From assembly GCA_902771785.1 (NCBI GenBank), contig CACXYH010000002.1:32553-96552 (forward strand): DNA of 64,000 bases. Reading direction: 5' to 3'. The translations under genes were made by a program, and so were the position numbers. The stretch's first letter is position 1. Each line of letters starts with the position of its first letter. A model generated the notes under the pieces. That model did no database searches. It saw only the letters and a list, made by a program, of their open reading frames with translations, and was not told where the DNA came from. Origin of the DNA: an uncultured Prevotellaceae bacterium (GTDB lineage: Bacteria; Bacteroidota; Bacteroidia; Bacteroidales; Bacteroidaceae). Positions 1 to 64,000 of the stretch are shown here, piece by piece.

Positions 1-1
1 G

Positions 2-2668
<2,667 letters not shown>

Positions 2669-2696
2669 GCGTATTTCTACCATCCTGAAGAATAAT

Positions 2697-2756
2697 AGCT
2701 AAAATTCTCGGTTTCATGTATGCTGTTCGGAAAATAAGATGTATCTTTGCAACATA
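2697..2756 (+). promoter_or_regulatory. Promoter module upstream of the BspA-like gene
   Basis: A Bacteroidota -7 box TATCTTTG sits at 2742-2749. The 60 bases around it, from AGCTAAAATT to TTTGCAACATA, reappear almost unchanged upstream of murF (5923-5980). Confidence 0.75.
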
Positions 2757-2794
2757 AAAATCCAGAACAGTTACTATTATAAATTAAAAGGTAT

Positions 2795-4909
2795 ATGAAA
2801 AAGTATTGTCTTTTCGTAATCTTCATGCTTCTGTCTCAAATGGCCCATGCCGTCAATGTTGAAATAGACAGTATTTGCTATAGCATCAACCTCAAGACTG
2901 GTGAAGCAGTTGTCGTTAGTAATTCTAATCACACTTACGTTAACGATATTGTTATACCCGAAACAATTACCTATGAAGGTGTGCAGTATCAAGTATCGGC
3001 AATTGGTGACAGGGCTTTTTTCTGCTGCGACAGAGTTTCGTCGATAGCATTGCCCCAAAGCATCCGATCTATCGGACAAGCCGCCTTTTACCAGTGCCAT
3101 TTATTAGACTCTGTTTTCATACCCGAGCAGGTCAAAATATTAGAGACCGATGTGTTTGCAGGCTGTAAGAATCTAAGTCGTGTTGTCATGCCCGACGGAA
3201 TAACCAGCATAGGCAATTCTGCCTTTAATGCCTGCCAAAGGCTAGACTCTCTGGTTCTTCCAAAAATGTTAGAGACTATCGAGGACTGGGCTTTTGCAGG
3301 ATGCAGCCAGCTGAGCTATGTTGTAATCCCACCAAGCCTAAGTTACGTAGGTCAAGGGGCTTTTGGAAATTGCTATTCATTACAGGATGTGCAAATACCC
3401 GACCTTTCTTCATGGTGTAAGATTAAATTCAAGAATAACACAGCCAACCCATTGGCTCTTTCTCACAAATTGGTAATCAATGACGAAGAAATTACCGACT
3501 TAGTCATCCCCGAGGATGTTACTGCCATCGGGAGCTATGCCTTCTGGGGATGCAGCAATATAGAATCTGTGACAATAGGCGAACAGGTTAGCAATATTGG
3601 GGATTGGGCTTTTGGAGCCTGTACAAAGATTTCATCCGTAACATGCTTTTCGCGCAAGGTTCCTGGTAGCAGCAACCTGTTCGACAAGAAGACTATCGAG
3701 AATGCTGTATTATATGTTGCAGCTTCTGTTTTCACCGACTACTCGAATGCAGAGCCATGGAATTTTTTCAAAGAGATTCTCAAGATAGAGTTTCCCAAGC
3801 ATGTCTTATCATATTACGTCGATGGCGTTTTGTACAAGACCTACACGATGGAAGAAGGAGAGTACATTACACCAGAACCAGTTCCAACAAAGGAGGGCTA
3901 CACCTTCTCAGGATGGAGCGACATTCCGAAAGTAATGCCGAAGCATGACGTTTCAATCACTGGTACTTTCACATTGACAAGCATTCAGTTACTGTCTGGA
4001 GGTATTCAATACACACTGTGGGTAAAGCCCCAAACAGCCGATGTGTCTGGAATTGTTTTTGATGATATTAAAGCCTGTTCAGGGTGCTTGAGCATTCCGG
4101 CAACCATATCAAACGACGGTATCGAATATGCTGTCACACGAATTGCCGATTCTGCCTTTGCAGCATACGACAGTTTGGTTTCTGTCACGATTCCAGAGAG
4201 CATTACAAGTATAGGCAAGGAAGCTTTCAATGGATGCATGCTTCAGAATGTATCCGTAAGAAATGTGATGGCCGACATCGACGACAGCGCTTTTTCTCCT
4301 GCGACCTATAATCATGCCATGCTCTATATTCCTACAGGAAAGTGGATGGATGCGGTGTATAAAGGCTGCCTGTGGCGCTTTATGAATATTCGGGAAACCG
4401 CCACAGAAGCCCGTGAGCTGTCACCCCAAAAAGCATATACCCTAATGAATGTGAACAGCTTTGGCTATCTTGTTTATGATGCAGTGAACGATGAAATGAA
4501 AACCATCAGCTCATATTATGACGTCGAAGAAACGTCACCTTACAATAGCTGGCAAATAGTTCACGAGAACGGCGTGTATAGCTTATACAACATTGGCGCC
4601 AAGAAATATGCCACGCAGAATTCAAAAGGCGAGTTTGTGCTCACGGATAATCCCGCTGCGCTCAGCATGAAAGACGGGCTTAAAGGTATCATCATCGGTG
4701 ATAATGCCCAGAAGCAGTGGAATTTCGTGCAAAATGATAAAATCAACGTCGATGAAAGTGTACTGGGTATTGAAACGCTGATGGGTGGTAAGAACGACAC
4801 GCCTGCCACTTATCATCGACTTGATGGAACAAGAACAAATGGCTCACAGCAAGGAATCGTCATCATGAAGTTCAAGGATGGGCGCACCGTAAAAAGACTA
4901 AACAGATAG
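2795..4909 (+). CDS. BspA-like leucine-rich-repeat surface/secreted protein
   Basis: This 704-residue protein starts with a signal peptide (MKKYCLFVIFMLLSQMAHA). Residues about 60-310 carry LRR_5 / TpLRR repeats of the BspA type (IP..V..IG..AF..C..L), followed by a Listeria-Bacteroides (Flg_new) repeat around 330-397 with the typical KEGYTFSGW motif, then a second short LRR block (about 430-530) and a C-terminal region ending in a YHRLDGTR...GIVIMKFKDG tail. Such tails are common on exported Prevotella/Bacteroides proteins and resemble type IX secretion tails, but I cannot tell whether it is a true sorting signal. BspA relatives bind host proteins or other bacteria; this role is inferred from family only. 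The gene is less GC-rich than its neighbours, which suggests later acquisition. A decayed copy of its 3' end lies at 5058-5155. Confidence 0.88.
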   Translation: MKKYCLFVIFMLLSQMAHAVNVEIDSICYSINLKTGEAVVVSNSNHTYVNDIVIPETITYEGVQYQVSAIGDRAFFCCDRVSSIALPQSIRSIGQAAFYQCHLLDSVFIPEQVKILETDVFAGCKNLSRVVMPDGITSIGNSAFNACQRLDSLVLPKMLETIEDWAFAGCSQLSYVVIPPSLSYVGQGAFGNCYSLQDVQIPDLSSWCKIKFKNNTANPLALSHKLVINDEEITDLVIPEDVTAIGSYAFWGCSNIESVTIGEQVSNIGDWAFGACTKISSVTCFSRKVPGSSNLFDKKTIENAVLYVAASVFTDYSNAEPWNFFKEILKIEFPKHVLSYYVDGVLYKTYTMEEGEYITPEPVPTKEGYTFSGWSDIPKVMPKHDVSITGTFTLTSIQLLSGGIQYTLWVKPQTADVSGIVFDDIKACSGCLSIPATISNDGIEYAVTRIADSAFAAYDSLVSVTIPESITSIGKEAFNGCMLQNVSVRNVMADIDDSAFSPATYNHAMLYIPTGKWMDAVYKGCLWRFMNIRETATEARELSPQKAYTLMNVNSFGYLVYDAVNDEMKTISSYYDVEETSPYNSWQIVHENGVYSLYNIGAKKYATQNSKGEFVLTDNPAALSMKDGLKGIIIGDNAQKQWNFVQNDKINVDESVLGIETLMGGKNDTPATYHRLDGTRTNGSQQGIVIMKFKDGRTVKRLNR

Positions 4910-4962
4910 CCTTCGCCGCAAGTAGAACAATCGACGTACTACTACACGGATAGGTTGTTTTT

Positions 4963-5047
4963 GCATTTTGGCCCAAAACGCCGCGCGTTTTGGGCCAAAA
5001 TAGTATCCGTTTTGGGCCAATTTGGAATGCGTTTTGGGCCAAAACGC
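4963..5047. repeat. Array A: four palindromes phased at 22 bp
   Basis: Four near-perfect palindromes of the form GCGTTTTGGGCCAAAACGC occupy 4963-4981, 4985-5003, 5007-5025 and 5029-5047. Each starts exactly 22 bases after the previous one, with 3-base spacers. The first has GGCCC at its centre where the others have GGGCC, so it is inverted relative to them. The array lies between the intact and the decayed copy of the BspA gene end. Confidence 0.9.
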
Positions 5048-5057
5048 AGCAATGTGT

Positions 5058-5155
5058 AGTTATTGCGATGTTGCGTTTTGACGGAACAAAAACAAATGGC
5101 TCGTAGCAAGGAGTCGTCAGCATGAAGTTCAAGAGAAGTTAAGACTAACTACACA
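5058..5155 (+). pseudogene. Decayed duplicate of the 3' end of the BspA-like gene
   Basis: The stretch around 5078-5132 matches the gene end around 4824-4877: about 48 of 54 aligned bases agree, from the GATGGAAC / GACGGAAC start to ATGAAGTTCAAG. Read in the old frame it still spells DGTKTNGS, a stop, then QGVVSMKFK. No further upstream part of the gene is visible, so this is a fossil fragment and not a functional gene. Confidence 0.8.
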
Positions 5156-5204
5156 ATAACTCACGGAAATGCGCGTTCTATTAGAAAAAACAATCATAAG
5201 AACG

Positions 5205-5855
5205 ATGAAAAGAATACTCTTGATACTGGTCGCCGCATGCTGCGGCCTGCAGACGTACGCCCAAAACGAAGTGGGCAGGTGGACAATCATCCCGAAGGTG
5301 GGACTGAACTGGGCCAAAACGACCGACCCCGAAATCTACATGGCGGGAACGGGCGGCAACGACGGCAAAGTGAAGGTGGAAACAAGAACGGGACTGGCGC
5401 TGGGCGTCGAGGCCGAATATCAGTGGAAGGGGCAGGTGTCGCTATCGGCGGGCCTCGTCTACTCGCAGCAGGGCAGCCGCTGGGCCGACGCGGAAAACGT
5501 GTGGAAGAACTACGAAACGAAGGTGGACTATCTGAACGTGCCCATCCTGCTGAACCTCTATCTGATGCCGGGCTTCGCTGTGAAGGCGGGCATACAGCCG
5601 GCGCTGCGGGTGCACAACAAGACGACGTTCGACGAAATACTGCCCACGGGCATCACCCAGCGCACGAGCAGCGGCGATGCCGACTTCAAGACGCTGGAGC
5701 TGGGCATCCCCATCGGCGCCTCGTATGCCATGGGCCCCGTGCAACTGGACCTGCGCTACAACATCGGACTGACCTATATGCGCAAGCATGGTGAGTACTT
5801 TCCCGACAAGAACCGCGTACTTCAGCTGACGGTTGGCTACCGCTTCGAGCTGTAA
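5205..5855 (+). CDS. PorT-like outer-membrane beta-barrel protein
   Basis: I chose the ATG at 5205 because it opens a clean signal peptide (MKRILLILVAACCGLQTYAQ); an in-frame ATG at 5169 would add 12 charged residues before it. The mature part (about 195 residues) alternates amphipathic strands ending in aromatic residues, and closes with LTVGYRFEL, a typical last strand of an outer-membrane barrel. This fits the PorT/OMP_b-brl_2 families found throughout Bacteroidota. The role is unknown; PorT itself belongs to type IX secretion, but many paralogues do not. The gene stands alone between array A and the murF promoter. Confidence 0.85.
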   Translation: MKRILLILVAACCGLQTYAQNEVGRWTIIPKVGLNWAKTTDPEIYMAGTGGNDGKVKVETRTGLALGVEAEYQWKGQVSLSAGLVYSQQGSRWADAENVWKNYETKVDYLNVPILLNLYLMPGFAVKAGIQPALRVHNKTTFDEILPTGITQRTSSGDADFKTLELGIPIGASYAMGPVQLDLRYNIGLTYMRKHGEYFPDKNRVLQLTVGYRFEL

Positions 5856-5874
5856 AGGTCAGACGTTCGAGAAA

Positions 5875-5932
5875 AATTTAAGCTTAAATTCCTGGGATTT
5901 TAGCTAAAATTCCGAGAATTTAAGCTAAAATT
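5875..5932. repeat. Three AT-rich palindromes phased at 21 bp
   Basis: AGCT centres at 5881, 5902 and 5923 each sit inside a palindrome (TTTAAGCTTAAA, ATTTTAGCTAAAAT, TTTAAGCTAAAA). The spacing is 21 bases, about two helical turns. The last unit merges into the murF promoter module, and a single unit of the same kind stands at the matching place before the BspA gene (2697). Confidence 0.7.
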
Positions 5933-5980
5933 TTTGTTTCTTGTATGCTGTTTGGAAAATAAGAAGTACCTTTGCAACAT
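5923..5980 (+). promoter_or_regulatory. Promoter module upstream of murF
   Basis: The -7 box TACCTTTG lies at 5967-5974. The module repeats that at 2697-2756, with shared blocks AGCTAAAATT, TGTATGCTGTT, GGAAAATAAG and TTTGCAACATA. The start codon of murF follows 23 bases after the box. Confidence 0.78.
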
Positions 5981-5997
5981 AGAAAACAATAACTATT

Positions 5998-7332
5998 ATG
6001 AACATTAAAGAGCTCTATAGCATCTACAAACAGCATCCCTGCATCACCACAGACAGCCGCAACTGCCCCAAAAACAGCATCTTTCTGGCACTGAAAGGCG
6101 AGACCTTCGACGGCAACCAGTATGCCGCGCAGGCACTTGAGAAGGGATGCGCCTACGCCATCGTCGACAACCCACAGGTGGTCGACGGCAGTCGGTATAT
6201 CTTCGTGCAGGACTGCCTGCAGACGTTCAAGGACCTGGCTCGCGAGCATCGCCGCCAGTTCAGCATTCCCGTCATAGGCATCACGGGCACCAACGGCAAG
6301 ACCACCACCAAGGAACTCATCGCTGCCGTGCTCGGCGAGAAGTTCAACGTGCTCTACACCGAGGGCAACTTCAACAACGACGTGGGCGTGCCGAAGACGC
6401 TGTTCCGCCTCACGAAGGAACACGAGATTGCCGTCGTAGAGATGGGAGCCAGCCATCCGGGCGACATCAAGACGCTGGCCGAGACGGCCGAACCTACGTG
6501 CGGACTGATTACCAACGTGGGCCGCGCCCACCTGCAGGGCTTCGGCTCGTTCGAGGGAGTCATCAAGACAAAGTGCGAGCTCTACGACTTCCTGCGCACA
6601 CGCGAAGACGCGCTCATCTTCATCAATGCCGACAACGACTACCTGATTGACCAGATTGGCGACGACGAGGAGATATGGCTCTCGCCCTACTCTACCGACC
6701 CCGACAAGCAGTACAGCTGCATCTCGGGCGAAGTCATCGAATGCAACCCCTTCCTGAAGTTCCGCTGGCGCGAACCGCTCATGACGCTCGAGGAGGAAGG
6801 ACGCTCGACGAAATGGCACAAAGTGCAGACCCACCTCGTGGGAGCCTATAACATTGACAACCTGCTGGCGGCCATCGCCGTAGGCATCAACTTCGGAGTA
6901 GACCGCAAGAAGATTTGCCACGCTCTGGAGAACTATGAGCCAACGAACAACCGCTCGCAGCTCATGGTGACCGAGCACAACCGCCTCATCGTGGATGCCT
7001 ACAACGCCAACCCGTCGAGCATGACGGCCGCGCTGCAGAACTTCCGCCTCATAGAGGCACCCCGCAAGATGGCCATCCTGGGCGACATGCGCGAACTGGG
7101 CGACGCATCGGCAGAGGAGCACCGGAAAATGGTGGACCTCATCGGCCAGTGCGGCATCGACGAGGTGTGGCTCGTGGGCAGCGAGTTCGGCAACACCGAC
7201 TGCAGCTACCGCAAGTTCAACGACGTGGAGGAGGTGAAAGCCGCCATCGCCCAGCAACAGCCACGAGGCTACGAGATACTGATCAAAGGCTCCAACAGCA
7301 CGAAGCTTTATCAGCTCCCGGAACTATTATAA
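5998..7332 (+). CDS. murF: UDP-N-acetylmuramoyl-tripeptide--D-alanyl-D-alanine ligase
   Basis: MurF adds D-Ala-D-Ala to the UDP-MurNAc-tripeptide with ATP, the last cytoplasmic step in building the peptidoglycan precursor. The 444 residues show the N-terminal substrate domain (TDSRNCPKNSIFLALKGETFDGN), the ATP-binding P-loop GITGTNGKTTTKE near residue 96-108, the EMGASHPGDI motif, and the C-terminal ligase domain with DAYNANPSSM. The length is normal for the family. It has its own promoter and is followed after 10 bases by an unrelated lipoprotein gene, so the pair may be cotranscribed. It is not in a division/cell-wall cluster here, which is usual for Bacteroidota. Confidence 0.96.
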   Translation: MNIKELYSIYKQHPCITTDSRNCPKNSIFLALKGETFDGNQYAAQALEKGCAYAIVDNPQVVDGSRYIFVQDCLQTFKDLAREHRRQFSIPVIGITGTNGKTTTKELIAAVLGEKFNVLYTEGNFNNDVGVPKTLFRLTKEHEIAVVEMGASHPGDIKTLAETAEPTCGLITNVGRAHLQGFGSFEGVIKTKCELYDFLRTREDALIFINADNDYLIDQIGDDEEIWLSPYSTDPDKQYSCISGEVIECNPFLKFRWREPLMTLEEEGRSTKWHKVQTHLVGAYNIDNLLAAIAVGINFGVDRKKICHALENYEPTNNRSQLMVTEHNRLIVDAYNANPSSMTAALQNFRLIEAPRKMAILGDMRELGDASAEEHRKMVDLIGQCGIDEVWLVGSEFGNTDCSYRKFNDVEEVKAAIAQQQPRGYEILIKGSNSTKLYQLPELL

Positions 7333-7342
7333 ATATAATAAG

Positions 7343-8218
7343 GTGAAAGTGATTCGGAAATCAGCACTCCTGTGGACAGTACTGGTGTTGCTGGGATGCA
7401 CCAGCCACCAGCCATCGCCCTTTGCAGACGAGAATGCCGCCTACTACTGGCGCACCGACTTCGTGCTCGACTCTGCAGAACAGGCATTCATGAAGCAGTA
7501 CGACATACGCACACTCTACTGCCGCTACTTCGACGTAGTGCTGGACAAGGAGCACGGAGCCATCCCCAACGCCACGCTCACGTTCACCTCGGCCGTGCCC
7601 GACGGCATCGATTTCGTGCCCACGGTCTTCATCACCGAGGCATGCATGCACCAGCCCGACGACAGTCTGGCCGTGCGGCTCGTGCGCCGCGTTGTGCAGA
7701 TGAACGAGACCAACGACGTGAAAGGGGTGAAGGAGCTGCAGATAGACTGCGACTACACACGCCGCAGCCGCGAAACCTTCTACCACTTCCTGGAGCAAGT
7801 GCGCGCGGAAGCACGCCGCCACGGCATGCAACTCTCCACGACCATACGCCTGCACCAGCTGTCGATGCCCGCGCCGCCTGCCGACTACGGCGTGCTGATG
7901 CTCTACAACACCGGCGACCCGCAACGCTTCGACGAGCGCAATCCTATTCTCGACCTGCGCGACGTGCAGCCCTACCTGCGCCATCTGAACGGCTACGAGC
8001 TGCCGCTCTGTGCTGCCTACCCCGTATTCCTGTGGCAGCGCGAGGTGCACGGTGTCTACATTGAGCACACGGCAGAAGCCAGCGAGATACTGCGCGTGAA
8101 GCAGGCTGTGGAGCAACGCCGCGACGAGCTGCGCCACCGCATCATCACTTACCACCTGTCAGAAGAAAACATCAACCGCTATAACACTAAAGACTATGAA
8201 GCGTTTTATCATCATTAG
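7343..8218 (+). CDS. Conserved lipoprotein of unknown function (possible TIM-barrel fold)
   Basis: The start is a GTG 10 bases after murF; it opens a lipoprotein signal with a good lipobox (VLLGC), so the mature protein should be anchored in the envelope. The 291 residues contain motifs that look like a glycosidase-type barrel (strand-ending LQIDCDYT followed by a helix, then LSTTIRLHQ and YGVLMLYNTGD), but I do not recognise a named family and see no convincing catalytic pair. The 3' end overlaps the next gene by 23 bases, which suggests translational coupling and a shared task with it. Confidence 0.75.
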   Translation: MKVIRKSALLWTVLVLLGCTSHQPSPFADENAAYYWRTDFVLDSAEQAFMKQYDIRTLYCRYFDVVLDKEHGAIPNATLTFTSAVPDGIDFVPTVFITEACMHQPDDSLAVRLVRRVVQMNETNDVKGVKELQIDCDYTRRSRETFYHFLEQVRAEARRHGMQLSTTIRLHQLSMPAPPADYGVLMLYNTGDPQRFDERNPILDLRDVQPYLRHLNGYELPLCAAYPVFLWQREVHGVYIEHTAEASEILRVKQAVEQRRDELRHRIITYHLSEENINRYNTKDYEAFYHH

Positions 8219-10250
8219 CCTGCTCTGCCTGGGCATGGGCATGAACAAGGCCTACGGGTGTGCCGGCATGAGCACACACAACTATTATCTGTTCAACGTT
8301 ACTGGCAGTACGACTTTCCAACAGCGCGTCGACGAAATCAGCCGGAAGAACTGGATTGCCTATGGCGACGGAGCCATCCAGTACGGCTACAACACCGACG
8401 AGTTTATTGAGGTAGCCCGCAAAAAGGGCGACCAGCTCATGGTGAGCTATGTGCAGCAGCTAAAGAAATACCTGAAGTGCAGCGACCAAATCAGGTATTC
8501 GTGGGACTATCCCACTAAAGAGGAGGTAGCCAAGCGCAACCAGACGCTCACCGCCGTGCGGGCCTATGCACAGTCGAAGCTGGGAACACGCCTGCGCTCG
8601 CAGCACGGTCTGCTGTTCATGCGCTGTAACATGCTGCTGAACCGCCACACCGAGAACATCAAGTTCTGGGAGCAGACAGCCAGCAAATATATTGAGACGG
8701 TCTATAAGGAGATGATGCAAAACATCTACGCCGGTGCCCTGCTCAAAGCAGGACGCAAGGCCGAAGGTGCTGCCATCTTCGCCCAGCAGAACGACAAGGA
8801 GAGCCTTTACACCTGCTACTACAAGGGACGCTCGGCTGCTGCCATCCGTCAGGAATATCAGCGCGACCCCAACTCGCCCGTGCTGCCCTTCCTGCTGCAG
8901 GACTTCGTGAACAACACGCAGGAGGCCTACGACACACAGAACAACCTGGGCGAAGGCGGAAAGCTCTTCATTCGCGACATCTCGAAGGAAGAAGCCATGC
9001 AGATGTGCGCGCTTGCGCAGCAGGCCGTCAGCGAGGGAAAGACCGAGAACCCCGCCCTCTGGCGCAGCGCCGAAGCCATGTTGCAGTGGTTCTTCGGCAA
9101 CCGCAACACCGCACTGAAGCTGGCCAACGAGGCCGTAGGCATGAACGGCACGGAGCGCATCAAGGACAATGCCCGCGTGGTGCGCCTCTTTATACGTTCC
9201 GACCGCAGCGCTGCCGACAGCAACCTGGACAACTTCCTGGCCGACGAACTGCCGTGGCTGGAAAGCAAAATGAAGGACGACTTCTTCTTTGGGATGGCCT
9301 TCGACCGCATCACCACACAGGTACTCGTCAATAAATACACCAAGCGCGGACCCATAGGAACCGCCCTCCTGGCCGCCTATTGCGACATATCGAGCCAGCC
9401 GTGGGAAGGCGAAGCCCCGACAGGTAGCAACCAGGACCACTCGAGCGAGTTCTTCTGCCACATCGACAGCATCACTCCGCAGCAACTGCTCGACTTTGCC
9501 AGCTACGTGAAGGCTCCGCAGACACGGCTCGAAACGTGGATTGCAAAGCACGTGAAACTCGACAACGACTACGTGAACGACCTGCTGGCCACCAAATACC
9601 TGCGTAGGGGCGAATGGCAGAACGCCATCAACAGCCTGAAGAAGGTGCCCCTGTCATACCTGCAGCAGCAGCTCATCGTGCCCTACATGGCACAACGCTC
9701 CTACAAGGCACTGCCCTGGGCCGACCCGAAGGATGTGGAAGAGGGCAATCCAGAGAACTATCCCATCAAGAAGAGCCAGAAAATGGAGTTTGCCGAGGAG
9801 ATGCTTCGACTGGAGAACGGCTACAGTGCCCTTAACGGCGAGCAGCAACGGCAGCGGGCCTTCGACCTGGCCGTGCGCTACTACCAGTCGTCGGTCTATG
9901 GCCAGGCATGGTATCTGACCCGCTACGCCAAGAGCGTCTACGACGAACAGCGCAACGACGAGATAGACCGCATGGCCAAGGCAGCACAGTTGCTGGGCGT
10001 TGCCAAGCAGAGCACCAACTTCCTGCTGAAGGAAAAGGCCCTCTACGCGCTGGCTTACCTGCCAGACCAACCATGGCTGACGGAGGAGTGGAACGAGAAT
10101 AGTGGCCAGTATGAGAAGCGACTGCACCGCTCGTCGCGCCAGTATCGCGCACTGAGCGAACTGCTCGCCTTCAAAAAACAAAACGCGACACGCATCAGTC
10201 CGTACGTATCGCGCTGCGATGTGCTGAAGCAATTCCAGAAACAGCAATAG
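8196..10250 (+). CDS. Exported protein of unknown function, helical-repeat-like
   Basis: The 684-residue product begins with a signal peptide (MKRFIIISLLCLGMGMNKAYG) followed by CAGM, so the first mature residue may be a cysteine, although the lipobox is not canonical. The remainder is rich in amphipathic helices with recurrent A, Y and L spacing (AGALLKAGRKAEGAAIFAQQ, NRNTALKLANEAVGM, RYAKSVYDEQ), suggesting TPR-like alpha solenoids; I cannot assign a named domain. It overlaps the upstream lipoprotein gene by 23 bases and is probably made together with it. It ends 3 bases before the convergent DUF2752 gene, with no visible terminator between. Confidence 0.78.
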   Translation: MKRFIIISLLCLGMGMNKAYGCAGMSTHNYYLFNVTGSTTFQQRVDEISRKNWIAYGDGAIQYGYNTDEFIEVARKKGDQLMVSYVQQLKKYLKCSDQIRYSWDYPTKEEVAKRNQTLTAVRAYAQSKLGTRLRSQHGLLFMRCNMLLNRHTENIKFWEQTASKYIETVYKEMMQNIYAGALLKAGRKAEGAAIFAQQNDKESLYTCYYKGRSAAAIRQEYQRDPNSPVLPFLLQDFVNNTQEAYDTQNNLGEGGKLFIRDISKEEAMQMCALAQQAVSEGKTENPALWRSAEAMLQWFFGNRNTALKLANEAVGMNGTERIKDNARVVRLFIRSDRSAADSNLDNFLADELPWLESKMKDDFFFGMAFDRITTQVLVNKYTKRGPIGTALLAAYCDISSQPWEGEAPTGSNQDHSSEFFCHIDSITPQQLLDFASYVKAPQTRLETWIAKHVKLDNDYVNDLLATKYLRRGEWQNAINSLKKVPLSYLQQQLIVPYMAQRSYKALPWADPKDVEEGNPENYPIKKSQKMEFAEEMLRLENGYSALNGEQQRQRAFDLAVRYYQSSVYGQAWYLTRYAKSVYDEQRNDEIDRMAKAAQLLGVAKQSTNFLLKEKALYALAYLPDQPWLTEEWNENSGQYEKRLHRSSRQYRALSELLAFKKQNATRISPYVSRCDVLKQFQKQQ

Positions 10251-10252
10251 GG

Positions 10253-10618
10253 CTACCACCCAAAGACATTGCGCAAAGCCCACCAGGCCATCACCACGAC
10301 CAACAAAGTGATGATGGCCTTTGTGTTGTTGATGCGGCGATAGAATGCAGGATAGCGGGTGCGCAGGGCCTCGCCCGTCAGCAGCACGGCTAATAACGGC
10401 AGCGAGAGCACCAGCAGGGCATTGTAGCGGAACGCCTGAACGAAATCGAAATGAAGCAGGCTGTGGATGGCACGTTGCGACCCACAGCCTGGACATTTCA
10501 AGCCTGTCATCATGAGGAAAGGACACTTGGGAAACACCGCGTGGCGGCTGGGGTCGAACGAAAAATAGACCACGGCCAGCACAAGCACCACGACCACAAC
10601 CCAGACGAGCTTCCTCAT
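10253..10618 (-). CDS. DUF2752 membrane protein
   Basis: This 121-residue inner-membrane protein has an N-terminal membrane segment (VWVVVVVLVLAVVYF), the family signature CPFLMMTGLKCPGCGSQRA (about 32-50) and two further hydrophobic segments. The paired cysteines of the CPGCG motif define DUF2752; its function is unknown. It starts 9 bases after the CD225-family gene on the same strand. This CD225/TM2-like plus DUF2752 pairing recurs in Bacteroidota as far as I know, so they probably work together in the membrane. Confidence 0.88.
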   Translation of the reverse strand: MRKLVWVVVVVLVLAVVYFSFDPSRHAVFPKCPFLMMTGLKCPGCGSQRAIHSLLHFDFVQAFRYNALLVLSLPLLAVLLTGEALRTRYPAFYRRINNTKAIITLLVVVMAWWALRNVFGW

Positions 10619-10627
10619 GCCAGACGA

Positions 10628-10888
10628 TTAATGCATAGAACCTGCCAGTCCTGCAAACATCGATGCGAAGAACAGGAAATAGAGCACCCACCAGAGCACG
10701 CCAACGCCAATGGCAATGAGCGTCCACTTCTTAGCCTGGGCACTGGCAATCCGGGCAGCAGCCTCATTCCCGCTCTCGAAATAGGCACTCACCTTAGCAG
10801 CATAGACAATACCGACAATGCCGAAAGGAAGGCAGCAGAACAGGGTGGCAAGGATAGCTTCAACGAGCCAAGTCTTTGGAATTTGCAT
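10628..10888 (-). CDS. CD225/dispanin-family small membrane protein
   Basis: The true start is the ATG at 10888 (MQIPKTW); the longer open frame upstream would run through the divergent tRNA gene. The 86 residues show the dispanin pattern: a first membrane helix with double cysteine (WLVEAILATLFCCLPFGIVGIVYAA), a cytoplasmic loop with YFESGNEAAARIASAQAKKW, and a second helix near the C-terminus. Eukaryotic relatives are the IFITM proteins; the bacterial role is unknown. It is first in a two-gene operon with the DUF2752 gene and has a textbook promoter at 10956-10987. Confidence 0.9.
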   Translation of the reverse strand: MQIPKTWLVEAILATLFCCLPFGIVGIVYAAKVSAYFESGNEAAARIASAQAKKWTLIAIGVGVLWWVLYFLFFASMFAGLAGSMH

Positions 10889-10955
10889 ATTACTTTTAGT
10901 TTTAAAGTTAGACAATCGGCATCCCACGAAGGAGAAACCTGTTAGAATACTGATG

Positions 10956-10987
10956 CAAAGATATACTTTTTTTGCCATACAGGCAAA
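10956..10987 (-). promoter_or_regulatory. Promoter of the CD225-DUF2752 operon
   Basis: Read on the minus strand: TTTG, 20 bases, TATCTTTG, an exact match to the Bacteroidota sigma-ABfr consensus. The start codon is 68 bases downstream. Confidence 0.8.
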
Positions 10988-11002
10988 TTTTTCGTCACAA
11001 AA

Positions 11003-11035
11003 TTGCTCGTATTTCATTTTTTTGCAGTACCTTTG
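11003..11035 (+). promoter_or_regulatory. Promoter of tRNA-Pro
   Basis: The -7 box TACCTTTG is at 11028-11035, 19 bases before the mature tRNA; a TTG at 11003-11005 is a possible -33 element, though spaced slightly long (22 bases). Confidence 0.65.
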
Positions 11036-11053
11036 CATCCGCTTACGAGCAAT

Positions 11054-11129
11054 CGGGATGTAGCGCAGTTGGTAGCGCACTACGTTCGGGACGTAGGGGT
11101 CGGGCGTTCGAGTCGCCTCATCCCGACCA
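11054..11129 (+). tRNA. tRNA-Pro (anticodon CGG)
   Basis: All four arms can be folded: acceptor CGGGATG/CATCCCG, D arm GCGC/GCGC, anticodon stem CTACG/CGTAG with loop TTCGGGA, and T arm GGGCG-TTCGAGT-CGCCT with one G-T pair. The anticodon CGG reads CCG (proline). The discriminator is A and CCA is encoded. Total length is 76 bases. Confidence 0.95.
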
Positions 11130-11158
11130 AAAGCAACCGAGTCTCTCGGTTGCTTTTT
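11130..11158 (+). terminator. Rho-independent terminator of tRNA-Pro
   Basis: Stem AAAAGCAACCGAG / CTCGGTTGCTTTTT with a 3-base loop and a terminal T run, directly after the CCA end. Confidence 0.88.
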
Positions 11159-11176
11159 CGTTGATATAGGTTCATT

Positions 11177-12391
11177 ATGTACGATATAGAAAAGGTGAGA
11201 AAGGACTTCCCCATTCTGGGAAGAACCGTCTACAACAGGCCGCTGGTCTACCTCGACAACGCGGCCACCACACAGAAACCACTCTGCGTGCTCGACGCTA
11301 TGCGCGAAGAATACCTGAACGTGAATGCCAACGTGCACCGTGGCGTGCACTACCTGAGCCAGCAGGCCACCGACCTGCACGAGGCAGCACGCGAACGCGT
11401 ACGCTCATTCATCAACGCAAAGAAAACAGAGGAGATTGTCTTTACGCGCGGAACCACCGAGGCCATCAACCTGGTGGCGCTGTCGTTCTGCGACTCGCAG
11501 ATGCAGCAGGGCGACGAAGTGCTGGTGACCGACATGGAACACCACTCGAACATCGTGCCCTGGCAGCTGCAGGCTCAGCGCAAAGGAATCGTCGTGAAGC
11601 ATCTTCCCATCACAGACAAGGGGGAGCTTTGCTGCGACAACCTCGAAAACTACCTCACGGAGAAGACCCGGCTGCTGAGCCTTTGCCACGTGAGCAACGT
11701 GCTGGGAACGGTCAATCCCGTAGAGAAAATCATCAAGATGGCCCACGAAAGGGGCATTCCCGTACTCGTGGATGCGGCTCAGAGCGCACCCCACATGCCG
11801 CTCGACGTGCAGCAGATGGACTGCGACTTCATGGCTTTCAGCGGACACAAGATGTACGGACCTACGGGCATCGGCGTGCTCTACGGCAAGGAAGCGTGGC
11901 TCGAGAAGCTGCCACCCTATCAGGGAGGTGGCGAAATGATTGATAAGGTGACGTGGGAACGCACCACCTTCGAGCGGCTGCCCTTCAAGTTCGAGGCCGG
12001 AACGCCCGACTATGTGGCCACCCACGGACTGGCAACGGCCATCGACTACCTCTGCTCGCTAGGTCTCGGCAACATTCAGGCCCACGAACAGGAGCTGACA
12101 CGCTACTGCATGGAGCAGCTGCGAGGCATCGAAGGCATTCACCTCTACGGCGAAGCCGAAGACAAGGATGCCGTGGTAAGCTTCAACGTGGGCGACATCC
12201 ACCACCTGGACATCGGCACTCTGCTCGACCATCTGGGCATTGCCGTGCGCACCGGTCACCACTGTGCGCAGCCCCTGATGGTGCGCTTAGGCATCAGCGG
12301 CACCGTGCGGGCCTCCTTCGCTCTCTACAATACGTGCGAGGAAATCGATGCCCTCGTGGCTGGCATACGGCGCGTCAGCCAAATGTTCTGA
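11177..12391 (+). CDS. sufS: Cysteine desulfurase, SufS type
   Basis: This PLP enzyme takes sulfur from cysteine for iron-sulfur cluster assembly. The 404-residue sequence shows the class V aminotransferase features: YLDNAATTQKP near the N-terminus, the NVHRGVHYLS motif, EHHSNIVPWQ, the PLP lysine in SGHKMYGPTG (near residue 226) and the catalytic cysteine in RTGHHCAQPL (near 363) that defines the SufS/CsdA group. The length is normal. The usual partners sufBCD are not in the window; in many Bacteroidota they are elsewhere or just outside. It starts 18 bases after the tRNA terminator, so its promoter is either read-through from the tRNA or hidden in that short gap. Confidence 0.95.
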   Translation: MYDIEKVRKDFPILGRTVYNRPLVYLDNAATTQKPLCVLDAMREEYLNVNANVHRGVHYLSQQATDLHEAARERVRSFINAKKTEEIVFTRGTTEAINLVALSFCDSQMQQGDEVLVTDMEHHSNIVPWQLQAQRKGIVVKHLPITDKGELCCDNLENYLTEKTRLLSLCHVSNVLGTVNPVEKIIKMAHERGIPVLVDAAQSAPHMPLDVQQMDCDFMAFSGHKMYGPTGIGVLYGKEAWLEKLPPYQGGGEMIDKVTWERTTFERLPFKFEAGTPDYVATHGLATAIDYLCSLGLGNIQAHEQELTRYCMEQLRGIEGIHLYGEAEDKDAVVSFNVGDIHHLDIGTLLDHLGIAVRTGHHCAQPLMVRLGISGTVRASFALYNTCEEIDALVAGIRRVSQMF

Positions 12392-12414
12392 TGCAGCTTA
12401 GCCCATACAGAAAA

Positions 12415-12454
12415 ACAAGACGGCAACCCAAGTAAGCTTGAGTTGCCGTCTTGT
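12415..12454. terminator. Bidirectional hairpin between sufS and a convergent gene
   Basis: An 18-base stem ACAAGACGGCAACCCAAG / CTTGAGTTGCCGTCTTGT with one mismatch and a 4-base loop lies between the 3' ends of sufS and the 91-residue gene. An A run precedes it, giving a short U run in transcripts from the minus strand. Confidence 0.82.
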
Positions 12455-12470
12455 TGATAGTATATCCCCG

Positions 12471-12746
12471 CTACAGGGCAGCCTTGCACTTGAGCAGCGC
12501 GCTGACGAGCCAGGCGCCACAAACGACGCGCAGCGACAGCGCACAGTCGATGGGGAAGATGGTCATCAGGGCGGCCAGCTGCGCATTGAGCAGCAACAGC
12601 GTCTGCCGATTGTCGACGGGACGCTCCAGCACCCTGCTATAATAGCCCGACAGGCGCGTCAACGGACGGCGCACGACCTTGGCCAACTGCATCATTACCA
12701 ACTCGAACTTCTGCTCACTCACGTTCATCATCATTTCGTTATTCAT
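12471..12746 (-). CDS. Small conserved protein of unknown function
   Basis: The 91-residue product has a basic, helical middle (VVRRPLTRLSGYYSRVLERPVDNRQT) and a hydrophobic C-terminal half (LLLLNAQLAALM...LRVVCGAWLVSALL) that may be one or two membrane segments. I know no named family for it. GC-rich codon use like that of its neighbours and a terminator facing it support a real gene. It is convergent with sufS and has no operon partner. Confidence 0.65.
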   Translation of the reverse strand: MNNEMMMNVSEQKFELVMMQLAKVVRRPLTRLSGYYSRVLERPVDNRQTLLLLNAQLAALMTIFPIDCALSLRVVCGAWLVSALLKCKAAL

Positions 12747-12921
12747 ATCTTCTTTGTTTTATTAGTTATTTGATTCTGGGTGCAAAATAACGAGTTTAGA
12801 GTGCACAATAGGTTCACAAACGAAACTTTTTGTGTTAAAAAACGCCGTTTTTGACAATCTTTAACGCATTTAAGCCCGTCAAGAGCCCTGCAACCCAACA
12901 GCACCTCACGCAAGTCAACGA

Positions 12922-12962
12922 GCGTTTTATGGCAAAACGGAGGGCGTTTTGTGGCAAAACGC
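12922..12962. repeat. Array B: two palindromes phased at 22 bp
   Basis: GCGTTTTATGGCAAAACGG (12922-12940) and GCGTTTTGTGGCAAAACGC (12944-12962) start exactly 22 bases apart with a 3-base spacer. The second unit differs from the array A unit at only 2 of 19 positions. The 324-base gap 12747-13070 that holds it contains otherwise only the rnhB promoter. Confidence 0.85.
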
Positions 12963-13014
12963 AAAACAAAGAAAACGGTATTCTACTGAAAAAAGAGCCT
13001 ATCTGCCGAAAATT

Positions 13015-13046
13015 TTTGCAGGTTTCGCAAAGATTTCGTACCTTTG
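13015..13046 (+). promoter_or_regulatory. Promoter of rnhB
   Basis: TTTG (13015-13018), 20 bases, TACCTTTG (13039-13046), a perfect consensus. The spacer (CAGGTTTCGCAAAGATTTCG) is nearly the same as that of the rimP promoter at 58.5 kb. Confidence 0.85.
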
Positions 13047-13070
13047 CTGCGTATTAATAACCACGTAACG

Positions 13071-13679
13071 ATGCTGAAAAGTCACTACTACGAGGGTCTC
13101 GTGGAGGCCGGATGCGACGAGGCAGGGCGCGGATGCCTGGCCGGAGCAGTCTATGCTGCCGCCGTGATTCTGCCGCCCGACTACCAGAACGAGCTGCTGA
13201 ACGACTCGAAACAGCTCAGCGAACGGCAGCGCTACCAGCTGCGCGACATCGTTGAGCGCGACGCCATCAGCTGGGCTGTGGGCATCGTCGGGCCCGAAGA
13301 AATAGACAAAATCAACATTCTGAACGCCTCGATTCTGGCCATGCACCGCGCGCTCGACGGCCTGCAGGTGAGGCCCGAGGCGGTGATCGTAGACGGCAAC
13401 CGCTTCAAGAAGTACGGCCAACTGCCCCACACCACCATCGTGAAGGGCGACGGAAAGTACCTCTCGATAGCCGCCGCAAGCATCCTGGCCAAGACCTATC
13501 GCGACGACTACATGAACAAGCTGGCCGAGGAATACCCACAATACGACTGGCAACAGAACAAGGGATACCCCACCCGCAAGCACCGCGAGGCCATCCGGCA
13601 GTATGGCACCACGCCCTACCACCGCATGAGCTACAACCTGCTGGGCACGGGAGAACTGAGCCTGGACTTCAAAGAATAA
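13071..13679 (+). CDS. rnhB: Ribonuclease HII
   Basis: RNase HII cuts RNA in RNA-DNA hybrids and removes single ribonucleotides from DNA. I use the ATG at 13071 (MLKSHYYEG), because the GTG/ATG-rich extension back to 13044 would overlap the promoter. The 202 residues show the catalytic GCDEAGRG motif (Asp16, Glu17), the third carboxylate in IVDGN (Asp108), and the conserved [14 protein letters not shown] and HREAI blocks. The length is normal for the family. A WYL-domain regulator follows after 8 bases and a DUF4923 lipoprotein after that, probably all one transcript. Confidence 0.96.
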
Positions 13680-13687
13680 CGACATAC

Positions 13688-14611
13688 ATGCGACACGACA
13701 AACTGGAACGCGAGCTGAACCTGCTGCTTCTGCTCACCGAGAACCACAACTTTACGGTCAAGGACATCTGCGACCGCATGGGCATTTCGCGTCGCAACCT
13801 GTACTACTACCTGGAGTTCTTCCGGCTGGCGGGCTTCAAGGTAGAGAACAACAAACCCTTCTACCGCATTCGCAAGGACTCGCCCTTCTTCCGCAAGCTC
13901 GACGAAACGGTGCACTTCACCGAGGACGAGGCCATCACCCTGCGCCGCATTCTCGACAAGACCGGCGACGACAGCGCACAGGTGCAGCGACTCAAGCACA
14001 AGCTCGACAAGCTCTACGACCTGGACATACTGGACAATGTGGAGCTGAAAGAGCAGCAGGCCCACATCACCCGCCAACTCTACGACGCCATCAAGGGCCG
14101 ACAGACGGTGATGCTCGTGGGCTACTCGTCGCCCCACAGCAACACCGTGAGCGACCGCATGGTGGAACCGTTTCTCTTCATGAACGGCAACCGCGAGATA
14201 AGATGCTACGAGGTGAAGTCGAAGATGAACAAGACATTCAAGCTATCGCGCATGCAAGACGTGCAGCTGCTCGACCTGCTGTGGAGCCACGAGCGCGAAC
14301 ACCGGCAGATGTTCACCGACGTGTTCATGTTCTCGGGCGAGCAGTGGCTGCCCATCGTGCTGCGCATGGGACGCCTCTCGGCCTCGGTGCTGCGCGAGGA
14401 ATATCCGCAGACCGAACGCTACATGGAGCCCGACGGCGACAACCACTGGCTGCTGCACATGAACGTATGCTCGTATGTGGGCATCGGACGCTTCGTGCTG
14501 GGGCTGTATGACGACATCGAGGTGCTGGAGAGCAACGACTTCCGCGACTACCTGCGGCAGAAAGTGGAGAACATGAGCAAGGACAGACAACAACAATTAA
14601 TAACCCACTAA
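13688..14611 (+). CDS. HTH-WYL transcriptional regulator
   Basis: The 307 residues begin with a winged helix-turn-helix (about 10-60, NFTVKDICDRMGISRRNLYYYLEFF), followed by a helical linker and a WYL domain (about 140-230) with the MLVGYSSPHSNTVSDR and REIRCYEVKSKMNKTFKLSRM segments, and a C-terminal WCX-like part. WYL domains sense ligands, often nucleic-acid derived, and occur in DNA-damage and defence regulation; this copy sits after rnhB, so a link with nucleic-acid stress is possible but inferred. It is translated from the same unit as rnhB (8-base gap). Confidence 0.87.
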   Translation: MRHDKLERELNLLLLLTENHNFTVKDICDRMGISRRNLYYYLEFFRLAGFKVENNKPFYRIRKDSPFFRKLDETVHFTEDEAITLRRILDKTGDDSAQVQRLKHKLDKLYDLDILDNVELKEQQAHITRQLYDAIKGRQTVMLVGYSSPHSNTVSDRMVEPFLFMNGNREIRCYEVKSKMNKTFKLSRMQDVQLLDLLWSHEREHRQMFTDVFMFSGEQWLPIVLRMGRLSASVLREEYPQTERYMEPDGDNHWLLHMNVCSYVGIGRFVLGLYDDIEVLESNDFRDYLRQKVENMSKDRQQQLITH

Positions 14612-14624
14612 AACAACAACAACG

Positions 14625-15308
14625 ATGAAAACAAAGAAATTAGCAATCGTAGCAGCTGCTTCACTCATGCTGATGAGCTGCGGAACTGACTCACTCTCGA
14701 TGCTGGGCGGCGTACTGGGCGCACAGCCGGGTAACCAAACCAGCACACAGAACAGCGCCACGGGCAGCATTCTGGGCGACATCTTCTCGGCTGCCACCAG
14801 CGGACAGACCGTGGGCAACGTGCTGACGAGCGTACTGGGACTCGACAAAATGACGCAGAAAGACCTGATTGGCACGTGGAAATACAGCTCGCCGGGCTGT
14901 GCATTCACCAGCCAGCAGCTGCTGGCCCAAGCCGGCGGCGAGGTGGTAGCAACGCAAATCAAGACGAAGCTGCAGCCTACCTTCAACACCGTGGGCATCA
15001 ATAGCTCGAACACCTACGTCACCTTCAATCAGGACGGAACCTTCACGGCCAGCATCGCCGGCAAGCAATGGAGCGGCAAATACACCTACGACGCTGCCAC
15101 CAGCAAGGTGACGATGCAGGGACTGCTGCTCAACGTGAACTGCTATGCCAAGAAGAATGCCAGCGGAATAGGCCTGCTGTTCGAGGCATCGAAGCTGCTG
15201 ACGGTGCTGAAAACAATGTCGGCTCTGAGCGGAAACACATCGCTTCAGACCATTGGCGACCTGGCCGGCAACTACGACGGCGTGCGCATTGGCTTCGACA
15301 TGAAGTAA
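14625..15308 (+). CDS. DUF4923 lipocalin-like lipoprotein
   Basis: A lipoprotein signal with lipobox LMSC (cysteine at residue 19) is followed by a low-complexity S/T/G-rich linker and a beta-rich domain typical of DUF4923: LIGTWKYSSPGCAFTSQQLL, then the TFNQDGTFTA and GKWSGKYTYD-like strands. The 227-residue length fits the family. It should be anchored in the envelope; the function is unknown, although the fold resembles lipocalin-type small-molecule binders. It follows the WYL gene by 13 bases. It ends 10 bases before the convergent small gene at 15318. Confidence 0.85.
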   Translation: MKTKKLAIVAAASLMLMSCGTDSLSMLGGVLGAQPGNQTSTQNSATGSILGDIFSAATSGQTVGNVLTSVLGLDKMTQKDLIGTWKYSSPGCAFTSQQLLAQAGGEVVATQIKTKLQPTFNTVGINSSNTYVTFNQDGTFTASIAGKQWSGKYTYDAATSKVTMQGLLLNVNCYAKKNASGIGLLFEASKLLTVLKTMSALSGNTSLQTIGDLAGNYDGVRIGFDMK

Positions 15309-15317
15309 GCGGAAAGG

Positions 15318-15569
15318 CTAAACAGAAATTCTCAGTGAACGGGTGATGCGGCGCTTCAGTTGCATCACCTGTTCTTTTGTGAGCGAGGAGCACTCGTCGA
15401 GATGCAGCAGAATGTCGGTGGCCTTCAGGAAGGCATCGCGAATGGCAGGCGACGCATTCAGATACTGCGCCCAGCGACCGCCCTGGTCGGGCTCGCAGTC
15501 GAGCGTATAGCGAATGAAATCGTCGTTACACAGAAAGTCGTCAACGGTCATCAGTACCTGCATCTTCAA
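15318..15569 (-). CDS. Short anti-sigma-like protein (N-terminal domain only)
   Basis: This 83-residue protein lies 62 bases downstream of the ECF sigma gene on the same strand. Its first 60 residues (DDFIRYTLDCEPDQ...WAQYLNASPAIRDAFLKATDIL) follow the pattern of the cytoplasmic N-terminal domain of FecR-type anti-sigma factors: a short acidic helix, then a helix ending in a W/Y-L...sP..R..F motif. There is no membrane segment and no periplasmic FecR domain, which full-length relatives (about 300 residues) have. It may be a free cytosolic anti-sigma, or an unrelated small protein; the resemblance is by eye. Confidence 0.62.
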   Translation of the reverse strand: MKMQVLMTVDDFLCNDDFIRYTLDCEPDQGGRWAQYLNASPAIRDAFLKATDILLHLDECSSLTKEQVMQLKRRITRSLRISV

Positions 15570-15631
15570 GTGCTTTAAGTCAAACTTTACACTATAAAGA
15601 CGCAGGAAGGGCGTGGCTGTAATCAGAAAGT

Positions 15632-16195
15632 TCAGATGATTTGTGCCGTCTCGCGCAGTTTCAGCATACCGCGATGCACGAGATTGCGCACGGAGTGATA
15701 GTTCATGTGCATGATTTGGCAGATGTCTTCGTATTTGCGCTGCTCCAGATAGTAGAGCGTGATGGCCTGCCGTTGCCTGCGGGTGAGGCTCTTCATGAGG
15801 AAAGCCACCTGCTGTTGCTGCATGCTGGCATGCTCGCTGACGATGTAGTCGCGCTCAGTGTCGTCGGTAGAGCGGCGCGAGCTGTACTGCTCAATGGGGG
15901 TTTCAGAGGTGAACGTCTGCTTGCGGAACTCGTCGAGCAGCTTGTTCTTCAGGGAGATGACCAGATAAGAGCCCAGATTGCGGATGGCGTTCTGGTCGTT
16001 GCGCTTGGAGTAGACCTTGACGAAAACGTCGTGAATACAGTCTTTTAGCAGCTCGTAGTCGGCCGTCAGCCGGCTTCCGTAGTTGAAGAGAATGTGCACA
16101 TACATATCGTACAACTGCGCGAAAGCCTGGTCGTCGCCAGCACAAAAAGCGGCCACTAATTGGGATGTCCGTTCCTTAAGACTTGTTTTCACCAT
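15632..16195 (-). CDS. ECF-family RNA polymerase sigma factor
   Basis: The start is the ATG at 16195 (MVKTSLKERTSQLV); the extension to 16273 crosses the promoter. The 187 residues have sigma-70 region 2 (FAQLYDMYVHILFNYGSRLTADYELLKDCIHDVF) and region 4 (LTRRQRQAITLYYLEQRKYEDICQIMH...RNLVHRGMLKL). This is the Bacteroidota ECF type that normally pairs with a FecR anti-sigma and a TonB-dependent transporter. Here the partner is only an 83-residue protein. It lies just beyond the last PUL gene but behind a terminator and with its own promoter, so control of the PUL is possible yet not shown. Confidence 0.92.
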   Translation of the reverse strand: MVKTSLKERTSQLVAAFCAGDDQAFAQLYDMYVHILFNYGSRLTADYELLKDCIHDVFVKVYSKRNDQNAIRNLGSYLVISLKNKLLDEFRKQTFTSETPIEQYSSRRSTDDTERDYIVSEHASMQQQQVAFLMKSLTRRQRQAITLYYLEQRKYEDICQIMHMNYHSVRNLVHRGMLKLRETAQII

Positions 16196-16221
16196 TTTTA
16201 GTAGTAAGTAGTTTCTGCTTG

Positions 16222-16252
16222 CAAAGTTAAATAAAATTCCGACAACACCAAA
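16222..16252 (-). promoter_or_regulatory. Promoter of the ECF sigma gene
   Basis: On the minus strand: TTTG, 19 bases, TAACTTTG, matching the housekeeping sigma consensus; the start codon is 26 bases further on. The sigma gene is thus not purely autoregulated by an alternative promoter. Confidence 0.78.
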
Positions 16253-16253
16253 C

Positions 16254-16300
16254 AAAAAGGCGAGGAAAATCACGAAATCGTTTGAGTTCCCTCGCCTTTT
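16254..16300 (-). terminator. Terminator at the end of the PUL
   Basis: On the minus strand, an AAAAGGCGAGGGAA arm pairs with TTTTCCTCGCCTTTT across an 18-base loop and ends in a T run, 11 bases after the stop of the last PUL gene. Confidence 0.8.
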
Positions 16301-16311
16301 AGCACTAATTG

Positions 16312-19300
16312 TTATTTTTTCTTCAGCCAGAAGGCCCCTCGGCCCTCGATGGTGGTCTGTCCTTTCACCTCGCGAAGCTTGACCGGACTGCTGTCTACCT
16401 TATATAATATATAGGTGCTTTGGTCGGGCAGACTCAGGCTGAGCGGCCCGGCGGTATCCTTATACCACAGCTGGGCGTCGGCACTGGTCATGGAGTAGCA
16501 GCCCTCGGTGGCGCTTTTCTGCGGCTGCATGGCTGCCACGCTGCGCAGGAAAGCAGCGTCGGTCACCTGCAGACTGGGGCACGAGCCGCCGGCCATGAGC
16601 ACGGCCCAGGCCATTTCGGGATACTTCTGGGCGTAGTAGACCACGGCCTTGTCGGGGTACTGCCGCCGGTATTCCGACACGCCCCGATAGACATCGGCAA
16701 AGCGAGCCGAGCCTGTGCGGATTTTTCGCTGGTACTGTCGCGGCGCCATGTTCACGCCTCCTTCAGGGGCATAGAGCCCTTTGTTGTGGTAGAACCACTG
16801 CTCAATGTCGATGATGTCGACGACTTTCGAGCGCTCAGGGTCTTGCAGAACGGCGTCCTGCACGTCCTTATTGACGCCGAGCGACACGAGCACGCGCTGG
16901 CCGTTGCGCTGCTCCCACTCGGCGATGCAGTCGAGCCAGAAGCGTACGAAGTGGAGCGGACCCGTGAACTCCTCGCCAATGGAGTGGATCACGTTGGGAT
17001 GGTGCTTCAGCGCGTCGAGCGATTGCAGTATGTACTGGCGGTGAAGCTCGCGCAGCTTCGCGTTGCTGACGTCGTAGAACTGCTCGGCGGTGAAGATGCG
17101 CTTGTCGCCTGTAAAGGGCACAGGCTCCAGAAACTCCTCGTGGTTGATGTTGTTGGCCGTGCGCCAAGGGCAGTCTACCCAGTGGGCACCGGCCTCCAGG
17201 ATGTTGTGCTGGAAGTAGTGCTGGTTCATGAGCAGCAGCCCCTGACCGGCTCCCTTCGCGGCAAACTCGTTCAGACGGGCGAAGTACCAGCTGTTCAGTC
17301 GGGTGAGGTCGTAGCGCGAAAGGCCGTCCCAGGCATGGCCCTGGCCGCTGCGGGCGAAGGGTTGCTCATAGAAAGGTCCCCACACATCGCCGTTCTTGCG
17401 GCGCACGCGCTCGTGGTCGTCGCGGCGCCGGTCGTACCAAAGACCGTAGTTCTGGGCGTAGAGCAGGGTGTGGCTGGCAGCCATCTCGCTCACCACGGAG
17501 TCGATTCTGTCGGTCAGACCGCGCCCTTCGGCACCGGGAACGAAACGGGTCAGGGCATAGGTAGCCTTGCGGACAGCCGAGCTACTGAGGCGTCCGTTCC
17601 ACCAAGGCGAGTTGTGTCGGCCACCCACCAGCAGGGTATTAGAGGCGGCATCAACGAGGCGGCCATCCTTGACGGCAGCCTCCATTGGAGCCGAAGCGGC
17701 ACTTTGGCCATGCTGAAGCGGCACTTCGGCTGTGTCGAAGGGGCACTTCGACGATGCCGAAGCGGCACTTCGCCTATGCCGAAGGGGCACTTTGACCACG
17801 TCGAAGTTCCCCTTCGTCGAAGTCAATGCAGCATCCAGCCGGGCGCTGTCAATCCACTGCTCCATCGTGAGGCGCGGTTGCCAGGCCTCCTTGGCCAACT
17901 GCAGCGCCTCTTCGATGGTGGGACTGCTCGTGGCTCCGGTCTTGCGTTCGAGCACACGACACTGCTCCGCGACGTCGCGACCAAGGCGGTCGGACAGCTG
18001 CTTTTGGTAGATGCTCCAGGGATTCACGTGCTCGTTGGCCTGCTCGATGATGCCATTGCCCTGGAACTGCGCCCAGCATCCGTAAGCCACGCAGACGGCA
18101 TCGGAGTCGGGCGAATAGCACTCAATGCCCGAGGCGGTGCTCTGCCAGAGGGTGCTGTTGGCGGTGTTCCAGCCGGCGCCATACTTCTCTAACTCCAGAT
18201 TACAGAAGCGAAGGTCGTTGCCATCGATGTTGACGCCATCGAAGAGCAGGCCGCTGGCCCACTGGCCAGTGCTGCCACTGAAGCCCAGAGACTCCTTGGT
18301 GTCGCAGCCCACAAAGGCATTCGGACCAGGCGCACAAGGGCCGGCCACGAAGTCGTTGATGCCATACTCGGAGTAGCAGCGCTGGAAAAGGGTCTGCCCG
18401 CCCATGGTATAGAACGTGCGGCGACGCATGCCGCCCAGCTCTGAGACGGGCTCTTTCGAGATACAATCCTCAACGGTGATGCGCGAACCCGTAGGCTGAA
18501 CGACGACGGCTGAGCCTGCGAAGTGGCGGAAGTTGACCATGCGCACCCAGCAGTCGCGGGCCGAAGCCACGTAGATGCCGTTCCAGCAGTGGTCTTCGTC
18601 CATGGGCAGACTGCGATTATAGTCGCTCTCGAGCGTCAGATTCTCCACTCCCGAGTCGCTGATGCGGCCCGGCCACACATAGCGCAGCACCTTGGCTCCG
18701 CCCCAACGGGCGTCGAGGGCAGTAGTGATGGGGGCATTCAGGCTTCCATCGGCCATGACAGTACGGTCCCAACGGATGTCGACGTCGCCGGCATGCCACG
18801 CCCAGTAGCCCAGGCGCGAGCCTCCGCCCCAGGTGTCGCAGCCCAGATGCTTGACCCACGCAGCAGGCGACGGACGCCAGACGAGCACCTCGTCGCCGGC
18901 CTTCAGGGCCGCACTGACCTTCAAGGCGCCCACCTTCACATAGTCGTCGGCAATGCTGAGGGTGTCGGTGATACGGCGGTCGTTGCGTCCTTCGAGGTAG
19001 AGCAGTGCGCCACGGTCGGTGCCCAGCTTGCGAAGAACGGTCTGCTGCTTGCTGGTTCCACGCAGCACCACGCCCGAAGCACTGATGCGCAGGGGCTGAG
19101 AAAGCGTGAAGACGCCCTCGCCCAGCAGCACAGCACCGCGCAGGCCCGTCTGCTTGTCGGGCTTCAACGAGGCCACATAGTCGATAGCCTGCTGTATGCG
19201 CTCGCTATTGTCGCCATCCTTCCACTCGATATAGACCACGCTCATGACCGACGGAATGGGCACCTCCGACTGGCGATAGCCACAGTAGCTGTAATCTAAC

Positions 19301-19371
19301 GGCAGTGGCTGCGCCAGTGAAGACGCAACCACCATCGAAAAGAGTACCGATGAAATCAGTGTCTTTTTCAT
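16312..19371 (-). CDS. Beta-helix / TIM-barrel-like PUL protein (DUF6298-like)
   Basis: A signal peptide (ending SSLAQ) leads into about 450 residues that look like a pectate-lyase-type right-handed beta helix (GVFTLSQPLRISASGVVLRG, then repeated NGIYVASARDCWVRMVNF-type turns). The C-terminal part (about 575-1000) looks like a glycosidase barrel with GRHNSPWWNG, AQNYGLWYDRRRDDHERV, the IHSIGEEFTGPLHF segment (a candidate catalytic Glu pair) and IDIEQWFYHNK; I believe it matches DUF6298. At about residues 515-560 a 22-bp repeat array is translated in frame. The stop codon of the DUF3826 gene directly touches its start. As last gene of the pectin PUL it probably acts on pectin fragments in the periplasm or at the surface; specificity unknown. 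Confidence 0.78.
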   Translation of the reverse strand: MKKTLISSVLFSMVVASSLAQPLPLDYSYCGYRQSEVPIPSVMSVVYIEWKDGDNSERIQQAIDYVASLKPDKQTGLRGAVLLGEGVFTLSQPLRISASGVVLRGTSKQQTVLRKLGTDRGALLYLEGRNDRRITDTLSIADDYVKVGALKVSAALKAGDEVLVWRPSPAAWVKHLGCDTWGGGSRLGYWAWHAGDVDIRWDRTVMADGSLNAPITTALDARWGGAKVLRYVWPGRISDSGVENLTLESDYNRSLPMDEDHCWNGIYVASARDCWVRMVNFRHFAGSAVVVQPTGSRITVEDCISKEPVSELGGMRRRTFYTMGGQTLFQRCYSEYGINDFVAGPCAPGPNAFVGCDTKESLGFSGSTGQWASGLLFDGVNIDGNDLRFCNLELEKYGAGWNTANSTLWQSTASGIECYSPDSDAVCVAYGCWAQFQGNGIIEQANEHVNPWSIYQKQLSDRLGRDVAEQCRVLERKTGATSSPTIEEALQLAKEAWQPRLTMEQWIDSARLDAALTSTKGNFDVVKVPLRHRRSAASASSKCPFDTAEVPLQHGQSAASAPMEAAVKDGRLVDAASNTLLVGGRHNSPWWNGRLSSSAVRKATYALTRFVPGAEGRGLTDRIDSVVSEMAASHTLLYAQNYGLWYDRRRDDHERVRRKNGDVWGPFYEQPFARSGQGHAWDGLSRYDLTRLNSWYFARLNEFAAKGAGQGLLLMNQHYFQHNILEAGAHWVDCPWRTANNINHEEFLEPVPFTGDKRIFTAEQFYDVSNAKLRELHRQYILQSLDALKHHPNVIHSIGEEFTGPLHFVRFWLDCIAEWEQRNGQRVLVSLGVNKDVQDAVLQDPERSKVVDIIDIEQWFYHNKGLYAPEGGVNMAPRQYQRKIRTGSARFADVYRGVSEYRRQYPDKAVVYYAQKYPEMAWAVLMAGGSCPSLQVTDAAFLRSVAAMQPQKSATEGCYSMTSADAQLWYKDTAGPLSLSLPDQSTYILYKVDSSPVKLREVKGQTTIEGRGAFWLKKK
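17689..17822. repeat. Array C: six repeats phased at 22 bp, inside a coding sequence
   Basis: The GAAG that opens the core GAAGCGGCACTTC (variants GAAGGGGCACTT) begins at 17693, 17715, 17737, 17759, 17781 and 17803, exactly 22 bases apart; a partial copy follows at 17819. The core is a short palindrome. Because 22 is not a multiple of 3, the array is read through all three frames and gives a 22-residue protein period ((K/E)VPL-H--SAASA). No stop codon interrupts it. Confidence 0.92.
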
Positions 19372-20043
19372 TTATTTTGCTTGAGATTTCTGTTTTTCCG
19401 TACGTTTCTGCCACGCCTCGCGCTCCTTCTTCAGGTCGTAGCCACGAGCCGAAAGCCAGTTGTTGGTGCGGCCGCGATACTTGTCGAACCAGGCGTGCTT
19501 CTGCTTTGAGTCGCCGCCATCCATTGCGAACTCGCGTGCTTCCTTGAGCCATTGCAGCACCTGGGCACGCTCTTCGGCGGTGAGCGAGGGTATCATGTCG
19601 CACTGAGCCTTGTAGTCGCGCTGCAAGCGCCCATAGGTCATGCCGTCTTTCACGGCCTCAACACCTGCGGCATCGACGTATTGCAGCAGAGCAGTCTCCA
19701 GTTCAAAGTGATGCTTGTAGAGCTCGGCATCACGACGGGCGGCTGCCATCTCGCGGGCTTGGTCGCGCTGCTTGCCCTGCAAAGAGTCCTTGGCAAACTG
19801 CATGGCCTTGTCGTACTGCGAATGAATATCGTTCAAGAGGAAGTAGCGGTTGGCAATAATGTTGCGCACAGCTTCGGCTTTCCGTGCGTCGCTGATGCCC
19901 ATACCGTCGACAATCTTCTGTGCCCTACCCTTGATAGTCTCGACATAGGCAGGGTCCTGCCCGTCGGTCTTCAGCGCCACTTGTGCCTTTACGCTCATGG
20001 AGAGCAGCGACAACAGCGCTACACATAGAACTTTCTTCACCAT
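19372..20043 (-). CDS. DUF3826 exported protein
   Basis: The signal peptide ends at VKAQ. The 223-residue product is mostly helical and charged, with the NIIANRYFLLNDIHSQYD segment and the C-terminal KHAWFDKYRGRTNNWLSARGYDLKKE block that I associate with DUF3826, a family found next to pectin-lyase genes in Bacteroidota PULs. The biochemical role is unknown. It lies 4 bases after the pectate lyase gene and 0 bases before the beta-helix protein, so the three are clearly one translational unit. Confidence 0.85.
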   Translation of the reverse strand: MVKKVLCVALLSLLSMSVKAQVALKTDGQDPAYVETIKGRAQKIVDGMGISDARKAEAVRNIIANRYFLLNDIHSQYDKAMQFAKDSLQGKQRDQAREMAAARRDAELYKHHFELETALLQYVDAAGVEAVKDGMTYGRLQRDYKAQCDMIPSLTAEERAQVLQWLKEAREFAMDGGDSKQKHAWFDKYRGRTNNWLSARGYDLKKEREAWQKRTEKQKSQAK

Positions 20044-20047
20044 AACC

Positions 20048-21817
20048 TTACATGAGCTTGCCCTTAGCGGCCAGCGTGTCGTAGTTGTTGTTCATGTTGC
20101 GCCAGTCTACTTTACCCTGTGTAGGAATGGCGTTGATGTACTTCTCGATGTTGGTATAGCCGTCGCCATTGCAGTCTTTCACAGCGTCGCTGGCATCGTT
20201 GGGATTCAGTCCGTTGGCCAACTCCCACTCATCGGGCATGCCATCCATGTCGCTGTCCTTGTAGGGCTGCCAGTCGCGATACACGGGATAGCCGCCCATC
20301 TGGCGCGGATCGGTGATGATGCCCTGCTTATAAGAATCGAGCGGCAGTCGACGATACTTGAAGTAGCCCTGCTCGTCCTGCGACTTGGGGCTCAGTCCCC
20401 ACATGTCGCCATAGGGATTCTGCTTGACACCGGTCTTCTTCTCAAGCTTGGCCAACTCCTTCTCGTAGTCGGGAACAAAATAAGGCTTGCCCGTGCGCAC
20501 TTCCTCGCAGATGCGCTGGTCGACGATGTCGCGGCAGGGAACCGTGGCACCGGCGTTCTGCAACACCCAGTCGAAGGCCTTGTCGGCACCCATGATGCTG
20601 ACGAAAGGCATTTCGAAAGGCTCATTGCTACGCATCAAAGCCAGCTCGGTAGCGTCCATCTCGCCGTCCTTGTCGGCAGTCTGAATGCCGCCTTTCCAGT
20701 TGTCCTTCGTGATTTCGGGATAGCCTTCCATGACGTTGCCCACGGCATAGATACGGCCAAACTGCTTGAAGGGGAACAGTCCCTGCGAGCGGCTCTCGCT
20801 CTTGATGATGCGATGACCCACGGGAGTATCCTTCGGAGTGAGCGGACCGGGCTTGTAGTAGTTGTTGATGAAGTTCGACATGGTGGAGTATTCACCGCCA
20901 TCAGCCGTACGATGCACCCAGTTATAGACCACATTATTAATATAGTTGAACACGCCGCCCCAGCCAATTGACGGGTTGCGGCCGGTGTTGTCGGCCCACA
21001 GATTGCGCATGAAGGTGGTGTTCTCGCCACCGATAGTCGAGCCGAAAGCATGGTTCCACGTGTCGAGCGCCTTGGCCGAGATGGTGTTCTGAATGGTAAC
21101 ATTGACCGTAGGCGACTTGCGTTTGTCCTTGCCATCATGCAAATCGAACATGTGTCGATAGAACGAAATGTTCTCGTCAAGGCCCCATTCACACGAGCAG
21201 TGGTCAATCATAATGTTGCCCACAGGGTTTCCACCGAACGAATCCTCACGGTTCATCACGTTCGTTTCGCCGCGACGGAAGCGCATGTGGCGAACGATTA
21301 CGTCGTGAGTATCGACCTGGAACGATTCTCCTGCAATAATCACACCGTCGCCAGGAGCCGTCTGACCGGCAATGGTAATGTAGGGAGCACGCACATAGAT
21401 AGGCGATTTGAGGCGGATGATGCCGCTCACGTTGAACACTACAATGCGGGCACCGCCCTGTTCACAAGCCCAACGGAACGAGCCGGGGCCGTCATCGTTG
21501 AGGTTTGTCACCGTAAGCACCTTGCCGCCACGGCCTCCAAAGGTGAACATGCCACCACCCTCGGCACCGGGGAAGGCGGGAATTTTGGCCTGACGAAGGT
21601 CGTAGGGACGCGATGCCCAGGGCACGTAAGGACGACCTTCCTTGGCTTCTTTCACCACTATGGGGAAGGCTGCCTGCCATGCAGAGTCGGCATGAGCCTC
21701 CCAGCTCTTTTTCATTGAAGCGATTTTCTCGGCAGCTTCACTCGTCAGCTGCGGATACTGAGCACTGGCCGACATCGTTGTCAGCACCATCACAGCAAGA
21801 ATAGTAAGTCTCTTCAT
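20048..21817 (-). CDS. Pectate lyase, PL1 family, with calcium-binding C-terminus
   Basis: Exported (signal peptide ending ASAQ), 589 residues. The PL1 right-handed beta helix starts at about residue 75 with FPGAEGGGMFTFGGRGG and includes TNLNDDGPGSFRWACE, AGQTAPGDGVIIAGE, the calcium-site IMIDHCSCEWGLDE and the NTISAKALDTWNHAFGS segment. The last 60 residues carry acidic DSDMDGMPDEWE and DCNGDGYTNIEKY motifs like thrombospondin type 3 / EF-type calcium loops. It should cleave polygalacturonate by beta-elimination. This is the only recognised backbone-cleaving enzyme of the locus, and fixes its substrate class as pectin. It starts a sub-operon with the DUF3826 and beta-helix genes, behind a terminator. 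Confidence 0.92.
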   Translation of the reverse strand: MKRLTILAVMVLTTMSASAQYPQLTSEAAEKIASMKKSWEAHADSAWQAAFPIVVKEAKEGRPYVPWASRPYDLRQAKIPAFPGAEGGGMFTFGGRGGKVLTVTNLNDDGPGSFRWACEQGGARIVVFNVSGIIRLKSPIYVRAPYITIAGQTAPGDGVIIAGESFQVDTHDVIVRHMRFRRGETNVMNREDSFGGNPVGNIMIDHCSCEWGLDENISFYRHMFDLHDGKDKRKSPTVNVTIQNTISAKALDTWNHAFGSTIGGENTTFMRNLWADNTGRNPSIGWGGVFNYINNVVYNWVHRTADGGEYSTMSNFINNYYKPGPLTPKDTPVGHRIIKSESRSQGLFPFKQFGRIYAVGNVMEGYPEITKDNWKGGIQTADKDGEMDATELALMRSNEPFEMPFVSIMGADKAFDWVLQNAGATVPCRDIVDQRICEEVRTGKPYFVPDYEKELAKLEKKTGVKQNPYGDMWGLSPKSQDEQGYFKYRRLPLDSYKQGIITDPRQMGGYPVYRDWQPYKDSDMDGMPDEWELANGLNPNDASDAVKDCNGDGYTNIEKYINAIPTQGKVDWRNMNNNYDTLAAKGKLM

Positions 21818-21931
21818 ATACTGCTTAATGTTGGTTTGTTTTAGTTACTATTTGACTGATAATAGGACGAATCGTCAAATAGCATGTACTCATAAGCAAC
21901 ATTTTTTAAGTTTCACTCCCACGCAGGTACG

Positions 21932-21969
21932 AAAAAAAAGGCAGATGTCCCAAAGGACACCTGCCTTTA
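21932..21969 (-). terminator. Terminator after the DUF4957 gene
   Basis: On the minus strand, AAAGGCAGGTGTCC pairs with GGGACATCTGCCTTT and is followed by eight Ts. It separates the DUF4957 gene from the lyase gene 115 bases further on. Confidence 0.9.
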
Positions 21970-21992
21970 ATCCATATGCTATTCAGCGGAGA

Positions 21993-23051
21993 TTACTTCA
22001 GCCAACGGGGGTCACCGGCCATCGTGCTGCTCTGCTTGAAGCCATCAGTCAGGAAGTCACCGAACTCAACAACACCCTGGAAGCTGTTGACAACGGGCTC
22101 GTTGGCATCGCCAGTGCTCTCAGCATCTGAGCTGTCAACCAGCTCGTCGTTCTCCATGAACTGGAATGCATTGCCTTCAACAGTCCAAGTGGGATTAGTA
22201 CCAGCCTGGCCACCGTTAATACCTCTGACGGTCTGACCCTTCTTACCGCAGTCAACGAAGATACAGTTCTTCAGCGTGTAGGCCAGCCACTTCTGGTTGC
22301 TCTGACGATGAGAGAAGAAGTTCTTGTTCATAGCGAAATCAACGATGGTGCTGCTGAGGAAGTTGAAGCTCTGAGTTGCATTCTCATCAAGCTCAGTAAT
22401 CTTCTGACCTCCCTGGCTGCTGTACATCGCCTTAGAAGTAGCAGGAATAGCGAAGAGCGTTGAATTAGAAACTGTCAGGTTCTGAGCAGCGCTACCCTTC
22501 GTGAAGTCGAATACGGTAATATCTTCAGTAACGTTGATGACAGAGTTGTTGATGGTGAAATTCTTAATCAGATAGTGCTTACCGGCGCTGTAGAAGAGAG
22601 CCTTGTCAAGTGAAGAAACCTGAACATTATCGAAAGTAATGTCCTTGATGTAAACAGCGGTCTGACCCTCAGCGAGCTCAGCAGCAGCAAGCTGTACGAG
22701 CGGGTTGTTCAGGCCATCCTCAACCATGAAGTTTACATTCTCTGCAACGAAGTCGGAAGAAATAACGAAACCGGCCTCTTCACCCAGAACGATAGTGGCG
22801 GGAGCCTCTGCATTACCCACAAGCTTCAGGCTGCCAGGGACATTAACCAACTGGTTCAGTTCGATAGAAGCGCCGTAGCCAAGCTCAACAGTGCCACCCT
22901 TTTCGATAGCTGCAGTCAGGGCCTCAGGAGTATAAACACCCTCGTCGACTACACGGGGAATGGCATTGTCCTCGCTGAATTCGCACGATGTAAAAGAAAG
23001 AGCGAGTGCCATAGCGGCAGCACAACTCATCAAGAAATTAATCTTTTTCAT
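21993..23051 (-). CDS. DUF4957-type PUL surface lipoprotein
   Basis: A lipoprotein signal (lipobox SFTSC, cysteine at 23) leads into a beta-helix-like array: strands with ITFDNVQVSSLDKALFYS, KNFTINNSVINV and FLSSTIVDFAMNKNFFSH. The 352 residues end with GDPRWLK, the same ending as the DUF5123 protein of this locus (GDPRWYE). DUF4957/DUF5123 proteins accompany SusC/SusD in pectin PULs and are thought to be surface glycan binders in place of SusE/F; that role is inferred. It has its own promoter and terminator, so it can be expressed independently of its neighbours. Confidence 0.85.
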   Translation of the reverse strand: MKKINFLMSCAAAMALALSFTSCEFSEDNAIPRVVDEGVYTPEALTAAIEKGGTVELGYGASIELNQLVNVPGSLKLVGNAEAPATIVLGEEAGFVISSDFVAENVNFMVEDGLNNPLVQLAAAELAEGQTAVYIKDITFDNVQVSSLDKALFYSAGKHYLIKNFTINNSVINVTEDITVFDFTKGSAAQNLTVSNSTLFAIPATSKAMYSSQGGQKITELDENATQSFNFLSSTIVDFAMNKNFFSHRQSNQKWLAYTLKNCIFVDCGKKGQTVRGINGGQAGTNPTWTVEGNAFQFMENDELVDSSDAESTGDANEPVVNSFQGVVEFGDFLTDGFKQSSTMAGDPRWLK

Positions 23052-23109
23052 AATTCTTTTGCTTTAGTTGTTATTAGTATTTTAGAAAATTATATTCATA
23101 TAGCGACTG

Positions 23110-23141
23110 CAAAGATAACAATCTTTTGCAAAAAGACCAAA
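23110..23141 (-). promoter_or_regulatory. Promoter of the DUF4957 gene
   Basis: Minus strand: TTTG, 20 bases, TATCTTTG, an exact consensus, located between the susD terminator and the DUF4957 start codon. Confidence 0.78.
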
Positions 23142-23202
23142 CTTTTCTCGCGTTTTTTGTCTTTTTTGTCTAAATCTTTCCTTATTTGATATCATTACAA
23201 AC

Positions 23203-23233
23203 AAAAAAGTGGGCAGGGCACTGCCCTACCCAC
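23203..23233 (-). terminator. Terminator after susD
   Basis: Minus strand: a GTGGGTAGGGCA / TGCCCTGCCCAC stem followed by six Ts, 20 bases after the susD stop. Confidence 0.9.
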
Positions 23234-23253
23234 GTTATGATGAATGACGGAAA

Positions 23254-25470
23254 CTACTCTACAGCCAAGGGGTCGAAAGTTCCGTTATCGCCATTGTTCT
23301 CGTAGTCTTCCCATCCGATAGTCTGCTCCAAAGTCTTGTTGCTGCTCTGAATGCCAGAAGAGAAGCCGATGAAATAGTAGCGAGGCAGGAAGTTCATGTA
23401 AAGGGCCATGTGATTCGAATCATAGCTATCGCCCTTCTGAGTGCGACGCACAAGATGGGTATCGTACCAATCCTTCAGCACAGCCGTCTGCTCAGACAGG
23501 TTGTTTGTACGATAGTCGAGTGGTGCGCAACGCGTTTCGTTCTTCAAGGGGTCGCTGTCGAGTGTAGTGCTTCCTACGTCAAAGGCATCGGCAGTACGCC
23601 AAATCACGTTCTCGCGACGCTGGCCGTTCAGCGGGGTGAAGCCTAACCACGTGCAGGTGTTACCACCCCATCCGGTGAGTTTCCACGAAGCAGGAGCACC
23701 CGTTATCTTGTCGAAATTAGCACCGCCATCATAGAGCAACCAGCGACGGCAGTCGTCGAAGCGCTTGCCCTCATAGGCCAGCTCTATCTGACGCTCGTAG
23801 AGAATGGCCGACATACAAGCAGCCTGGTCTGAGGTCAGATTGGCCTGCAAGCCATAGTTATTGTCGGCGGTATAGCCCACGCGAGCACGAATCTTCTGCA
23901 ACTGCTCTACTGCCTCATCAAGGTGACCGGCACCGCAAGCGGCCTCAGCAAAGTTGAGCAGCACCTCGGCATAGCGCAGTTCAATATAAGGAGCGGCCGA
24001 CATGACAAATCCACCATTTTTCGACTCGCTGCTCCAGGCATAGAGCGGACTGCGGTTCACGTCGTAGTCATCAGACTTCTTGCGCACATAAAGGCCTGTA
24101 TTATTCTTCAGCAGATTGTCGGCAGCATAGCTCTCGCTGCTCTCCACATTGCCCTGGTCATCGGTACTGGTGAACCACACATAGTTCCAGAGTGCATAGT
24201 TGGTGCCCTTGTCGTAGCTGGGGTTGTCGGGGTCAGAAACAGTGGGGTCTCCACTATAAGCCCAACGGCAGCCAGGGAAGGCAAACGTGCGATAGAAGCG
24301 CGGGTCGCGAGCCACAAAGGGATGCTCGGCATCATAGATAGAATCACTATCTACCAACTTCGTATAAGTGTTGGCAGTAGCAGGAATCTTACCATCAGCC
24401 ATGGGGAACATATCCATGAGCATGGCTGAAGCACGCTTACCAGAGCCAGTTGTGTTCTTAGGACGTATGCCACGCTCCCAACCATTGTTCTTCGAAATAT
24501 CGGTACCCTCAGCATGAGTGTTGAACAGCGTCACGAAAACTGCCTCAGGATTGCGGCCAGACTGCAAGAACTGCAAGGCGAAGTCGCTGCCATTGACATT
24601 GCTATTGGTGCTGAAGAGACCATAACCGCAAGCGTTAATCGAGTCGAGCTCTGCTTTCATCTGCGTATAAGCTTTGTTCCAACGCTCTGCATCATTACCG
24701 CGATTGCAGATAGGAGAAGCCCAGAACAGCAGGACACGGCCTTTCAGGGCAAGGGCTGTTCCCGTTGTGACGCGGCCCCAATTATCACTTTGAGCCCAAC
24801 CGCCATTCGTCGTGAAGGGTGCAAGCTTGGTGGCAGCCTTGTCAAGGTCGCTCAAAATGAATTCAATACACTTCTGAGTGGTAGAGCGAGGCACTACGGC
24901 TCCCTCCACAGGCTCTTGCGGTTCGGTGATGATGGGCACGCCACCATACCACTTCACCATATTGAAAAAGCACCATGCCCGCAGGAAGTATGCCTGTCCG
25001 GCCAGTTCATCCTTTTCTTCTTGCGGCAGCGAACTGTTCTCGATGCCATTGATAACGTCGTTAATGTTGCGAATGCGACCCCAGTTAGATTCCTGGATGT
25101 TGTTGGTCTGTCCCTGGAAGAAATCGGGAATACCATTGCCACCGCTCATGACGGTCATCTCAGCCTGCGGATCGGTGAAAGAAGTGAAGCCGGTATATTC
25201 CTCGGTGTTCTGCGACTGGCTATCGGCAGAACCCGTCGACACAGCTTTCCAAGGCCCAGAAGGATTGTCAGGGCTTGTGTTAGGATTAGGCATAGCCCAA
25301 CTGTAGATGTCGCTCAGACGAGCCCGAGAGCCTTCGTAATAGTTGTAGGTATCAGTATTCACGTTGTCGTAGTTCTTCTTTTCTTCAAGGAAAGTATCGC
25401 TACAGGCTGTGAACATCATGGCAGCAACAAGCCCCATACCCATATATTTAATCGATGTTTTCATAATCAT
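23254..25470 (-). CDS. SusD/RagB-family surface glycan-binding lipoprotein
   Basis: The lipobox MFTAC (cysteine at about 23) and the following acidic DTFLEEKKNYDN are typical for SusD proteins. The SusD TPR core is visible in the AYFLRAWCFFNMVKWYGGVPIITEP segment (the family hallmark), CIEFILSDLDKA, TGTALALKGRVLLFWASP and the late ELRYAEVLLNFAEAAC and ILYERQIELAYEGKRFDD blocks. At 738 residues it belongs to the long SusD group. Either ATG at 25470 or 25464 may be used. It sits 37 bases downstream of susC, with which it forms the outer-membrane import complex for pectin oligosaccharides. Confidence 0.95.
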   Translation of the reverse strand: MIMKTSIKYMGMGLVAAMMFTACSDTFLEEKKNYDNVNTDTYNYYEGSRARLSDIYSWAMPNPNTSPDNPSGPWKAVSTGSADSQSQNTEEYTGFTSFTDPQAEMTVMSGGNGIPDFFQGQTNNIQESNWGRIRNINDVINGIENSSLPQEEKDELAGQAYFLRAWCFFNMVKWYGGVPIITEPQEPVEGAVVPRSTTQKCIEFILSDLDKAATKLAPFTTNGGWAQSDNWGRVTTGTALALKGRVLLFWASPICNRGNDAERWNKAYTQMKAELDSINACGYGLFSTNSNVNGSDFALQFLQSGRNPEAVFVTLFNTHAEGTDISKNNGWERGIRPKNTTGSGKRASAMLMDMFPMADGKIPATANTYTKLVDSDSIYDAEHPFVARDPRFYRTFAFPGCRWAYSGDPTVSDPDNPSYDKGTNYALWNYVWFTSTDDQGNVESSESYAADNLLKNNTGLYVRKKSDDYDVNRSPLYAWSSESKNGGFVMSAAPYIELRYAEVLLNFAEAACGAGHLDEAVEQLQKIRARVGYTADNNYGLQANLTSDQAACMSAILYERQIELAYEGKRFDDCRRWLLYDGGANFDKITGAPASWKLTGWGGNTCTWLGFTPLNGQRRENVIWRTADAFDVGSTTLDSDPLKNETRCAPLDYRTNNLSEQTAVLKDWYDTHLVRRTQKGDSYDSNHMALYMNFLPRYYFIGFSSGIQSSNKTLEQTIGWEDYENNGDNGTFDPLAVE

Positions 25471-25507
25471 AAGTCTTTTATCCGTTGATGATTGTCGTGT
25501 GATGTGT

Positions 25508-28500
25508 TTAGAATGAGAGGTTCAAGCCCACCGTCCACTTGCGCAGGGCGGGATAGCTTCCGTAACCGCTCCATGTAGCCATGAAGTTGTCGGGATAGGG
25601 ATTGTAGAAGTCAATCAGGTTCTGTCCCGTAATGTTGATGCGTGCACTCTGTACACCCAGCTTCTTGGTAATCTCGCTGGGAATGCGATAGGCAAGCGTC
25701 AGACGATTCAGACGCACACGGGCTGCACTGACTCTCCAGAAGGTCGATGCAATAGCATTGACGCTGCTGTAAGCCAGGTTAGGATATTTGGCCTCCTGAT
25801 TCTTTGATACGACAACGTTGCCGGCACCATCGCGAATATCTTCGTAGACATACATATCGTCGGGGTTCCAGAAAGCAGGCATGTTGGTAAACTCAATGCC
25901 ACTGCCCGGCTTCAGGGCCGATGTAGGCAGAACGGTATAGCCGCCCCAGCTACCACTAATCTGTCCCTGCAGCGACAAGCCCTTCCACTCAATGCCAAAG
26001 TTGGTAGTCACACCGTAGCGATTGCTATGGTCGGAGATGCGCACCTGGTCATCGTCTTCGTTGACAATGCCGTCAGGACCTTCATAGGTACCGTCGGTAA
26101 GCTGTTTGCCACGCACATCTTTATAGATAAGCATACCCGGACGAACCTGGTCTTTCGACTTACCCAGATAAGAAGTGATGTTATACTGGTCAAAGTATTC
26201 TTCGATGTCCTGGAACGAACGGAACATGCCGATGCACTGGAGTGCCCACGTTCCGTTGTCGGAACTTCCGTTAGGCTTCACAGCACGATAGATGAACTGG
26301 TTGGGCCAGTCGCGCTCTATAATCTTGTCGTCGCTCCATCCGGTGTTGATGCCAATGTGGTACTTGATGTCCTCACCAATACGGTCGCGCCAAGTGAGGC
26401 CCAGCTCAAAGCCGTAGCTATCCATCTCACCCTTGTTGAGCGCTGCCGACTGTGTACCGACAGTGGCAGGAATAGACTGGTTATAGTTAATCAGCATCTC
26501 GCGGTCGAAGTTACGATACAGGTCGAGGTTTGCATTGAGTCGCTTGTTGAAGAAGCTCATATCGAAACCGATGTTGGTTTTGTACGACTTGTCCCAGTGC
26601 ACTTCGCGATTGACGGCCGAATTATTCTTATTAATGGTGATGCGGTTGCCAGAGTTCTGGTTGGTACCTTCGCCGAAGACCATACCGCGGTTGGCGTCCT
26701 GAGCATAGACCTGCATCCACTGCCATGCAGCAGTATTATCGCGGCCCGTGAGACCGAACGATGCACGGATCTTAAAGAAGTCGACCCAGGGGAATGCTTT
26801 CTGGAACCAGTCTTCCTCAGACATTGCCCAACCAGCACTCACCGAGGGGAAGTAGCCCCACATGTTCTCGGGTGCGAACTTCGTAGAAGCATCAGCACGA
26901 AGCAGGAACTCGAACAGGTACTTATTAGCATAGGCGTAGTTGATACGTCCGATATAGGAGAGTGAACCGGCCTCACTGCGTGTGAATGTCGTGGTCTTTG
27001 AGTCACCGACTGCCGAGTTCGACTGATGGGTTGTGAAAGCATAGGGCTGGTCGACATAGCCATAGAGATACTCCATCTCGGTTTCAGATTTCTCGATTGA
27101 GAAGAGTCCGTTCAGATGGTGCATACCGAAGTCGCGGCTATAGTTGACGGTGAAGTTTATCTGATAGTTGTCGGTGCGAGGCATGTTACGCGACAAGTAG
27201 CTGAGCGAGCCATTGGCACGTGTCAAGGCACGGAAGTTGCTATCGTCGAGCAGTGCGTCGTAGTCGGTTCCTGCCACAGGTGTGTAGAGGTGGCTGCCAC
27301 TACCTGAACGGTTCACCATGCGGTAGATTGTATAGTCAGATGCATACTCGTTGGACTTTTGAGTGTTAATGCTCTTGGCATAGATGAATTTCAGTTTCAG
27401 TCCTTTCAAGGCTTTACTCCATCCGAAGTCGTATTCCAAGCTACCGTTGATGGTCATGTTGGCAGTCATCGTCTTCCTGTAGTCGCCATTGTTCTGCAAC
27501 ACACTGAAGGGATACTCCTGACTGTCGTCGGTCTTGGTGCCGCTAATACCATAGTAAGCAATGTCGTAGCCACCTACCTGTTCGGGCAAATAGCGCGGAC
27601 GGGTGAGCAATGTGCGATAGTCATTCTCATCGTTTGAACCGCCAACCTTGACATTCGGTTTCTCCTGTGAACCGTAGTCACCACTTACGTTCAAGTTGGC
27701 ACTCAGGAAGTTGGTCACCTTCACATCGATGCCGGCACGATAGTTCCAACGATCGTAGTCGAGTCTACCCAGGTTTCCGTCCTGCGTGAAATAGCTGATG
27801 CCAGCAAAATAGCTCACCTTGTCAGTAGCACCGCTCACGTTGACGCCATGCTTCTGGGTGATGGCGGTCTCCCAGTACTTGTCGAGCAGGTCGTAGTTCA
27901 AGCTCTTCATAGCTTCAAGCTCGTCGAGCTGATAGAGTCCGGTGGTGTGGTTGAGAGAGGTGTTGCGGGGGTCGGCAGCAGCGACAGCATTGTAAAGGCG
28001 GCCATAGTCGTAGGCCGAGAGCATGTCGGGACGTGTGGCCTCATCGGCAAAACCGAACGTACCGCTGTAAGAGATACGGGGCTGTCCGAGCTTACCTTTC
28101 TTCGTTGTGACGAGGATTACACCGTTAGCAGCACGTGCGCCGTAGACAGCTGCAGCAGCATCCTTCAGTACTGAAATGCTCTCAATTTCGTTGGGATCCA
28201 AGTTGTTGAAAGCCTCAGCACCCAGGTTTTGCTGTCCGTTGCCCACCTTAATGTCATTAGGATAGATGTAGCCGTCGATGACGAAGAGAGGCTCTTGAGC
28301 CGTACTACCTACTGCCGAGACACCGCTGGCATCGCGAATGTAGAGAGAAGCACGGGTACCGGGTCGTGCCTGTCCGCCCGATACGCTCAGACCGGGGACA
28401 AGACCACGCAGTGTGCTAGCCAGGTCGCCGCTCGAGATGTCAAGCACATCGTCCATGGGAACGGTAGCAACAGAACCCGTCAGATGTGACTTCTTCTGCG

Positions 28501-28825
28501 TGCCGTAACCAACGACAACCACTTCGTCCAGTTTAGCATTGTCCTCGCGCAACACGAGTTTACCGCCAGGAGTGACCGTCTGGCTCACATAGCCAATGTA
28601 GGTCACCGTAATTTTCTGTCCTTTTGCAACGGTCAACTTATAGTTACCGTCTAAGTCGGTTATGACTCCGTTCTTCGTGCCTTCCACGATGACCGAGGCA
28701 CCGATGATGGGTTCTCCGCTCTCATCAACCACAGAGCCCGTCACTTGCTGTTCCTGAGCCAGGGCCGGCATGGCAAAAAGCGCCATGACAAGGCTCATAC
28801 AGAAACTGATGATATGTTTTTTCAT
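25508..28825 (-). CDS. SusC/RagA-family TonB-dependent outer-membrane transporter
   Basis: A signal peptide (ending PALAQ) precedes a carboxypeptidase-like domain (GSVVDESGEPIIGASVIVEG, about 30-105), the TonB box region DEVVVVGYGTQKK, the plug domain (GSVATVPMDD...LASTLRGLVPGLSVSGG, then the SISVLKDAAAAVYGARAANG signature) and a C-terminal 22-strand barrel ending KWTVGLNLSF. At 1105 residues it has the usual SusC length. It imports oligosaccharides captured by its SusD partner, using TonB energy. It is encoded between the DUF5123 and susD genes. Confidence 0.97.
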   Translation of the reverse strand: MKKHIISFCMSLVMALFAMPALAQEQQVTGSVVDESGEPIIGASVIVEGTKNGVITDLDGNYKLTVAKGQKITVTYIGYVSQTVTPGGKLVLREDNAKLDEVVVVGYGTQKKSHLTGSVATVPMDDVLDISSGDLASTLRGLVPGLSVSGGQARPGTRASLYIRDASGVSAVGSTAQEPLFVIDGYIYPNDIKVGNGQQNLGAEAFNNLDPNEIESISVLKDAAAAVYGARAANGVILVTTKKGKLGQPRISYSGTFGFADEATRPDMLSAYDYGRLYNAVAAADPRNTSLNHTTGLYQLDELEAMKSLNYDLLDKYWETAITQKHGVNVSGATDKVSYFAGISYFTQDGNLGRLDYDRWNYRAGIDVKVTNFLSANLNVSGDYGSQEKPNVKVGGSNDENDYRTLLTRPRYLPEQVGGYDIAYYGISGTKTDDSQEYPFSVLQNNGDYRKTMTANMTINGSLEYDFGWSKALKGLKLKFIYAKSINTQKSNEYASDYTIYRMVNRSGSGSHLYTPVAGTDYDALLDDSNFRALTRANGSLSYLSRNMPRTDNYQINFTVNYSRDFGMHHLNGLFSIEKSETEMEYLYGYVDQPYAFTTHQSNSAVGDSKTTTFTRSEAGSLSYIGRINYAYANKYLFEFLLRADASTKFAPENMWGYFPSVSAGWAMSEEDWFQKAFPWVDFFKIRASFGLTGRDNTAAWQWMQVYAQDANRGMVFGEGTNQNSGNRITINKNNSAVNREVHWDKSYKTNIGFDMSFFNKRLNANLDLYRNFDREMLINYNQSIPATVGTQSAALNKGEMDSYGFELGLTWRDRIGEDIKYHIGINTGWSDDKIIERDWPNQFIYRAVKPNGSSDNGTWALQCIGMFRSFQDIEEYFDQYNITSYLGKSKDQVRPGMLIYKDVRGKQLTDGTYEGPDGIVNEDDDQVRISDHSNRYGVTTNFGIEWKGLSLQGQISGSWGGYTVLPTSALKPGSGIEFTNMPAFWNPDDMYVYEDIRDGAGNVVVSKNQEAKYPNLAYSSVNAIASTFWRVSAARVRLNRLTLAYRIPSEITKKLGVQSARINITGQNLIDFYNPYPDNFMATWSGYGSYPALRKWTVGLNLSF

Positions 28826-28870
28826 ACGTCTATTCGCTTTTATTAATTATTAATAAGGTCTACCATGATT

Positions 28871-30301
28871 TTACTCATACCAACGAGGATCGCCCTGACC
28901 GGCGGCTATCTGTGCTGCCGATGGGGTGAAGCTATGGTTTTCAGGGTCAATGCCAGGATCTTCGGTGAGGAATTCGCCAATTGAGGGCACACCAGTCTGG
29001 CTGGCACTCACGTCGGCACCATCACGCCAATAAGTATTGTTGTTGATGTTCCACTTGGGATTGTTGCTGGACTGTCCCTTGTTCAGACCCGTCACGAAAT
29101 TAATCTTACCGCAGTTTACAATGATGCTATTGAGCAGCGTGTAGTTGTACGTTGTCTGTCCGTTGTGATAGTCACAGAAGTTCTTGTTCCAGGCTATGTT
29201 GGCCAGTGTACTGTTGGTGATGGTTGTGTAGCGCAACTCGGTTTCGGCAACATCCTTGGGACGTCCGCCATGATGCACGAAGAATTTCTCGCTCTTGGTA
29301 GGCGAAGAGAGCGTAGAGTTCTTGAAAGTGAAGTCGGTGACATAGCCTGCCTTGATATAGACGAATGCTGAGGAATTGACAGCATTGCCGCCAAGCTCTA
29401 TGAAGCAGTTATTGATGGTTAGCGTGCGCAGGTTGTACTTGGTGCTATTCGTTGAAATGAGGCTGGTACCCAGGTTTTGGATGTTGCAGTTCTGGAATAC
29501 GATGGGCTCCATAACGAAATAGTAGTTGTTGGTACCTATCAGGTTCTTGATAGAATCGTCGGGCTCCTCACTCATGGTCAGAATGCTATGGTTCAAGTCG
29601 CTGGCCTCAATGTTTATATACTTCATGCCGAACGCTGCAAACGTGGTGAACGTTGAGCCTTGCTGCATGGTGATATTGGCATAGTTCGTCTTCGACGTAG
29701 AGCGCAGCGTTACACGCTTACCTCCAAAGTCAACGGTTTTGCTGACGGTGTAGTTGCCGCCAGGAGCCAGGTCGAAGCAGAGCTCTTCACCCGAGGGATC
29801 TTCGGGCAGTGGGTTCTCTTGGAAATACTGATAGAGGTCTGAACCGTCGGGCACCACGCGGAAGGTGGGGCTGAAGCTGTTGAAGAACTTCTCTGTAGTA
29901 GTCTCGGCGTCTTTGTTGCCGTTGGACGTGTTGGCCAGTGTGCGGATGCTGAGTCTGTAGTTACAGTCTTCAGCACGCTTTGTGGTCACAGAGCAGCCGT
30001 CAATAATACTGTCGACGAGCACTACCGGTGTTTCTGAAGTAATGTCGTAGATCTTCACGTCGTAGCCTCTGGCACCCATGACTGCAGGCCATGTAATGGT
30101 TGTCTGCGAACCATCGCTGCTGCCCTGCACCAGAATAGAGTCGGCCAAAGGCGATAAAAGCTGCTGGTTCTTAACCGTTGAGACGAAAGTCTCCTCGTCG
30201 TAGCTGTCGGTCGCACACGAACTGAGCATGACGGCGCCTGCCATCATCGTCAGCAGACCCAGCTGCAAATACGTTTTTTTCCGAATTTGTTTCATAAGCA
30301 T
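28871..30301 (-). CDS. DUF5123 / DUF4957-type PUL surface lipoprotein
   Basis: The lipobox LSSC (residue about 29) anchors the 476-residue protein. Residues about 45-140 form an Fn3-like domain (TTITWPAVMGARGYDVKIYD), followed by a beta-helix of DUF4957/DUF5123 type (GGKRVTLRSTSKTNYANITM, IVFQNCNIQNLGTSLIS, TFKNSTLSSPTKS) and a GDPRWYE end. It is probably a cell-surface pectin binder; this comes from family and context. It starts the core DUF5123-susC-susD group, 46 bases after an isomerase-like gene. A second ATG (30295) is an equally possible start. Confidence 0.85.
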   Translation of the reverse strand: MLMKQIRKKTYLQLGLLTMMAGAVMLSSCATDSYDEETFVSTVKNQQLLSPLADSILVQGSSDGSQTTITWPAVMGARGYDVKIYDITSETPVVLVDSIIDGCSVTTKRAEDCNYRLSIRTLANTSNGNKDAETTTEKFFNSFSPTFRVVPDGSDLYQYFQENPLPEDPSGEELCFDLAPGGNYTVSKTVDFGGKRVTLRSTSKTNYANITMQQGSTFTTFAAFGMKYINIEASDLNHSILTMSEEPDDSIKNLIGTNNYYFVMEPIVFQNCNIQNLGTSLISTNSTKYNLRTLTINNCFIELGGNAVNSSAFVYIKAGYVTDFTFKNSTLSSPTKSEKFFVHHGGRPKDVAETELRYTTITNSTLANIAWNKNFCDYHNGQTTYNYTLLNSIIVNCGKINFVTGLNKGQSSNNPKWNINNNTYWRDGADVSASQTGVPSIGEFLTEDPGIDPENHSFTPSAAQIAAGQGDPRWYE

Positions 30302-30346
30302 TTATTTATTAGTTTGTTTTTATAGGCTTTTAATAGTATGGTAGAA

Positions 30347-31246
30347 CTACTTTCCTTCCTGGAAGATTTTTTTCAGATAACGCACGTTAGTACCGTAGTT
30401 GCCGCGTACGTCGCGGGTATTGCTGGCATTGCGCGAGCGCTCTACAACGAGCCAGCCCGACCATTGCATTTCGTCGAGCGTGCGCTTCACCTCGCGCAGG
30501 TCTATGCGCGGATCGCGGTCCAAGGTGACACTATCGGTGAGCGAGGCATGGATTTGGCAGATATTCTGCTTGCCCAACTTCTTCAATTCTGTCGACACGT
30601 CGCGATGTCGGTCGACCGCATCCTGCATGTTGAAGTAGATTTTAATGCCTTGGCTATTGATTTCCTTGAGGAAGGCTACGTCATAGTCGGCACTCATAGC
30701 CGTGCGTATGCCGATGGTGATGCCGGCCTGGCGGGCACGTTCGCCCATCTCGTGCAGGCGTTTCACCATTTCACGATGCTCCTTCGTTAGCGTGGGTTCC
30801 CACATGTGGTCGCTGCCACCTAAGGGCAGGAACACAATCTTCGAACCCATCACGCGCATAGAACTGATGCAGTCCTCGAGCAGTTCCATATAGTTATCGC
30901 GCTTCAGCAGGTTCTGTGCAAAGAAACCCGACATAGCCATCGAGTGGACCTTCACGCCGAGCGAGTCGGCCGTACGGCGGAATAATTTCTGCTGCTGGGG
31001 GTCGCGCAGCTTGTTGTCGAAGAGCACGCGCTGGCCGAGCGGTCCCATGTCGAGCTCCACGCCGTCGGCACCAATATCCTTAGCCAACTGAAATTCTCCC
31101 AGTCTCTGCCGTTTCAGCATCATCCAGTCGCAGGCAGCCACCTGATAGCGTTGCTGTTTTGGCTTTTGTGCAAAGGAGTCAGTTGGCATCAATATAAGTG
31201 CGCACGATGCCGCAACGACCACGTTTCTAAATTGTCGTAAGTCCAT
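30347..31246 (-). CDS. Exported xylose-isomerase-like TIM-barrel protein
   Basis: The 299-residue protein has an N-terminal hydrophobic segment ending DSFAQ, so it is likely exported. The rest matches the sugar phosphate isomerase/epimerase (AP endonuclease 2) barrel: LAKDIGADGVELDMG, VKVHSMAMSGFF, GSKIVFLPLGGSDHMWEP, GITIGIRTAMSADYD and a late ICQIHASLTDSV and WSGWLVVERSR. Metal-binding Glu/His positions seem partly kept (VELDM, QIHAS, VVERSR). An exported isomerase fold inside a PUL is odd for a catabolic step, since sugar isomerisation is normally cytoplasmic; it may act as a glycan lyase-like or binding protein. Substrate unknown. Confidence 0.8.
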   Translation of the reverse strand: MDLRQFRNVVVAASCALILMPTDSFAQKPKQQRYQVAACDWMMLKRQRLGEFQLAKDIGADGVELDMGPLGQRVLFDNKLRDPQQQKLFRRTADSLGVKVHSMAMSGFFAQNLLKRDNYMELLEDCISSMRVMGSKIVFLPLGGSDHMWEPTLTKEHREMVKRLHEMGERARQAGITIGIRTAMSADYDVAFLKEINSQGIKIYFNMQDAVDRHRDVSTELKKLGKQNICQIHASLTDSVTLDRDPRIDLREVKRTLDEMQWSGWLVVERSRNASNTRDVRGNYGTNVRYLKKIFQEGK

Positions 31247-31355
31247 TTTTAGTAATATTAAAGCGCTTTATATTTAGTTATAACTTAATAGAAAGACGAA
31301 CAATCGTTTTCCTTGTCATCATTACGACCTAAAAAGATATTCCACTCAAAAAAAG

Positions 31356-33917
31356 TCACTTTTGAATGCCAAAGTCGGCCTGTTGCTGCTCTACCTCGTG
31401 CAACATGCGGGCTCGTTCTTCGTCGCTCAAGGTGGGTTGCGCAGTGTGCTGGGTGTCTATTGCCTTACGGTTTTTCTGCAGTTGAGGTACAAAACACTGA
31501 GGCAGTTCTGCGGGCAGGCTCTCAATGTCCAGGTCGGCAGGTGTAGGTGCGTGAGTGCCGGGGTATTGCACCTCAGCGTGAATATGAATGCGGCCTGCCT
31601 TGCGGGTAGAACGGATCAGGGCAGGTGCACTTCCCCACTCCACGGCACGTGGATTGGCACCTATGGTTTCGTCGCCTATCAACTCGCCCTCACCGGTAAC
31701 CGTAAAGCGAATGTTCTCTTTAGCAAGACGGCGTACGTTGCCGTTATCGTCAGTAACCTCACAGACCACAACCACGAAATCCTGTCCATCGGCCACCAGC
31801 TGACGGCCCATCTCGTCGACATAGAGACGCAGTTTCGTACTGCGGCGCGACGGCATCTTCTCTTCCCGGCATACAATCTTGCCGCCGACGATACCCTCTG
31901 CCACCATTTTCACCGATTGCCACGACTTCTGCGTATAGCTATGTTCGCGCGCCTCGAAAAAGTCCCAGGCATACTTGAATACTACGGGTTGCGAGGGAGC
32001 ATGGCCTGCCTCATGACGCACGGGCAGCGTCCAGCAGTGTTCACCCTCATACATCGTCAGCCGCACGGAGTCGCAGTTACTGAAAACGGTAACGTCCTTG
32101 TCAGAAAACTGTGTCATCTCGTGGGCAATCTTCACCATCGGCTCCGCAGCAGATGGCGACAACGTCACCTTAAACATTGAGAGCGCCGTCTTAGGCTGAC
32201 GGAAAGCATCGTAGATGCCACCCCAATAGGGGTCTGGGTGGTAGCCGCGCTGATGGTCAAAGGGGTGCCACTGGCAACCACCAATAAACTGACCCGTCGT
32301 CTTAAACAGCTCGTCGCAGCTACGGAACAGACTCATGGCCTGTATCAACTGAGGCCGTTCGCCCCACGAGCGCGAGGCGCGGTTCAGGTTGTTATGAGCA
32401 TACCAGTCGTCGACCAATTCACCAAATTCGCGTGTAAAAATACATTGGCGCGGCTTATCGTCCTTGAAGTCATCGCCAGGCCAACCGTACACCACATCAT
32501 AGTGCTCAGCCACGCCAGCCGAATGAACATCGGCAGCTGCCACGGGTCGTCCCTCGTAGGGATACTCGTCGCGGGTGATTTGCAGCGCCTTCACGGCAAA
32601 GTCCTCAGGATAGCGAGTCTCGTTCAGAATGGGTTCCCACATCAGCACCGAGGGGTGGTTGCGGTCACGACGGATAATCTGGCGTGTGTTCTCGTGCACC
32701 TTCTCGGCCCAACCCTCTTCCTTGTTCCAGTATTGCCAACCTGGTGTAGCCACAATCACAAAGAGTCCCAGCTCGTCGCAGGCATCCATGAAGGCGGGAT
32801 CCTGCGGATAGTGAGCCGTACGTATGATGGTAAAGCCTGCATCGCGCAGTCGTTTGGCATCGCGCCATTGCTGAGAGTTGGGCAGTGCGTTCCCCACATA
32901 GGCAAAGTCCTGATGCCGGTTAGCACCCACCAACTGATGGTATCTCTTGCCGTTGAGCCAGAAACCTTCTTGCCCGCGGAACTCGAAAGAACGAATGCCC
33001 ACACGCACTATACCTCCATCGAGCGCTGTCTTTCCCTCACGCACGCGCACACACACGTTATATAAATATGGTGACTCGGGCGACCACAGTTGAGGTTTCT
33101 TCACCACAAGCCGCTGTTCAACAGTCTTCACCTCACCGGCATTAAGGGTAATTTTCGCTGATTTCATCGTTATTCTCTCAATCTCTGCCGATACTGTGAC
33201 CGTCTTTGCCTTCACATCTTGGTTTCTCACCTCCGTACGCACAACAACCTCGGCCTGCTGCTCGCTGATGTGCTCGCAATGCACAAACACACCTCCACCT
33301 GCCACCTTCTGCCGCGCAACTGCATCTGTGATGGCAACCTTGTTCTTTGCAATCAACCACACATCACGATAAATACCACCATGATAGGCAAAGTCGAGCG
33401 TCATCTGCTTCTTACCCGGCGGATAACTTTTGTCATCGCTATTGTCGGTCATCACTGCCAACACATGCTGTTCGCAAGGCTTCGCACCAAGAGCGGTCAA
33501 ATCGAGTGAAATGGGCAGATAGCCTCCTTCATGCTCCTTCACGAGCTTTCCGTCTAAATAGAAGCGCTGCTTACCCATAACAGCCTCGAAGTGGAGTGTC
33601 ACGTCGCGTCTCGCTGTTTCGGCAGGCAGCACGAAGTGCTTCCTATACCAAGCCACTCCCTGATAGTTGCGACAACCGCTAGCCTCGGCAGGCATCAGCT
33701 GCACGGTGTGGGGAGTAGTCACCACCTCCCATTTTTCATCGTTGAAATCGGCCTTTTCTGCACCTTCCACGTCGCCAAGATGGAAACGCCACTCTGGGTT
33801 GAAGTCCCATACCTGACGGCCACTATTCGCCAATGGAAAGAAGCCGGCAACTGAGGTTTGAGCCGTCAAAGGCAGTACGGTCAAAAGGGCAAAGAGCGAA
33901 AAAAGTATTTTCTTCAT
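31356..33917 (-). CDS. GH2 family glycoside hydrolase (beta-galactosidase-like)
   Basis: I start at the ATG at 33917 (MKKILFSLFALLTVLPLTAQ), a clear signal peptide; the frame to 33953 lies inside the upstream gene's tail. The 853 residues have the GH2 order: jelly roll (FNPEWRFHLGDVEGAEKADFND), Ig-like domain, TIM barrel with acid/base Glu in EPILNET (about residue 433) and nucleophile Glu in FTREFGELVDD (about 497), then Ig-like C-terminal domains. In the pectin context it may remove beta-galactose from galactan side chains or beta-glucuronate; the sequence alone does not say. It follows the esterase gene by 13 bases. Confidence 0.9.
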   Translation of the reverse strand: MKKILFSLFALLTVLPLTAQTSVAGFFPLANSGRQVWDFNPEWRFHLGDVEGAEKADFNDEKWEVVTTPHTVQLMPAEASGCRNYQGVAWYRKHFVLPAETARRDVTLHFEAVMGKQRFYLDGKLVKEHEGGYLPISLDLTALGAKPCEQHVLAVMTDNSDDKSYPPGKKQMTLDFAYHGGIYRDVWLIAKNKVAITDAVARQKVAGGGVFVHCEHISEQQAEVVVRTEVRNQDVKAKTVTVSAEIERITMKSAKITLNAGEVKTVEQRLVVKKPQLWSPESPYLYNVCVRVREGKTALDGGIVRVGIRSFEFRGQEGFWLNGKRYHQLVGANRHQDFAYVGNALPNSQQWRDAKRLRDAGFTIIRTAHYPQDPAFMDACDELGLFVIVATPGWQYWNKEEGWAEKVHENTRQIIRRDRNHPSVLMWEPILNETRYPEDFAVKALQITRDEYPYEGRPVAAADVHSAGVAEHYDVVYGWPGDDFKDDKPRQCIFTREFGELVDDWYAHNNLNRASRSWGERPQLIQAMSLFRSCDELFKTTGQFIGGCQWHPFDHQRGYHPDPYWGGIYDAFRQPKTALSMFKVTLSPSAAEPMVKIAHEMTQFSDKDVTVFSNCDSVRLTMYEGEHCWTLPVRHEAGHAPSQPVVFKYAWDFFEAREHSYTQKSWQSVKMVAEGIVGGKIVCREEKMPSRRSTKLRLYVDEMGRQLVADGQDFVVVVCEVTDDNGNVRRLAKENIRFTVTGEGELIGDETIGANPRAVEWGSAPALIRSTRKAGRIHIHAEVQYPGTHAPTPADLDIESLPAELPQCFVPQLQKNRKAIDTQHTAQPTLSDEERARMLHEVEQQQADFGIQK

Positions 33918-33930
33918 GATAAGTTTCTGG

Positions 33931-35430
33931 TTATTGCGGGTTATTATAATCACCTTTCGTCTGCGAGGGTGCCTGCAGGGTGCTCTCCCATTCGTCCGTT
34001 CTGAACGAGCTCACGGGCAGGCCGTCGTGCATCAGGTCGCCTTCCACCCAGTCCTTGAAAGCATAGCGCACAGCCACAGGGTGCTTCACAGCATCGCTCT
34101 TCACGTAGACACGATTACGCGACACCCATGCTTTGGCCGAATGGAACACGCGGTCACTGCCGGCAACCTCGAAGTTGTCGCTGGTAGCTCCATGCTCAAA
34201 GTAGACCCACTCCTTGCTTCGGTCGAAGGCCACGACAGCGGTATCGCCCTGGAACTCCACGCCTGAATAGACGGCAAAGTCGGGCAGCCCCTTCACTTCA
34301 TAGGTATTTGCCAGTGCCAACAGGGCCAACCGTTCGCCTGCCTCACGCTTCTTTCGGGGATGAATGCCATACTCCAAGCCAGCATCCATCAATACAGCCA
34401 TGCGGCAGTTCGGCACCATTTTCTCTGCTTTCATCTGCTGTTCGCGCAGAAAAGCCGAGTTGTATTGCTCCCAGCCAATGAGCGAGTAGTCGTAAGGAGC
34501 AATCTGACAGTAGTAGAAGGGGAAATCGCCCTGCTTCCATTCGCTGCGCCAGCCCTCAATCATGCGAGCGAAGAGTGGAGCATAGAAGTCGTAGCGGGGA
34601 ATGTTGTCTTCACCCTGATACCAAATCACCCCACGCATGACATAGCCAATGAGGGGGTGCAACTGTCCATTGAAGAGCGCCGTAGGACAACGCTGCTGAC
34701 GTTTCTTTACGTCGGCTTCGTCCGATGGAATCGTCACTTTTTTGAAGTCCTTGAGCCATTCTGGCTTCATCCAGGCCTCACAGGCAGAGCCGCCCCACGA
34801 GGTGGCAATGAGCCCCACTGGCACACCTAATTGCTTGCGAAGCGTCTTTCCGAAGTAATAGGCCGCTGCCGAGAAATCGCGTACGCTGGCCGGTGTGGCC
34901 TCGCTCCATTGGCCGGTCACGTCGTCGACAGGCACGAGCGAGGCTTTGCGCTTCACGGTGAAGAGCCTCAGCTGCGGGTCGTTGCACTGCATCAGTTCCG
35001 AGGCGCTGCCCTCCACGGGCTGCCCTTTGAACCCTTTCATCTGCATCTCCATGTTCGACTGTCCTGAACAAATCCACACTTCGCCGATGAGTACATTGCG
35101 TAATACAACAGCGAGACCAAGACCGGAGGAGCGTCGGGAGGATGGGTTCGACGGTGCTGTGGCAAACGTAATATCGTAAGGTCCACCGGCCTTAGGCGTC
35201 TTAACCTTCACCGAGAAATTGCCATCCTGGTCGACTGCAGTCGAATAGGACTTTTTATCCCATGAAGTGACGACGACAACCTTGGTTCCTTTGTCAGCCT
35301 TACCCCAGATGCTGCATTCGCTCTGTTGCTGCAGCACCATATTGTCGCTGAAGAACTTCGGCAGGCTAATCTTTGCCTGCGCGAAAGTTACTGCGCTGAT
35401 GGCCATGAGCCATATCAATAGTCTTTTCAT
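33931..35430 (-). CDS. SGNH acetylesterase (sialate O-acetylesterase family)
   Basis: Signal peptide (ending FAQA), 499 residues. An N-terminal beta-sandwich (LPKFFSDNMVLQQQSECSIWGKA) precedes the SGNH hydrolase: catalytic Ser in ICSGQSNMEMQM (about residue 125), WYQGEDN (about 260) and the late catalytic His in YGIHPRKKREAG. In plant-glycan PULs this family removes acetyl groups from pectin or xylan, so that lyases and glycosidases can act. A stretch of about 15 residues (SNPSSRRSSGLGLA) just before LRNVLIGEVWICSGQ looks inserted relative to the family. It lies 8 bases after the GH106 gene. Confidence 0.9.
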   Translation of the reverse strand: MKRLLIWLMAISAVTFAQAKISLPKFFSDNMVLQQQSECSIWGKADKGTKVVVVTSWDKKSYSTAVDQDGNFSVKVKTPKAGGPYDITFATAPSNPSSRRSSGLGLAVVLRNVLIGEVWICSGQSNMEMQMKGFKGQPVEGSASELMQCNDPQLRLFTVKRKASLVPVDDVTGQWSEATPASVRDFSAAAYYFGKTLRKQLGVPVGLIATSWGGSACEAWMKPEWLKDFKKVTIPSDEADVKKRQQRCPTALFNGQLHPLIGYVMRGVIWYQGEDNIPRYDFYAPLFARMIEGWRSEWKQGDFPFYYCQIAPYDYSLIGWEQYNSAFLREQQMKAEKMVPNCRMAVLMDAGLEYGIHPRKKREAGERLALLALANTYEVKGLPDFAVYSGVEFQGDTAVVAFDRSKEWVYFEHGATSDNFEVAGSDRVFHSAKAWVSRNRVYVKSDAVKHPVAVRYAFKDWVEGDLMHDGLPVSSFRTDEWESTLQAPSQTKGDYNNPQ

Positions 35431-35438
35431 CGATACAA

Positions 35439-38400
35439 TTATTTACTTAACTCTTCAAATAATTTCAAGAACGTGTAGCGATCGCTCAGCAGCAAGGGTG
35501 TCTGTAAGAGACCGGCAGGCAAAAGGCCGTCGCCCTTGCTACGGTACTTGGCATTCGTCCAAATGCCTTCGAAGGGAGCCTTTCCCTGGTCTGCACCTCG
35601 CAGGGCATTGTGCCACGTGTTTACCACTTCTATCTCCAACGTGTTCTTGCCTTTGCGCAGGTGATGCTTGAGCGGCACCGTATAGGGTGCTGTCCAAACC
35701 GTGCCCAGGTCGTGGCCATTGAGCCACACATGAGCCACATCCTTCACGTCGGGCAACTGCAGCCACTCCAGCCGCTGCACGTCTTTCTTATTCATGCGGA
35801 ACGTGGTGGTATAGCGGGCACGTCCACTGTAGTATCTGATGCGGTCGTTCCCACTCTGGCTCCAGTCAAAGAGCTGACGAGTGGTCACCTGTTCGCCATT
35901 CTCAGTAAAAACTATTTTCCACTGCAGCTTCTCGCCAATGGGCATAGCCGTCTCCGGTCGTTGACTGACCGAGCTTGCATCGGTGAACATCAGACCGCAG
36001 GCAGCGATGACAGAACCATAGGCCGGCAACGTGATGTCAATGCATGTGTAATCCCCATCATGCTCGACATCGAAATTCAGCAGTTCGCCAGTCACGGGAT
36101 TGATGAGCGTCGTCACGTCGCGTACACGCAACTTAGCACGAAAGTTCTGCACGCTGTTGGTCTGGTTGCTCAAGAAATAATAGTGTACATTCGTACTTTT
36201 GCGATGAGAAAACACGATTCCATCGGGCAAAATGGCATCGGGCTGTACGCCCGGCAACGTGTCAGCCTGCCAAGGCTCGGTAATGACAGAGATGCCATAG
36301 AACTTCAGCGAGTCGATCTTTTGCTGCGACTCCGCGCTCACCTTGACTCCCTTCGGAACCACCAGCACCCGATAGTTCGGCATATCGTAGTCCTTGGGGT
36401 CGTAGAGTTTCGAGAGCCAACGTGAAAGTCCGTCGGGGTTCATCGAGTCGTAGTGATAGCCATGCAGGGGATTGAGCCAGTCTTTCAGGTCGAGAATGCC
36501 CGCAGCATGATTGACACCCACAGGCGACTCGGTCATGGGCTGCCCCACATTAGCCATTCGGCGCTGCTCCGAAGCAACTCGTTCCCTGCCAAAAAGTCCG
36601 GGCAGCATAGGCACAAGACGGTCGGGGGTCAAGGCGCGACGCGGCATCTCATCGCCAGTGAAGACGGCGATATCGACCACGGGGAGGCCCCTTTGCAGGT
36701 ACTGCTGACAACGGGCAATATAATCGGTCAAGGCCCGAGCCTCAGGGAACCACGTCTGGTCGCGCTGGAAGAAAAGGCCGATTCCATCGAGTGTCATGCC
36801 GGGTTTCTTATCTGTGTAAGGGTTGTGGGTGAATACATGGAAGAACAGACGGTTCATGCCCAGCGCGAAGTTGCGGTCGAGCAGTGCCTTGATGGAGGCA
36901 GGGGTCTCATCCCACACGCCGCGCACCTCGGTAAAGCCCTCGGCCTGCACATACTTTTTACCATAGACATGGGCACCGCTGATAGCGTCGAGCATGTCAT
37001 TGGGCTTGTCGTGAGTAGGCGAATTGAGCCAGAACTCACCCATGGGTATATCTGCATGACGGTAATGCTGCATACCATCGGACACCATCGTGGGAGCCAC
37101 GCTCTCGGCAGAAAGGCGCACTCCGTAGTCCTTAGCCTTGCGGGCAACGGTGCTGAAGAACACATCCTGCAGAAGATCATTCATGGTAAGACGGATGTCG
37201 CGCAGCACTTGCTCATAATTCTTCATCGGGTAGCCGGCGAACACAGGCATGTAAGCCAGCAGATCGTAGCCGCGACGCTTCTGAAATTCCTCGGCAAAAT
37301 GGCGGCTCCAGTTCTGCGAACCACACTCCCAGGAGTCTACGTGCATGAACTTCACTACCGATGAATGCGGACGTTTCTTGAACAATCCGAACCATGAATC
37401 AATCTGTTTCTCTATCGATAAAACCGAGAATTTATCGCATTCCAGGCCCTTGCCGCCACCTGCCGTGGCATTGGTATGGCCTGTAGACGTGTGGCCAAAG
37501 CGCAGCACACGCACCTTTCCTCCTGCCGCCATCTCGACAGGGAGCCATGCTTTTCCATTCTCCACCTTGAGTCTGACCGGTTCGAAGGCTGTATTTAAAT
37601 AGGTCGGATATGAATCGACCGCAATTCGCCACACGCTGCCGTTCTTGCTTTCATACTGGTCTATACGCGGTTCCGACGACAGGGTGAGCTCTTTGAGCTT
37701 CAGCACAGGCGACCACTTGGCAGCATCCAGGTCTTCGCTTCCAGGTTCGGTTCCATCGGGTGTCCAGCAGAAGCGGAAGTGACGCGAGGTGGTCTTAGGA
37801 AGTGAATAGGTATAGTTCTCATCAGTGTTCTGCCACCCTTGCCGAGGAGGCACCAACTGTCGCAGGTTGCGATAGGTGATGCCGTCGTCGCTGGTCTGTA
37901 CGAGCAGTCGCTGTGACTGCACGTTGTTACCGCTGGGCACGATATGCAGGCTGCGAACGGTCTGCGGCTCATCGAAATCGTACTGAATATAGCCGGCCTC
38001 CTTGCTGCGGAACACGCCATTGGCCTCCCGACGGATGGTGCCTGACACACGAGGAAGGGCCACTTCGCCCCACACAGGGACAGCGAAAACGGCAATATCT
38101 TCATAATAGCCATCGGCGACAGCTGGCAGAGGCAGCGCCACCTCGCCATCCTTACCCGTTTCGGCAATCGTATCGCTCCACACCACTTTCTGCATCGACT
38201 CCTCAGGCGTTATCCATGGACCGCCGGCAAGGGCGAATCCATCGCAGATATGGATGCCCAACTGCAGTCCGAGCGAATCGGCCTGCTGCATGGCGTAGTC
38301 GACCATCTCCCAGAAGCGGGGCGTCAGTTGTTGGGCATCACCTCCGAATTCGGGTTTCTCCTGCGTGCCTCGGATGGGCATGAGATAGCAACCGCCCAGC

Positions 38401-38555
38401 CCGGCATCCTTCATGGCCTGCAGGTCGGCATGAATGCCCGGCTTCGAAACGGCGCCATACATCCAGTACCAGAAAGCCCACGGACGGGTCATGTCCTGAG
38501 CCTGTGCAGAGAACACGAGGCAAAAAACAGAGAGAAGAAGCGCAATTTTTTTCAT
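35439..38555 (-). CDS. GH106-like alpha-L-rhamnosidase
   Basis: The signal peptide ends SAQAQ. The 1038-residue protein starts the mature part with RPWAFWYWMYGAVSKPGIHADLQAMKDAGLGG, the hallmark of GH106, followed by the barrel with LGIHICDGFALAGGPW and the later VKFMHVDSWECGSQNWS (likely catalytic carboxylates) and a C-terminal galactose-binding-like domain (VAHVWLNGHDLGTVWTAPY). GH106 enzymes release alpha-L-rhamnose from rhamnogalacturonan I or II. Its start ATG overlaps the stop of the upstream GH2 gene (ATGA). Together with GH78 it makes rhamnose removal the strongest theme of the locus. Confidence 0.9.
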   Translation of the reverse strand: MKKIALLLSVFCLVFSAQAQDMTRPWAFWYWMYGAVSKPGIHADLQAMKDAGLGGCYLMPIRGTQEKPEFGGDAQQLTPRFWEMVDYAMQQADSLGLQLGIHICDGFALAGGPWITPEESMQKVVWSDTIAETGKDGEVALPLPAVADGYYEDIAVFAVPVWGEVALPRVSGTIRREANGVFRSKEAGYIQYDFDEPQTVRSLHIVPSGNNVQSQRLLVQTSDDGITYRNLRQLVPPRQGWQNTDENYTYSLPKTTSRHFRFCWTPDGTEPGSEDLDAAKWSPVLKLKELTLSSEPRIDQYESKNGSVWRIAVDSYPTYLNTAFEPVRLKVENGKAWLPVEMAAGGKVRVLRFGHTSTGHTNATAGGGKGLECDKFSVLSIEKQIDSWFGLFKKRPHSSVVKFMHVDSWECGSQNWSRHFAEEFQKRRGYDLLAYMPVFAGYPMKNYEQVLRDIRLTMNDLLQDVFFSTVARKAKDYGVRLSAESVAPTMVSDGMQHYRHADIPMGEFWLNSPTHDKPNDMLDAISGAHVYGKKYVQAEGFTEVRGVWDETPASIKALLDRNFALGMNRLFFHVFTHNPYTDKKPGMTLDGIGLFFQRDQTWFPEARALTDYIARCQQYLQRGLPVVDIAVFTGDEMPRRALTPDRLVPMLPGLFGRERVASEQRRMANVGQPMTESPVGVNHAAGILDLKDWLNPLHGYHYDSMNPDGLSRWLSKLYDPKDYDMPNYRVLVVPKGVKVSAESQQKIDSLKFYGISVITEPWQADTLPGVQPDAILPDGIVFSHRKSTNVHYYFLSNQTNSVQNFRAKLRVRDVTTLINPVTGELLNFDVEHDGDYTCIDITLPAYGSVIAACGLMFTDASSVSQRPETAMPIGEKLQWKIVFTENGEQVTTRQLFDWSQSGNDRIRYYSGRARYTTTFRMNKKDVQRLEWLQLPDVKDVAHVWLNGHDLGTVWTAPYTVPLKHHLRKGKNTLEIEVVNTWHNALRGADQGKAPFEGIWTNAKYRSKGDGLLPAGLLQTPLLLSDRYTFLKLFEELSK

Positions 38556-41413
38556 TCGAATCGGAGTTTTGCTGAGTAAACTTGTGTGCCGCTGACGAAA
38601 TGGGGCTGTGCCGACGGTCCATTCAAGTCGGTCGTGTTTACCTTGTTGCGCACGGCAGGAATCACGCTGAGCAGCGAAAGCCCCGTCTTCGGAAGGTCGT
38701 AAAGCAGATGATCGCGCCCGTCGCGAGGCGTAAAGACTCCTATATAGGGGTGCTCACATGCATTGGCAGGTTCGGGCTCAATGCCTATGCGACCTTCCTG
38801 CGTGTCGAGCTGCATCCAGCTGACGTCGGCAAAATAGCCCTTAAACTCCGGATACTCCCAGCTCTCACCAGGTATGGGGTCGTTGTAAGCCGTCTCATAA
38901 TAGCCATACTGCGGACCCTCCATGCGGTTCTGCCATACGCGATACGGCCCGCGTCCCACCCATCGCTTACCTGAAACCTTCGCTTCTGGATAGTCGAAAC
39001 AGATGCCCATGAGGTCGACGACACCGTTGAAACCGGCATTTATCTCCATCCTGACGCTTCCGTCTTCCTGGAATTTCCAGACTGTCTGGCACAGGGAGCC
39101 ATGCTCATAATAGGCAGTAAGCGTGTTCTTGTCGAGGACAAAACGGCTGAATGCGCCTTGGTCTTCGTATTCGGTGTAGAGCGTCTTCTTCTGGAAGGCT
39201 TCTTTGTCGTCGTGATTGTAGAAGCCGTCTTGCGATCGGTCGCTGCGCTTCGCCGCCACGAAACGCGGTCCGTTGGCCAGGGAATAGGTGTGGCCGGCGG
39301 TCTTCACCTGCTGCAAAAGGCCCGATTTCTTCGAGAAAACATAGGTAGCAGGACCGGCTGTGACGGTCAGCTCGGTGTCGGTTTCGCTCTTCGTCACGAA
39401 TGCTTCCTCAGTCTGCGGAACGGCGCTCTCGGCATCTTTCAGCACCGGCCAAGCCCAGGTAAAGATTTCCTCGCCGTGAGGGTCGGTGGCCGTCACGCTG
39501 AGCACATCGCCCTTGGGCTGTTCGAGGGTCCACAGCCTGGCGCGCTGTCCAGGGGCCAGTGTGGGGGCGGGAATGTTGAACTCGCTCAGCGTACTCACCT
39601 TGGTTTCGCCATATTTTGGCATAGCGAGGAGGCGGCCCGTGAAGCGACAGTCGCGCAGATTGGTGAAGTCATAGGCATTGAGCACCTCGACGATGCTTTC
39701 GCCTTTTTTACTGTCGGGGGCCTTATTATAGATCAGTTGCACGGGGCTCCACACCTCGCGAATGGTGTGGAACGAACCTTCTTTCTCCATGTGGGGGCCA
39801 ACGATGCCGTCGCTACCGAAGTTGCCGACGGGGTCGAGTATGCCATCCTGATCGCTACGCACAACGGCCTGGTCCATCAGGTCCCAGAGGAAACCGCCCG
39901 CACAACGGGGGTTCGACATCATCAGCTGCCAATAATCTTTCAGACCGGCACCATGTCCGCCGTCGTAGAGACCATGCAGGAACTCGGTGGGCATGAAGAT
40001 TTCCTTCTGGCGCATGAACTCTGCCGTTTCGCCCCACGAACGGTAATGCTTCGTTTCGAAACCGTTGCGATTGGCCCAGGGATAGAGCACCACGCGCTGC
40101 TGCGGGTCGAACTTGGCAAAGACAGACTCCAACTCGTAGTTGAAACCGCCCTCGTTGCCGTTGCTCCAGAAAATGATGGAGGGATGATTGACGTCGCGGG
40201 CAACCATTTCTTCGACGATTTGCGAACCGACGACGGTCTCATGGGCCCAGTGCCAGCCCGGCTGTTCGCACTCTACATAGAGGCCCAGCGAGTCGCAGGC
40301 ATCCAGGAACTCCGGGTCGGCAGGATAGTGAGAGAGGCGCACGGCATTCATGTTCATCGACTTGATGAGCCTGACATCCTCTATATTCTTGGCCTTCGAC
40401 AGCGTGCGGCCCGTCTCCGGACGGAAGGAATGGCGGTTGACGCCCTTCATGATTACCTTCTTCCCGTTGATGAAGACACCATCCTCGGCGTCGCCGGCAT
40501 AGCGATGGCGATACTCAATGGTGCGGAAACCGAAGCGCTGACGCTCTACGTGGAGGGTCTTGCCCTGGCTGTCTTTCAGCGTGAAGACGGCAGTATAGAG
40601 GTGAGGCGTCTCGGCAGTCCAGAGCCGGGGGTTCTTCACCACGAAGTCTATCTTAGCCTCGTCGCCGGCAACGGGCGTGGCGGGACTGGAAGCTACTTTC
40701 TTGCCAGCCGCATCGATGAAATCAACGATTATTGAACTGGCAGAGAGCGCACGGTTCAAGTATACGTCGGCACAGAAGCGGCCATCCATCCGGGCATCGA
40801 TGGCCACGCGACTGATGTTGTGCATGGGTTTCGAAACCACATAGACGGGGCGCCAGATGCCACCGAAGTTCCAGTAGTCGGCCCGCCGTTCGGCCAGGTT
40901 CACCTGCGAGTTGGCGCTCTCTTTCGAGACTTCCACCTCCAGCCGGTTCTTCTTTTTACCCGTGAAGACGCGGTCGCTAACGTCAATCGTATGGCGCGTA
41001 AAGCCGCCCTGATAGGTGCCATTGCCGGCCTTGCGGCCATTGATAGTCACCTTGGCGTCGGTGAAAACGGCCTCGAAGACGAGCAGAATCTGGCGGCCGG
41101 CCCACGCTTCGGGCAGCGTGAACTCGGTCTTATAGAGTCCTTTCTCGCTGGCGATGCCCTCAGGAGCAGCCTTCCCATAGAAGCGCATGCCATACTGATA
41201 GGTGCCGAAGCCTTGCAGCTCCCAGCACGAGGGCACCCCGATTTTGGTCCACTTACCGCTGTTACGCCCGTCGGTACACATGAAATCCCACTGCACCATG
41301 TCGTCGCAACCCGTGCCACTTAGGTACTGTCGTCCTGTCTCTACAGCCGGCTGTGCCCACACTTGCCCCACGGCCAGCGCAAGCAATGTCGATAAAATCA
41401 CGTTTTTCGTCAT
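38552..41413 (-). CDS. GH2 family glycoside hydrolase (LacZ-like)
   Basis: The signal peptide ends QVWAQ. The 953-residue protein follows the GH2 layout with jelly roll (SCWELQGFGTYQYGMRFYG), Ig-like domain, TIM barrel with acid/base Glu in WSNGNEGG (about residue 418) and nucleophile Glu in MPTEFLHGLYDGG (about 477), and C-terminal domains like those of LacZ (RWVGRGPYRVWQNRMEGPQYGYYE). It is probably a beta-galactosidase acting on pectin side chains. The gene is coupled to GH106 by a 4-base overlap. Upstream there is a 91-base gap to GH78 without a clear promoter or terminator. Confidence 0.9.
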   Translation of the reverse strand: MTKNVILSTLLALAVGQVWAQPAVETGRQYLSGTGCDDMVQWDFMCTDGRNSGKWTKIGVPSCWELQGFGTYQYGMRFYGKAAPEGIASEKGLYKTEFTLPEAWAGRQILLVFEAVFTDAKVTINGRKAGNGTYQGGFTRHTIDVSDRVFTGKKKNRLEVEVSKESANSQVNLAERRADYWNFGGIWRPVYVVSKPMHNISRVAIDARMDGRFCADVYLNRALSASSIIVDFIDAAGKKVASSPATPVAGDEAKIDFVVKNPRLWTAETPHLYTAVFTLKDSQGKTLHVERQRFGFRTIEYRHRYAGDAEDGVFINGKKVIMKGVNRHSFRPETGRTLSKAKNIEDVRLIKSMNMNAVRLSHYPADPEFLDACDSLGLYVECEQPGWHWAHETVVGSQIVEEMVARDVNHPSIIFWSNGNEGGFNYELESVFAKFDPQQRVVLYPWANRNGFETKHYRSWGETAEFMRQKEIFMPTEFLHGLYDGGHGAGLKDYWQLMMSNPRCAGGFLWDLMDQAVVRSDQDGILDPVGNFGSDGIVGPHMEKEGSFHTIREVWSPVQLIYNKAPDSKKGESIVEVLNAYDFTNLRDCRFTGRLLAMPKYGETKVSTLSEFNIPAPTLAPGQRARLWTLEQPKGDVLSVTATDPHGEEIFTWAWPVLKDAESAVPQTEEAFVTKSETDTELTVTAGPATYVFSKKSGLLQQVKTAGHTYSLANGPRFVAAKRSDRSQDGFYNHDDKEAFQKKTLYTEYEDQGAFSRFVLDKNTLTAYYEHGSLCQTVWKFQEDGSVRMEINAGFNGVVDLMGICFDYPEAKVSGKRWVGRGPYRVWQNRMEGPQYGYYETAYNDPIPGESWEYPEFKGYFADVSWMQLDTQEGRIGIEPEPANACEHPYIGVFTPRDGRDHLLYDLPKTGLSLLSVIPAVRNKVNTTDLNGPSAQPHFVSGTQVYSAKLRFE

Positions 41414-41504
41414 GCCAATAAGTACTTATTATATAATAAAAGGACTGAAAAAAGGCAGAAATGTCGTCACTATCAGACGTAAGAGCATGACAACGGCAGA
41501 AAAT

Positions 41505-43841
41505 TTATTTCGATAGTAATTCTTCGAACCGGTGATGGCCGCTACTTACGGTCTCAGAAGTGCCACTATAAGGCAGGTAAACCTCTGCTTTGCAGCCCTC
41601 AGGGATGCTGATTTTGAGCAGGAATCGGCCGTTCTCAATCTTCCATTCGCACTTGACGACGCCCTCCCGGCACTTCGTCTGCCCGCGACACCACGTGAGG
41701 TCGCCCACGGGCATGGGCTCGATGCGGATGGGCTGGCTGCCCCTGACGTTGATGCCAAGCACGCGGGGCACGAGCAGATTGTTCAGATGGCCCATCATGA
41801 AGTGGTTGAGCGAAGAGCCCTGGCTGGGGTCCCACTGCTCGGAGAGCGTGGTCATGCCCTGCTTGATTTGGTAGCCGTAGCCCGGCGTGTCGTAGTGGTT
41901 CAGCATGCGGTAGAGCAGCTCGTGGTGCTCGCGGTTGGCCGAGTAGGCCAGCGTCTGGAAGAGGTAGCGCGTGCCTACATCGCCCGTGGTGAGGCGGTCG
42001 CCATGCCGATGAATGTCGTCAACAAGCCGTTGCATGACCGAATCACGGTCAGTCGCCGGTGCAAGATGCATGTCAAGCGCGATAGCCTGGGCCGTCTGGC
42101 TGCCGGTATCGAAGGTATAGGTGTCGCGATGAAAGAACTCATTGAGAACAGCCTCCTTGATTTCAGCGGACAGTTGGCTAAAATGGCGCATTTCATCGGC
42201 ACGGTCGAGCATGGCGGCACAAAGGGTCAGCATCGTTGCCCAGCAATAGTAATGGGCGGTAGAAACGAACTTCACGCTGGTGTTTTTTGAAAAACCGGCC
42301 TTTTCACCGTCGCGGTAGTCATACCAGTCGCCCAGTCCCTGATTGAGAATACGGGCCGAATCCTGAGTGGCGAGGTAGTCTACGTAGCGCTTCATCGGCT
42401 CGTAATACTGGCGTACCAGGGTGTCGCTGCCATAGTGTTGCCAATAGAGCAGGGGCAGCATGACGAACGTTCCGGCCCATTCAGGACTTTCGTTGAACGG
42501 CCGCCCCCACGTCTCGCCGGGGAACACGGTGTACTGCGGAGCCGTCGTTGGCACGGCTCCATCGGCGTGCTGAGCGTCGGCAATGTTGCGCATGGTCTGT
42601 TCTATCATTGCGCGGCAGTCATAGTTGGCCATCAGGCCCTCGGCATTCAGCCAGTCTTGCTCCAGCCAACCCAGCTTTTCGCGGTGCGGACAGTCGGTCC
42701 ATACGCCCTGCCAATTGCTGCGAATGGCGCGGTCGATGAGCCGGTAGGCATCGTTCAGCAGGGGGTTAGAACACTCAAATTGGCCGATTTTATCGGCGGA
42801 ATTATAGATGAAGCACGACTGCAGGTCGAGCAGTTGGGCCTCGGTTTCCACCTCAACGTAGCGGAAACCGTAGTAGGAGAAGCGCGGATGCCACGTCTCG
42901 TCGCCTGTTCCGCTCAGCGTGTAAGTATAGTAATGTGGGCGTCCCGTCTGCTTCTGGCTCACGTGTCCGTCCTTATCAAGGGTTTCGCCGACGGTCAGCT
43001 TCACGGTCTGTCCGCGCTTTCCGCGCACGGTGATTTGCGGAAAACCGGCCAGGTTCTGCCCCATGTCGTAGACGGTTGAAGAGGTTGCGCTGAACGTAGT
43101 CAGCTGCTGCTTCACGGGATAGCGCTCCATAATCTTGACGGGGGCTGCCATCTGAGGGCGCAACTGTCCCTTTGGTGCTTCCTGCAGAACAACCTTCTGC
43201 CAGCGTTCGGTAGCGCAGGCATCGTAGTCTTCGCCACCATAAATACTGTTGAAGGTAATCGGTGAAGGCGAAAAAGACCAGGTTTCATCGGAAAAAACAT
43301 CGGCCGTACGCCCGTCGGCATAGCCAATGTGAAGGCGGAAGAGCAAAGTTGGCGGGCCAAACGAAATCTTCATCTTGTGGTATCGGCCACCCTGCTCGTT
43401 GTAAAAGCCATTGCCCAGAACCACGCGAACCTCGTTTTGGCCGCGCTGCAACTGGGCAGTCACGTCGTAAGTATTATAAAACACGGTTTTATCGTAATCG
43501 CTCCAGAGCGGTGCCAGCACGGCATCGCCCACCTTTTGGCCATTCAGCTCCAGCTCGTAGAAACCCAGTCCGCAAATGTAGACGGTGGCCTCTTTGATGC
43601 CTTTGCGCAGTTTGAACTCCTTTTTTAGGCAGATGCTCTTCTGCGAAAGCGAGTCGACGGCAGCCCAGGCTGCCTTCACCTCGGGACGTTTCAGGGTCTC
43701 TCCGCTAAACGTACGACCCTCGGGAATATGGGCATTGGCTTTAGAAATTGCGCCAATCCATCGGGCTTTCCCAAAATCGTCGGCACCTGCCGTGAGGACA
43801 AACAGCAGGCAAAAAAGCGACGACCACAGCACTCTTTTCAT
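41505..43841 (-). CDS. Alpha-L-rhamnosidase, GH78
   Basis: The signal peptide ends TAGA. The 778-residue enzyme has N-terminal beta domains (KARWIGA, VYICGLGFYELELNGQKVGD), the (alpha/alpha)6 barrel with catalytic TDCPHREKLGWLEQD (general-acid Glu near residue 388) and the second Glu in LSEQWDP, and a C-terminal beta domain ending in VYLPYSGTSETV. The family removes terminal alpha-L-rhamnose from pectic glycans and other plant glycosides. Its start codon overlaps the stop of the upstream fusion protein (ATGA). Confidence 0.95.
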   Translation of the reverse strand: MKRVLWSSLFCLLFVLTAGADDFGKARWIGAISKANAHIPEGRTFSGETLKRPEVKAAWAAVDSLSQKSICLKKEFKLRKGIKEATVYICGLGFYELELNGQKVGDAVLAPLWSDYDKTVFYNTYDVTAQLQRGQNEVRVVLGNGFYNEQGGRYHKMKISFGPPTLLFRLHIGYADGRTADVFSDETWSFSPSPITFNSIYGGEDYDACATERWQKVVLQEAPKGQLRPQMAAPVKIMERYPVKQQLTTFSATSSTVYDMGQNLAGFPQITVRGKRGQTVKLTVGETLDKDGHVSQKQTGRPHYYTYTLSGTGDETWHPRFSYYGFRYVEVETEAQLLDLQSCFIYNSADKIGQFECSNPLLNDAYRLIDRAIRSNWQGVWTDCPHREKLGWLEQDWLNAEGLMANYDCRAMIEQTMRNIADAQHADGAVPTTAPQYTVFPGETWGRPFNESPEWAGTFVMLPLLYWQHYGSDTLVRQYYEPMKRYVDYLATQDSARILNQGLGDWYDYRDGEKAGFSKNTSVKFVSTAHYYCWATMLTLCAAMLDRADEMRHFSQLSAEIKEAVLNEFFHRDTYTFDTGSQTAQAIALDMHLAPATDRDSVMQRLVDDIHRHGDRLTTGDVGTRYLFQTLAYSANREHHELLYRMLNHYDTPGYGYQIKQGMTTLSEQWDPSQGSSLNHFMMGHLNNLLVPRVLGINVRGSQPIRIEPMPVGDLTWCRGQTKCREGVVKCEWKIENGRFLLKISIPEGCKAEVYLPYSGTSETVSSGHHRFEELLSK

Positions 43842-46800
43842 TTTCTTGATGGCAATTGAATGGTGAGTTTTCCTAAATCGCTGCGCTGACCGGCCAGCTT
43901 ACCGTCGACATAGACGCGGAGTCCGCGGCCTACGTAATAGCGCGAACCGTCGCAGTCGTAGACGATGGCAACCTGATGGCCATGATAGCTGACGTTGTCG
44001 AGACAGAAGTACGACCACTTGTCGGCAGGAAGAAGCGGGTTCACCACCAGCTCGTTGCTGCTGCTGGGACGCAGTCCGCAGAGTCCGGTGATGACCAAAT
44101 CGCAGAACGTAGAATGGTTGTAGTAGCGCGAACGCTCCTGGTCGCCTTTCAACCAATAACCCGTGGTTTCATCGAGATATTCGCCAATGTAGGGTTTGCC
44201 GCGCATGCTCTGGCTCTGCATGTACTTCTGCATCTCGGCAAAGAAGAGCGAATCGCCAATGACAGGACTGCTGTAGTCATTCAAGTAGTTGGCCATGGCC
44301 GTCAGCGTCTGACTGGTTGCGAAAGGCCATACGGCACCATCCCACTCACATTTGCCCACGCCATGGGTACGGAACTGCGGATGCCGGCGCTCGGCGGTAG
44401 TCTGTCCGTAGGGTGCCGAGAATCCTTTTTCATCGGCAGCCTGCAGCCAAGCAACTCCATACTTTGGCTCGTCTTTAGCCAGATAGGTGTACCAAGGCAG
44501 GAACCCGATGGCCTCGCGCACGTTGGAAGAGGAGTCCATGCGATGGGTTTCGAAGAACTGATGCTGCTCGTTCCATAGCCACTGATGAGCCAGTTCGCGC
44601 AGGCTGTCGGCCTGCATGTCGTACTTTTGAGCGATTTCATCGCGCCCGGCCAGCCGCTCAGCACAGGCTATGGCACGGGCATTACCATACATATAGCTGT
44701 TGATGCTGGGGCGCATGTATTTCTTGCGCCGCCCTCCACTGATGGTTTCTTCCATGGCATCCTGCACGTCGGCCTGCCAATAAAGTCCGTTTTCGCGGCG
44801 ATGGGTGGTGTACCAGTGGTTGTATTCGGCTTCCATGGAGGGCAGCAAGCCCACGAGCCAGTCACGACGGCCGTCGACTTCATAGCGCGACCAAAGCGAC
44901 TGGGCAATCCATGAGGAATAGTTCGAGAGCTTCTTCATAGGGCCACCGTCGTTACCGCGATACCAGGTTTCGATGATTTCATCGAGGTATTTAGGATTGC
45001 GGAGCCAACGACTCTCGTGAACATGATGGCCAACGGCAGAGGAAATGAGCTTCCACTTATCGGCATAGTTGCGCTCAACGAGGAACTCGGTCATGGCATA
45101 GCCCACTGGCGTCTGCTCGATGTGCTTGCGCAATGTCCACCAACGGTAATAGTAGAGTTGCTCCATCTGCTTCTGAGAACACTCAAAGAGGGGCACGTTC
45201 TGCTGCATCCACGCCCATGCTTCGCTGTTGGGAATGGCCTGAACGATGTTTTCGTCCTCCATCTGATTGAAGTAGTCGATGTAGTGTTTATAGTCGTTGG
45301 AACGCAGTAAAACGGCGGTTCCATCGGCATCCTGCGAGCTGGTTGCAAAGTTCGAAAGCTCGAAGGCGGCCTCCTCGGCCACATCGCCAGCATGGGGCAA
45401 CGTGCCATACCAGTCGGCCTCGGTGTCGACATCGGGGAAACGACGTTCCTGACCCGTACGGAACATGACGCGCTCAATGCCGGGAACAGGTGCGAAGAAA
45501 ATGCGCTGTCCCACTTTCTTGCCGTCGACATACACCTGAATGAGGCGGTTGGGCACGGAGAGCGTGGCCTCTATATGGTAGGTGCGCCCCACTTCGTAGG
45601 TCATGAAGTTGCCGTAACGGGCACCACCCTTGCAACGAAGGGTGAGGTCGGGTGTCAGCTCAAGGCGCGAACAGGCTGTGCCCTGTGCATCGAGGAATTC
45701 GATTTGGAACGGTTCCATCGCTGGTTTCTTGGTCACACAGAAGTCGAAGCTCACCTTCAATTCGCGCGACTGAGGTATTTTGCGCTCTACGCGCGCATAG
45801 TCGAAGGGGTCGCAGTCGCTCAACTTCAACTTGCCTTCGGCCAGCGAAACGGGTGCCATCAGGGGGGAGTAGACGTTCCATGTGGTGAGCTTGGCAAGCT
45901 CATCAGCAGCACACAGTTCGCCGGCATCGGCATGGTTATGGGCATCGGTCTGAACGGGAACGGGGATGCGAGCCACCCACATGTCTTCCTTATTCATGGA
46001 GAAGCTGACCCACAGGTTGCTGTCACGAGGCGTGCCGTTGCCCTCCTGGATGCCGCGCACGTATTGCGGGCCGCGGCTTTTATAGTTGCCGCCATACCGC
46101 ATGGCCGGCACTTCGCCGCAAACAAGGCCCAGCGTGGTGTACTCCAGGCCGTCCTTACTGAGCGAGATGGCTAAGGGCCAACGAAACTCGGAGGGGTTGT
46201 AGACCGTAGCATAGGTGCCATCGGTGAGCCGCTGTCCCCAAATTTTGGCATTGCTATTGACGAAGCCTTTGGCACGTTCTACCGGCTGCGACCACGTGTT
46301 GCCGCCGTCGCTGCTCACGCTGGTGAGCGCATGTTTCCACAAAGCGACGAGCCTACCGTCGGGCAATGTGTAGTCGCAATAGGCCTTATATTCCTTATGA
46401 AGAGGAATGAGCGGATCGTTCCGGTCGGCTTCCTCCACCCATTGCATGCGATAACGGGGATTGGCAAGAATCTCTTCGACGGCACGACGGGTGGCCTTGT
46501 CGGCCTTCGTGTAAAGGGGGAAGGCCGGGGCGAGCTGCGATTTCTTAGAACGACCGGAGGCATTCTGCGAGAGATAGTCCTTGTAGGACTGGTTCAGGTA
46601 GATGAAGTAGATGGGGCCAAAGGTGCCGTCGACCTTCACTTCGCGAATGACACGGCCCAGGCCGTTGCCGTCGTTGGGGTCGTCCTTGCGGTCGAAAGCC
46701 ACGCCATAGTTGCCGAGGGCGAAGAGCTGACCGCTCTTGGCTACGTACCAACCGACGCGCTGGTGCATGATAGCAACGAGATTATGGGCGATTTCATCGC

Positions 46801-47191
46801 GGTTTTTCTTCTTGAAACCGTCAGGAACCTGCAGCTCAGGGAACAAGATGCAGGGCGATGTCCAGGTGTAGCCGTCCTCAGACGTCTGCAGCATGGTGCG
46901 AGAGGGCGGAACATGCTCGTCGCTGGGGTCACAGAGATAGTGCAGGTAGAAGCGTCCCTGCCAGTAGGCCATCATGGGTTGATGGTTGTAAGTCCAGTTG
47001 TCGTTGCTCAGTTTTGAGGGAGCCTCGCGGTTGGCCCGCATCACCTGGATATTGTGAACACCCACCACAGGCGAGAGACCGCCATCATGACGATTGGGAT
47101 TGCAGAGCGTAGTGCCCGTGTAGCGGACGAGGTCTTGCGCCTGCAAATTCACGGCGAGGGCTAACGCCGAGAGCAAAAGAAGCTTTCTCAT
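43838..47191 (-). CDS. Beta-propeller plus MGH1/GH63-like (alpha/alpha)6-barrel fusion
   Basis: Signal peptide (ending NLQAQ), 1117 residues. Residues about 25-430 look like a sialidase/GH43-type propeller (HQPMMAYWQGRFYLHYL, SVSSDGGNTWSQP Asp-box). About 440-590 form a LamG-like domain (LKVSFDFCVTKKPAMEPFQIEFLDAQG). The last 480 residues resemble the MGH1-like/GH63 six-hairpin barrel (WYRGNDGGPMKKLSNYSSWIAQSLW, SINSYMYGNARAIAC, CEWDGAVWPFATSQT, then IGEYLDETTGYW). Two catalytic-type modules in one chain suggest a pair of linked cuts on one pectic side chain; the specificities are unknown. 4-base overlaps tie it to both the GH43-like and GH78 genes. Confidence 0.8.
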   Translation of the reverse strand: MRKLLLLSALALAVNLQAQDLVRYTGTTLCNPNRHDGGLSPVVGVHNIQVMRANREAPSKLSNDNWTYNHQPMMAYWQGRFYLHYLCDPSDEHVPPSRTMLQTSEDGYTWTSPCILFPELQVPDGFKKKNRDEIAHNLVAIMHQRVGWYVAKSGQLFALGNYGVAFDRKDDPNDGNGLGRVIREVKVDGTFGPIYFIYLNQSYKDYLSQNASGRSKKSQLAPAFPLYTKADKATRRAVEEILANPRYRMQWVEEADRNDPLIPLHKEYKAYCDYTLPDGRLVALWKHALTSVSSDGGNTWSQPVERAKGFVNSNAKIWGQRLTDGTYATVYNPSEFRWPLAISLSKDGLEYTTLGLVCGEVPAMRYGGNYKSRGPQYVRGIQEGNGTPRDSNLWVSFSMNKEDMWVARIPVPVQTDAHNHADAGELCAADELAKLTTWNVYSPLMAPVSLAEGKLKLSDCDPFDYARVERKIPQSRELKVSFDFCVTKKPAMEPFQIEFLDAQGTACSRLELTPDLTLRCKGGARYGNFMTYEVGRTYHIEATLSVPNRLIQVYVDGKKVGQRIFFAPVPGIERVMFRTGQERRFPDVDTEADWYGTLPHAGDVAEEAAFELSNFATSSQDADGTAVLLRSNDYKHYIDYFNQMEDENIVQAIPNSEAWAWMQQNVPLFECSQKQMEQLYYYRWWTLRKHIEQTPVGYAMTEFLVERNYADKWKLISSAVGHHVHESRWLRNPKYLDEIIETWYRGNDGGPMKKLSNYSSWIAQSLWSRYEVDGRRDWLVGLLPSMEAEYNHWYTTHRRENGLYWQADVQDAMEETISGGRRKKYMRPSINSYMYGNARAIACAERLAGRDEIAQKYDMQADSLRELAHQWLWNEQHQFFETHRMDSSSNVREAIGFLPWYTYLAKDEPKYGVAWLQAADEKGFSAPYGQTTAERRHPQFRTHGVGKCEWDGAVWPFATSQTLTAMANYLNDYSSPVIGDSLFFAEMQKYMQSQSMRGKPYIGEYLDETTGYWLKGDQERSRYYNHSTFCDLVITGLCGLRPSSSNELVVNPLLPADKWSYFCLDNVSYHGHQVAIVYDCDGSRYYVGRGLRVYVDGKLAGQRSDLGKLTIQLPSRK

Positions 47192-48111
47192 TGTCCTAAA
47201 AGTGCTTTAATGGTGCTTTCGGGGGCGCGGAAGATGGTGCCATGCTTGTGGAGAGGCGGCACGCTGACAGAGTCGCTGATGTCCTGAAATTCGATGAAAT
47301 CGCGAGTTTTAGAGCATCCGAAGTCCTTCAGACGATAGCGGTCGTAGTAAATCAGATAGTCGTCGCCCACCTTTGCAACGGTAGGTCCTTCCATGAACTC
47401 GCCCGTGAAGGGCTCACTGGGTGTGCTCCAAGGGCCTTCGGGATCTTTGGCGAAGCTCACCTTGAGGTTGCGGTTAGGACGGGTGTTGTCTTTCAATACC
47501 ATCACATAGTCTTCAGGGCCGCGCTTCAAGATCGTGGCGTCGATGCAGCTGAAACCCGGGTCGAGCAGCAGTTTGGCTTCAGAGAAGAACTCAAAGTCCT
47601 TCGTCGTGGCGTAGTAGAGACGGTGGTTGTTGAGCGTGTCTTCAACGCCCAGCTCAAAGTTTTGCGACGGCACGCACGATGCCCACACCACCATGGCCTG
47701 CTGCTTCACATCATCCCAGAACAGTTCTGGCGCCCAGACGTTGACGGTCGACGTGTCTTTCATCACCTCGACAAACTGCTGAGGAGTCCAGTGCTGCAGG
47801 TCTTGCGACGAAGAAAAGCCGAAGCCACGATCGCCTCGCCAGCTACTGGTCCACACCATGCGGTAGATTCCATCGGGCGTGCGGATGATGCTGGGGTCGC
47901 GCATCACTTTCTGACTGCCCACATTGGGTGCCAACCAAACGCCGGGAATACTGTCCCAATGGACACCGTCTTCACTATAGATGAAGCGCAGTCCGTCGGT
48001 AGCAGGTTCATGAAACGAAGTGGAAACGTAGAGTTCTTTCTCGGCCTGCTGCCCACAAGCAACAAGCAACATAGCTGCCAAGAGCAGCGAATAGCATGAT
48101 AGTCTCTTCAT
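47188..48111 (-). CDS. GH43-like five-bladed propeller lipoprotein
   Basis: A lipoprotein signal (lipobox VAC, cysteine at 19) opens this 307-residue protein. The propeller shows the three acidic positions expected in GH43: Asp in VMRDPSIIRT, the NVWAPELFWDD segment with Glu, and EGPTVAKVGDDYLIYYD. GH43 enzymes include arabinofuranosidases, xylosidases and galactanases; within this pectin locus an arabino- or galactosidase is plausible. The start codon follows a strong terminator-like hairpin by only a few bases (48112-48153), an unusual position that may limit its expression. Confidence 0.8.
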   Translation of the reverse strand: MKRLSCYSLLLAAMLLVACGQQAEKELYVSTSFHEPATDGLRFIYSEDGVHWDSIPGVWLAPNVGSQKVMRDPSIIRTPDGIYRMVWTSSWRGDRGFGFSSSQDLQHWTPQQFVEVMKDTSTVNVWAPELFWDDVKQQAMVVWASCVPSQNFELGVEDTLNNHRLYYATTKDFEFFSEAKLLLDPGFSCIDATILKRGPEDYVMVLKDNTRPNRNLKVSFAKDPEGPWSTPSEPFTGEFMEGPTVAKVGDDYLIYYDRYRLKDFGCSKTRDFIEFQDISDSVSVPPLHKHGTIFRAPESTIKALLGQ

Positions 48112-48153
48112 AAAAAACGCGTCTTATATACTTCTTATATATAAGACGCGTTT
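48112..48153 (-). terminator. Perfect 16-bp hairpin with T run abutting the GH43-like start codon
   Basis: 48115-48130 (AAACGCGTCTTATATA) pairs perfectly with 48138-48153; on the minus strand the stem is followed by six Ts and then at once by the ATG at 48111. It lies between the GH2 stop (48166) and the GH43-like gene. It can act as an internal (partial) terminator, mRNA-stabilising 3' end, or an attenuator. Confidence 0.85.
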
Positions 48154-48165
48154 AGGGGGCTTTTG

Positions 48166-50913
48166 TCACCACTGCGTAATGTCGGCAAAACGCATCAGAT
48201 AGGTGTCGTACTGCGTGATGAAAGGACGGAACGGTGCAGGTACGGACGAGGGACTGCCAAAGAGCGGCGGCATCACACCGGCCTCAACACGATAAAGACG
48301 GAAACGGGCACCGACCTTGCCTGCCGGAATGGGGAATGCCGTGCGACGGAACTTGGGTCCCTGTCCTGAGACGGCTGCGTTGACAGTAAGCACGATACCG
48401 CGGTCTGTCTGCTCGAAATTCAGATTGAGGCTGTCGCCCACAACGAGCAATCCACGACCCTCAGCATCGGTAAGCAGGGCTGCATCGACCCCCTCATGAT
48501 TGCCTTCGAAATAGAGGTCGTCCTTCTGCTTAGCCCAAATGCCGTAGCGACAGGCCTGATGACGACCCGGATAGCTGGCGAACGGGCCTTGACCAAGCCA
48601 CTGAACCCGGTCGACTGTCTGGTCGAGCAGGAAAGCGAGTCCAAGCTCGGCACGGAAGACATCGGCAGTATCGGGCATTAAGGTGAACGCATACTCCAGT
48701 CCACCATCGACAGGCTGGCACTGCACCTCGGCCTTCACGGCATCATTACCGACGGGCAACAGGTAACGTTGGGGCAGGCGCTCCTTCTGCGTGACACGCT
48801 CTGCCAGCGTAGCCTTACGGCCGGCACGCACCAGAGGGCCTTGCTGTATCAGCGCTGCCACATCGCCTTGGCTGCTCCACTCGTAACGCGGCTTGCTGAT
48901 TACAAACGACTGCTGCAAGAAGAGATGGCCCTGCGCATCGACCACATCGAAATGAAGTAGCGCAAGTTTGCCGGCAGGCACCAAAGGTAAGGTCAGCGTA
49001 TAGGCCACAGAATCATGAGGGGCGCAAGCAGGACTGAAGGCTCCACGGGCAATGGTATCGCGATGGGAAGAAAGTGCCCAGTGGAAGGTCACGTTATCCT
49101 TCAGGTTCAAGAAGTCGTAGCGATTGTGAATGGTAAGGGTAGCCGGCATATTGCCGCCCGATAGAGCCTCGCCCGTCGAAGGAGTCGAAAGGGAAACGAA
49201 AGCACGGGCGTAGTTATGCTGCAGCTCATAGTAGTTAGGCAACGGCGTACGGTCGGCATAGAGCAGTCCGTCGGTGCCTTTATTGCCATACATCTCGAAG
49301 CCGGCGCTGGGCGAAGTATAGACTTTCTCCTCATAGCCGAACATTGGTTGCTGTGCGGCATGACTCAGCACAAAGGGCATACCCTGGTCGACCCACTCCC
49401 AGACGCTGCCTCCGGCAATGCCTGGCGTGCGTTGAATGATTTCCCACTGGCGGTCGTGGTCTTCGAGCGAAATGCCAAGCGTGTGGCAGTACTCGGTGAA
49501 GATGACAGGCCGGTCGAGATGCTGATAGAAGCCCGCTATCTGTCCTGTCGTGGGGTAATGGGGCGCATAGATGGGAGCGGCGGAAGGAAATCCTTTCGCA
49601 TTTCCGCCCTCGAAGAAACGACGGAAGTAGCTGCCCACCTGCGGATAGCAGAAAGGCCGCGAGGAGTCGAGTTCCTTTCTCACGTAGTCGCCCAGGCGGA
49701 TGCAAATATCGGTGAGCGGGTTTTCATTGCCCAGACTCCAGACGAGCACCGAGGGATGGTTCTTGTCGCGACGGATGGTAGCCTCGGCACGCTGCTGCAG
49801 AATGGGATAGAAAGAAGAGTCGCTGAGGTTCTTGTCGCCGAAGCCGAAGGGCACCTCATCGACGATGTAGAAGCCAAGCGAGTCGGCCAGTTCATAGAAG
49901 CGGGGCTCACGAGGATAATGGCTGGTGCGGATGTAGTTGACGGAAGCTTCCTTCATGAGACGCATATCGCGCAGGGTAAGTTCGTCGCTGACGACCTTTG
50001 CGGTACGTGGGTCGGTAGAGTGGCAGGTGACGCCACGCAGTTTGATGGGTTGCCCGTTAAGTTTCAGCACATTGCCGTCAATGGTGACTTCGCGGAAGCC
50101 GAACTTATGCTCAAAGACCTGCAGAGTGCCTTTCTTATTGAGAAGCGTCGTACGTAGCGTATACAGATAAGGTGTCTCTGCCGTCCAAAGATGTGGGTTG
50201 ACCACGCGATTGGTTCCTACGACACGCCTATCGGCATCAAGTATCTCGTGTCTGACGCTTGCACCTTTCCCATTGGCAATCTCCACATCGACGTTGACCT
50301 CACCCGTGTTTTTAGTGCGGATGGTCAGGTCGCTGAGATGAGTGTTGGGCACCGCCATCAGCGTAACATCGCGAAAGATGCCGCTGGGCGCCCAGTCGTC
50401 GTTGTAGTCGAAGTCGCTGCCTCGGAAGCGGGTAATCACGCGCAGGGCCAGTTCCTGTTCGCCATGCTTACGCAAGCAGTCGGTAATGTCGAAGAGCGCC
50501 GTGTTGTAGCCGGAGCGCCAAGCACCTGCGTGCCGGCCATTGACGTAGAGGTCGTAGCCATAGAGCACGCCGTCGAAGCGAAGCACGATGCGCTGTCCGC
50601 GCCACTCCTGGGGCACGCTGAAGTGGGTGCGATAGTAGCCTGTCAGGGGATTGGCCTTGTCGTAGCTGGGCTTGCAGAAGCCATAGGCTTCCCAACAGCC
50701 AGGCACGGGAATGGTGCGCCAGGTGGCATCTTGGGCCGGCACACCAGCCTCATTTTCTTGGATACCCTCGACTACCTTCAGGCTCCATTCGCCATTCAGG
50801 CTTCGCATCATGGCGGGGTCGGTGACGGGAAGGACCTGCGCCGCCGAGCAGTTCAAGTGGAAGAGGCCAACCATCAACGCAAAGAGGAGCTGCGCTCGCA
50901 TTGCTTTCGTCAT
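48166..50913 (-). CDS. GH2 family glycoside hydrolase (beta-galactosidase-like)
   Basis: The 915-residue protein has an N-terminal export signal (FALMVGLFHLNCSAAQ). The GH2 order is jelly roll (PVPGCWEAYGFCKPSYD), Ig-like domain, TIM barrel with acid/base Glu in VWSLGNENP (about residue 396) and nucleophile Glu in FTEYCHTLG (about 472), then WEWVDQGMPF and a C-terminal beta-galactosidase domain (RVQWLGQGPFASYPGRHQ). A beta-galactosidase on galactan side chains is the most likely role. Its start overlaps the DUF362 stop by 4 bases. Confidence 0.92.
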   Translation of the reverse strand: MTKAMRAQLLFALMVGLFHLNCSAAQVLPVTDPAMMRSLNGEWSLKVVEGIQENEAGVPAQDATWRTIPVPGCWEAYGFCKPSYDKANPLTGYYRTHFSVPQEWRGQRIVLRFDGVLYGYDLYVNGRHAGAWRSGYNTALFDITDCLRKHGEQELALRVITRFRGSDFDYNDDWAPSGIFRDVTLMAVPNTHLSDLTIRTKNTGEVNVDVEIANGKGASVRHEILDADRRVVGTNRVVNPHLWTAETPYLYTLRTTLLNKKGTLQVFEHKFGFREVTIDGNVLKLNGQPIKLRGVTCHSTDPRTAKVVSDELTLRDMRLMKEASVNYIRTSHYPREPRFYELADSLGFYIVDEVPFGFGDKNLSDSSFYPILQQRAEATIRRDKNHPSVLVWSLGNENPLTDICIRLGDYVRKELDSSRPFCYPQVGSYFRRFFEGGNAKGFPSAAPIYAPHYPTTGQIAGFYQHLDRPVIFTEYCHTLGISLEDHDRQWEIIQRTPGIAGGSVWEWVDQGMPFVLSHAAQQPMFGYEEKVYTSPSAGFEMYGNKGTDGLLYADRTPLPNYYELQHNYARAFVSLSTPSTGEALSGGNMPATLTIHNRYDFLNLKDNVTFHWALSSHRDTIARGAFSPACAPHDSVAYTLTLPLVPAGKLALLHFDVVDAQGHLFLQQSFVISKPRYEWSSQGDVAALIQQGPLVRAGRKATLAERVTQKERLPQRYLLPVGNDAVKAEVQCQPVDGGLEYAFTLMPDTADVFRAELGLAFLLDQTVDRVQWLGQGPFASYPGRHQACRYGIWAKQKDDLYFEGNHEGVDAALLTDAEGRGLLVVGDSLNLNFEQTDRGIVLTVNAAVSGQGPKFRRTAFPIPAGKVGARFRLYRVEAGVMPPLFGSPSSVPAPFRPFITQYDTYLMRFADITQW

Positions 50914-53051
50914 AGCTTCTGGTATTTCAAATCAATCTTGGTGTACTTGCGTTCCTGCTGATTGTTCCAATGTTCGAAGAGTCCGAGAGGCTGCTGAAGC
51001 GGCTGTCCGCCCTGCTTATAGACGGTTCCGCTGGGCGTATGGGGAATGGTGGCAGCTTCGCGCAAGTACTCATCGCAATAGTTCAGGCTTCCAAACTCGG
51101 GCCACTCACCGATAATGATGTCCATAGCGACCGCATCGCAGGCCAGTTCGTCTTGACTGACGATGAGCGAGCAGGCCCAATCGCCGTTGAAGGGTGCTTT
51201 CATCCACTTGGGATTGGGAGCGCCATTCACGTCGCGCGAGCCATAGGTGCCGTCGATGATGAAGAGCAGCGTCTTCTGTCCCATGTCCTTGTGGGCCATC
51301 CAGTCGACGAATGTCTTATACTGCGGCTTGCCGTTGCGCTTGTCCTGGCTCACGTTGTTGTGGGCATTCTGCCGCCAAAGCAGGTTGATGTCGGTGGCTC
51401 CGTACCAGTTTTTCGAGGTCAGCGTGACGCCTGGGCCTGAATGGGTCTTCAGCAGCGCCGAGTTAATGAGATAATCGGCATCGACAATGCACTTGGCCAG
51501 CCCGCGCGCCATCTTGCCATTATCCACGGAGTAGGTTATCTGCTCAGGGTAATACTCGCACTTCTCGCGTCCGTCGCCACCGATATTGTCGATGAAACGC
51601 ACCTCAGGGAACTCCCTGTGCACCTTATTATATATAGAGTCGGTGATGGCACGCGAGGGTTCGCAGAGCACGATGTCCTGCTGGCGCACGCCGCCGTCGC
51701 GCACCATAGAGCGCACGAGGGCCAGCGTCACGAAGGGCGACGAGTTGAGTTCGATGGTGTCGCGGTGCGTGATGGCGTTGTTCAGATTGAGCTTCACGGC
51801 AATCGACTCGCCCTTCTTGTAGCCACGATTGCCGCGTCCGTGGGTCTTGTTGAAGTGCTTGAAAAGTGCCTTCCAGGCTTTCTTGGGGGTGAGTTCGCCG
51901 GATAGCTGCACGACAGCCTCGCGCACCAATGCGTCGGCCTTGGCCTGACTGTTCCAGCGGTCTTCCACCCAAAGGCCGGTATGACCGTCCCATGTGGCCA
52001 CACCTGGGGCGTGCACCCATGCCACCCGGCCGGGATGAATGCCCCTACCCTCGCCCAACGGCTGGTTGGGGCCCACAAACAAGCGGGGTTTCGGGCTTTT
52101 ACCATACTCGCCGAAGAACAGGCGGTCGCGATTGACAGCCTCCGAAAGCAGCTGAATGGTGGTCGACGGCCCCAGGTCGGGATTGCGCCAGGAGCGCAAC
52201 TGCCACACCAGCTTGCCGTTTTTGTCGACTTCAATGGCCTGCACAGGAGCTTTGGCAGTATCCATCGGCGTCTTGTTCCATTCGTTATACCAGTTGTTGA
52301 TGATGTGTCCGCCATCCTTCAGCCGCACTACTTTCTGCGGTTGTGTGACGCCATACTGCGTGGTGTTGAGCTGCCAAACGGTCTGACCTTGCCGGTTGAT
52401 TTCCTGAATCAGCCCCTTCCGGCCCGTGACAAGCAGGTTGCCCGTCTTGGGCAACTCCTGCACCGACCAGGGCAGCATGCCCGTCCAGCGGTCTACTTCC
52501 TGTCCGCTGCTGGTGAACTCGTGGATGCATCCCATCGCCATATTCGCCACCAGCAGCGTGCCGCGCGACGACAATCGGGCGTTGCGGAACTGCCCGTGGA
52601 CAGAGCCTTTCTCGTTGTAGGGCAACTGAAACTCGCCGACGACACGGCAAGCGGGAATCTCCATGACGACAGCCTTGGCAGGCTTTCCGTTCTGAACGAA
52701 CACCACATGCGTGCGCCCGATGGGCTGAGCGGTGTGAATCTCCGTTCCCTCCGGCGCCTGATAGCCCCACACGGTCTGTCCGTTCTGGTCAATTTCGGCC
52801 ACGCCATACTGATGGGCCACGAGCATGTGGCCGTCGGTCATCAGCACAGCATCGCTGATTTCGCCACGCTTCAGCTGGTCCTGATAGGCCCAGCTCACCT
52901 GTCCGTCCTTCACGATGAACATGCGTCGCTGCTTGCTCTGCCCGGCATAGAAGAAGTCATGACGTGACAGGCTCTCGTCGACAACCGTCTGGGCCAGCAT
53001 CTCGCCGCCAGTCAGCATGAATAAAAGAAGTGCTCCTAATAGTCTTTTCAT
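50910..53051 (-). CDS. Beta-propeller plus DUF362 protein
   Basis: I start at the ATG at 53051 (MKRLLGALLLFMLTGG, export signal); the GTG at 53144 lies in the repeat array. Of 713 residues the first 330 form a PQQ/WD-type propeller (QVSWAYQDQLKRGEI, QTVWGYQAPEGTEIH, GKLVWQLRSWRNPDLG), and the C-terminal part (about 390-700) matches DUF362 (KGESIAVKLNLNNAI, VLCEPSRAITDSIYNKV, INSALLKTHSGPGVTLTSKNWYG). DUF362 usually occurs in ferredoxin-like proteins of unknown function; I see no iron-sulfur cysteine motif here. It is the first gene of the PUL block as seen in this window, coupled by ATGA to GH2. Its role in pectin use is unknown. Confidence 0.82.
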   Translation of the reverse strand: MKRLLGALLLFMLTGGEMLAQTVVDESLSRHDFFYAGQSKQRRMFIVKDGQVSWAYQDQLKRGEISDAVLMTDGHMLVAHQYGVAEIDQNGQTVWGYQAPEGTEIHTAQPIGRTHVVFVQNGKPAKAVVMEIPACRVVGEFQLPYNEKGSVHGQFRNARLSSRGTLLVANMAMGCIHEFTSSGQEVDRWTGMLPWSVQELPKTGNLLVTGRKGLIQEINRQGQTVWQLNTTQYGVTQPQKVVRLKDGGHIINNWYNEWNKTPMDTAKAPVQAIEVDKNGKLVWQLRSWRNPDLGPSTTIQLLSEAVNRDRLFFGEYGKSPKPRLFVGPNQPLGEGRGIHPGRVAWVHAPGVATWDGHTGLWVEDRWNSQAKADALVREAVVQLSGELTPKKAWKALFKHFNKTHGRGNRGYKKGESIAVKLNLNNAITHRDTIELNSSPFVTLALVRSMVRDGGVRQQDIVLCEPSRAITDSIYNKVHREFPEVRFIDNIGGDGREKCEYYPEQITYSVDNGKMARGLAKCIVDADYLINSALLKTHSGPGVTLTSKNWYGATDINLLWRQNAHNNVSQDKRNGKPQYKTFVDWMAHKDMGQKTLLFIIDGTYGSRDVNGAPNPKWMKAPFNGDWACSLIVSQDELACDAVAMDIIIGEWPEFGSLNYCDEYLREAATIPHTPSGTVYKQGGQPLQQPLGLFEHWNNQQERKYTKIDLKYQKL

Positions 53052-53112
53052 AAGTGCATGATATTTTCCTGATATTATAAGAAAGACGCACATCCGCCGC
53101 AATTGTAACCAA

Positions 53113-53190
53113 TTGGCGGCACTAAACCCACCGATAGGCGGCACTAATCGCTTGGGTTAGTACCGCCTATCGGTGGGATTAGTGCCGCCT
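53113..53190. repeat. Array D: four 22-bp-phased units forming a long hairpin
   Basis: GGCGGCACT begins at 53115 and 53137; its reverse complement form AGT(A/G)CCGCC begins at 53159 and 53181. Unit centres (53119, 53141, 53163, 53185) are exactly 22 bases apart. Two forward and two reverse units make a stem of about 35 bases with 3 mismatches between the infB stop and the DUF362 gene. No T run follows, so it is not a standard terminator. Confidence 0.92.
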
Positions 53191-53231
53191 TCCTGCGAAG
53201 ACCGGCGTCTGGCTATTCAGAGATGCAGCGA

Positions 53232-56198
53232 CTACAGCTTCTGCTCCACCTCGATTTCGGTGAAGGTTTCGATGATGTCGCCCACCTGGATGTCGTTGAA
53301 GTTGACGAGCGAGATACCGCACTCCAGTCCGGTAGCCACCTCTTTGGCATCGTCCTTGTAGCGCTTCAGGGCATCGATGTTGGCAGTATGGATGACAATA
53401 CCATCGCGAATGACGCGAGCCTTGTCCTTGTTGTGCACCTTGCCTTCGGTGACGAGACCACCGGCAACGGTACCCACCTTCGAAATCTTGAACACCTGCT
53501 TCACCTCGATTTCGCCCGAGACGACCTCCTTCTTCACCTTGTCGAGCATGCCCTGCATGGTGCTCTTCACCTCGTCGATGGCATCGTAGATGATCGAGTA
53601 GGTATTGATTTCCACGCCTTCGCGCTCTGCCAGCTTGCGGGCATCGGCAGAAGGACGCACCTGGAAGCCCACGATGATGGCATCGGAAGCCGAGGCCAGC
53701 ATGACGTCGTTCTCTGAAATCTGGCCCACAGCCTTCGAGATGACGTTGACCTGCACCTTCTCAGTAGAGAGCTTGATGAACGAATCGGAGAGTGCCTCTA
53801 TCGAACCGTCGGTATCACCCTTGACGATGATGTTCAGCTCATGGAACTCACCCAGGGCAATGCGATGCGAGATGTCGTCGAGACCGAGCGTCTTCGTGGT
53901 GCGCAGCGACTGTTCGCGCTGCAGCTGCGTACGCTTGTTGGCTATTTCGCGTGCCTCCTGCTCCGTGTCCATCACGTGGAAGGAGTCGCCAGCCGTGGGT
54001 GCTCCGTTCAGTCCCAGGATGATGGCGGGCTCGGCTGGACCGGCACTCTGAATGCGCTGGTTACGCTCGTTGAACATAGCCTTGATGCGTCCGAAGGCGG
54101 TACCGGCAATCACCACGTCGCCCACCTTGAGCGTACCATTCGACACGAGCACGGTAGACACGTAGCCACGACCCTTGTCGAGCGAGCTCTCGATGATGCT
54201 ACCCGTGGCCTTGCGGTTGGGATTGGCCTTCAGGTCGAGCATCTCGGCTTCGAGCAGCACCTTCTCCAGCAGCTCTTCAACGCCGATACCCTTCTTGGCC
54301 GATATCTCCTGACACTGGTACTTACCGCCCCACTCTTCCACGAGCAGGTTCATGTTGGCCAGGTCCTCGCGAATCTTGTCGGGGTTGGCACCTGGCTTAT
54401 CAATCTTATTGATGGCAAACACCATCGGCACGTTGGCAGCCTGAGCGTGGGCAATGGCCTCCTTCGTGGTGGGCATCACCGAGTCGTCGGCAGCAACGAT
54501 GATGATGGCAATATCGGTCACCTGTGCACCACGGGCACGCATGGCGGTGAACGCCTCGTGGCCAGGGGTGTCGAGGAAGGTAATCTGACGGCCGTCAGAC
54601 AGCTCCACATTGTAGGCACCGATGTGCTGCGTAATGCCACCGGCCTCGCCGGCAATCACGTTGGTCTTGCGGATATAGTCGAGCAACGACGTCTTACCGT
54701 GGTCTACATGACCCATGACGGTGACAATCGGCGCACGCGTGACGAGATCGTTCTCGTCGTCCTGCTCCTCGGTGATGGCTTCCTGCACCTCGGCGCTGAC
54801 GTATTCGGTGGTAAATCCGAACTCCTCGGCCACGATGTTGATGGTCTCGGCATCGAGGCGCTGGTTGATAGACACCATGATGCCGATGCTCATGCAGGTA
54901 CCGATGACCTGATTGACGCCCACGTTCATCATCGTAGCCAGCTCGCTCACGGTGACGAACTCGGTGAGCTTCAGCACCTTCGACTGTGCTGCCTCGGCAG
55001 CCATCTCCTCGCTCATGCGCTCCTGAACGGCGTCGCGCTTCTCCTTACGATACTTGGCACCTTTCTTGTTCTGCGTGGTCTTCGAGGTGAGTCGGGCCAG
55101 CGTCTCCTTTACCTGGCGTGCCACGTCCTCCTCGTTGACCTCAAGCGGCTTCTGAATGGGGCGGTTCTTTTTCTTGTTCTTGCCGCCCTGCTGCTGTTGC
55201 ACGTTGTCCTGCAGGTTCTGGTTGCCGCCCTTGTTCTTCTTGTTACGGCCCTGGTTCTGCTGTTGCTGCTGCTTGGCAGCCTCTTCTATGTCGACCTTGC
55301 CGTTGCGAATGCGCTCGCGCTTGCGGCGTTCGCCGTTGGCGGCAGCATTCTGGCTGCGCTGCTGGGCAATCTTCTCCTCGCGCTGCTTGCGCTTCTCCTC
55401 CTTCGACTTCTTCTTCGGACGAGTGCTCTGGTTCAGCGTCGAGAGGTCAATCTTGCCCAGAACGTTCACCTTCGGAGCCATTTTCGTCTCGCTCTTCAGC
55501 GTATAGATTTCGGGCTCGTTGCTGCTGGCAGCAGGTGCTTCGGGCTTCTTCTCCTCGGCCTTGGGCTCGGCTGGGGCTGCAACAGGGGCAGCCACCTTCA
55601 CCTTGGGCTTAGGCTCCGCCACCGGCTGAGGCTTCGCAGGCTCTTTCGCCACGGGAGCTTCGGGCTCGGGCTTAGCTTCAACCTTCGGCTTAGCTTCGAC
55701 CTTGGGCTCAACGGCAGGTGCAGCCGGCTTCTCTTCTTTCGGTTTGGCTACGGGTTCTACCTCGGCTTTGGGGCTCTCGGCAGCAGCCTTTGGCGCTGGG
55801 GTAGATTTCTGGGGCTTAGGCTTCACCTCAGCAACGGGCTCCGGCTTGGGCTCGGGTTTGGGCTGAGGTTTGGGCTTGCCCACACTATCCAGGTCGATTT
55901 TGCCCAACGGCTTGAACTGCTGTCGCGGCTGCGACAGGCTGTCGTCCACCTTTGCGGCAGGTTTCGACTCCGGTTTCTTCTCTTTCTTCTTGGGGAAGAG
56001 CGTAGCTGCCTTGGTCTTCACGGCCTTGTCGCCACTGAACTCGTTGACCAGCGCCTCATACTGCTGGTCGCTGATTTTGGTGTTCGGAGTGGCGTCGTCC
56101 TTGATTTCGCCCAGGCTACTCTTCTTCTTTAGGAAATCAACTGCCGTTTGAAGTCCTATGTTCAGTTCTGTTAATACTTTATTTAATCTTACTCCCAT
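53232..56198 (-). CDS. infB: Translation initiation factor IF-2
   Basis: IF-2 is the GTPase that places initiator tRNA on the ribosome. The 988 residues begin with the IF2_N helices ([21 protein letters not shown]), followed by a long Lys/Pro/Ala/Glu-rich linker (about 70-370), a second IF2_N block, and the G domain with [12 protein letters not shown] (about 495), [11 protein letters not shown] and NKIDKPGAN, then domains II-IV. The length is typical for Bacteroidota, with their extended N-terminus. It is the third conserved member of rimP-nusA-infB, separated from nusA by an inserted four-helix-bundle gene. A long minus-to-plus antisense open frame across it is a shadow. Confidence 0.97.
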
Positions 56199-56211
56199 AT
56201 CTTAAAGTAAA

Positions 56212-56245
56212 AGTGAATAGTGAAAAGTGAAAAATTTGCTTCCGC
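56212..56245. repeat. Left copy of a 34-bp inverted repeat
   Basis: AGTGAATAGTGAAAAGTGAA, then AAATTTGCT and TCCGC; the reverse complement stands at 56637-56670 with one mismatch in 34 (29 perfect bases). It lies between the four-helix-bundle stop and infB. Confidence 0.93.
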
Positions 56246-56255
56246 ACTTTTCCGT

Positions 56256-56633
56256 TCACTTGATCTCTTTGTCTTGTTTTGTCGTTTTAATTGATGCGAT
56301 TAAGAGGGCCAGCAATTCCTGGCAATCATTTGCCATGCTGTCAAACTGCTCATTGCTCATATACTCCGTGTCATGAAGTATATTCAACCAGTATAAAGTC
56401 TCGTTACACTCCTTGAGTGCAATGGATAGCTTATTGATAAAATCTGCTGCGCTTTGTGCATATACAGCCTCACTCACCAGAGCGCCGATAGCTGTGCCAG
56501 AACGGAAAACCTGATTCAGCATTCCATATTCCTGGGGACTGCACTTGACGCATTTCACCATCTTGACCACCCTTGTAGCAAAGAGGTAGCTTTTCCGGGT
56601 AAGGGGTGAGTTGCTGTTCTGAAGATACGACAT
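56256..56633 (-). CDS. Four-helix-bundle protein (23S rRNA IVS / bAvd-like family)
   Basis: The ATG at 56633 is used; a GTG one codon earlier touches the inverted repeat. The product (125 residues) shows the family pattern: an aromatic first helix (KSYLFATRVVKMVKCV), the VFRSGTAIGALVSEAVYAQSAADFINKLSIALKE block, and NETLYWLNILHDTEYM. Relatives occur inside 23S rRNA intervening sequences and as accessory (bAvd) proteins of diversity-generating retroelements; free-standing copies of unknown role are common in Bacteroidota. This one is boxed by a 34-bp inverted repeat, between nusA and infB. That arrangement looks like a small mobile insertion, though no transposase is present. Confidence 0.85.
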   Translation of the reverse strand: MSYLQNSNSPLTRKSYLFATRVVKMVKCVKCSPQEYGMLNQVFRSGTAIGALVSEAVYAQSAADFINKLSIALKECNETLYWLNILHDTEYMSNEQFDSMANDCQELLALLIASIKTTKQDKEIK

Positions 56634-56636
56634 CAC

Positions 56637-56670
56637 GCGGTAGCAAATTTTTCACTTTTCACTATTCACT
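56637..56670. repeat. Right copy of the 34-bp inverted repeat
   Basis: GCGGTAGCAAATTTTTCACT followed by TTTCACTATTCACT mirrors 56212-56245. It carries the region just upstream of the four-helix-bundle start codon and lies 18 bases after the nusA stop. Confidence 0.93.
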
Positions 56671-56688
56671 CTTCACTTAGCCTTTAGC

Positions 56689-57948
56689 TTATTCAAACTC
56701 CGCTCTGAGCACTTCCAGCAGATGGTCGACGGTCTCTTCTTCGAGGTCGGCCTTCTCAATGAGCATTTCGCGCGGAGCGTTGAGCACAGCCTTGGCGGTG
56801 TCGAGACCGATGGCCTTGATAGCATCGATGACCCACTGGTCGATTTCGTCGGCAAACTCGTCGAGGTAGATGTCCTCGTCGGCTTCGTTCTCGTTGACCA
56901 CGCGGAACACGTCGATGGTGTGCTCGGTGAGCATAGAGGCCAGCTTGATGTTCATGCCGCCCTTACCAATAGCGAGGCTCACCTCCTCCGGCTGCAGGTA
57001 GACCTCAGCCTTGTGGTTCTCCTCGTCGAGCTCGATACTCGTGACCTTGGCAGGCGAGAGCGCACGCTGGATGAAGAGCTGCACGTTGCTCGAGTAGTTG
57101 ATCACGTCGATATTCTCGTTCTGCAGCTCGCGCACGATGCCATGAACGCGGCTACCCTTCACACCCACGCAGGCTCCAACGGGGTCGATGCGGTCGTCGA
57201 AGCTCTCGACGGCCACCTTCGCACGCTCGCCCGGCATGCGGGCCACGCGGCGAATGGCAATCAGTCCGTCGCTAATCTCGGGCACCTCGGCCTCCAGGAG
57301 TCGCTTCAGGAACTCGGGGCTGGTGCGCGAAAGGATAATGCGCGGGTTGTTGTTTTCGTTCTGCACCTCCTTCACCACGGCACGAATCGTCTCGCCCTTG
57401 TGGTAGTTGTCGGCAGGAATCTGCTCGCTCTTGGGCAGGTGGAGCTCGTTGCCCTCATCGTCCATGAGCAGCACCTCGCGCTTCCACATCTGGTAGACCT
57501 CGCCCGAAACAATCGTGCCCACCTTGTCCTTATACTTCTGGTAGAGGGCATCGTGGTCCAGCTCCAGAATCTTTGAAGCCAGCGTCTGGCGCAGGTTCAG
57601 GATGGCACGGCGGCCGAACTTCTGAAAATCCACCGACTCCGACACCTCTTCGCCCACCTCGTAGTCGGGCTCAATCTTCTGTGCCTCGCTCAGCGCAATC
57701 TCCTTGTTCTCGTCCTTCACCTCGCCATCGGCCACCACAATACGGTTGCGGTGAATCTCGAAGTCGCCCTTGTCGGGGTTCACAATCACGTCGAAGTTCT
57801 CGTCGGAACCGAACATCTTGGCCAGCACATTGCGGAAGCTCTCCTCGAGCACGCTCACCAGCGTGGTGCGGTCGATGTTCTTTGTCTCCTTAAAATCCTG
57901 AAAGGTCTCAAACATGCTGGGGCCTTTCGCTTCTTTCTTTACTGCCAT
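56689..57948 (-). CDS. nusA: Transcription termination/antitermination protein NusA
   Basis: NusA binds RNA polymerase and RNA hairpins and shapes pausing, termination and antitermination. The 419 residues contain the N-terminal polymerase-binding domain (MFETFQDFKETKNIDRTTLV), an S1 domain (GTIVSGEVYQMWKREVLL), and two KH domains (PVGACVGVKGSRVHGIVREL; VSLAIGKGGMNIKLASML), with a short acidic C-terminus. The AR repeats of E. coli NusA are absent, as is normal for this phylum. It follows rimP by 35 bases. Confidence 0.97.
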   Translation of the reverse strand: MAVKKEAKGPSMFETFQDFKETKNIDRTTLVSVLEESFRNVLAKMFGSDENFDVIVNPDKGDFEIHRNRIVVADGEVKDENKEIALSEAQKIEPDYEVGEEVSESVDFQKFGRRAILNLRQTLASKILELDHDALYQKYKDKVGTIVSGEVYQMWKREVLLMDDEGNELHLPKSEQIPADNYHKGETIRAVVKEVQNENNNPRIILSRTSPEFLKRLLEAEVPEISDGLIAIRRVARMPGERAKVAVESFDDRIDPVGACVGVKGSRVHGIVRELQNENIDVINYSSNVQLFIQRALSPAKVTSIELDEENHKAEVYLQPEEVSLAIGKGGMNIKLASMLTEHTIDVFRVVNENEADEDIYLDEFADEIDQWVIDAIKAIGLDTAKAVLNAPREMLIEKADLEEETVDHLLEVLRAEFE

Positions 57949-57983
57949 TTCTTTTTATTCTTTATTCTTTTATGATTTCATGC

Positions 57984-58454
57984 TTACTTGAATGCCAGCA
58001 AATACTTTGTCGACTTCACCTCGTCCATCGAGTAGTCCGTGTCGACTTCTACCAGCACCGGGCGCTTCTTGCCCTCGGGCACCTGCTTCTCCTTGGTGGT
58101 CAGCGTGAACGTGCGCCCGTCGACCTTCTTCAGCACGCCGGTGTGCTTCTTGCCCGCAGCATCCACCACTTCCACATCGTCGCCCACGTGGCACTCGTAC
58201 TGCTGTGCCACCTTGAAGGGCTGTCCCAGTCCGGCCGAGCCCACCTCGAGCTCGTAGTCGCCCAGCTCGTCGCCCAGGTTGTCCTGCAAGTAGCGGCTCA
58301 GCTCAGCGCAGTCTTCAATCCACACGCCGTCGGCGTGGTCAATCTCGATGACAATCCGGTCGTCGGCTTCCATCTGAATGTCTACCAGGAAGTAGCTGCC
58401 ATGCTCGGCCAGCCACTTTTCCACCAATTCTTTGATAGTGTCTTTTGTTATCAT
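57984..58454 (-). CDS. rimP: Ribosome maturation factor RimP
   Basis: RimP helps assemble the 30S subunit. The start is the ATG at 58454 (MITKDTIKEL); the longer frame to 58520 crosses the leader hairpin and promoter. The 156 residues show YFLVDIQMEADDRIVIEIDH, the CAELSRYLQ segment, the LEVGSAGLGQPFKVAQQY motif and a C-terminal SH3-like domain (VLKKVDGRTFTLTTKEK). It is first in rimP-nusA-(4HB)-infB. Confidence 0.95.
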   Translation of the reverse strand: MITKDTIKELVEKWLAEHGSYFLVDIQMEADDRIVIEIDHADGVWIEDCAELSRYLQDNLGDELGDYELEVGSAGLGQPFKVAQQYECHVGDDVEVVDAAGKKHTGVLKKVDGRTFTLTTKEKQVPEGKKRPVLVEVDTDYSMDEVKSTKYLLAFK

Positions 58455-58466
58455 TATGCTAAGTTT

Positions 58467-58504
58467 AAAAAAGAATGAGGAGCTTCCGAGAAAGCTCCCC
58501 ATTC
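58467..58504 (-). terminator. Terminator-like hairpin in the rimP leader
   Basis: On the minus strand, GAATGGGGAGCTT pairs with AAGCTCCTCATTC (one mismatch) and is followed by six Ts, all between the promoter (58518-58525) and the rimP start codon (58454). Its place in the leader fits an attenuator rather than a gene-end terminator. Confidence 0.75.
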
Positions 58505-58516
58505 CACTGAACGGCT

Positions 58517-58575
58517 GCAAAGGTACGAATATTTTCCGAAACCTGCAAACTTTTCTGATTATTTTTTCGCCAAAG
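58517..58575 (-). promoter_or_regulatory. rimP: rimP promoter, copy 1 of a 59-bp direct repeat
   Basis: Minus strand: TTTG, 20 bases, TACCTTTG (plus-strand 58518-58525). The whole 59 bases recur at 59306-59364 with one difference. Confidence 0.88.
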
Positions 58576-58583
58576 AAGCTTCA

Positions 58584-58775
58584 TCATAGCCGACGGCTCG
58601 CTGCAGCAACTATTGTGTCCGATTGCCAAACGCAAATATTTTTGGTGGAATCACCATCAAGAATTTGCCTTTTTACTATCTGCCATGCTTTGTCCCTACC
58701 AATACTACTATTCCAAGCAATAACATTTACAATAGAGCACAAGCAAAAAATGACTAATAAAAAAAATCGCTTCAT
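58584..58775 (-). pseudogene. Truncated exported protein, cut at the 59-bp repeat
   Basis: The 63-residue frame has a good signal peptide (FFLLVIFCLCSIVNVIA) and then only 45 residues: a helix (GRDKAWQIVKRQIL), DGDSTKNICVWQSDTIV, and an abrupt AASRRL end. Its stop lies 9 bases before the repeat copy 58517-58575. Proteins with this start that I recall in Bacteroidota run much longer after SDTI, so I read this as a gene cut off by the rearrangement that duplicated the promoter. It starts 2 bases after the lipoprotein stop, as its operon partner. Confidence 0.6.
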
Positions 58776-58777
58776 AA

Positions 58778-59269
58778 TTATTCCTTAATATCGTTAACAA
58801 CAACCGTACCCTCAGAACTTCTTAGCTCTATATGGAAATCCTTGCGCTCTAAGCCGTCCTTCACTACAATCACATGATATTTGCCTTCTTGCAAGCCTTC
58901 TATGGCAAATGTCAAGTCATAGGGACATATGCAATTAGCTATAGGATTCTTTTCTGACTCTGACAAAAAAATGGTGTTACCTTCAAAACGTACCTCGCCG
59001 GCAATCTCATTCTGTTCACAACAAAAATACGCATTCTTATGATTCACGATAAGCACGTTATTTTCCACCTGAAACTCAAAGGAGCCAGTAGTCTCTATAG
59101 CACTCACCTCTGCACGACTATTACCAGAAACGGAGGTTCCAGCCGATTTACATCCTGTGTGGGCAAAAAAGTACTTCACCTCTGATTCATCATCGCTACT
59201 GCAACCTACAGATAGCATTACTACGCCCATAATCAGGGGCAGAACAAGCAAATAGAAATAACGTTTCAT
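58778..59269 (-). CDS. Cysteine-containing lipoprotein of unknown function
   Basis: The 163-residue product has a lipobox (LSVGC, cysteine at 23) followed by a SSDDESE spacer, then a beta-rich domain with several cysteines (HTGCKSAG, YFCCEQNEI, ANCICPYDLTF) and a final LQEGKYHVIVVKDG strand pair. I know no named family, but the layout is common among Bacteroidota surface lipoproteins. It is transcribed from the second promoter copy (59306-59364), with the truncated gene downstream. It is less GC-rich than rimP-nusA-infB. Confidence 0.78.
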   Translation of the reverse strand: MKRYFYLLVLPLIMGVVMLSVGCSSDDESEVKYFFAHTGCKSAGTSVSGNSRAEVSAIETTGSFEFQVENNVLIVNHKNAYFCCEQNEIAGEVRFEGNTIFLSESEKNPIANCICPYDLTFAIEGLQEGKYHVIVVKDGLERKDFHIELRSSEGTVVVNDIKE

Positions 59270-59305
59270 ATCGGTCGTGTTTAAATATTCATGTAATATT
59301 CATCG

Positions 59306-59364
59306 GCAAAGGTACGAATAGTTTCCGAAACCTGCAAACTTTTCTGATTATTTTTTCGCCAAAG
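59306..59364 (-). promoter_or_regulatory. Promoter of the lipoprotein gene, copy 2 of the 59-bp direct repeat
   Basis: 58 of 59 bases equal those at 58517-58575, including TTTG, 20 bases, TACCTTTG (plus-strand 59307-59314). The two copies are 789 bases apart. Confidence 0.88.
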
Positions 59365-59404
59365 CATGGCGGATTTAAATTTGTCTCTGCTCAATATCTA
59401 GTCA

Positions 59405-59662
59405 TTATAGAGTTTTTACATCCTCTGGCTTATAGTAAATTTTACGCTCAATCTGGGAATAAGCCAAAGTGCCATTATCCCTTAACGTTTGCAATGTTCT
59501 CGGGCTGATGTTCAGTATCCGGCACATATCTTGGTGGACAAGCCATTCTCCTAACCGTTTGTCCTTACCTCTACTACCCATAGCTTTCATCTGTGCGACG
59601 AAGCTGTTGAAGCTCGCCTGTAGCTCCTCGTAGGTACTGCGCTCAATTGATATTACTTCCAT
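59405..59662 (-). CDS. Small excisionase-like helix-turn-helix protein
   Basis: The start is the ATG at 59662 (MEVISIERSTYEELQASF). The 85 residues have a short coiled N-terminus (STYEELQASFNSFVAQMKAM) and a MerR/HTH_17 DNA-binding domain (GEWLVHQDMCRILNISPRTL, then GTLAYSQIERKIYYKPEDV). Such proteins accompany mobile elements and toxin-antitoxin or defence loci in Bacteroidota. It is divergent from the FRG operon, so it could control it; this is inferred from position. Confidence 0.82.
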   Translation of the reverse strand: MEVISIERSTYEELQASFNSFVAQMKAMGSRGKDKRLGEWLVHQDMCRILNISPRTLQTLRDNGTLAYSQIERKIYYKPEDVKTL

Positions 59663-59691
59663 GTCTATTTTAGTTTTGTGAAATTTGAACG

Positions 59692-59699
59692 CAAAGGTA
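59692..59699 (-). promoter_or_regulatory. -7 box of the HTH gene
   Basis: TACCTTTG on the minus strand, 30 bases before the start codon; no clear TTTG at -33. The rest of the 348-base divergent gap 59663-60010 holds the FRG promoter and nothing else I can name. Confidence 0.6.
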
Positions 59700-59965
59700 C
59701 ACCATGTTTTCCAGATAGGCTCATTCTGAAAATTCCCTATTGTGAAATAACAATTCATGAAAACAAAAGCCAAATGTCCGCAGTGCTTGCTCGCCAGAAA
59801 ACATACAAGCATCTTTGTGTGGCACTCCACAGAAAAGTGCGTATTAGGCTACACCCCTCTATTGGGATGCATTGTGGTATTCTTCGCAAGAGGGTGGATT
59901 AGCCTTTTCTCGTACATGTATTATTTGAGGTATACTGACTGATTTTACAATAAAATGCCAATTAG

Positions 59966-59997
59966 TTTGTTACATTGCAAAATATTTGTTATTTTTG
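59966..59997 (+). promoter_or_regulatory. Promoter of the FRG operon
   Basis: TTTG (59966-59969), 20 bases, TATTTTTG (59990-59997), a full consensus match. The ATG at 60011 lies only 13 bases on, so the leader is very short. Confidence 0.78.
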
Positions 59998-60010
59998 CAT
60001 TCGAATATTA

Positions 60011-61090
60011 ATGGCAGAAAAAATGTTGTCTATGATAAAAACAAAGGACAGAACATATTTAGAAGATTTGTCTTATGACAATGCTGATGTATTTCTTCGC
60101 GATATCAGTTATGGAGGGAAACTATATGATATTTTCAATGAAAACTTCATATTTCGTGGTCATTCTACCGATGAGTATAAATTAATATCTTCTGTACAAA
60201 GAATTAATCCATATGTTGAAAAGTATGGATTTAAAAAAGATACTTCTAAAGAATTCTTTGCTTTTGCACACACGGAATTCTCCCAGGCATTTCACGAATA
60301 TCAATATCTGGATGAATTCTTTAGAATTTGTGATGAAAACCAATTATATGTACCAGAAGTTAAAAGAATGCGTGAAGCAATTCCTTGGAAGCATAAAGGT
60401 ATTCCTTTTTTATTGGATAAAGGAGAATGGCTGCCAGAAGAGTTGTATGAACTGGCTACTCTTGCCCAGCATCATGGTGTACCAACAAGACTTATCGATT
60501 GGACTCACGATATTAACGTAGCCATCTACTTTGCAGTTTCAGGTTTAATTCGTAGACTGTGTGAACCTCCAAAATATACTGAAGAAGAAGCTATTAAAAA
60601 ACGATTAAACGATATTAAACTGCATTTTAAGAAAACTGATGTAAGCGCAGATAAAACAGATAAACGATTAGAGATATGGGCTATTGACAAACGTGTCGCT
60701 TTGGCTCATGTTGGAGATAATCCTTTATGTATCATCCATCCAAGATATTATGACAATGGGAATTTAGGCGCTCAAAAAGGTTTACTAACCTTTTGGAAAA
60801 CAAGAAAGCCCATAAAAGAAGATGAGGAAAAGAGAGTGGTTCCAGAAATAGCATGGAGAGATGAAAAAACATTAGACGAGCATATTGTAGAGTTCCTTTT
60901 AGAAAAAGCAGCACCTTCTAAACCGTATATCTATCATATCACAATTCCCGAAATAGGTTTTGTCGAACTTTATAAGTTCATAAAGCATAATAGGTGTGAT
61001 GCATCTTCTCTTTTCCCTGGCTATGATGGAGTCGTAAGATGTATGAAAGAAGATGTTATGTTCAATAAGATAAAAGACATATTATTATGA
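60011..61090 (+). CDS. FRG-domain protein
   Basis: I use the ATG at 60011 (MAEKMLSMIK), since the one at 59975 lies upstream of the promoter box. The 359 residues show the FRG-domain signature: FIFRGHSTDEYKLISS with Phe48-Arg49-Gly50, and LAQHHGVPTRLIDWTHDINV (His154, His155, Asp163, Trp164), then AIYFAVSG. The C-terminal part has two more conserved-looking stretches (GAQKGLLTFWK, ITIPEIGFVELYKFI). The FRG domain is of unknown biochemistry; it occurs in phage and bacterial accessory genes. No signal peptide, so it is cytoplasmic. Codon use is strikingly AT-rich. The stop overlaps the next start (ATGA). Confidence 0.88.
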   Translation: MAEKMLSMIKTKDRTYLEDLSYDNADVFLRDISYGGKLYDIFNENFIFRGHSTDEYKLISSVQRINPYVEKYGFKKDTSKEFFAFAHTEFSQAFHEYQYLDEFFRICDENQLYVPEVKRMREAIPWKHKGIPFLLDKGEWLPEELYELATLAQHHGVPTRLIDWTHDINVAIYFAVSGLIRRLCEPPKYTEEEAIKKRLNDIKLHFKKTDVSADKTDKRLEIWAIDKRVALAHVGDNPLCIIHPRYYDNGNLGAQKGLLTFWKTRKPIKEDEEKRVVPEIAWRDEKTLDEHIVEFLLEKAAPSKPYIYHITIPEIGFVELYKFIKHNRCDASSLFPGYDGVVRCMKEDVMFNKIKDILL

Positions 61091-63345
61091 AAAGAATTAT
61101 AATTCTTATGGCAACCGTATTGCTGCCTTTTTGGGCGTTTGCGCAGAGAGACGATTCTCCTGAGATTCAAAAAGGAGTTGATTGTTATGACAAAGAAGAT
61201 TACAAAAATGCCTTTATTGTTTTCTCTAAAGAAGCTAACAATGGTAATTCATATGCTCAATGCCTCTTAGGTTATCTTTATGAAACAGGTGAGGGAGTCG
61301 TCCAAAATTATGGTACTGCTATGGAGTGGTATCGCAAATCAGCTGCTGGTAACAATTATTTAGGCCAATTGTACATTGGACTAATGTATGAAAATGGATT
61401 AGGCGTTCCACAAGATTACAGCGTAGCAGTACAATGGTATCAAAAAGCAGCTGAACAAGGGTGTGCTGAAGCGCAACGCCGTTTGGGATGTTGTTACTTA
61501 AACGGTCAAGGTGTAAAGCAAGATGTAGACATCGCTTTCATATGGTACAAAAAAGCAGCAGAGCAGGGAGATGAAGAAGCGCAATTAGAATTGGGCTTTA
61601 TGTATGATAGCGGAAAAGGGGTAGAAAAGAATTACGAAAAAGCTGTGTATTGGTATCTAAAGGCTGCAGAACAGGGAAATGTAAGCGCTCAATTTAATTT
61701 AGGTGCTATGTATGATGAAGGATTGGGTGTCAATCAAGATAAAGAAAAGGCATTTGAGTGGTATTGCAAGGCGGCTGAACAAGGATATGTTGATGCACAG
61801 TTAAATTTAGCGATTATGTATGGAACTGGAGATGGGGTAAAAAAAGACATAAATAGATCTATACGGTGGTATCACAAGGCGGCCGACCAAGGCGAGCCTA
61901 CATCCCAAAACAATTTGGGATGCATTTATCGTGATGGAGATGGGGTTGTTAGGGATTATGTTAAAGCTGTTGACTTCTTTAGAAAATCTGCAGAACAAGG
62001 GTATGATGAAGCCCAGTTTAATTTGGGAAATATGTATATGTCTGGTAGAGGTTTGAAAAAGAATTCGCAGAAAGCGAGAGAATGGTGGGAAAAAGCGGCT
62101 GAAAACGGTCATGTCGGTGCTCAGTATAATTTAGGAGTAATATTTGCTAAAGGTGAGGGTGTCAAAAAAGATGGAAAAAAAGCTGCTGAATGGTGGAGAA
62201 AAGCTGCAGAGAAAGGGCATAAAGATGCACAGAATAATCTCTCTATACGCTATCTTACGGGGAATGGTGTGCTAAAAAACTATGTAGAAGCTGTACACTG
62301 GGCAAAAAAAGCAGCAGAACAAGGTAATGCTACTTCTCAATTCAATCTCGGCCTTGCTTATTTACGCGGAGAAGGAGTTGAGAAAGATAATTCGCAAGCA
62401 ATTAATTGGCTTAAAAAAGCTGCAGACCAAGGAGATAAGAAAGCATATTATTATTTAGGTGTCGCTTATTATGAAAGTGATGACAACACTAAGGATTATG
62501 CCCAGGCCTTTTCATGGTTTGAAAAAGCAGCGCAACAAGGAAACGCTGATGCCGAAAACTATTTAGGCTTATGTTATGAAAATGGATTTGGTGTAAAAAT
62601 GAACATATCCCAAGCTCTTAATTGGTATAACAAGGCAGCTAATAAAGGTAATGCCTATGCCATAGGCAATCTCGCCTTTTTATACGACAATGGTATAGGA
62701 GTTCAAAAAGACAAGAAAAAAGCTTTTTCCCTTTTTAAGCAAGCTGCAGAAAAGGGATGCACATTTGCACAAAGAAATCTTGCATACCATTATTATGATG
62801 GTTCTGGAGATACTAAAGACATTGATACTGCCATATATTGGATGAACAAGGCGAAAGAAGGTGGAGATGAAGCCGCAGGAGAATTGTTAGAAGTATTATA
62901 TAAGATTAAGAGTCTTCCAAGCGAAAGTTCTTATGATATCTATTATAAGAAGCAGGAGAGTGCCACCACGATAATAATGAATAAAAAGGGCTATGTTTAT
63001 TATGTCCCATGCAAAATAAATGGATTGAAAGCAGATTTTATTTTCGACACTGGTGCAGGGATGATTAGTTTGTCCTCCAATTTTGCTCGGCAATTGGTTG
63101 AAATGGGGCGTCTTTCAGAGAAAGATATTATAGGTAAAAGCAATAGCATGATTGCCGACGGTAGTGTGACACAAGTATTAGTGGCCAATCTCAAAGATGT
63201 AGAAATTGGGGGATTGCATTTGTACAATGTAAAGGCAACGATTAAGGAACAACAAAATGCGCTATTGCTTTTGGGACAGTCTGCAATAGAAAAATTAGGA
63301 AAAGTAACTATAGACGGTTACAAACTCATTATACACAAAAGATGA
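61087..63345 (+). CDS. Exported Sel1-repeat protein with retropepsin-like aspartyl protease domain
   Basis: A signal peptide (ending WAFAQ) leads to about 15 Sel1-like repeats (residues about 55-605; consensus A-Q--LG--Y--G-GV--D---A--WY-KAAEQG). The last 115 residues form an aspartyl-protease domain of the retropepsin-like bacterial type: YYVPCKINGLKADFIFDTGAG with catalytic Asp654-Thr-Gly, and late hydrophobic LLLLGQSAIEKLGKVTID. The fusion suggests a periplasmic protease whose Sel1 scaffold binds a partner. It is coupled by 4-base overlaps to the FRG gene before it and the HTH gene after it. The gene is AT-rich like its neighbours. Confidence 0.9.
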   Translation: MKRIIILMATVLLPFWAFAQRDDSPEIQKGVDCYDKEDYKNAFIVFSKEANNGNSYAQCLLGYLYETGEGVVQNYGTAMEWYRKSAAGNNYLGQLYIGLMYENGLGVPQDYSVAVQWYQKAAEQGCAEAQRRLGCCYLNGQGVKQDVDIAFIWYKKAAEQGDEEAQLELGFMYDSGKGVEKNYEKAVYWYLKAAEQGNVSAQFNLGAMYDEGLGVNQDKEKAFEWYCKAAEQGYVDAQLNLAIMYGTGDGVKKDINRSIRWYHKAADQGEPTSQNNLGCIYRDGDGVVRDYVKAVDFFRKSAEQGYDEAQFNLGNMYMSGRGLKKNSQKAREWWEKAAENGHVGAQYNLGVIFAKGEGVKKDGKKAAEWWRKAAEKGHKDAQNNLSIRYLTGNGVLKNYVEAVHWAKKAAEQGNATSQFNLGLAYLRGEGVEKDNSQAINWLKKAADQGDKKAYYYLGVAYYESDDNTKDYAQAFSWFEKAAQQGNADAENYLGLCYENGFGVKMNISQALNWYNKAANKGNAYAIGNLAFLYDNGIGVQKDKKKAFSLFKQAAEKGCTFAQRNLAYHYYDGSGDTKDIDTAIYWMNKAKEGGDEAAGELLEVLYKIKSLPSESSYDIYYKKQESATTIIMNKKGYVYYVPCKINGLKADFIFDTGAGMISLSSNFARQLVEMGRLSEKDIIGKSNSMIADGSVTQVLVANLKDVEIGGLHLYNVKATIKEQQNALLLLGQSAIEKLGKVTIDGYKLIIHKR

Positions 63346-63620
63346 GCAATAAATTGTACGGATATCAATTGCATAAAGAAGAAATGAATACAATAGTAAA
63401 CCGAGAATTAGAACTTGTGAGTAAAGACAATTTTTTTTCGATAATTGACGCAGATGGGGAGGAATGGGTGTCGCCGGCAGAGGCTGCTAGGATTCTAAAT
63501 TTGTCAGTAGGAAGAATATATCATATCAAGAACTATTTAACTCACAGGAAAGGTAATTCCTCCAGAAGTCGAGTGTTCTTCTTAAAAAGGACTTTGTTTG
63601 ATGATTATATAAATATGTAG
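63342..63620 (+). CDS. Small helix-turn-helix protein
   Basis: The ATG overlaps the stop of the Sel1/protease gene (ATGA), so the three genes form one translational unit. The 92 residues have an N-terminal region (ELELVSKDNFFSIIDADGEE), then a HTH_17-like DNA-binding domain (WVSPAEAARILNLSVGRIYH, KNYLTHRKGNSSRSRVFFLK) similar in style to that of the protein at 59405. It may be the regulator of the operon or bind a DNA target of the system; this is inferred. Confidence 0.75.
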   Translation: MSNKLYGYQLHKEEMNTIVNRELELVSKDNFFSIIDADGEEWVSPAEAARILNLSVGRIYHIKNYLTHRKGNSSRSRVFFLKRTLFDDYINM

Positions 63621-63654
63621 GAAACTTGGTTATGCCAACTAGCATCGGCAATGA

Positions 63655-63686
63655 TTGCACTTTATAGAATAAAATCATTAACTTTG
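63655..63686 (+). promoter_or_regulatory. Promoter of the DUF1016 gene
   Basis: TTG (63655-63657), 21 bases, TAACTTTG (63679-63686), 8 bases before the first ATG. Confidence 0.72.
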
Positions 63687-63694
63687 CAAACGTA

Positions 63695-64000
63695 ATGAGA
63701 TTTATGAGCAAAAAGCACAATGAAATAGAAATCAGTGAGCCACGCATGGTGAAGTCTCATGATGTGAAGCTGGATGCTGAGTATGCAGAATGGATAGCAG
63801 AGGTGAAGTACCGTTATCGCTCTGCCCAAGTAAAGGCTGCCGTTAAGGTGAATGGCGAGAAACTGCTATTCAACTGGCAGATGGGGCGTGACCTTGTGCA
63901 GAAGAAAGCAGAGGAACGTTGGGGTGCTGGTGTTGTGGAGCAGGTAAGCCTGGATTTGAAGCGAGAATTTCCTAATGAGAATGGATTCTCTACATCTAAC
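63695..64000 (+). CDS. DUF1016 (YhcG-type, PD-(D/E)XK nuclease family) protein, 3' end outside window
   Basis: The frame is open to the right edge (102 residues visible). ATGs at 63695 and 63704 are both possible. The visible part matches the DUF1016 N-terminal domain: EWIAEVKYRYRSAQVKAAVK, then LLFNWQMGRDLVQKKAEERW and GAGVVEQVSLDLKREFP. The family (E. coli YhcG) has a C-terminal PD-(D/E)XK nuclease domain, expected outside the window, and often lies with restriction-modification or integrase genes in islands. That fits the AT-shifted, accessory character of this end of the window. Confidence 0.87.
   Translation, partial: MRFMSKKHNEIEISEPRMVKSHDVKLDAEYAEWIAEVKYRYRSAQVKAAVKVNGEKLLFNWQMGRDLVQKKAEERWGAGVVEQVSLDLKREFPNENGFSTSN

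Follow-up and report, generated by a model that had tools for sequence, protein, structure and literature searches.

A predicted phage-defence FRG gene probably shares a locally assembled operon with an exported Sel1-repeat protease gene and a small HTH gene in a Prevotella-like bacterium

Three overlapping genes in an accessory region of a Prevotella-like bacterium encode an FRG-domain protein, an exported repeat protein with a protease domain and a small protein resembling DNA-binding proteins, and they raise the question of whether such an operon is a new coupled system or a local grouping around a defence gene of a known kind. The locus lies at the end of a 64-kb stretch of DNA (the whole of which we will henceforth call the window), and the contig stops where the window stops. 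The initial annotation read the three genes as parts of one new system; our analysis supports its parts and FRG as a defence candidate, but not a new coupled three-gene system. The features are as follows:

59405..59662, minus strand: divergent small HTH_17 protein, 85 aa (36.1 bits, cut-off 27); a neighbour, probably not part of the operon
59966..59997, plus strand: Bacteroides-type promoter candidate (TTTG, 20 nt, TATTTTTG), by pattern match
60011..61090, plus strand: FRG-domain protein, 359 aa, likely start at 60032 from the starts of relatives (PF08867, 63.3 bits; PDC-S15, 75 bits)
61087..63345, plus strand: exported protein, 752 aa, with 15 Sel1 stretches followed at the C-terminus by a clan AA aspartyl protease whose DTGA motif begins at residue 654 (Pfam and motif position; signal peptide by eye)
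63342..63620, plus strand: small HTH protein, 92 aa, of a family often linked to integrases, as judged from its relatives (HTH_17, 14.7 bits, below the cut-off)
63695..64000, plus strand: DUF1016_N protein (52.2 bits; PDC-S02 candidate), cut by the contig end; a neighbour, probably not part of the operon

The reading frames confirm that two ATGA overlaps join the three genes: the FRG stop codon (61088-61090) overlaps the ATG of the protease gene at 61087, and the protease stop codon (63343-63345) overlaps the ATG of the HTH gene at 63342. These overlaps are tight, which counts against a passenger arrangement. Bacteroides promoters follow a -33/-7 consensus, and TTTG at 59966-59969, a 20-nt spacer and TATTTTTG at 59990-59997 fit this pattern ahead of the first FRG ATG; the ATG at 60032 is a likelier start than that at 60011, since the starts of relatives align there. 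The operon had been credited with a strong promoter of its own, and a candidate is indeed present, but it is not unique in the window, because the loose pattern recurs at 8 positions (6 sites) on the plus strand and at 10 positions on the minus strand of the 64 kb. The AT-rich character of the region is borne out by third-position GC content (GC3), which is 0.25-0.37 in the three genes compared to 0.76-0.81 in infB and nusA. No tRNA genes were found between positions 50000 and 64000. The adjoining DUF1016 gene is also real, with the DUF1016_N match falling on its N-terminal part, and it is incomplete because the contig ends there, the part where YhcG_C would be expected lying beyond that end. 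It was rejected as an operon member, as it starts 74 nt past the HTH stop codon and has its own -7-like element (TAACTTTG at 63679).

The first gene is the most readily placed. Its product scores above the curated PF08867 cut-off of 25 bits and matches 13 models of PDC-S15, a PADLOC candidate family, at E 1e-3; all 27 aligned relatives match both PF08867 and at least 12 PDC-S15 models. Invariant residues fall into three blocks, i.e., W140 to A175 (including AQH and D-W), P244 to G257 (N, N, Q and G) and P313, G337 and G340. The window protein thus carries the conserved blocks of the PDC-S15 family but, unlike that family as catalogued, is tied by overlaps to two further genes. PDC families are described as uncharacterised defence candidates in the available text of the source (PMC12482510), and the suspicion of a defence role voiced in the initial annotation gains from this membership and from the viral, restriction-modification (R-M) and AbiH contexts described below. 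From its sequence, the FRG gene belongs to a known kind of suspected phage-defence gene.

Its chemistry can be approached through published work. The accessible part of one study places Frg in the ART superfamily and proposes it as an immune effector and possible NADase (PMC9503650). The window protein has the FRG family name in common with that clade, whereas its own superfamily membership and activity are putative; we infer from the published assignment that it may be an ART and may act through NAD chemistry. Alignment with hhalign to four RES proteins gave a probability of 0.25% from thin profiles, i.e., no similarity, and a PDB search with the FRG profile returned only chance-level ferritin matches. 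KptA was found in none of 61 genomes, and among sources available in part we found no paper about testing an FRG protein.

Does the FRG protein keep constant company? A first contig scan of genomes with the single FRG protein as query confirmed nothing, and a pattern scan built on a four-row alignment yielded 13 loci from species genomes. Relatives also occur on 15 IMG/VR viral contigs, in 5 phage records and in 28 plasmid records. By eye, the viral-contig copies neighbour P2-like tail genes (L069, L070, L073, L074, L076 and L079), integrases (L071, L072, L078, L080, L081 and L082) or other genes (L068, L075 and L077), with no partner gene common to all. Elsewhere, G503 has HsdR of a type I R-M system directly after FRG and G420 has HsdS as the second gene upstream, while AbiEii, KAP NTPase and RhuM/Fic genes lie at most two genes away in three further loci. 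In two genomes of the same genus AbiH stands directly upstream on the same strand (G024, with a gap of about 27 nt; G204, about 110 nt); these pairs resemble the window in that an FRG relative has a same-strand defence-type neighbour, but there the partner is AbiH and upstream, whereas in the window it is an exported protease and downstream. Some FRG genes are found outside defence surroundings, e.g., among glycosyltransferases in L152 (by eye). With single-gene relatives in viral contigs, next to type I R-M genes and downstream of AbiH, FRG needs no fixed partner.

We compared these surroundings with controls by counting PADLOC models, bearing in mind that such counts are not independent, because related models match one protein. 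The 69 proteins within two places of 20 FRG places matched 204 models, compared to 27 models matched by 75 control proteins from the same genomes. Together with the loci above, this supports FRG as a defence gene that lacks a fixed partner. The FRG set comprised the 20 best-scoring of 44 non-self places in the family (one, L150, had no usable neighbour), with masked frames dropped and frames open at the locus end kept; for the control set 20 loci were requested and 18 obtained, of which three were short and 15 were used, with open frames dropped.

We then asked whether the three genes recur together. No second copy of the FRG/protease/HTH trio was found in the genus, species, family or sister-genus samples searched. 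Across 200 genus genomes, FRG relatives occur in 8 others and protease relatives (counted here and below as matches at E 0.001 to the domain found in the window) in 29 others; only G093 has both, on different contigs, and none of the eight FRG relatives shares a contig with a protease relative. In that genome the gene facing FRG encodes a kinase-Sel1 protein that lacks the protease (locus L057; Sel1 match 2.1e-34), a point against FRG as a stand-alone gene. The same held for 399 family genomes with 44 other FRG and 65 other protease places, where none of the 44 shares a contig with a protease relative and ten other genomes carry both on separate contigs. Our genome sets are samples that include many fragmented MAGs, and neighbouring genes can go unseen where a contig stops. 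The nearest protease relatives had no FRG gene in the DNA read (G074, 84%, on a 6-kb contig; G119, 67%, a Sel1-protease with 12 kb read). When the whole operon was searched as DNA against 169 relatives, with two candidates scored per genome, only pieces matched, and the protease end in G074 was the best of these (80% over 364 nt); blastn of positions 59900-64000 against plasmids gave 18 records, none of which spans the greater part of the query. Recurrence in independent genomes was thus lacking from these samples, and the trio was rejected as a conserved three-gene system; its absence elsewhere in our searches makes a local grouping within a variable region likelier than a new system of three parts.

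The third gene is consistent with this. An HTH part had been annotated alongside FRG, Sel1 and protease parts; Pfam supports the latter three, but the small protein matches only HTH_17 and below the cut-off of 27 bits. Relatives were found at nine other loci in the genus sample (phmmer E 1e-9 to 2e-6), and at six of them the adjacent gene encodes a tyrosine integrase, all of one family (one by Pfam, six by phmmer), whereas at three it does not. A PDB search with the HTH protein was unproductive, and a scan of viral contigs confirmed nothing. Such company suggests an excisionase-type or integrase-linked protein more than a regulator dedicated to FRG, and the mostly integrase-linked family, with the absent second trio, tells against the new coupled system first proposed. 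It also bears on a toxin-antitoxin reading, in which FRG would act as toxin and be held in check by the HTH protein as antitoxin or autorepressor, with the exported protein inserted between them. Toxin-antitoxin operons often autoregulate, and a single operon ending in a gene for a DNA-binding protein would suit such a design; but no HTH relative was found near FRG, the nine other HTH places and the eight other FRG genes of the genus sample are in different genomes, and the FRG genes of viral contigs share no partner by eye. We regard this explanation as very unlikely.

A partial recurrence was found in the sister genus, where close FRG relatives occur in 7 of 101 genomes (an eighth has a weak match). 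Following the suggestion to look for FRG paired with Sel1/retropepsin proteins, we did not recover the trio, but in three of the seven loci (L058, L059 and L063) a gene for another exported clan AA protease lies directly upstream of FRG, on the same strand and some 230-240 nt away. This protease is built differently, with an N-terminal protease domain and TPR repeats (L058). A frame of 53-56 aa precedes FRG in six of the seven loci and is degraded to 24 aa in L059; a -7 element stands before it in the four loci without the protease. No -7 element for FRG was found within 330 nt upstream in the three protease loci, where the protease promoter may therefore drive FRG as well. The arrangement speaks, as far as sequence goes, for some coupling.

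It is here that a sensor-effector reading draws its support, namely that the periplasmic Sel1-retropepsin would sense or cleave during phage entry and license the cytoplasmic FRG protein, with the HTH protein setting expression. The two overlaps behind a single promoter candidate, the three upstream proteases where no -7 element was found for FRG itself, and the defence-type neighbours of other exported protease-repeat genes (see below) all fit this idea. Against it stand the 44 unlinked FRG places of the family sample, the four sister-genus FRG genes without a protease upstream, and proteases apart from FRG, either beside a SEFIR gene (G594) or, at 56-61% identity, in seven sister-genus genomes without a close FRG. 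Moreover, the window and sister-genus cases differ in gene order and protein build, and by eye the operon lacks a membrane-spanning protein that could relay a signal into the cell. In the FRG tree the window protein groups with L055 (100/98), whose locus has no protease, while L063 groups with L061, likewise without one, and L058, L059 and L063 represent a second branch. These groupings and the unlinked copies suggest that the two FRG-protease pairs are separate events or a link that is often lost. We consider licensing by the protease unlikely.

Profile and motif place the protease itself. Its 15 Sel1 stretches score 537 bits in Pfam, the C-terminal domain belongs to clan AA (PF13975 gag-asp_proteas, 54.5 bits, cut-off 28.2) but falls short of the TIGR02281 clan AA DTGA subfamily (46.2 bits vs 57.95), and the N-terminus MKRIIILMATVLLPFWAFAQ resembles a signal peptide by eye. 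A PDB search was unproductive (best E 4e-4), a scan of viral contigs confirmed nothing, and a plasmid search with the protease gave one record, from Phocaeicola. According to the available text, P. aeruginosa secretes retropepsin-like proteases, RloA, that influence biofilm, cell shape and survival under hypo-osmotic conditions (PMC12239564), which favours a reading in which an envelope-stress protease would be the main function of the operon and FRG would precede it by chance. The window protein resembles RloA, as described there, in carrying a signal for export (judged by eye) and the DTG motif of the active site, but has 15 Sel1 stretches before the protease and no RloB or RloC partner: the transglutaminase-like membrane protein RloB and the ATP-grasp protein RloC are absent, and the other genes are FRG and HTH. 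Many protease relatives, mostly of about 690 aa, adjoin ordinary genes (by eye), as an envelope role would lead one to expect; against it, the gene nearest the promoter in the window is FRG. We find this explanation quite unlikely.

Other protease relatives adjoin defence-type genes, namely SEFIR (L083), SIR2_2 and Schlafen/AlbA_2 (L114), AbiGi followed by DUF1016 (L045), an Abi_2-like gene (L046; 24.1 bits vs a cut-off of 25.6) and a convergent DUF2971 gene (L122). The 94 neighbours of protease relatives at 27 loci matched 108 PADLOC models, again non-independent, a number between those of the FRG set and the control; the loci comprised 12 of 36 non-self genus places (frames near 190 aa were passed over) and 15 sister-genus places, with the three FRG-linked sister-genus places left out and open frames dropped. 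A literature search on retropepsin with anti-phage topics returned no paper. Because several relatives adjoin defence-type genes, it is suggestive, if highly improbable in our estimation, that exported retropepsin-like TPR/Sel1 proteases are a recurring periplasmic arm of cytoplasmic effectors in Bacteroidaceae, watching the envelope during phage attack and setting the threshold of neighbouring FRG, SEFIR/TIR, SIR2, AbiGi and Abi-like proteins. If so, the window would hold the most closely knit example, its effector and protease genes being coupled at translation.

Taken together, the most probable explanation, which we favour with some reserve, is that FRG is a stand-alone PDC-S15 phage-defence effector in an AT-rich accessory hotspot, where it was joined locally to the protease and HTH genes in one operon rather than forming a conserved trio with them. 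The FRG protein would most likely act in the cytoplasm once infection is sensed, and may then consume NAD+ or ADP-ribosylate a target, so that the infected cell would stop growing, i.e., abortive infection. The Sel1-retropepsin and HTH genes are probably co-transcribed with FRG, each with its own role: an envelope protease or scaffold in the first case, and a mobile-element DNA-binding protein or autoregulator in the second.

Viral contigs, plasmids and defence-type loci all carry FRG genes, and this compact Bacteroidota example with clear invariant residues makes a good first test subject. Should exported proteases turn out to govern cytoplasmic effectors, a protease sensor in the periplasm would be added to bacterial immunity; if there is no such control, the locus would be an ordinary case of accessory regions joining unrelated genes in one transcript.

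In the sister genus, a reading frame of 53-56 aa belonging to a single family lies 9-36 nt ahead of the FRG gene, and may represent a small partner of this FRG branch. Its copy at the sister-genus locus L059 is degraded; the others are as follows (coordinates local to each locus):

L056, 6689-6859: 53-56-aa frame
L060, 7833-7994: 53-56-aa frame
L061, 7806-7976: 53-56-aa frame
L062, 7797-7967: 53-56-aa frame
L058 and L063, 7810-7977 in both: 53-56-aa frame

L063 also carries a TPR protein (2439-4595) 3.4 kb upstream of FRG, which scored 19.9 bits against DUF4062 (i.e., below the cut-off of 24.7), a domain described in PMC13174449 as a TIR-like NADase.

Two genomes of the window's own genus have an AbiH gene immediately 5' of FRG and in the same orientation (L006, 185-2442; L154, 6331-8662), making AbiH and FRG a possible pair. 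FRG genes at two other loci (L152, 6817-7785; L151, 5776-7836) were judged by eye to lie inside glycosyltransferase or polysaccharide-type gene runs, an odd place for a defence gene. In the window itself, nusA and infB flank the following gene:

56256-56636, minus strand: 23S_rRNA_IVP four-helix protein (84.5 bits)

Exported clan AA protease-TPR genes (L114-L120 and L083) were found in accessory regions, adjoined by varied defence or toxin-antitoxin-type genes (SEFIR, SIR2_2, AlbA_2). At five protease-TPR loci, the immediately adjoining gene encodes a protein of 167-191 aa that appears by eye to span the membrane:

L115, 4344-4847: 167-191-aa protein
L116, 1764-2288: 167-191-aa protein
L118, 328-834: 167-191-aa protein
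L120, 6122-6643: 167-191-aa protein
L121, 4031-4606: 167-191-aa protein

This small, apparently membrane-spanning protein is possibly the true partner of the protease-TPR protein.
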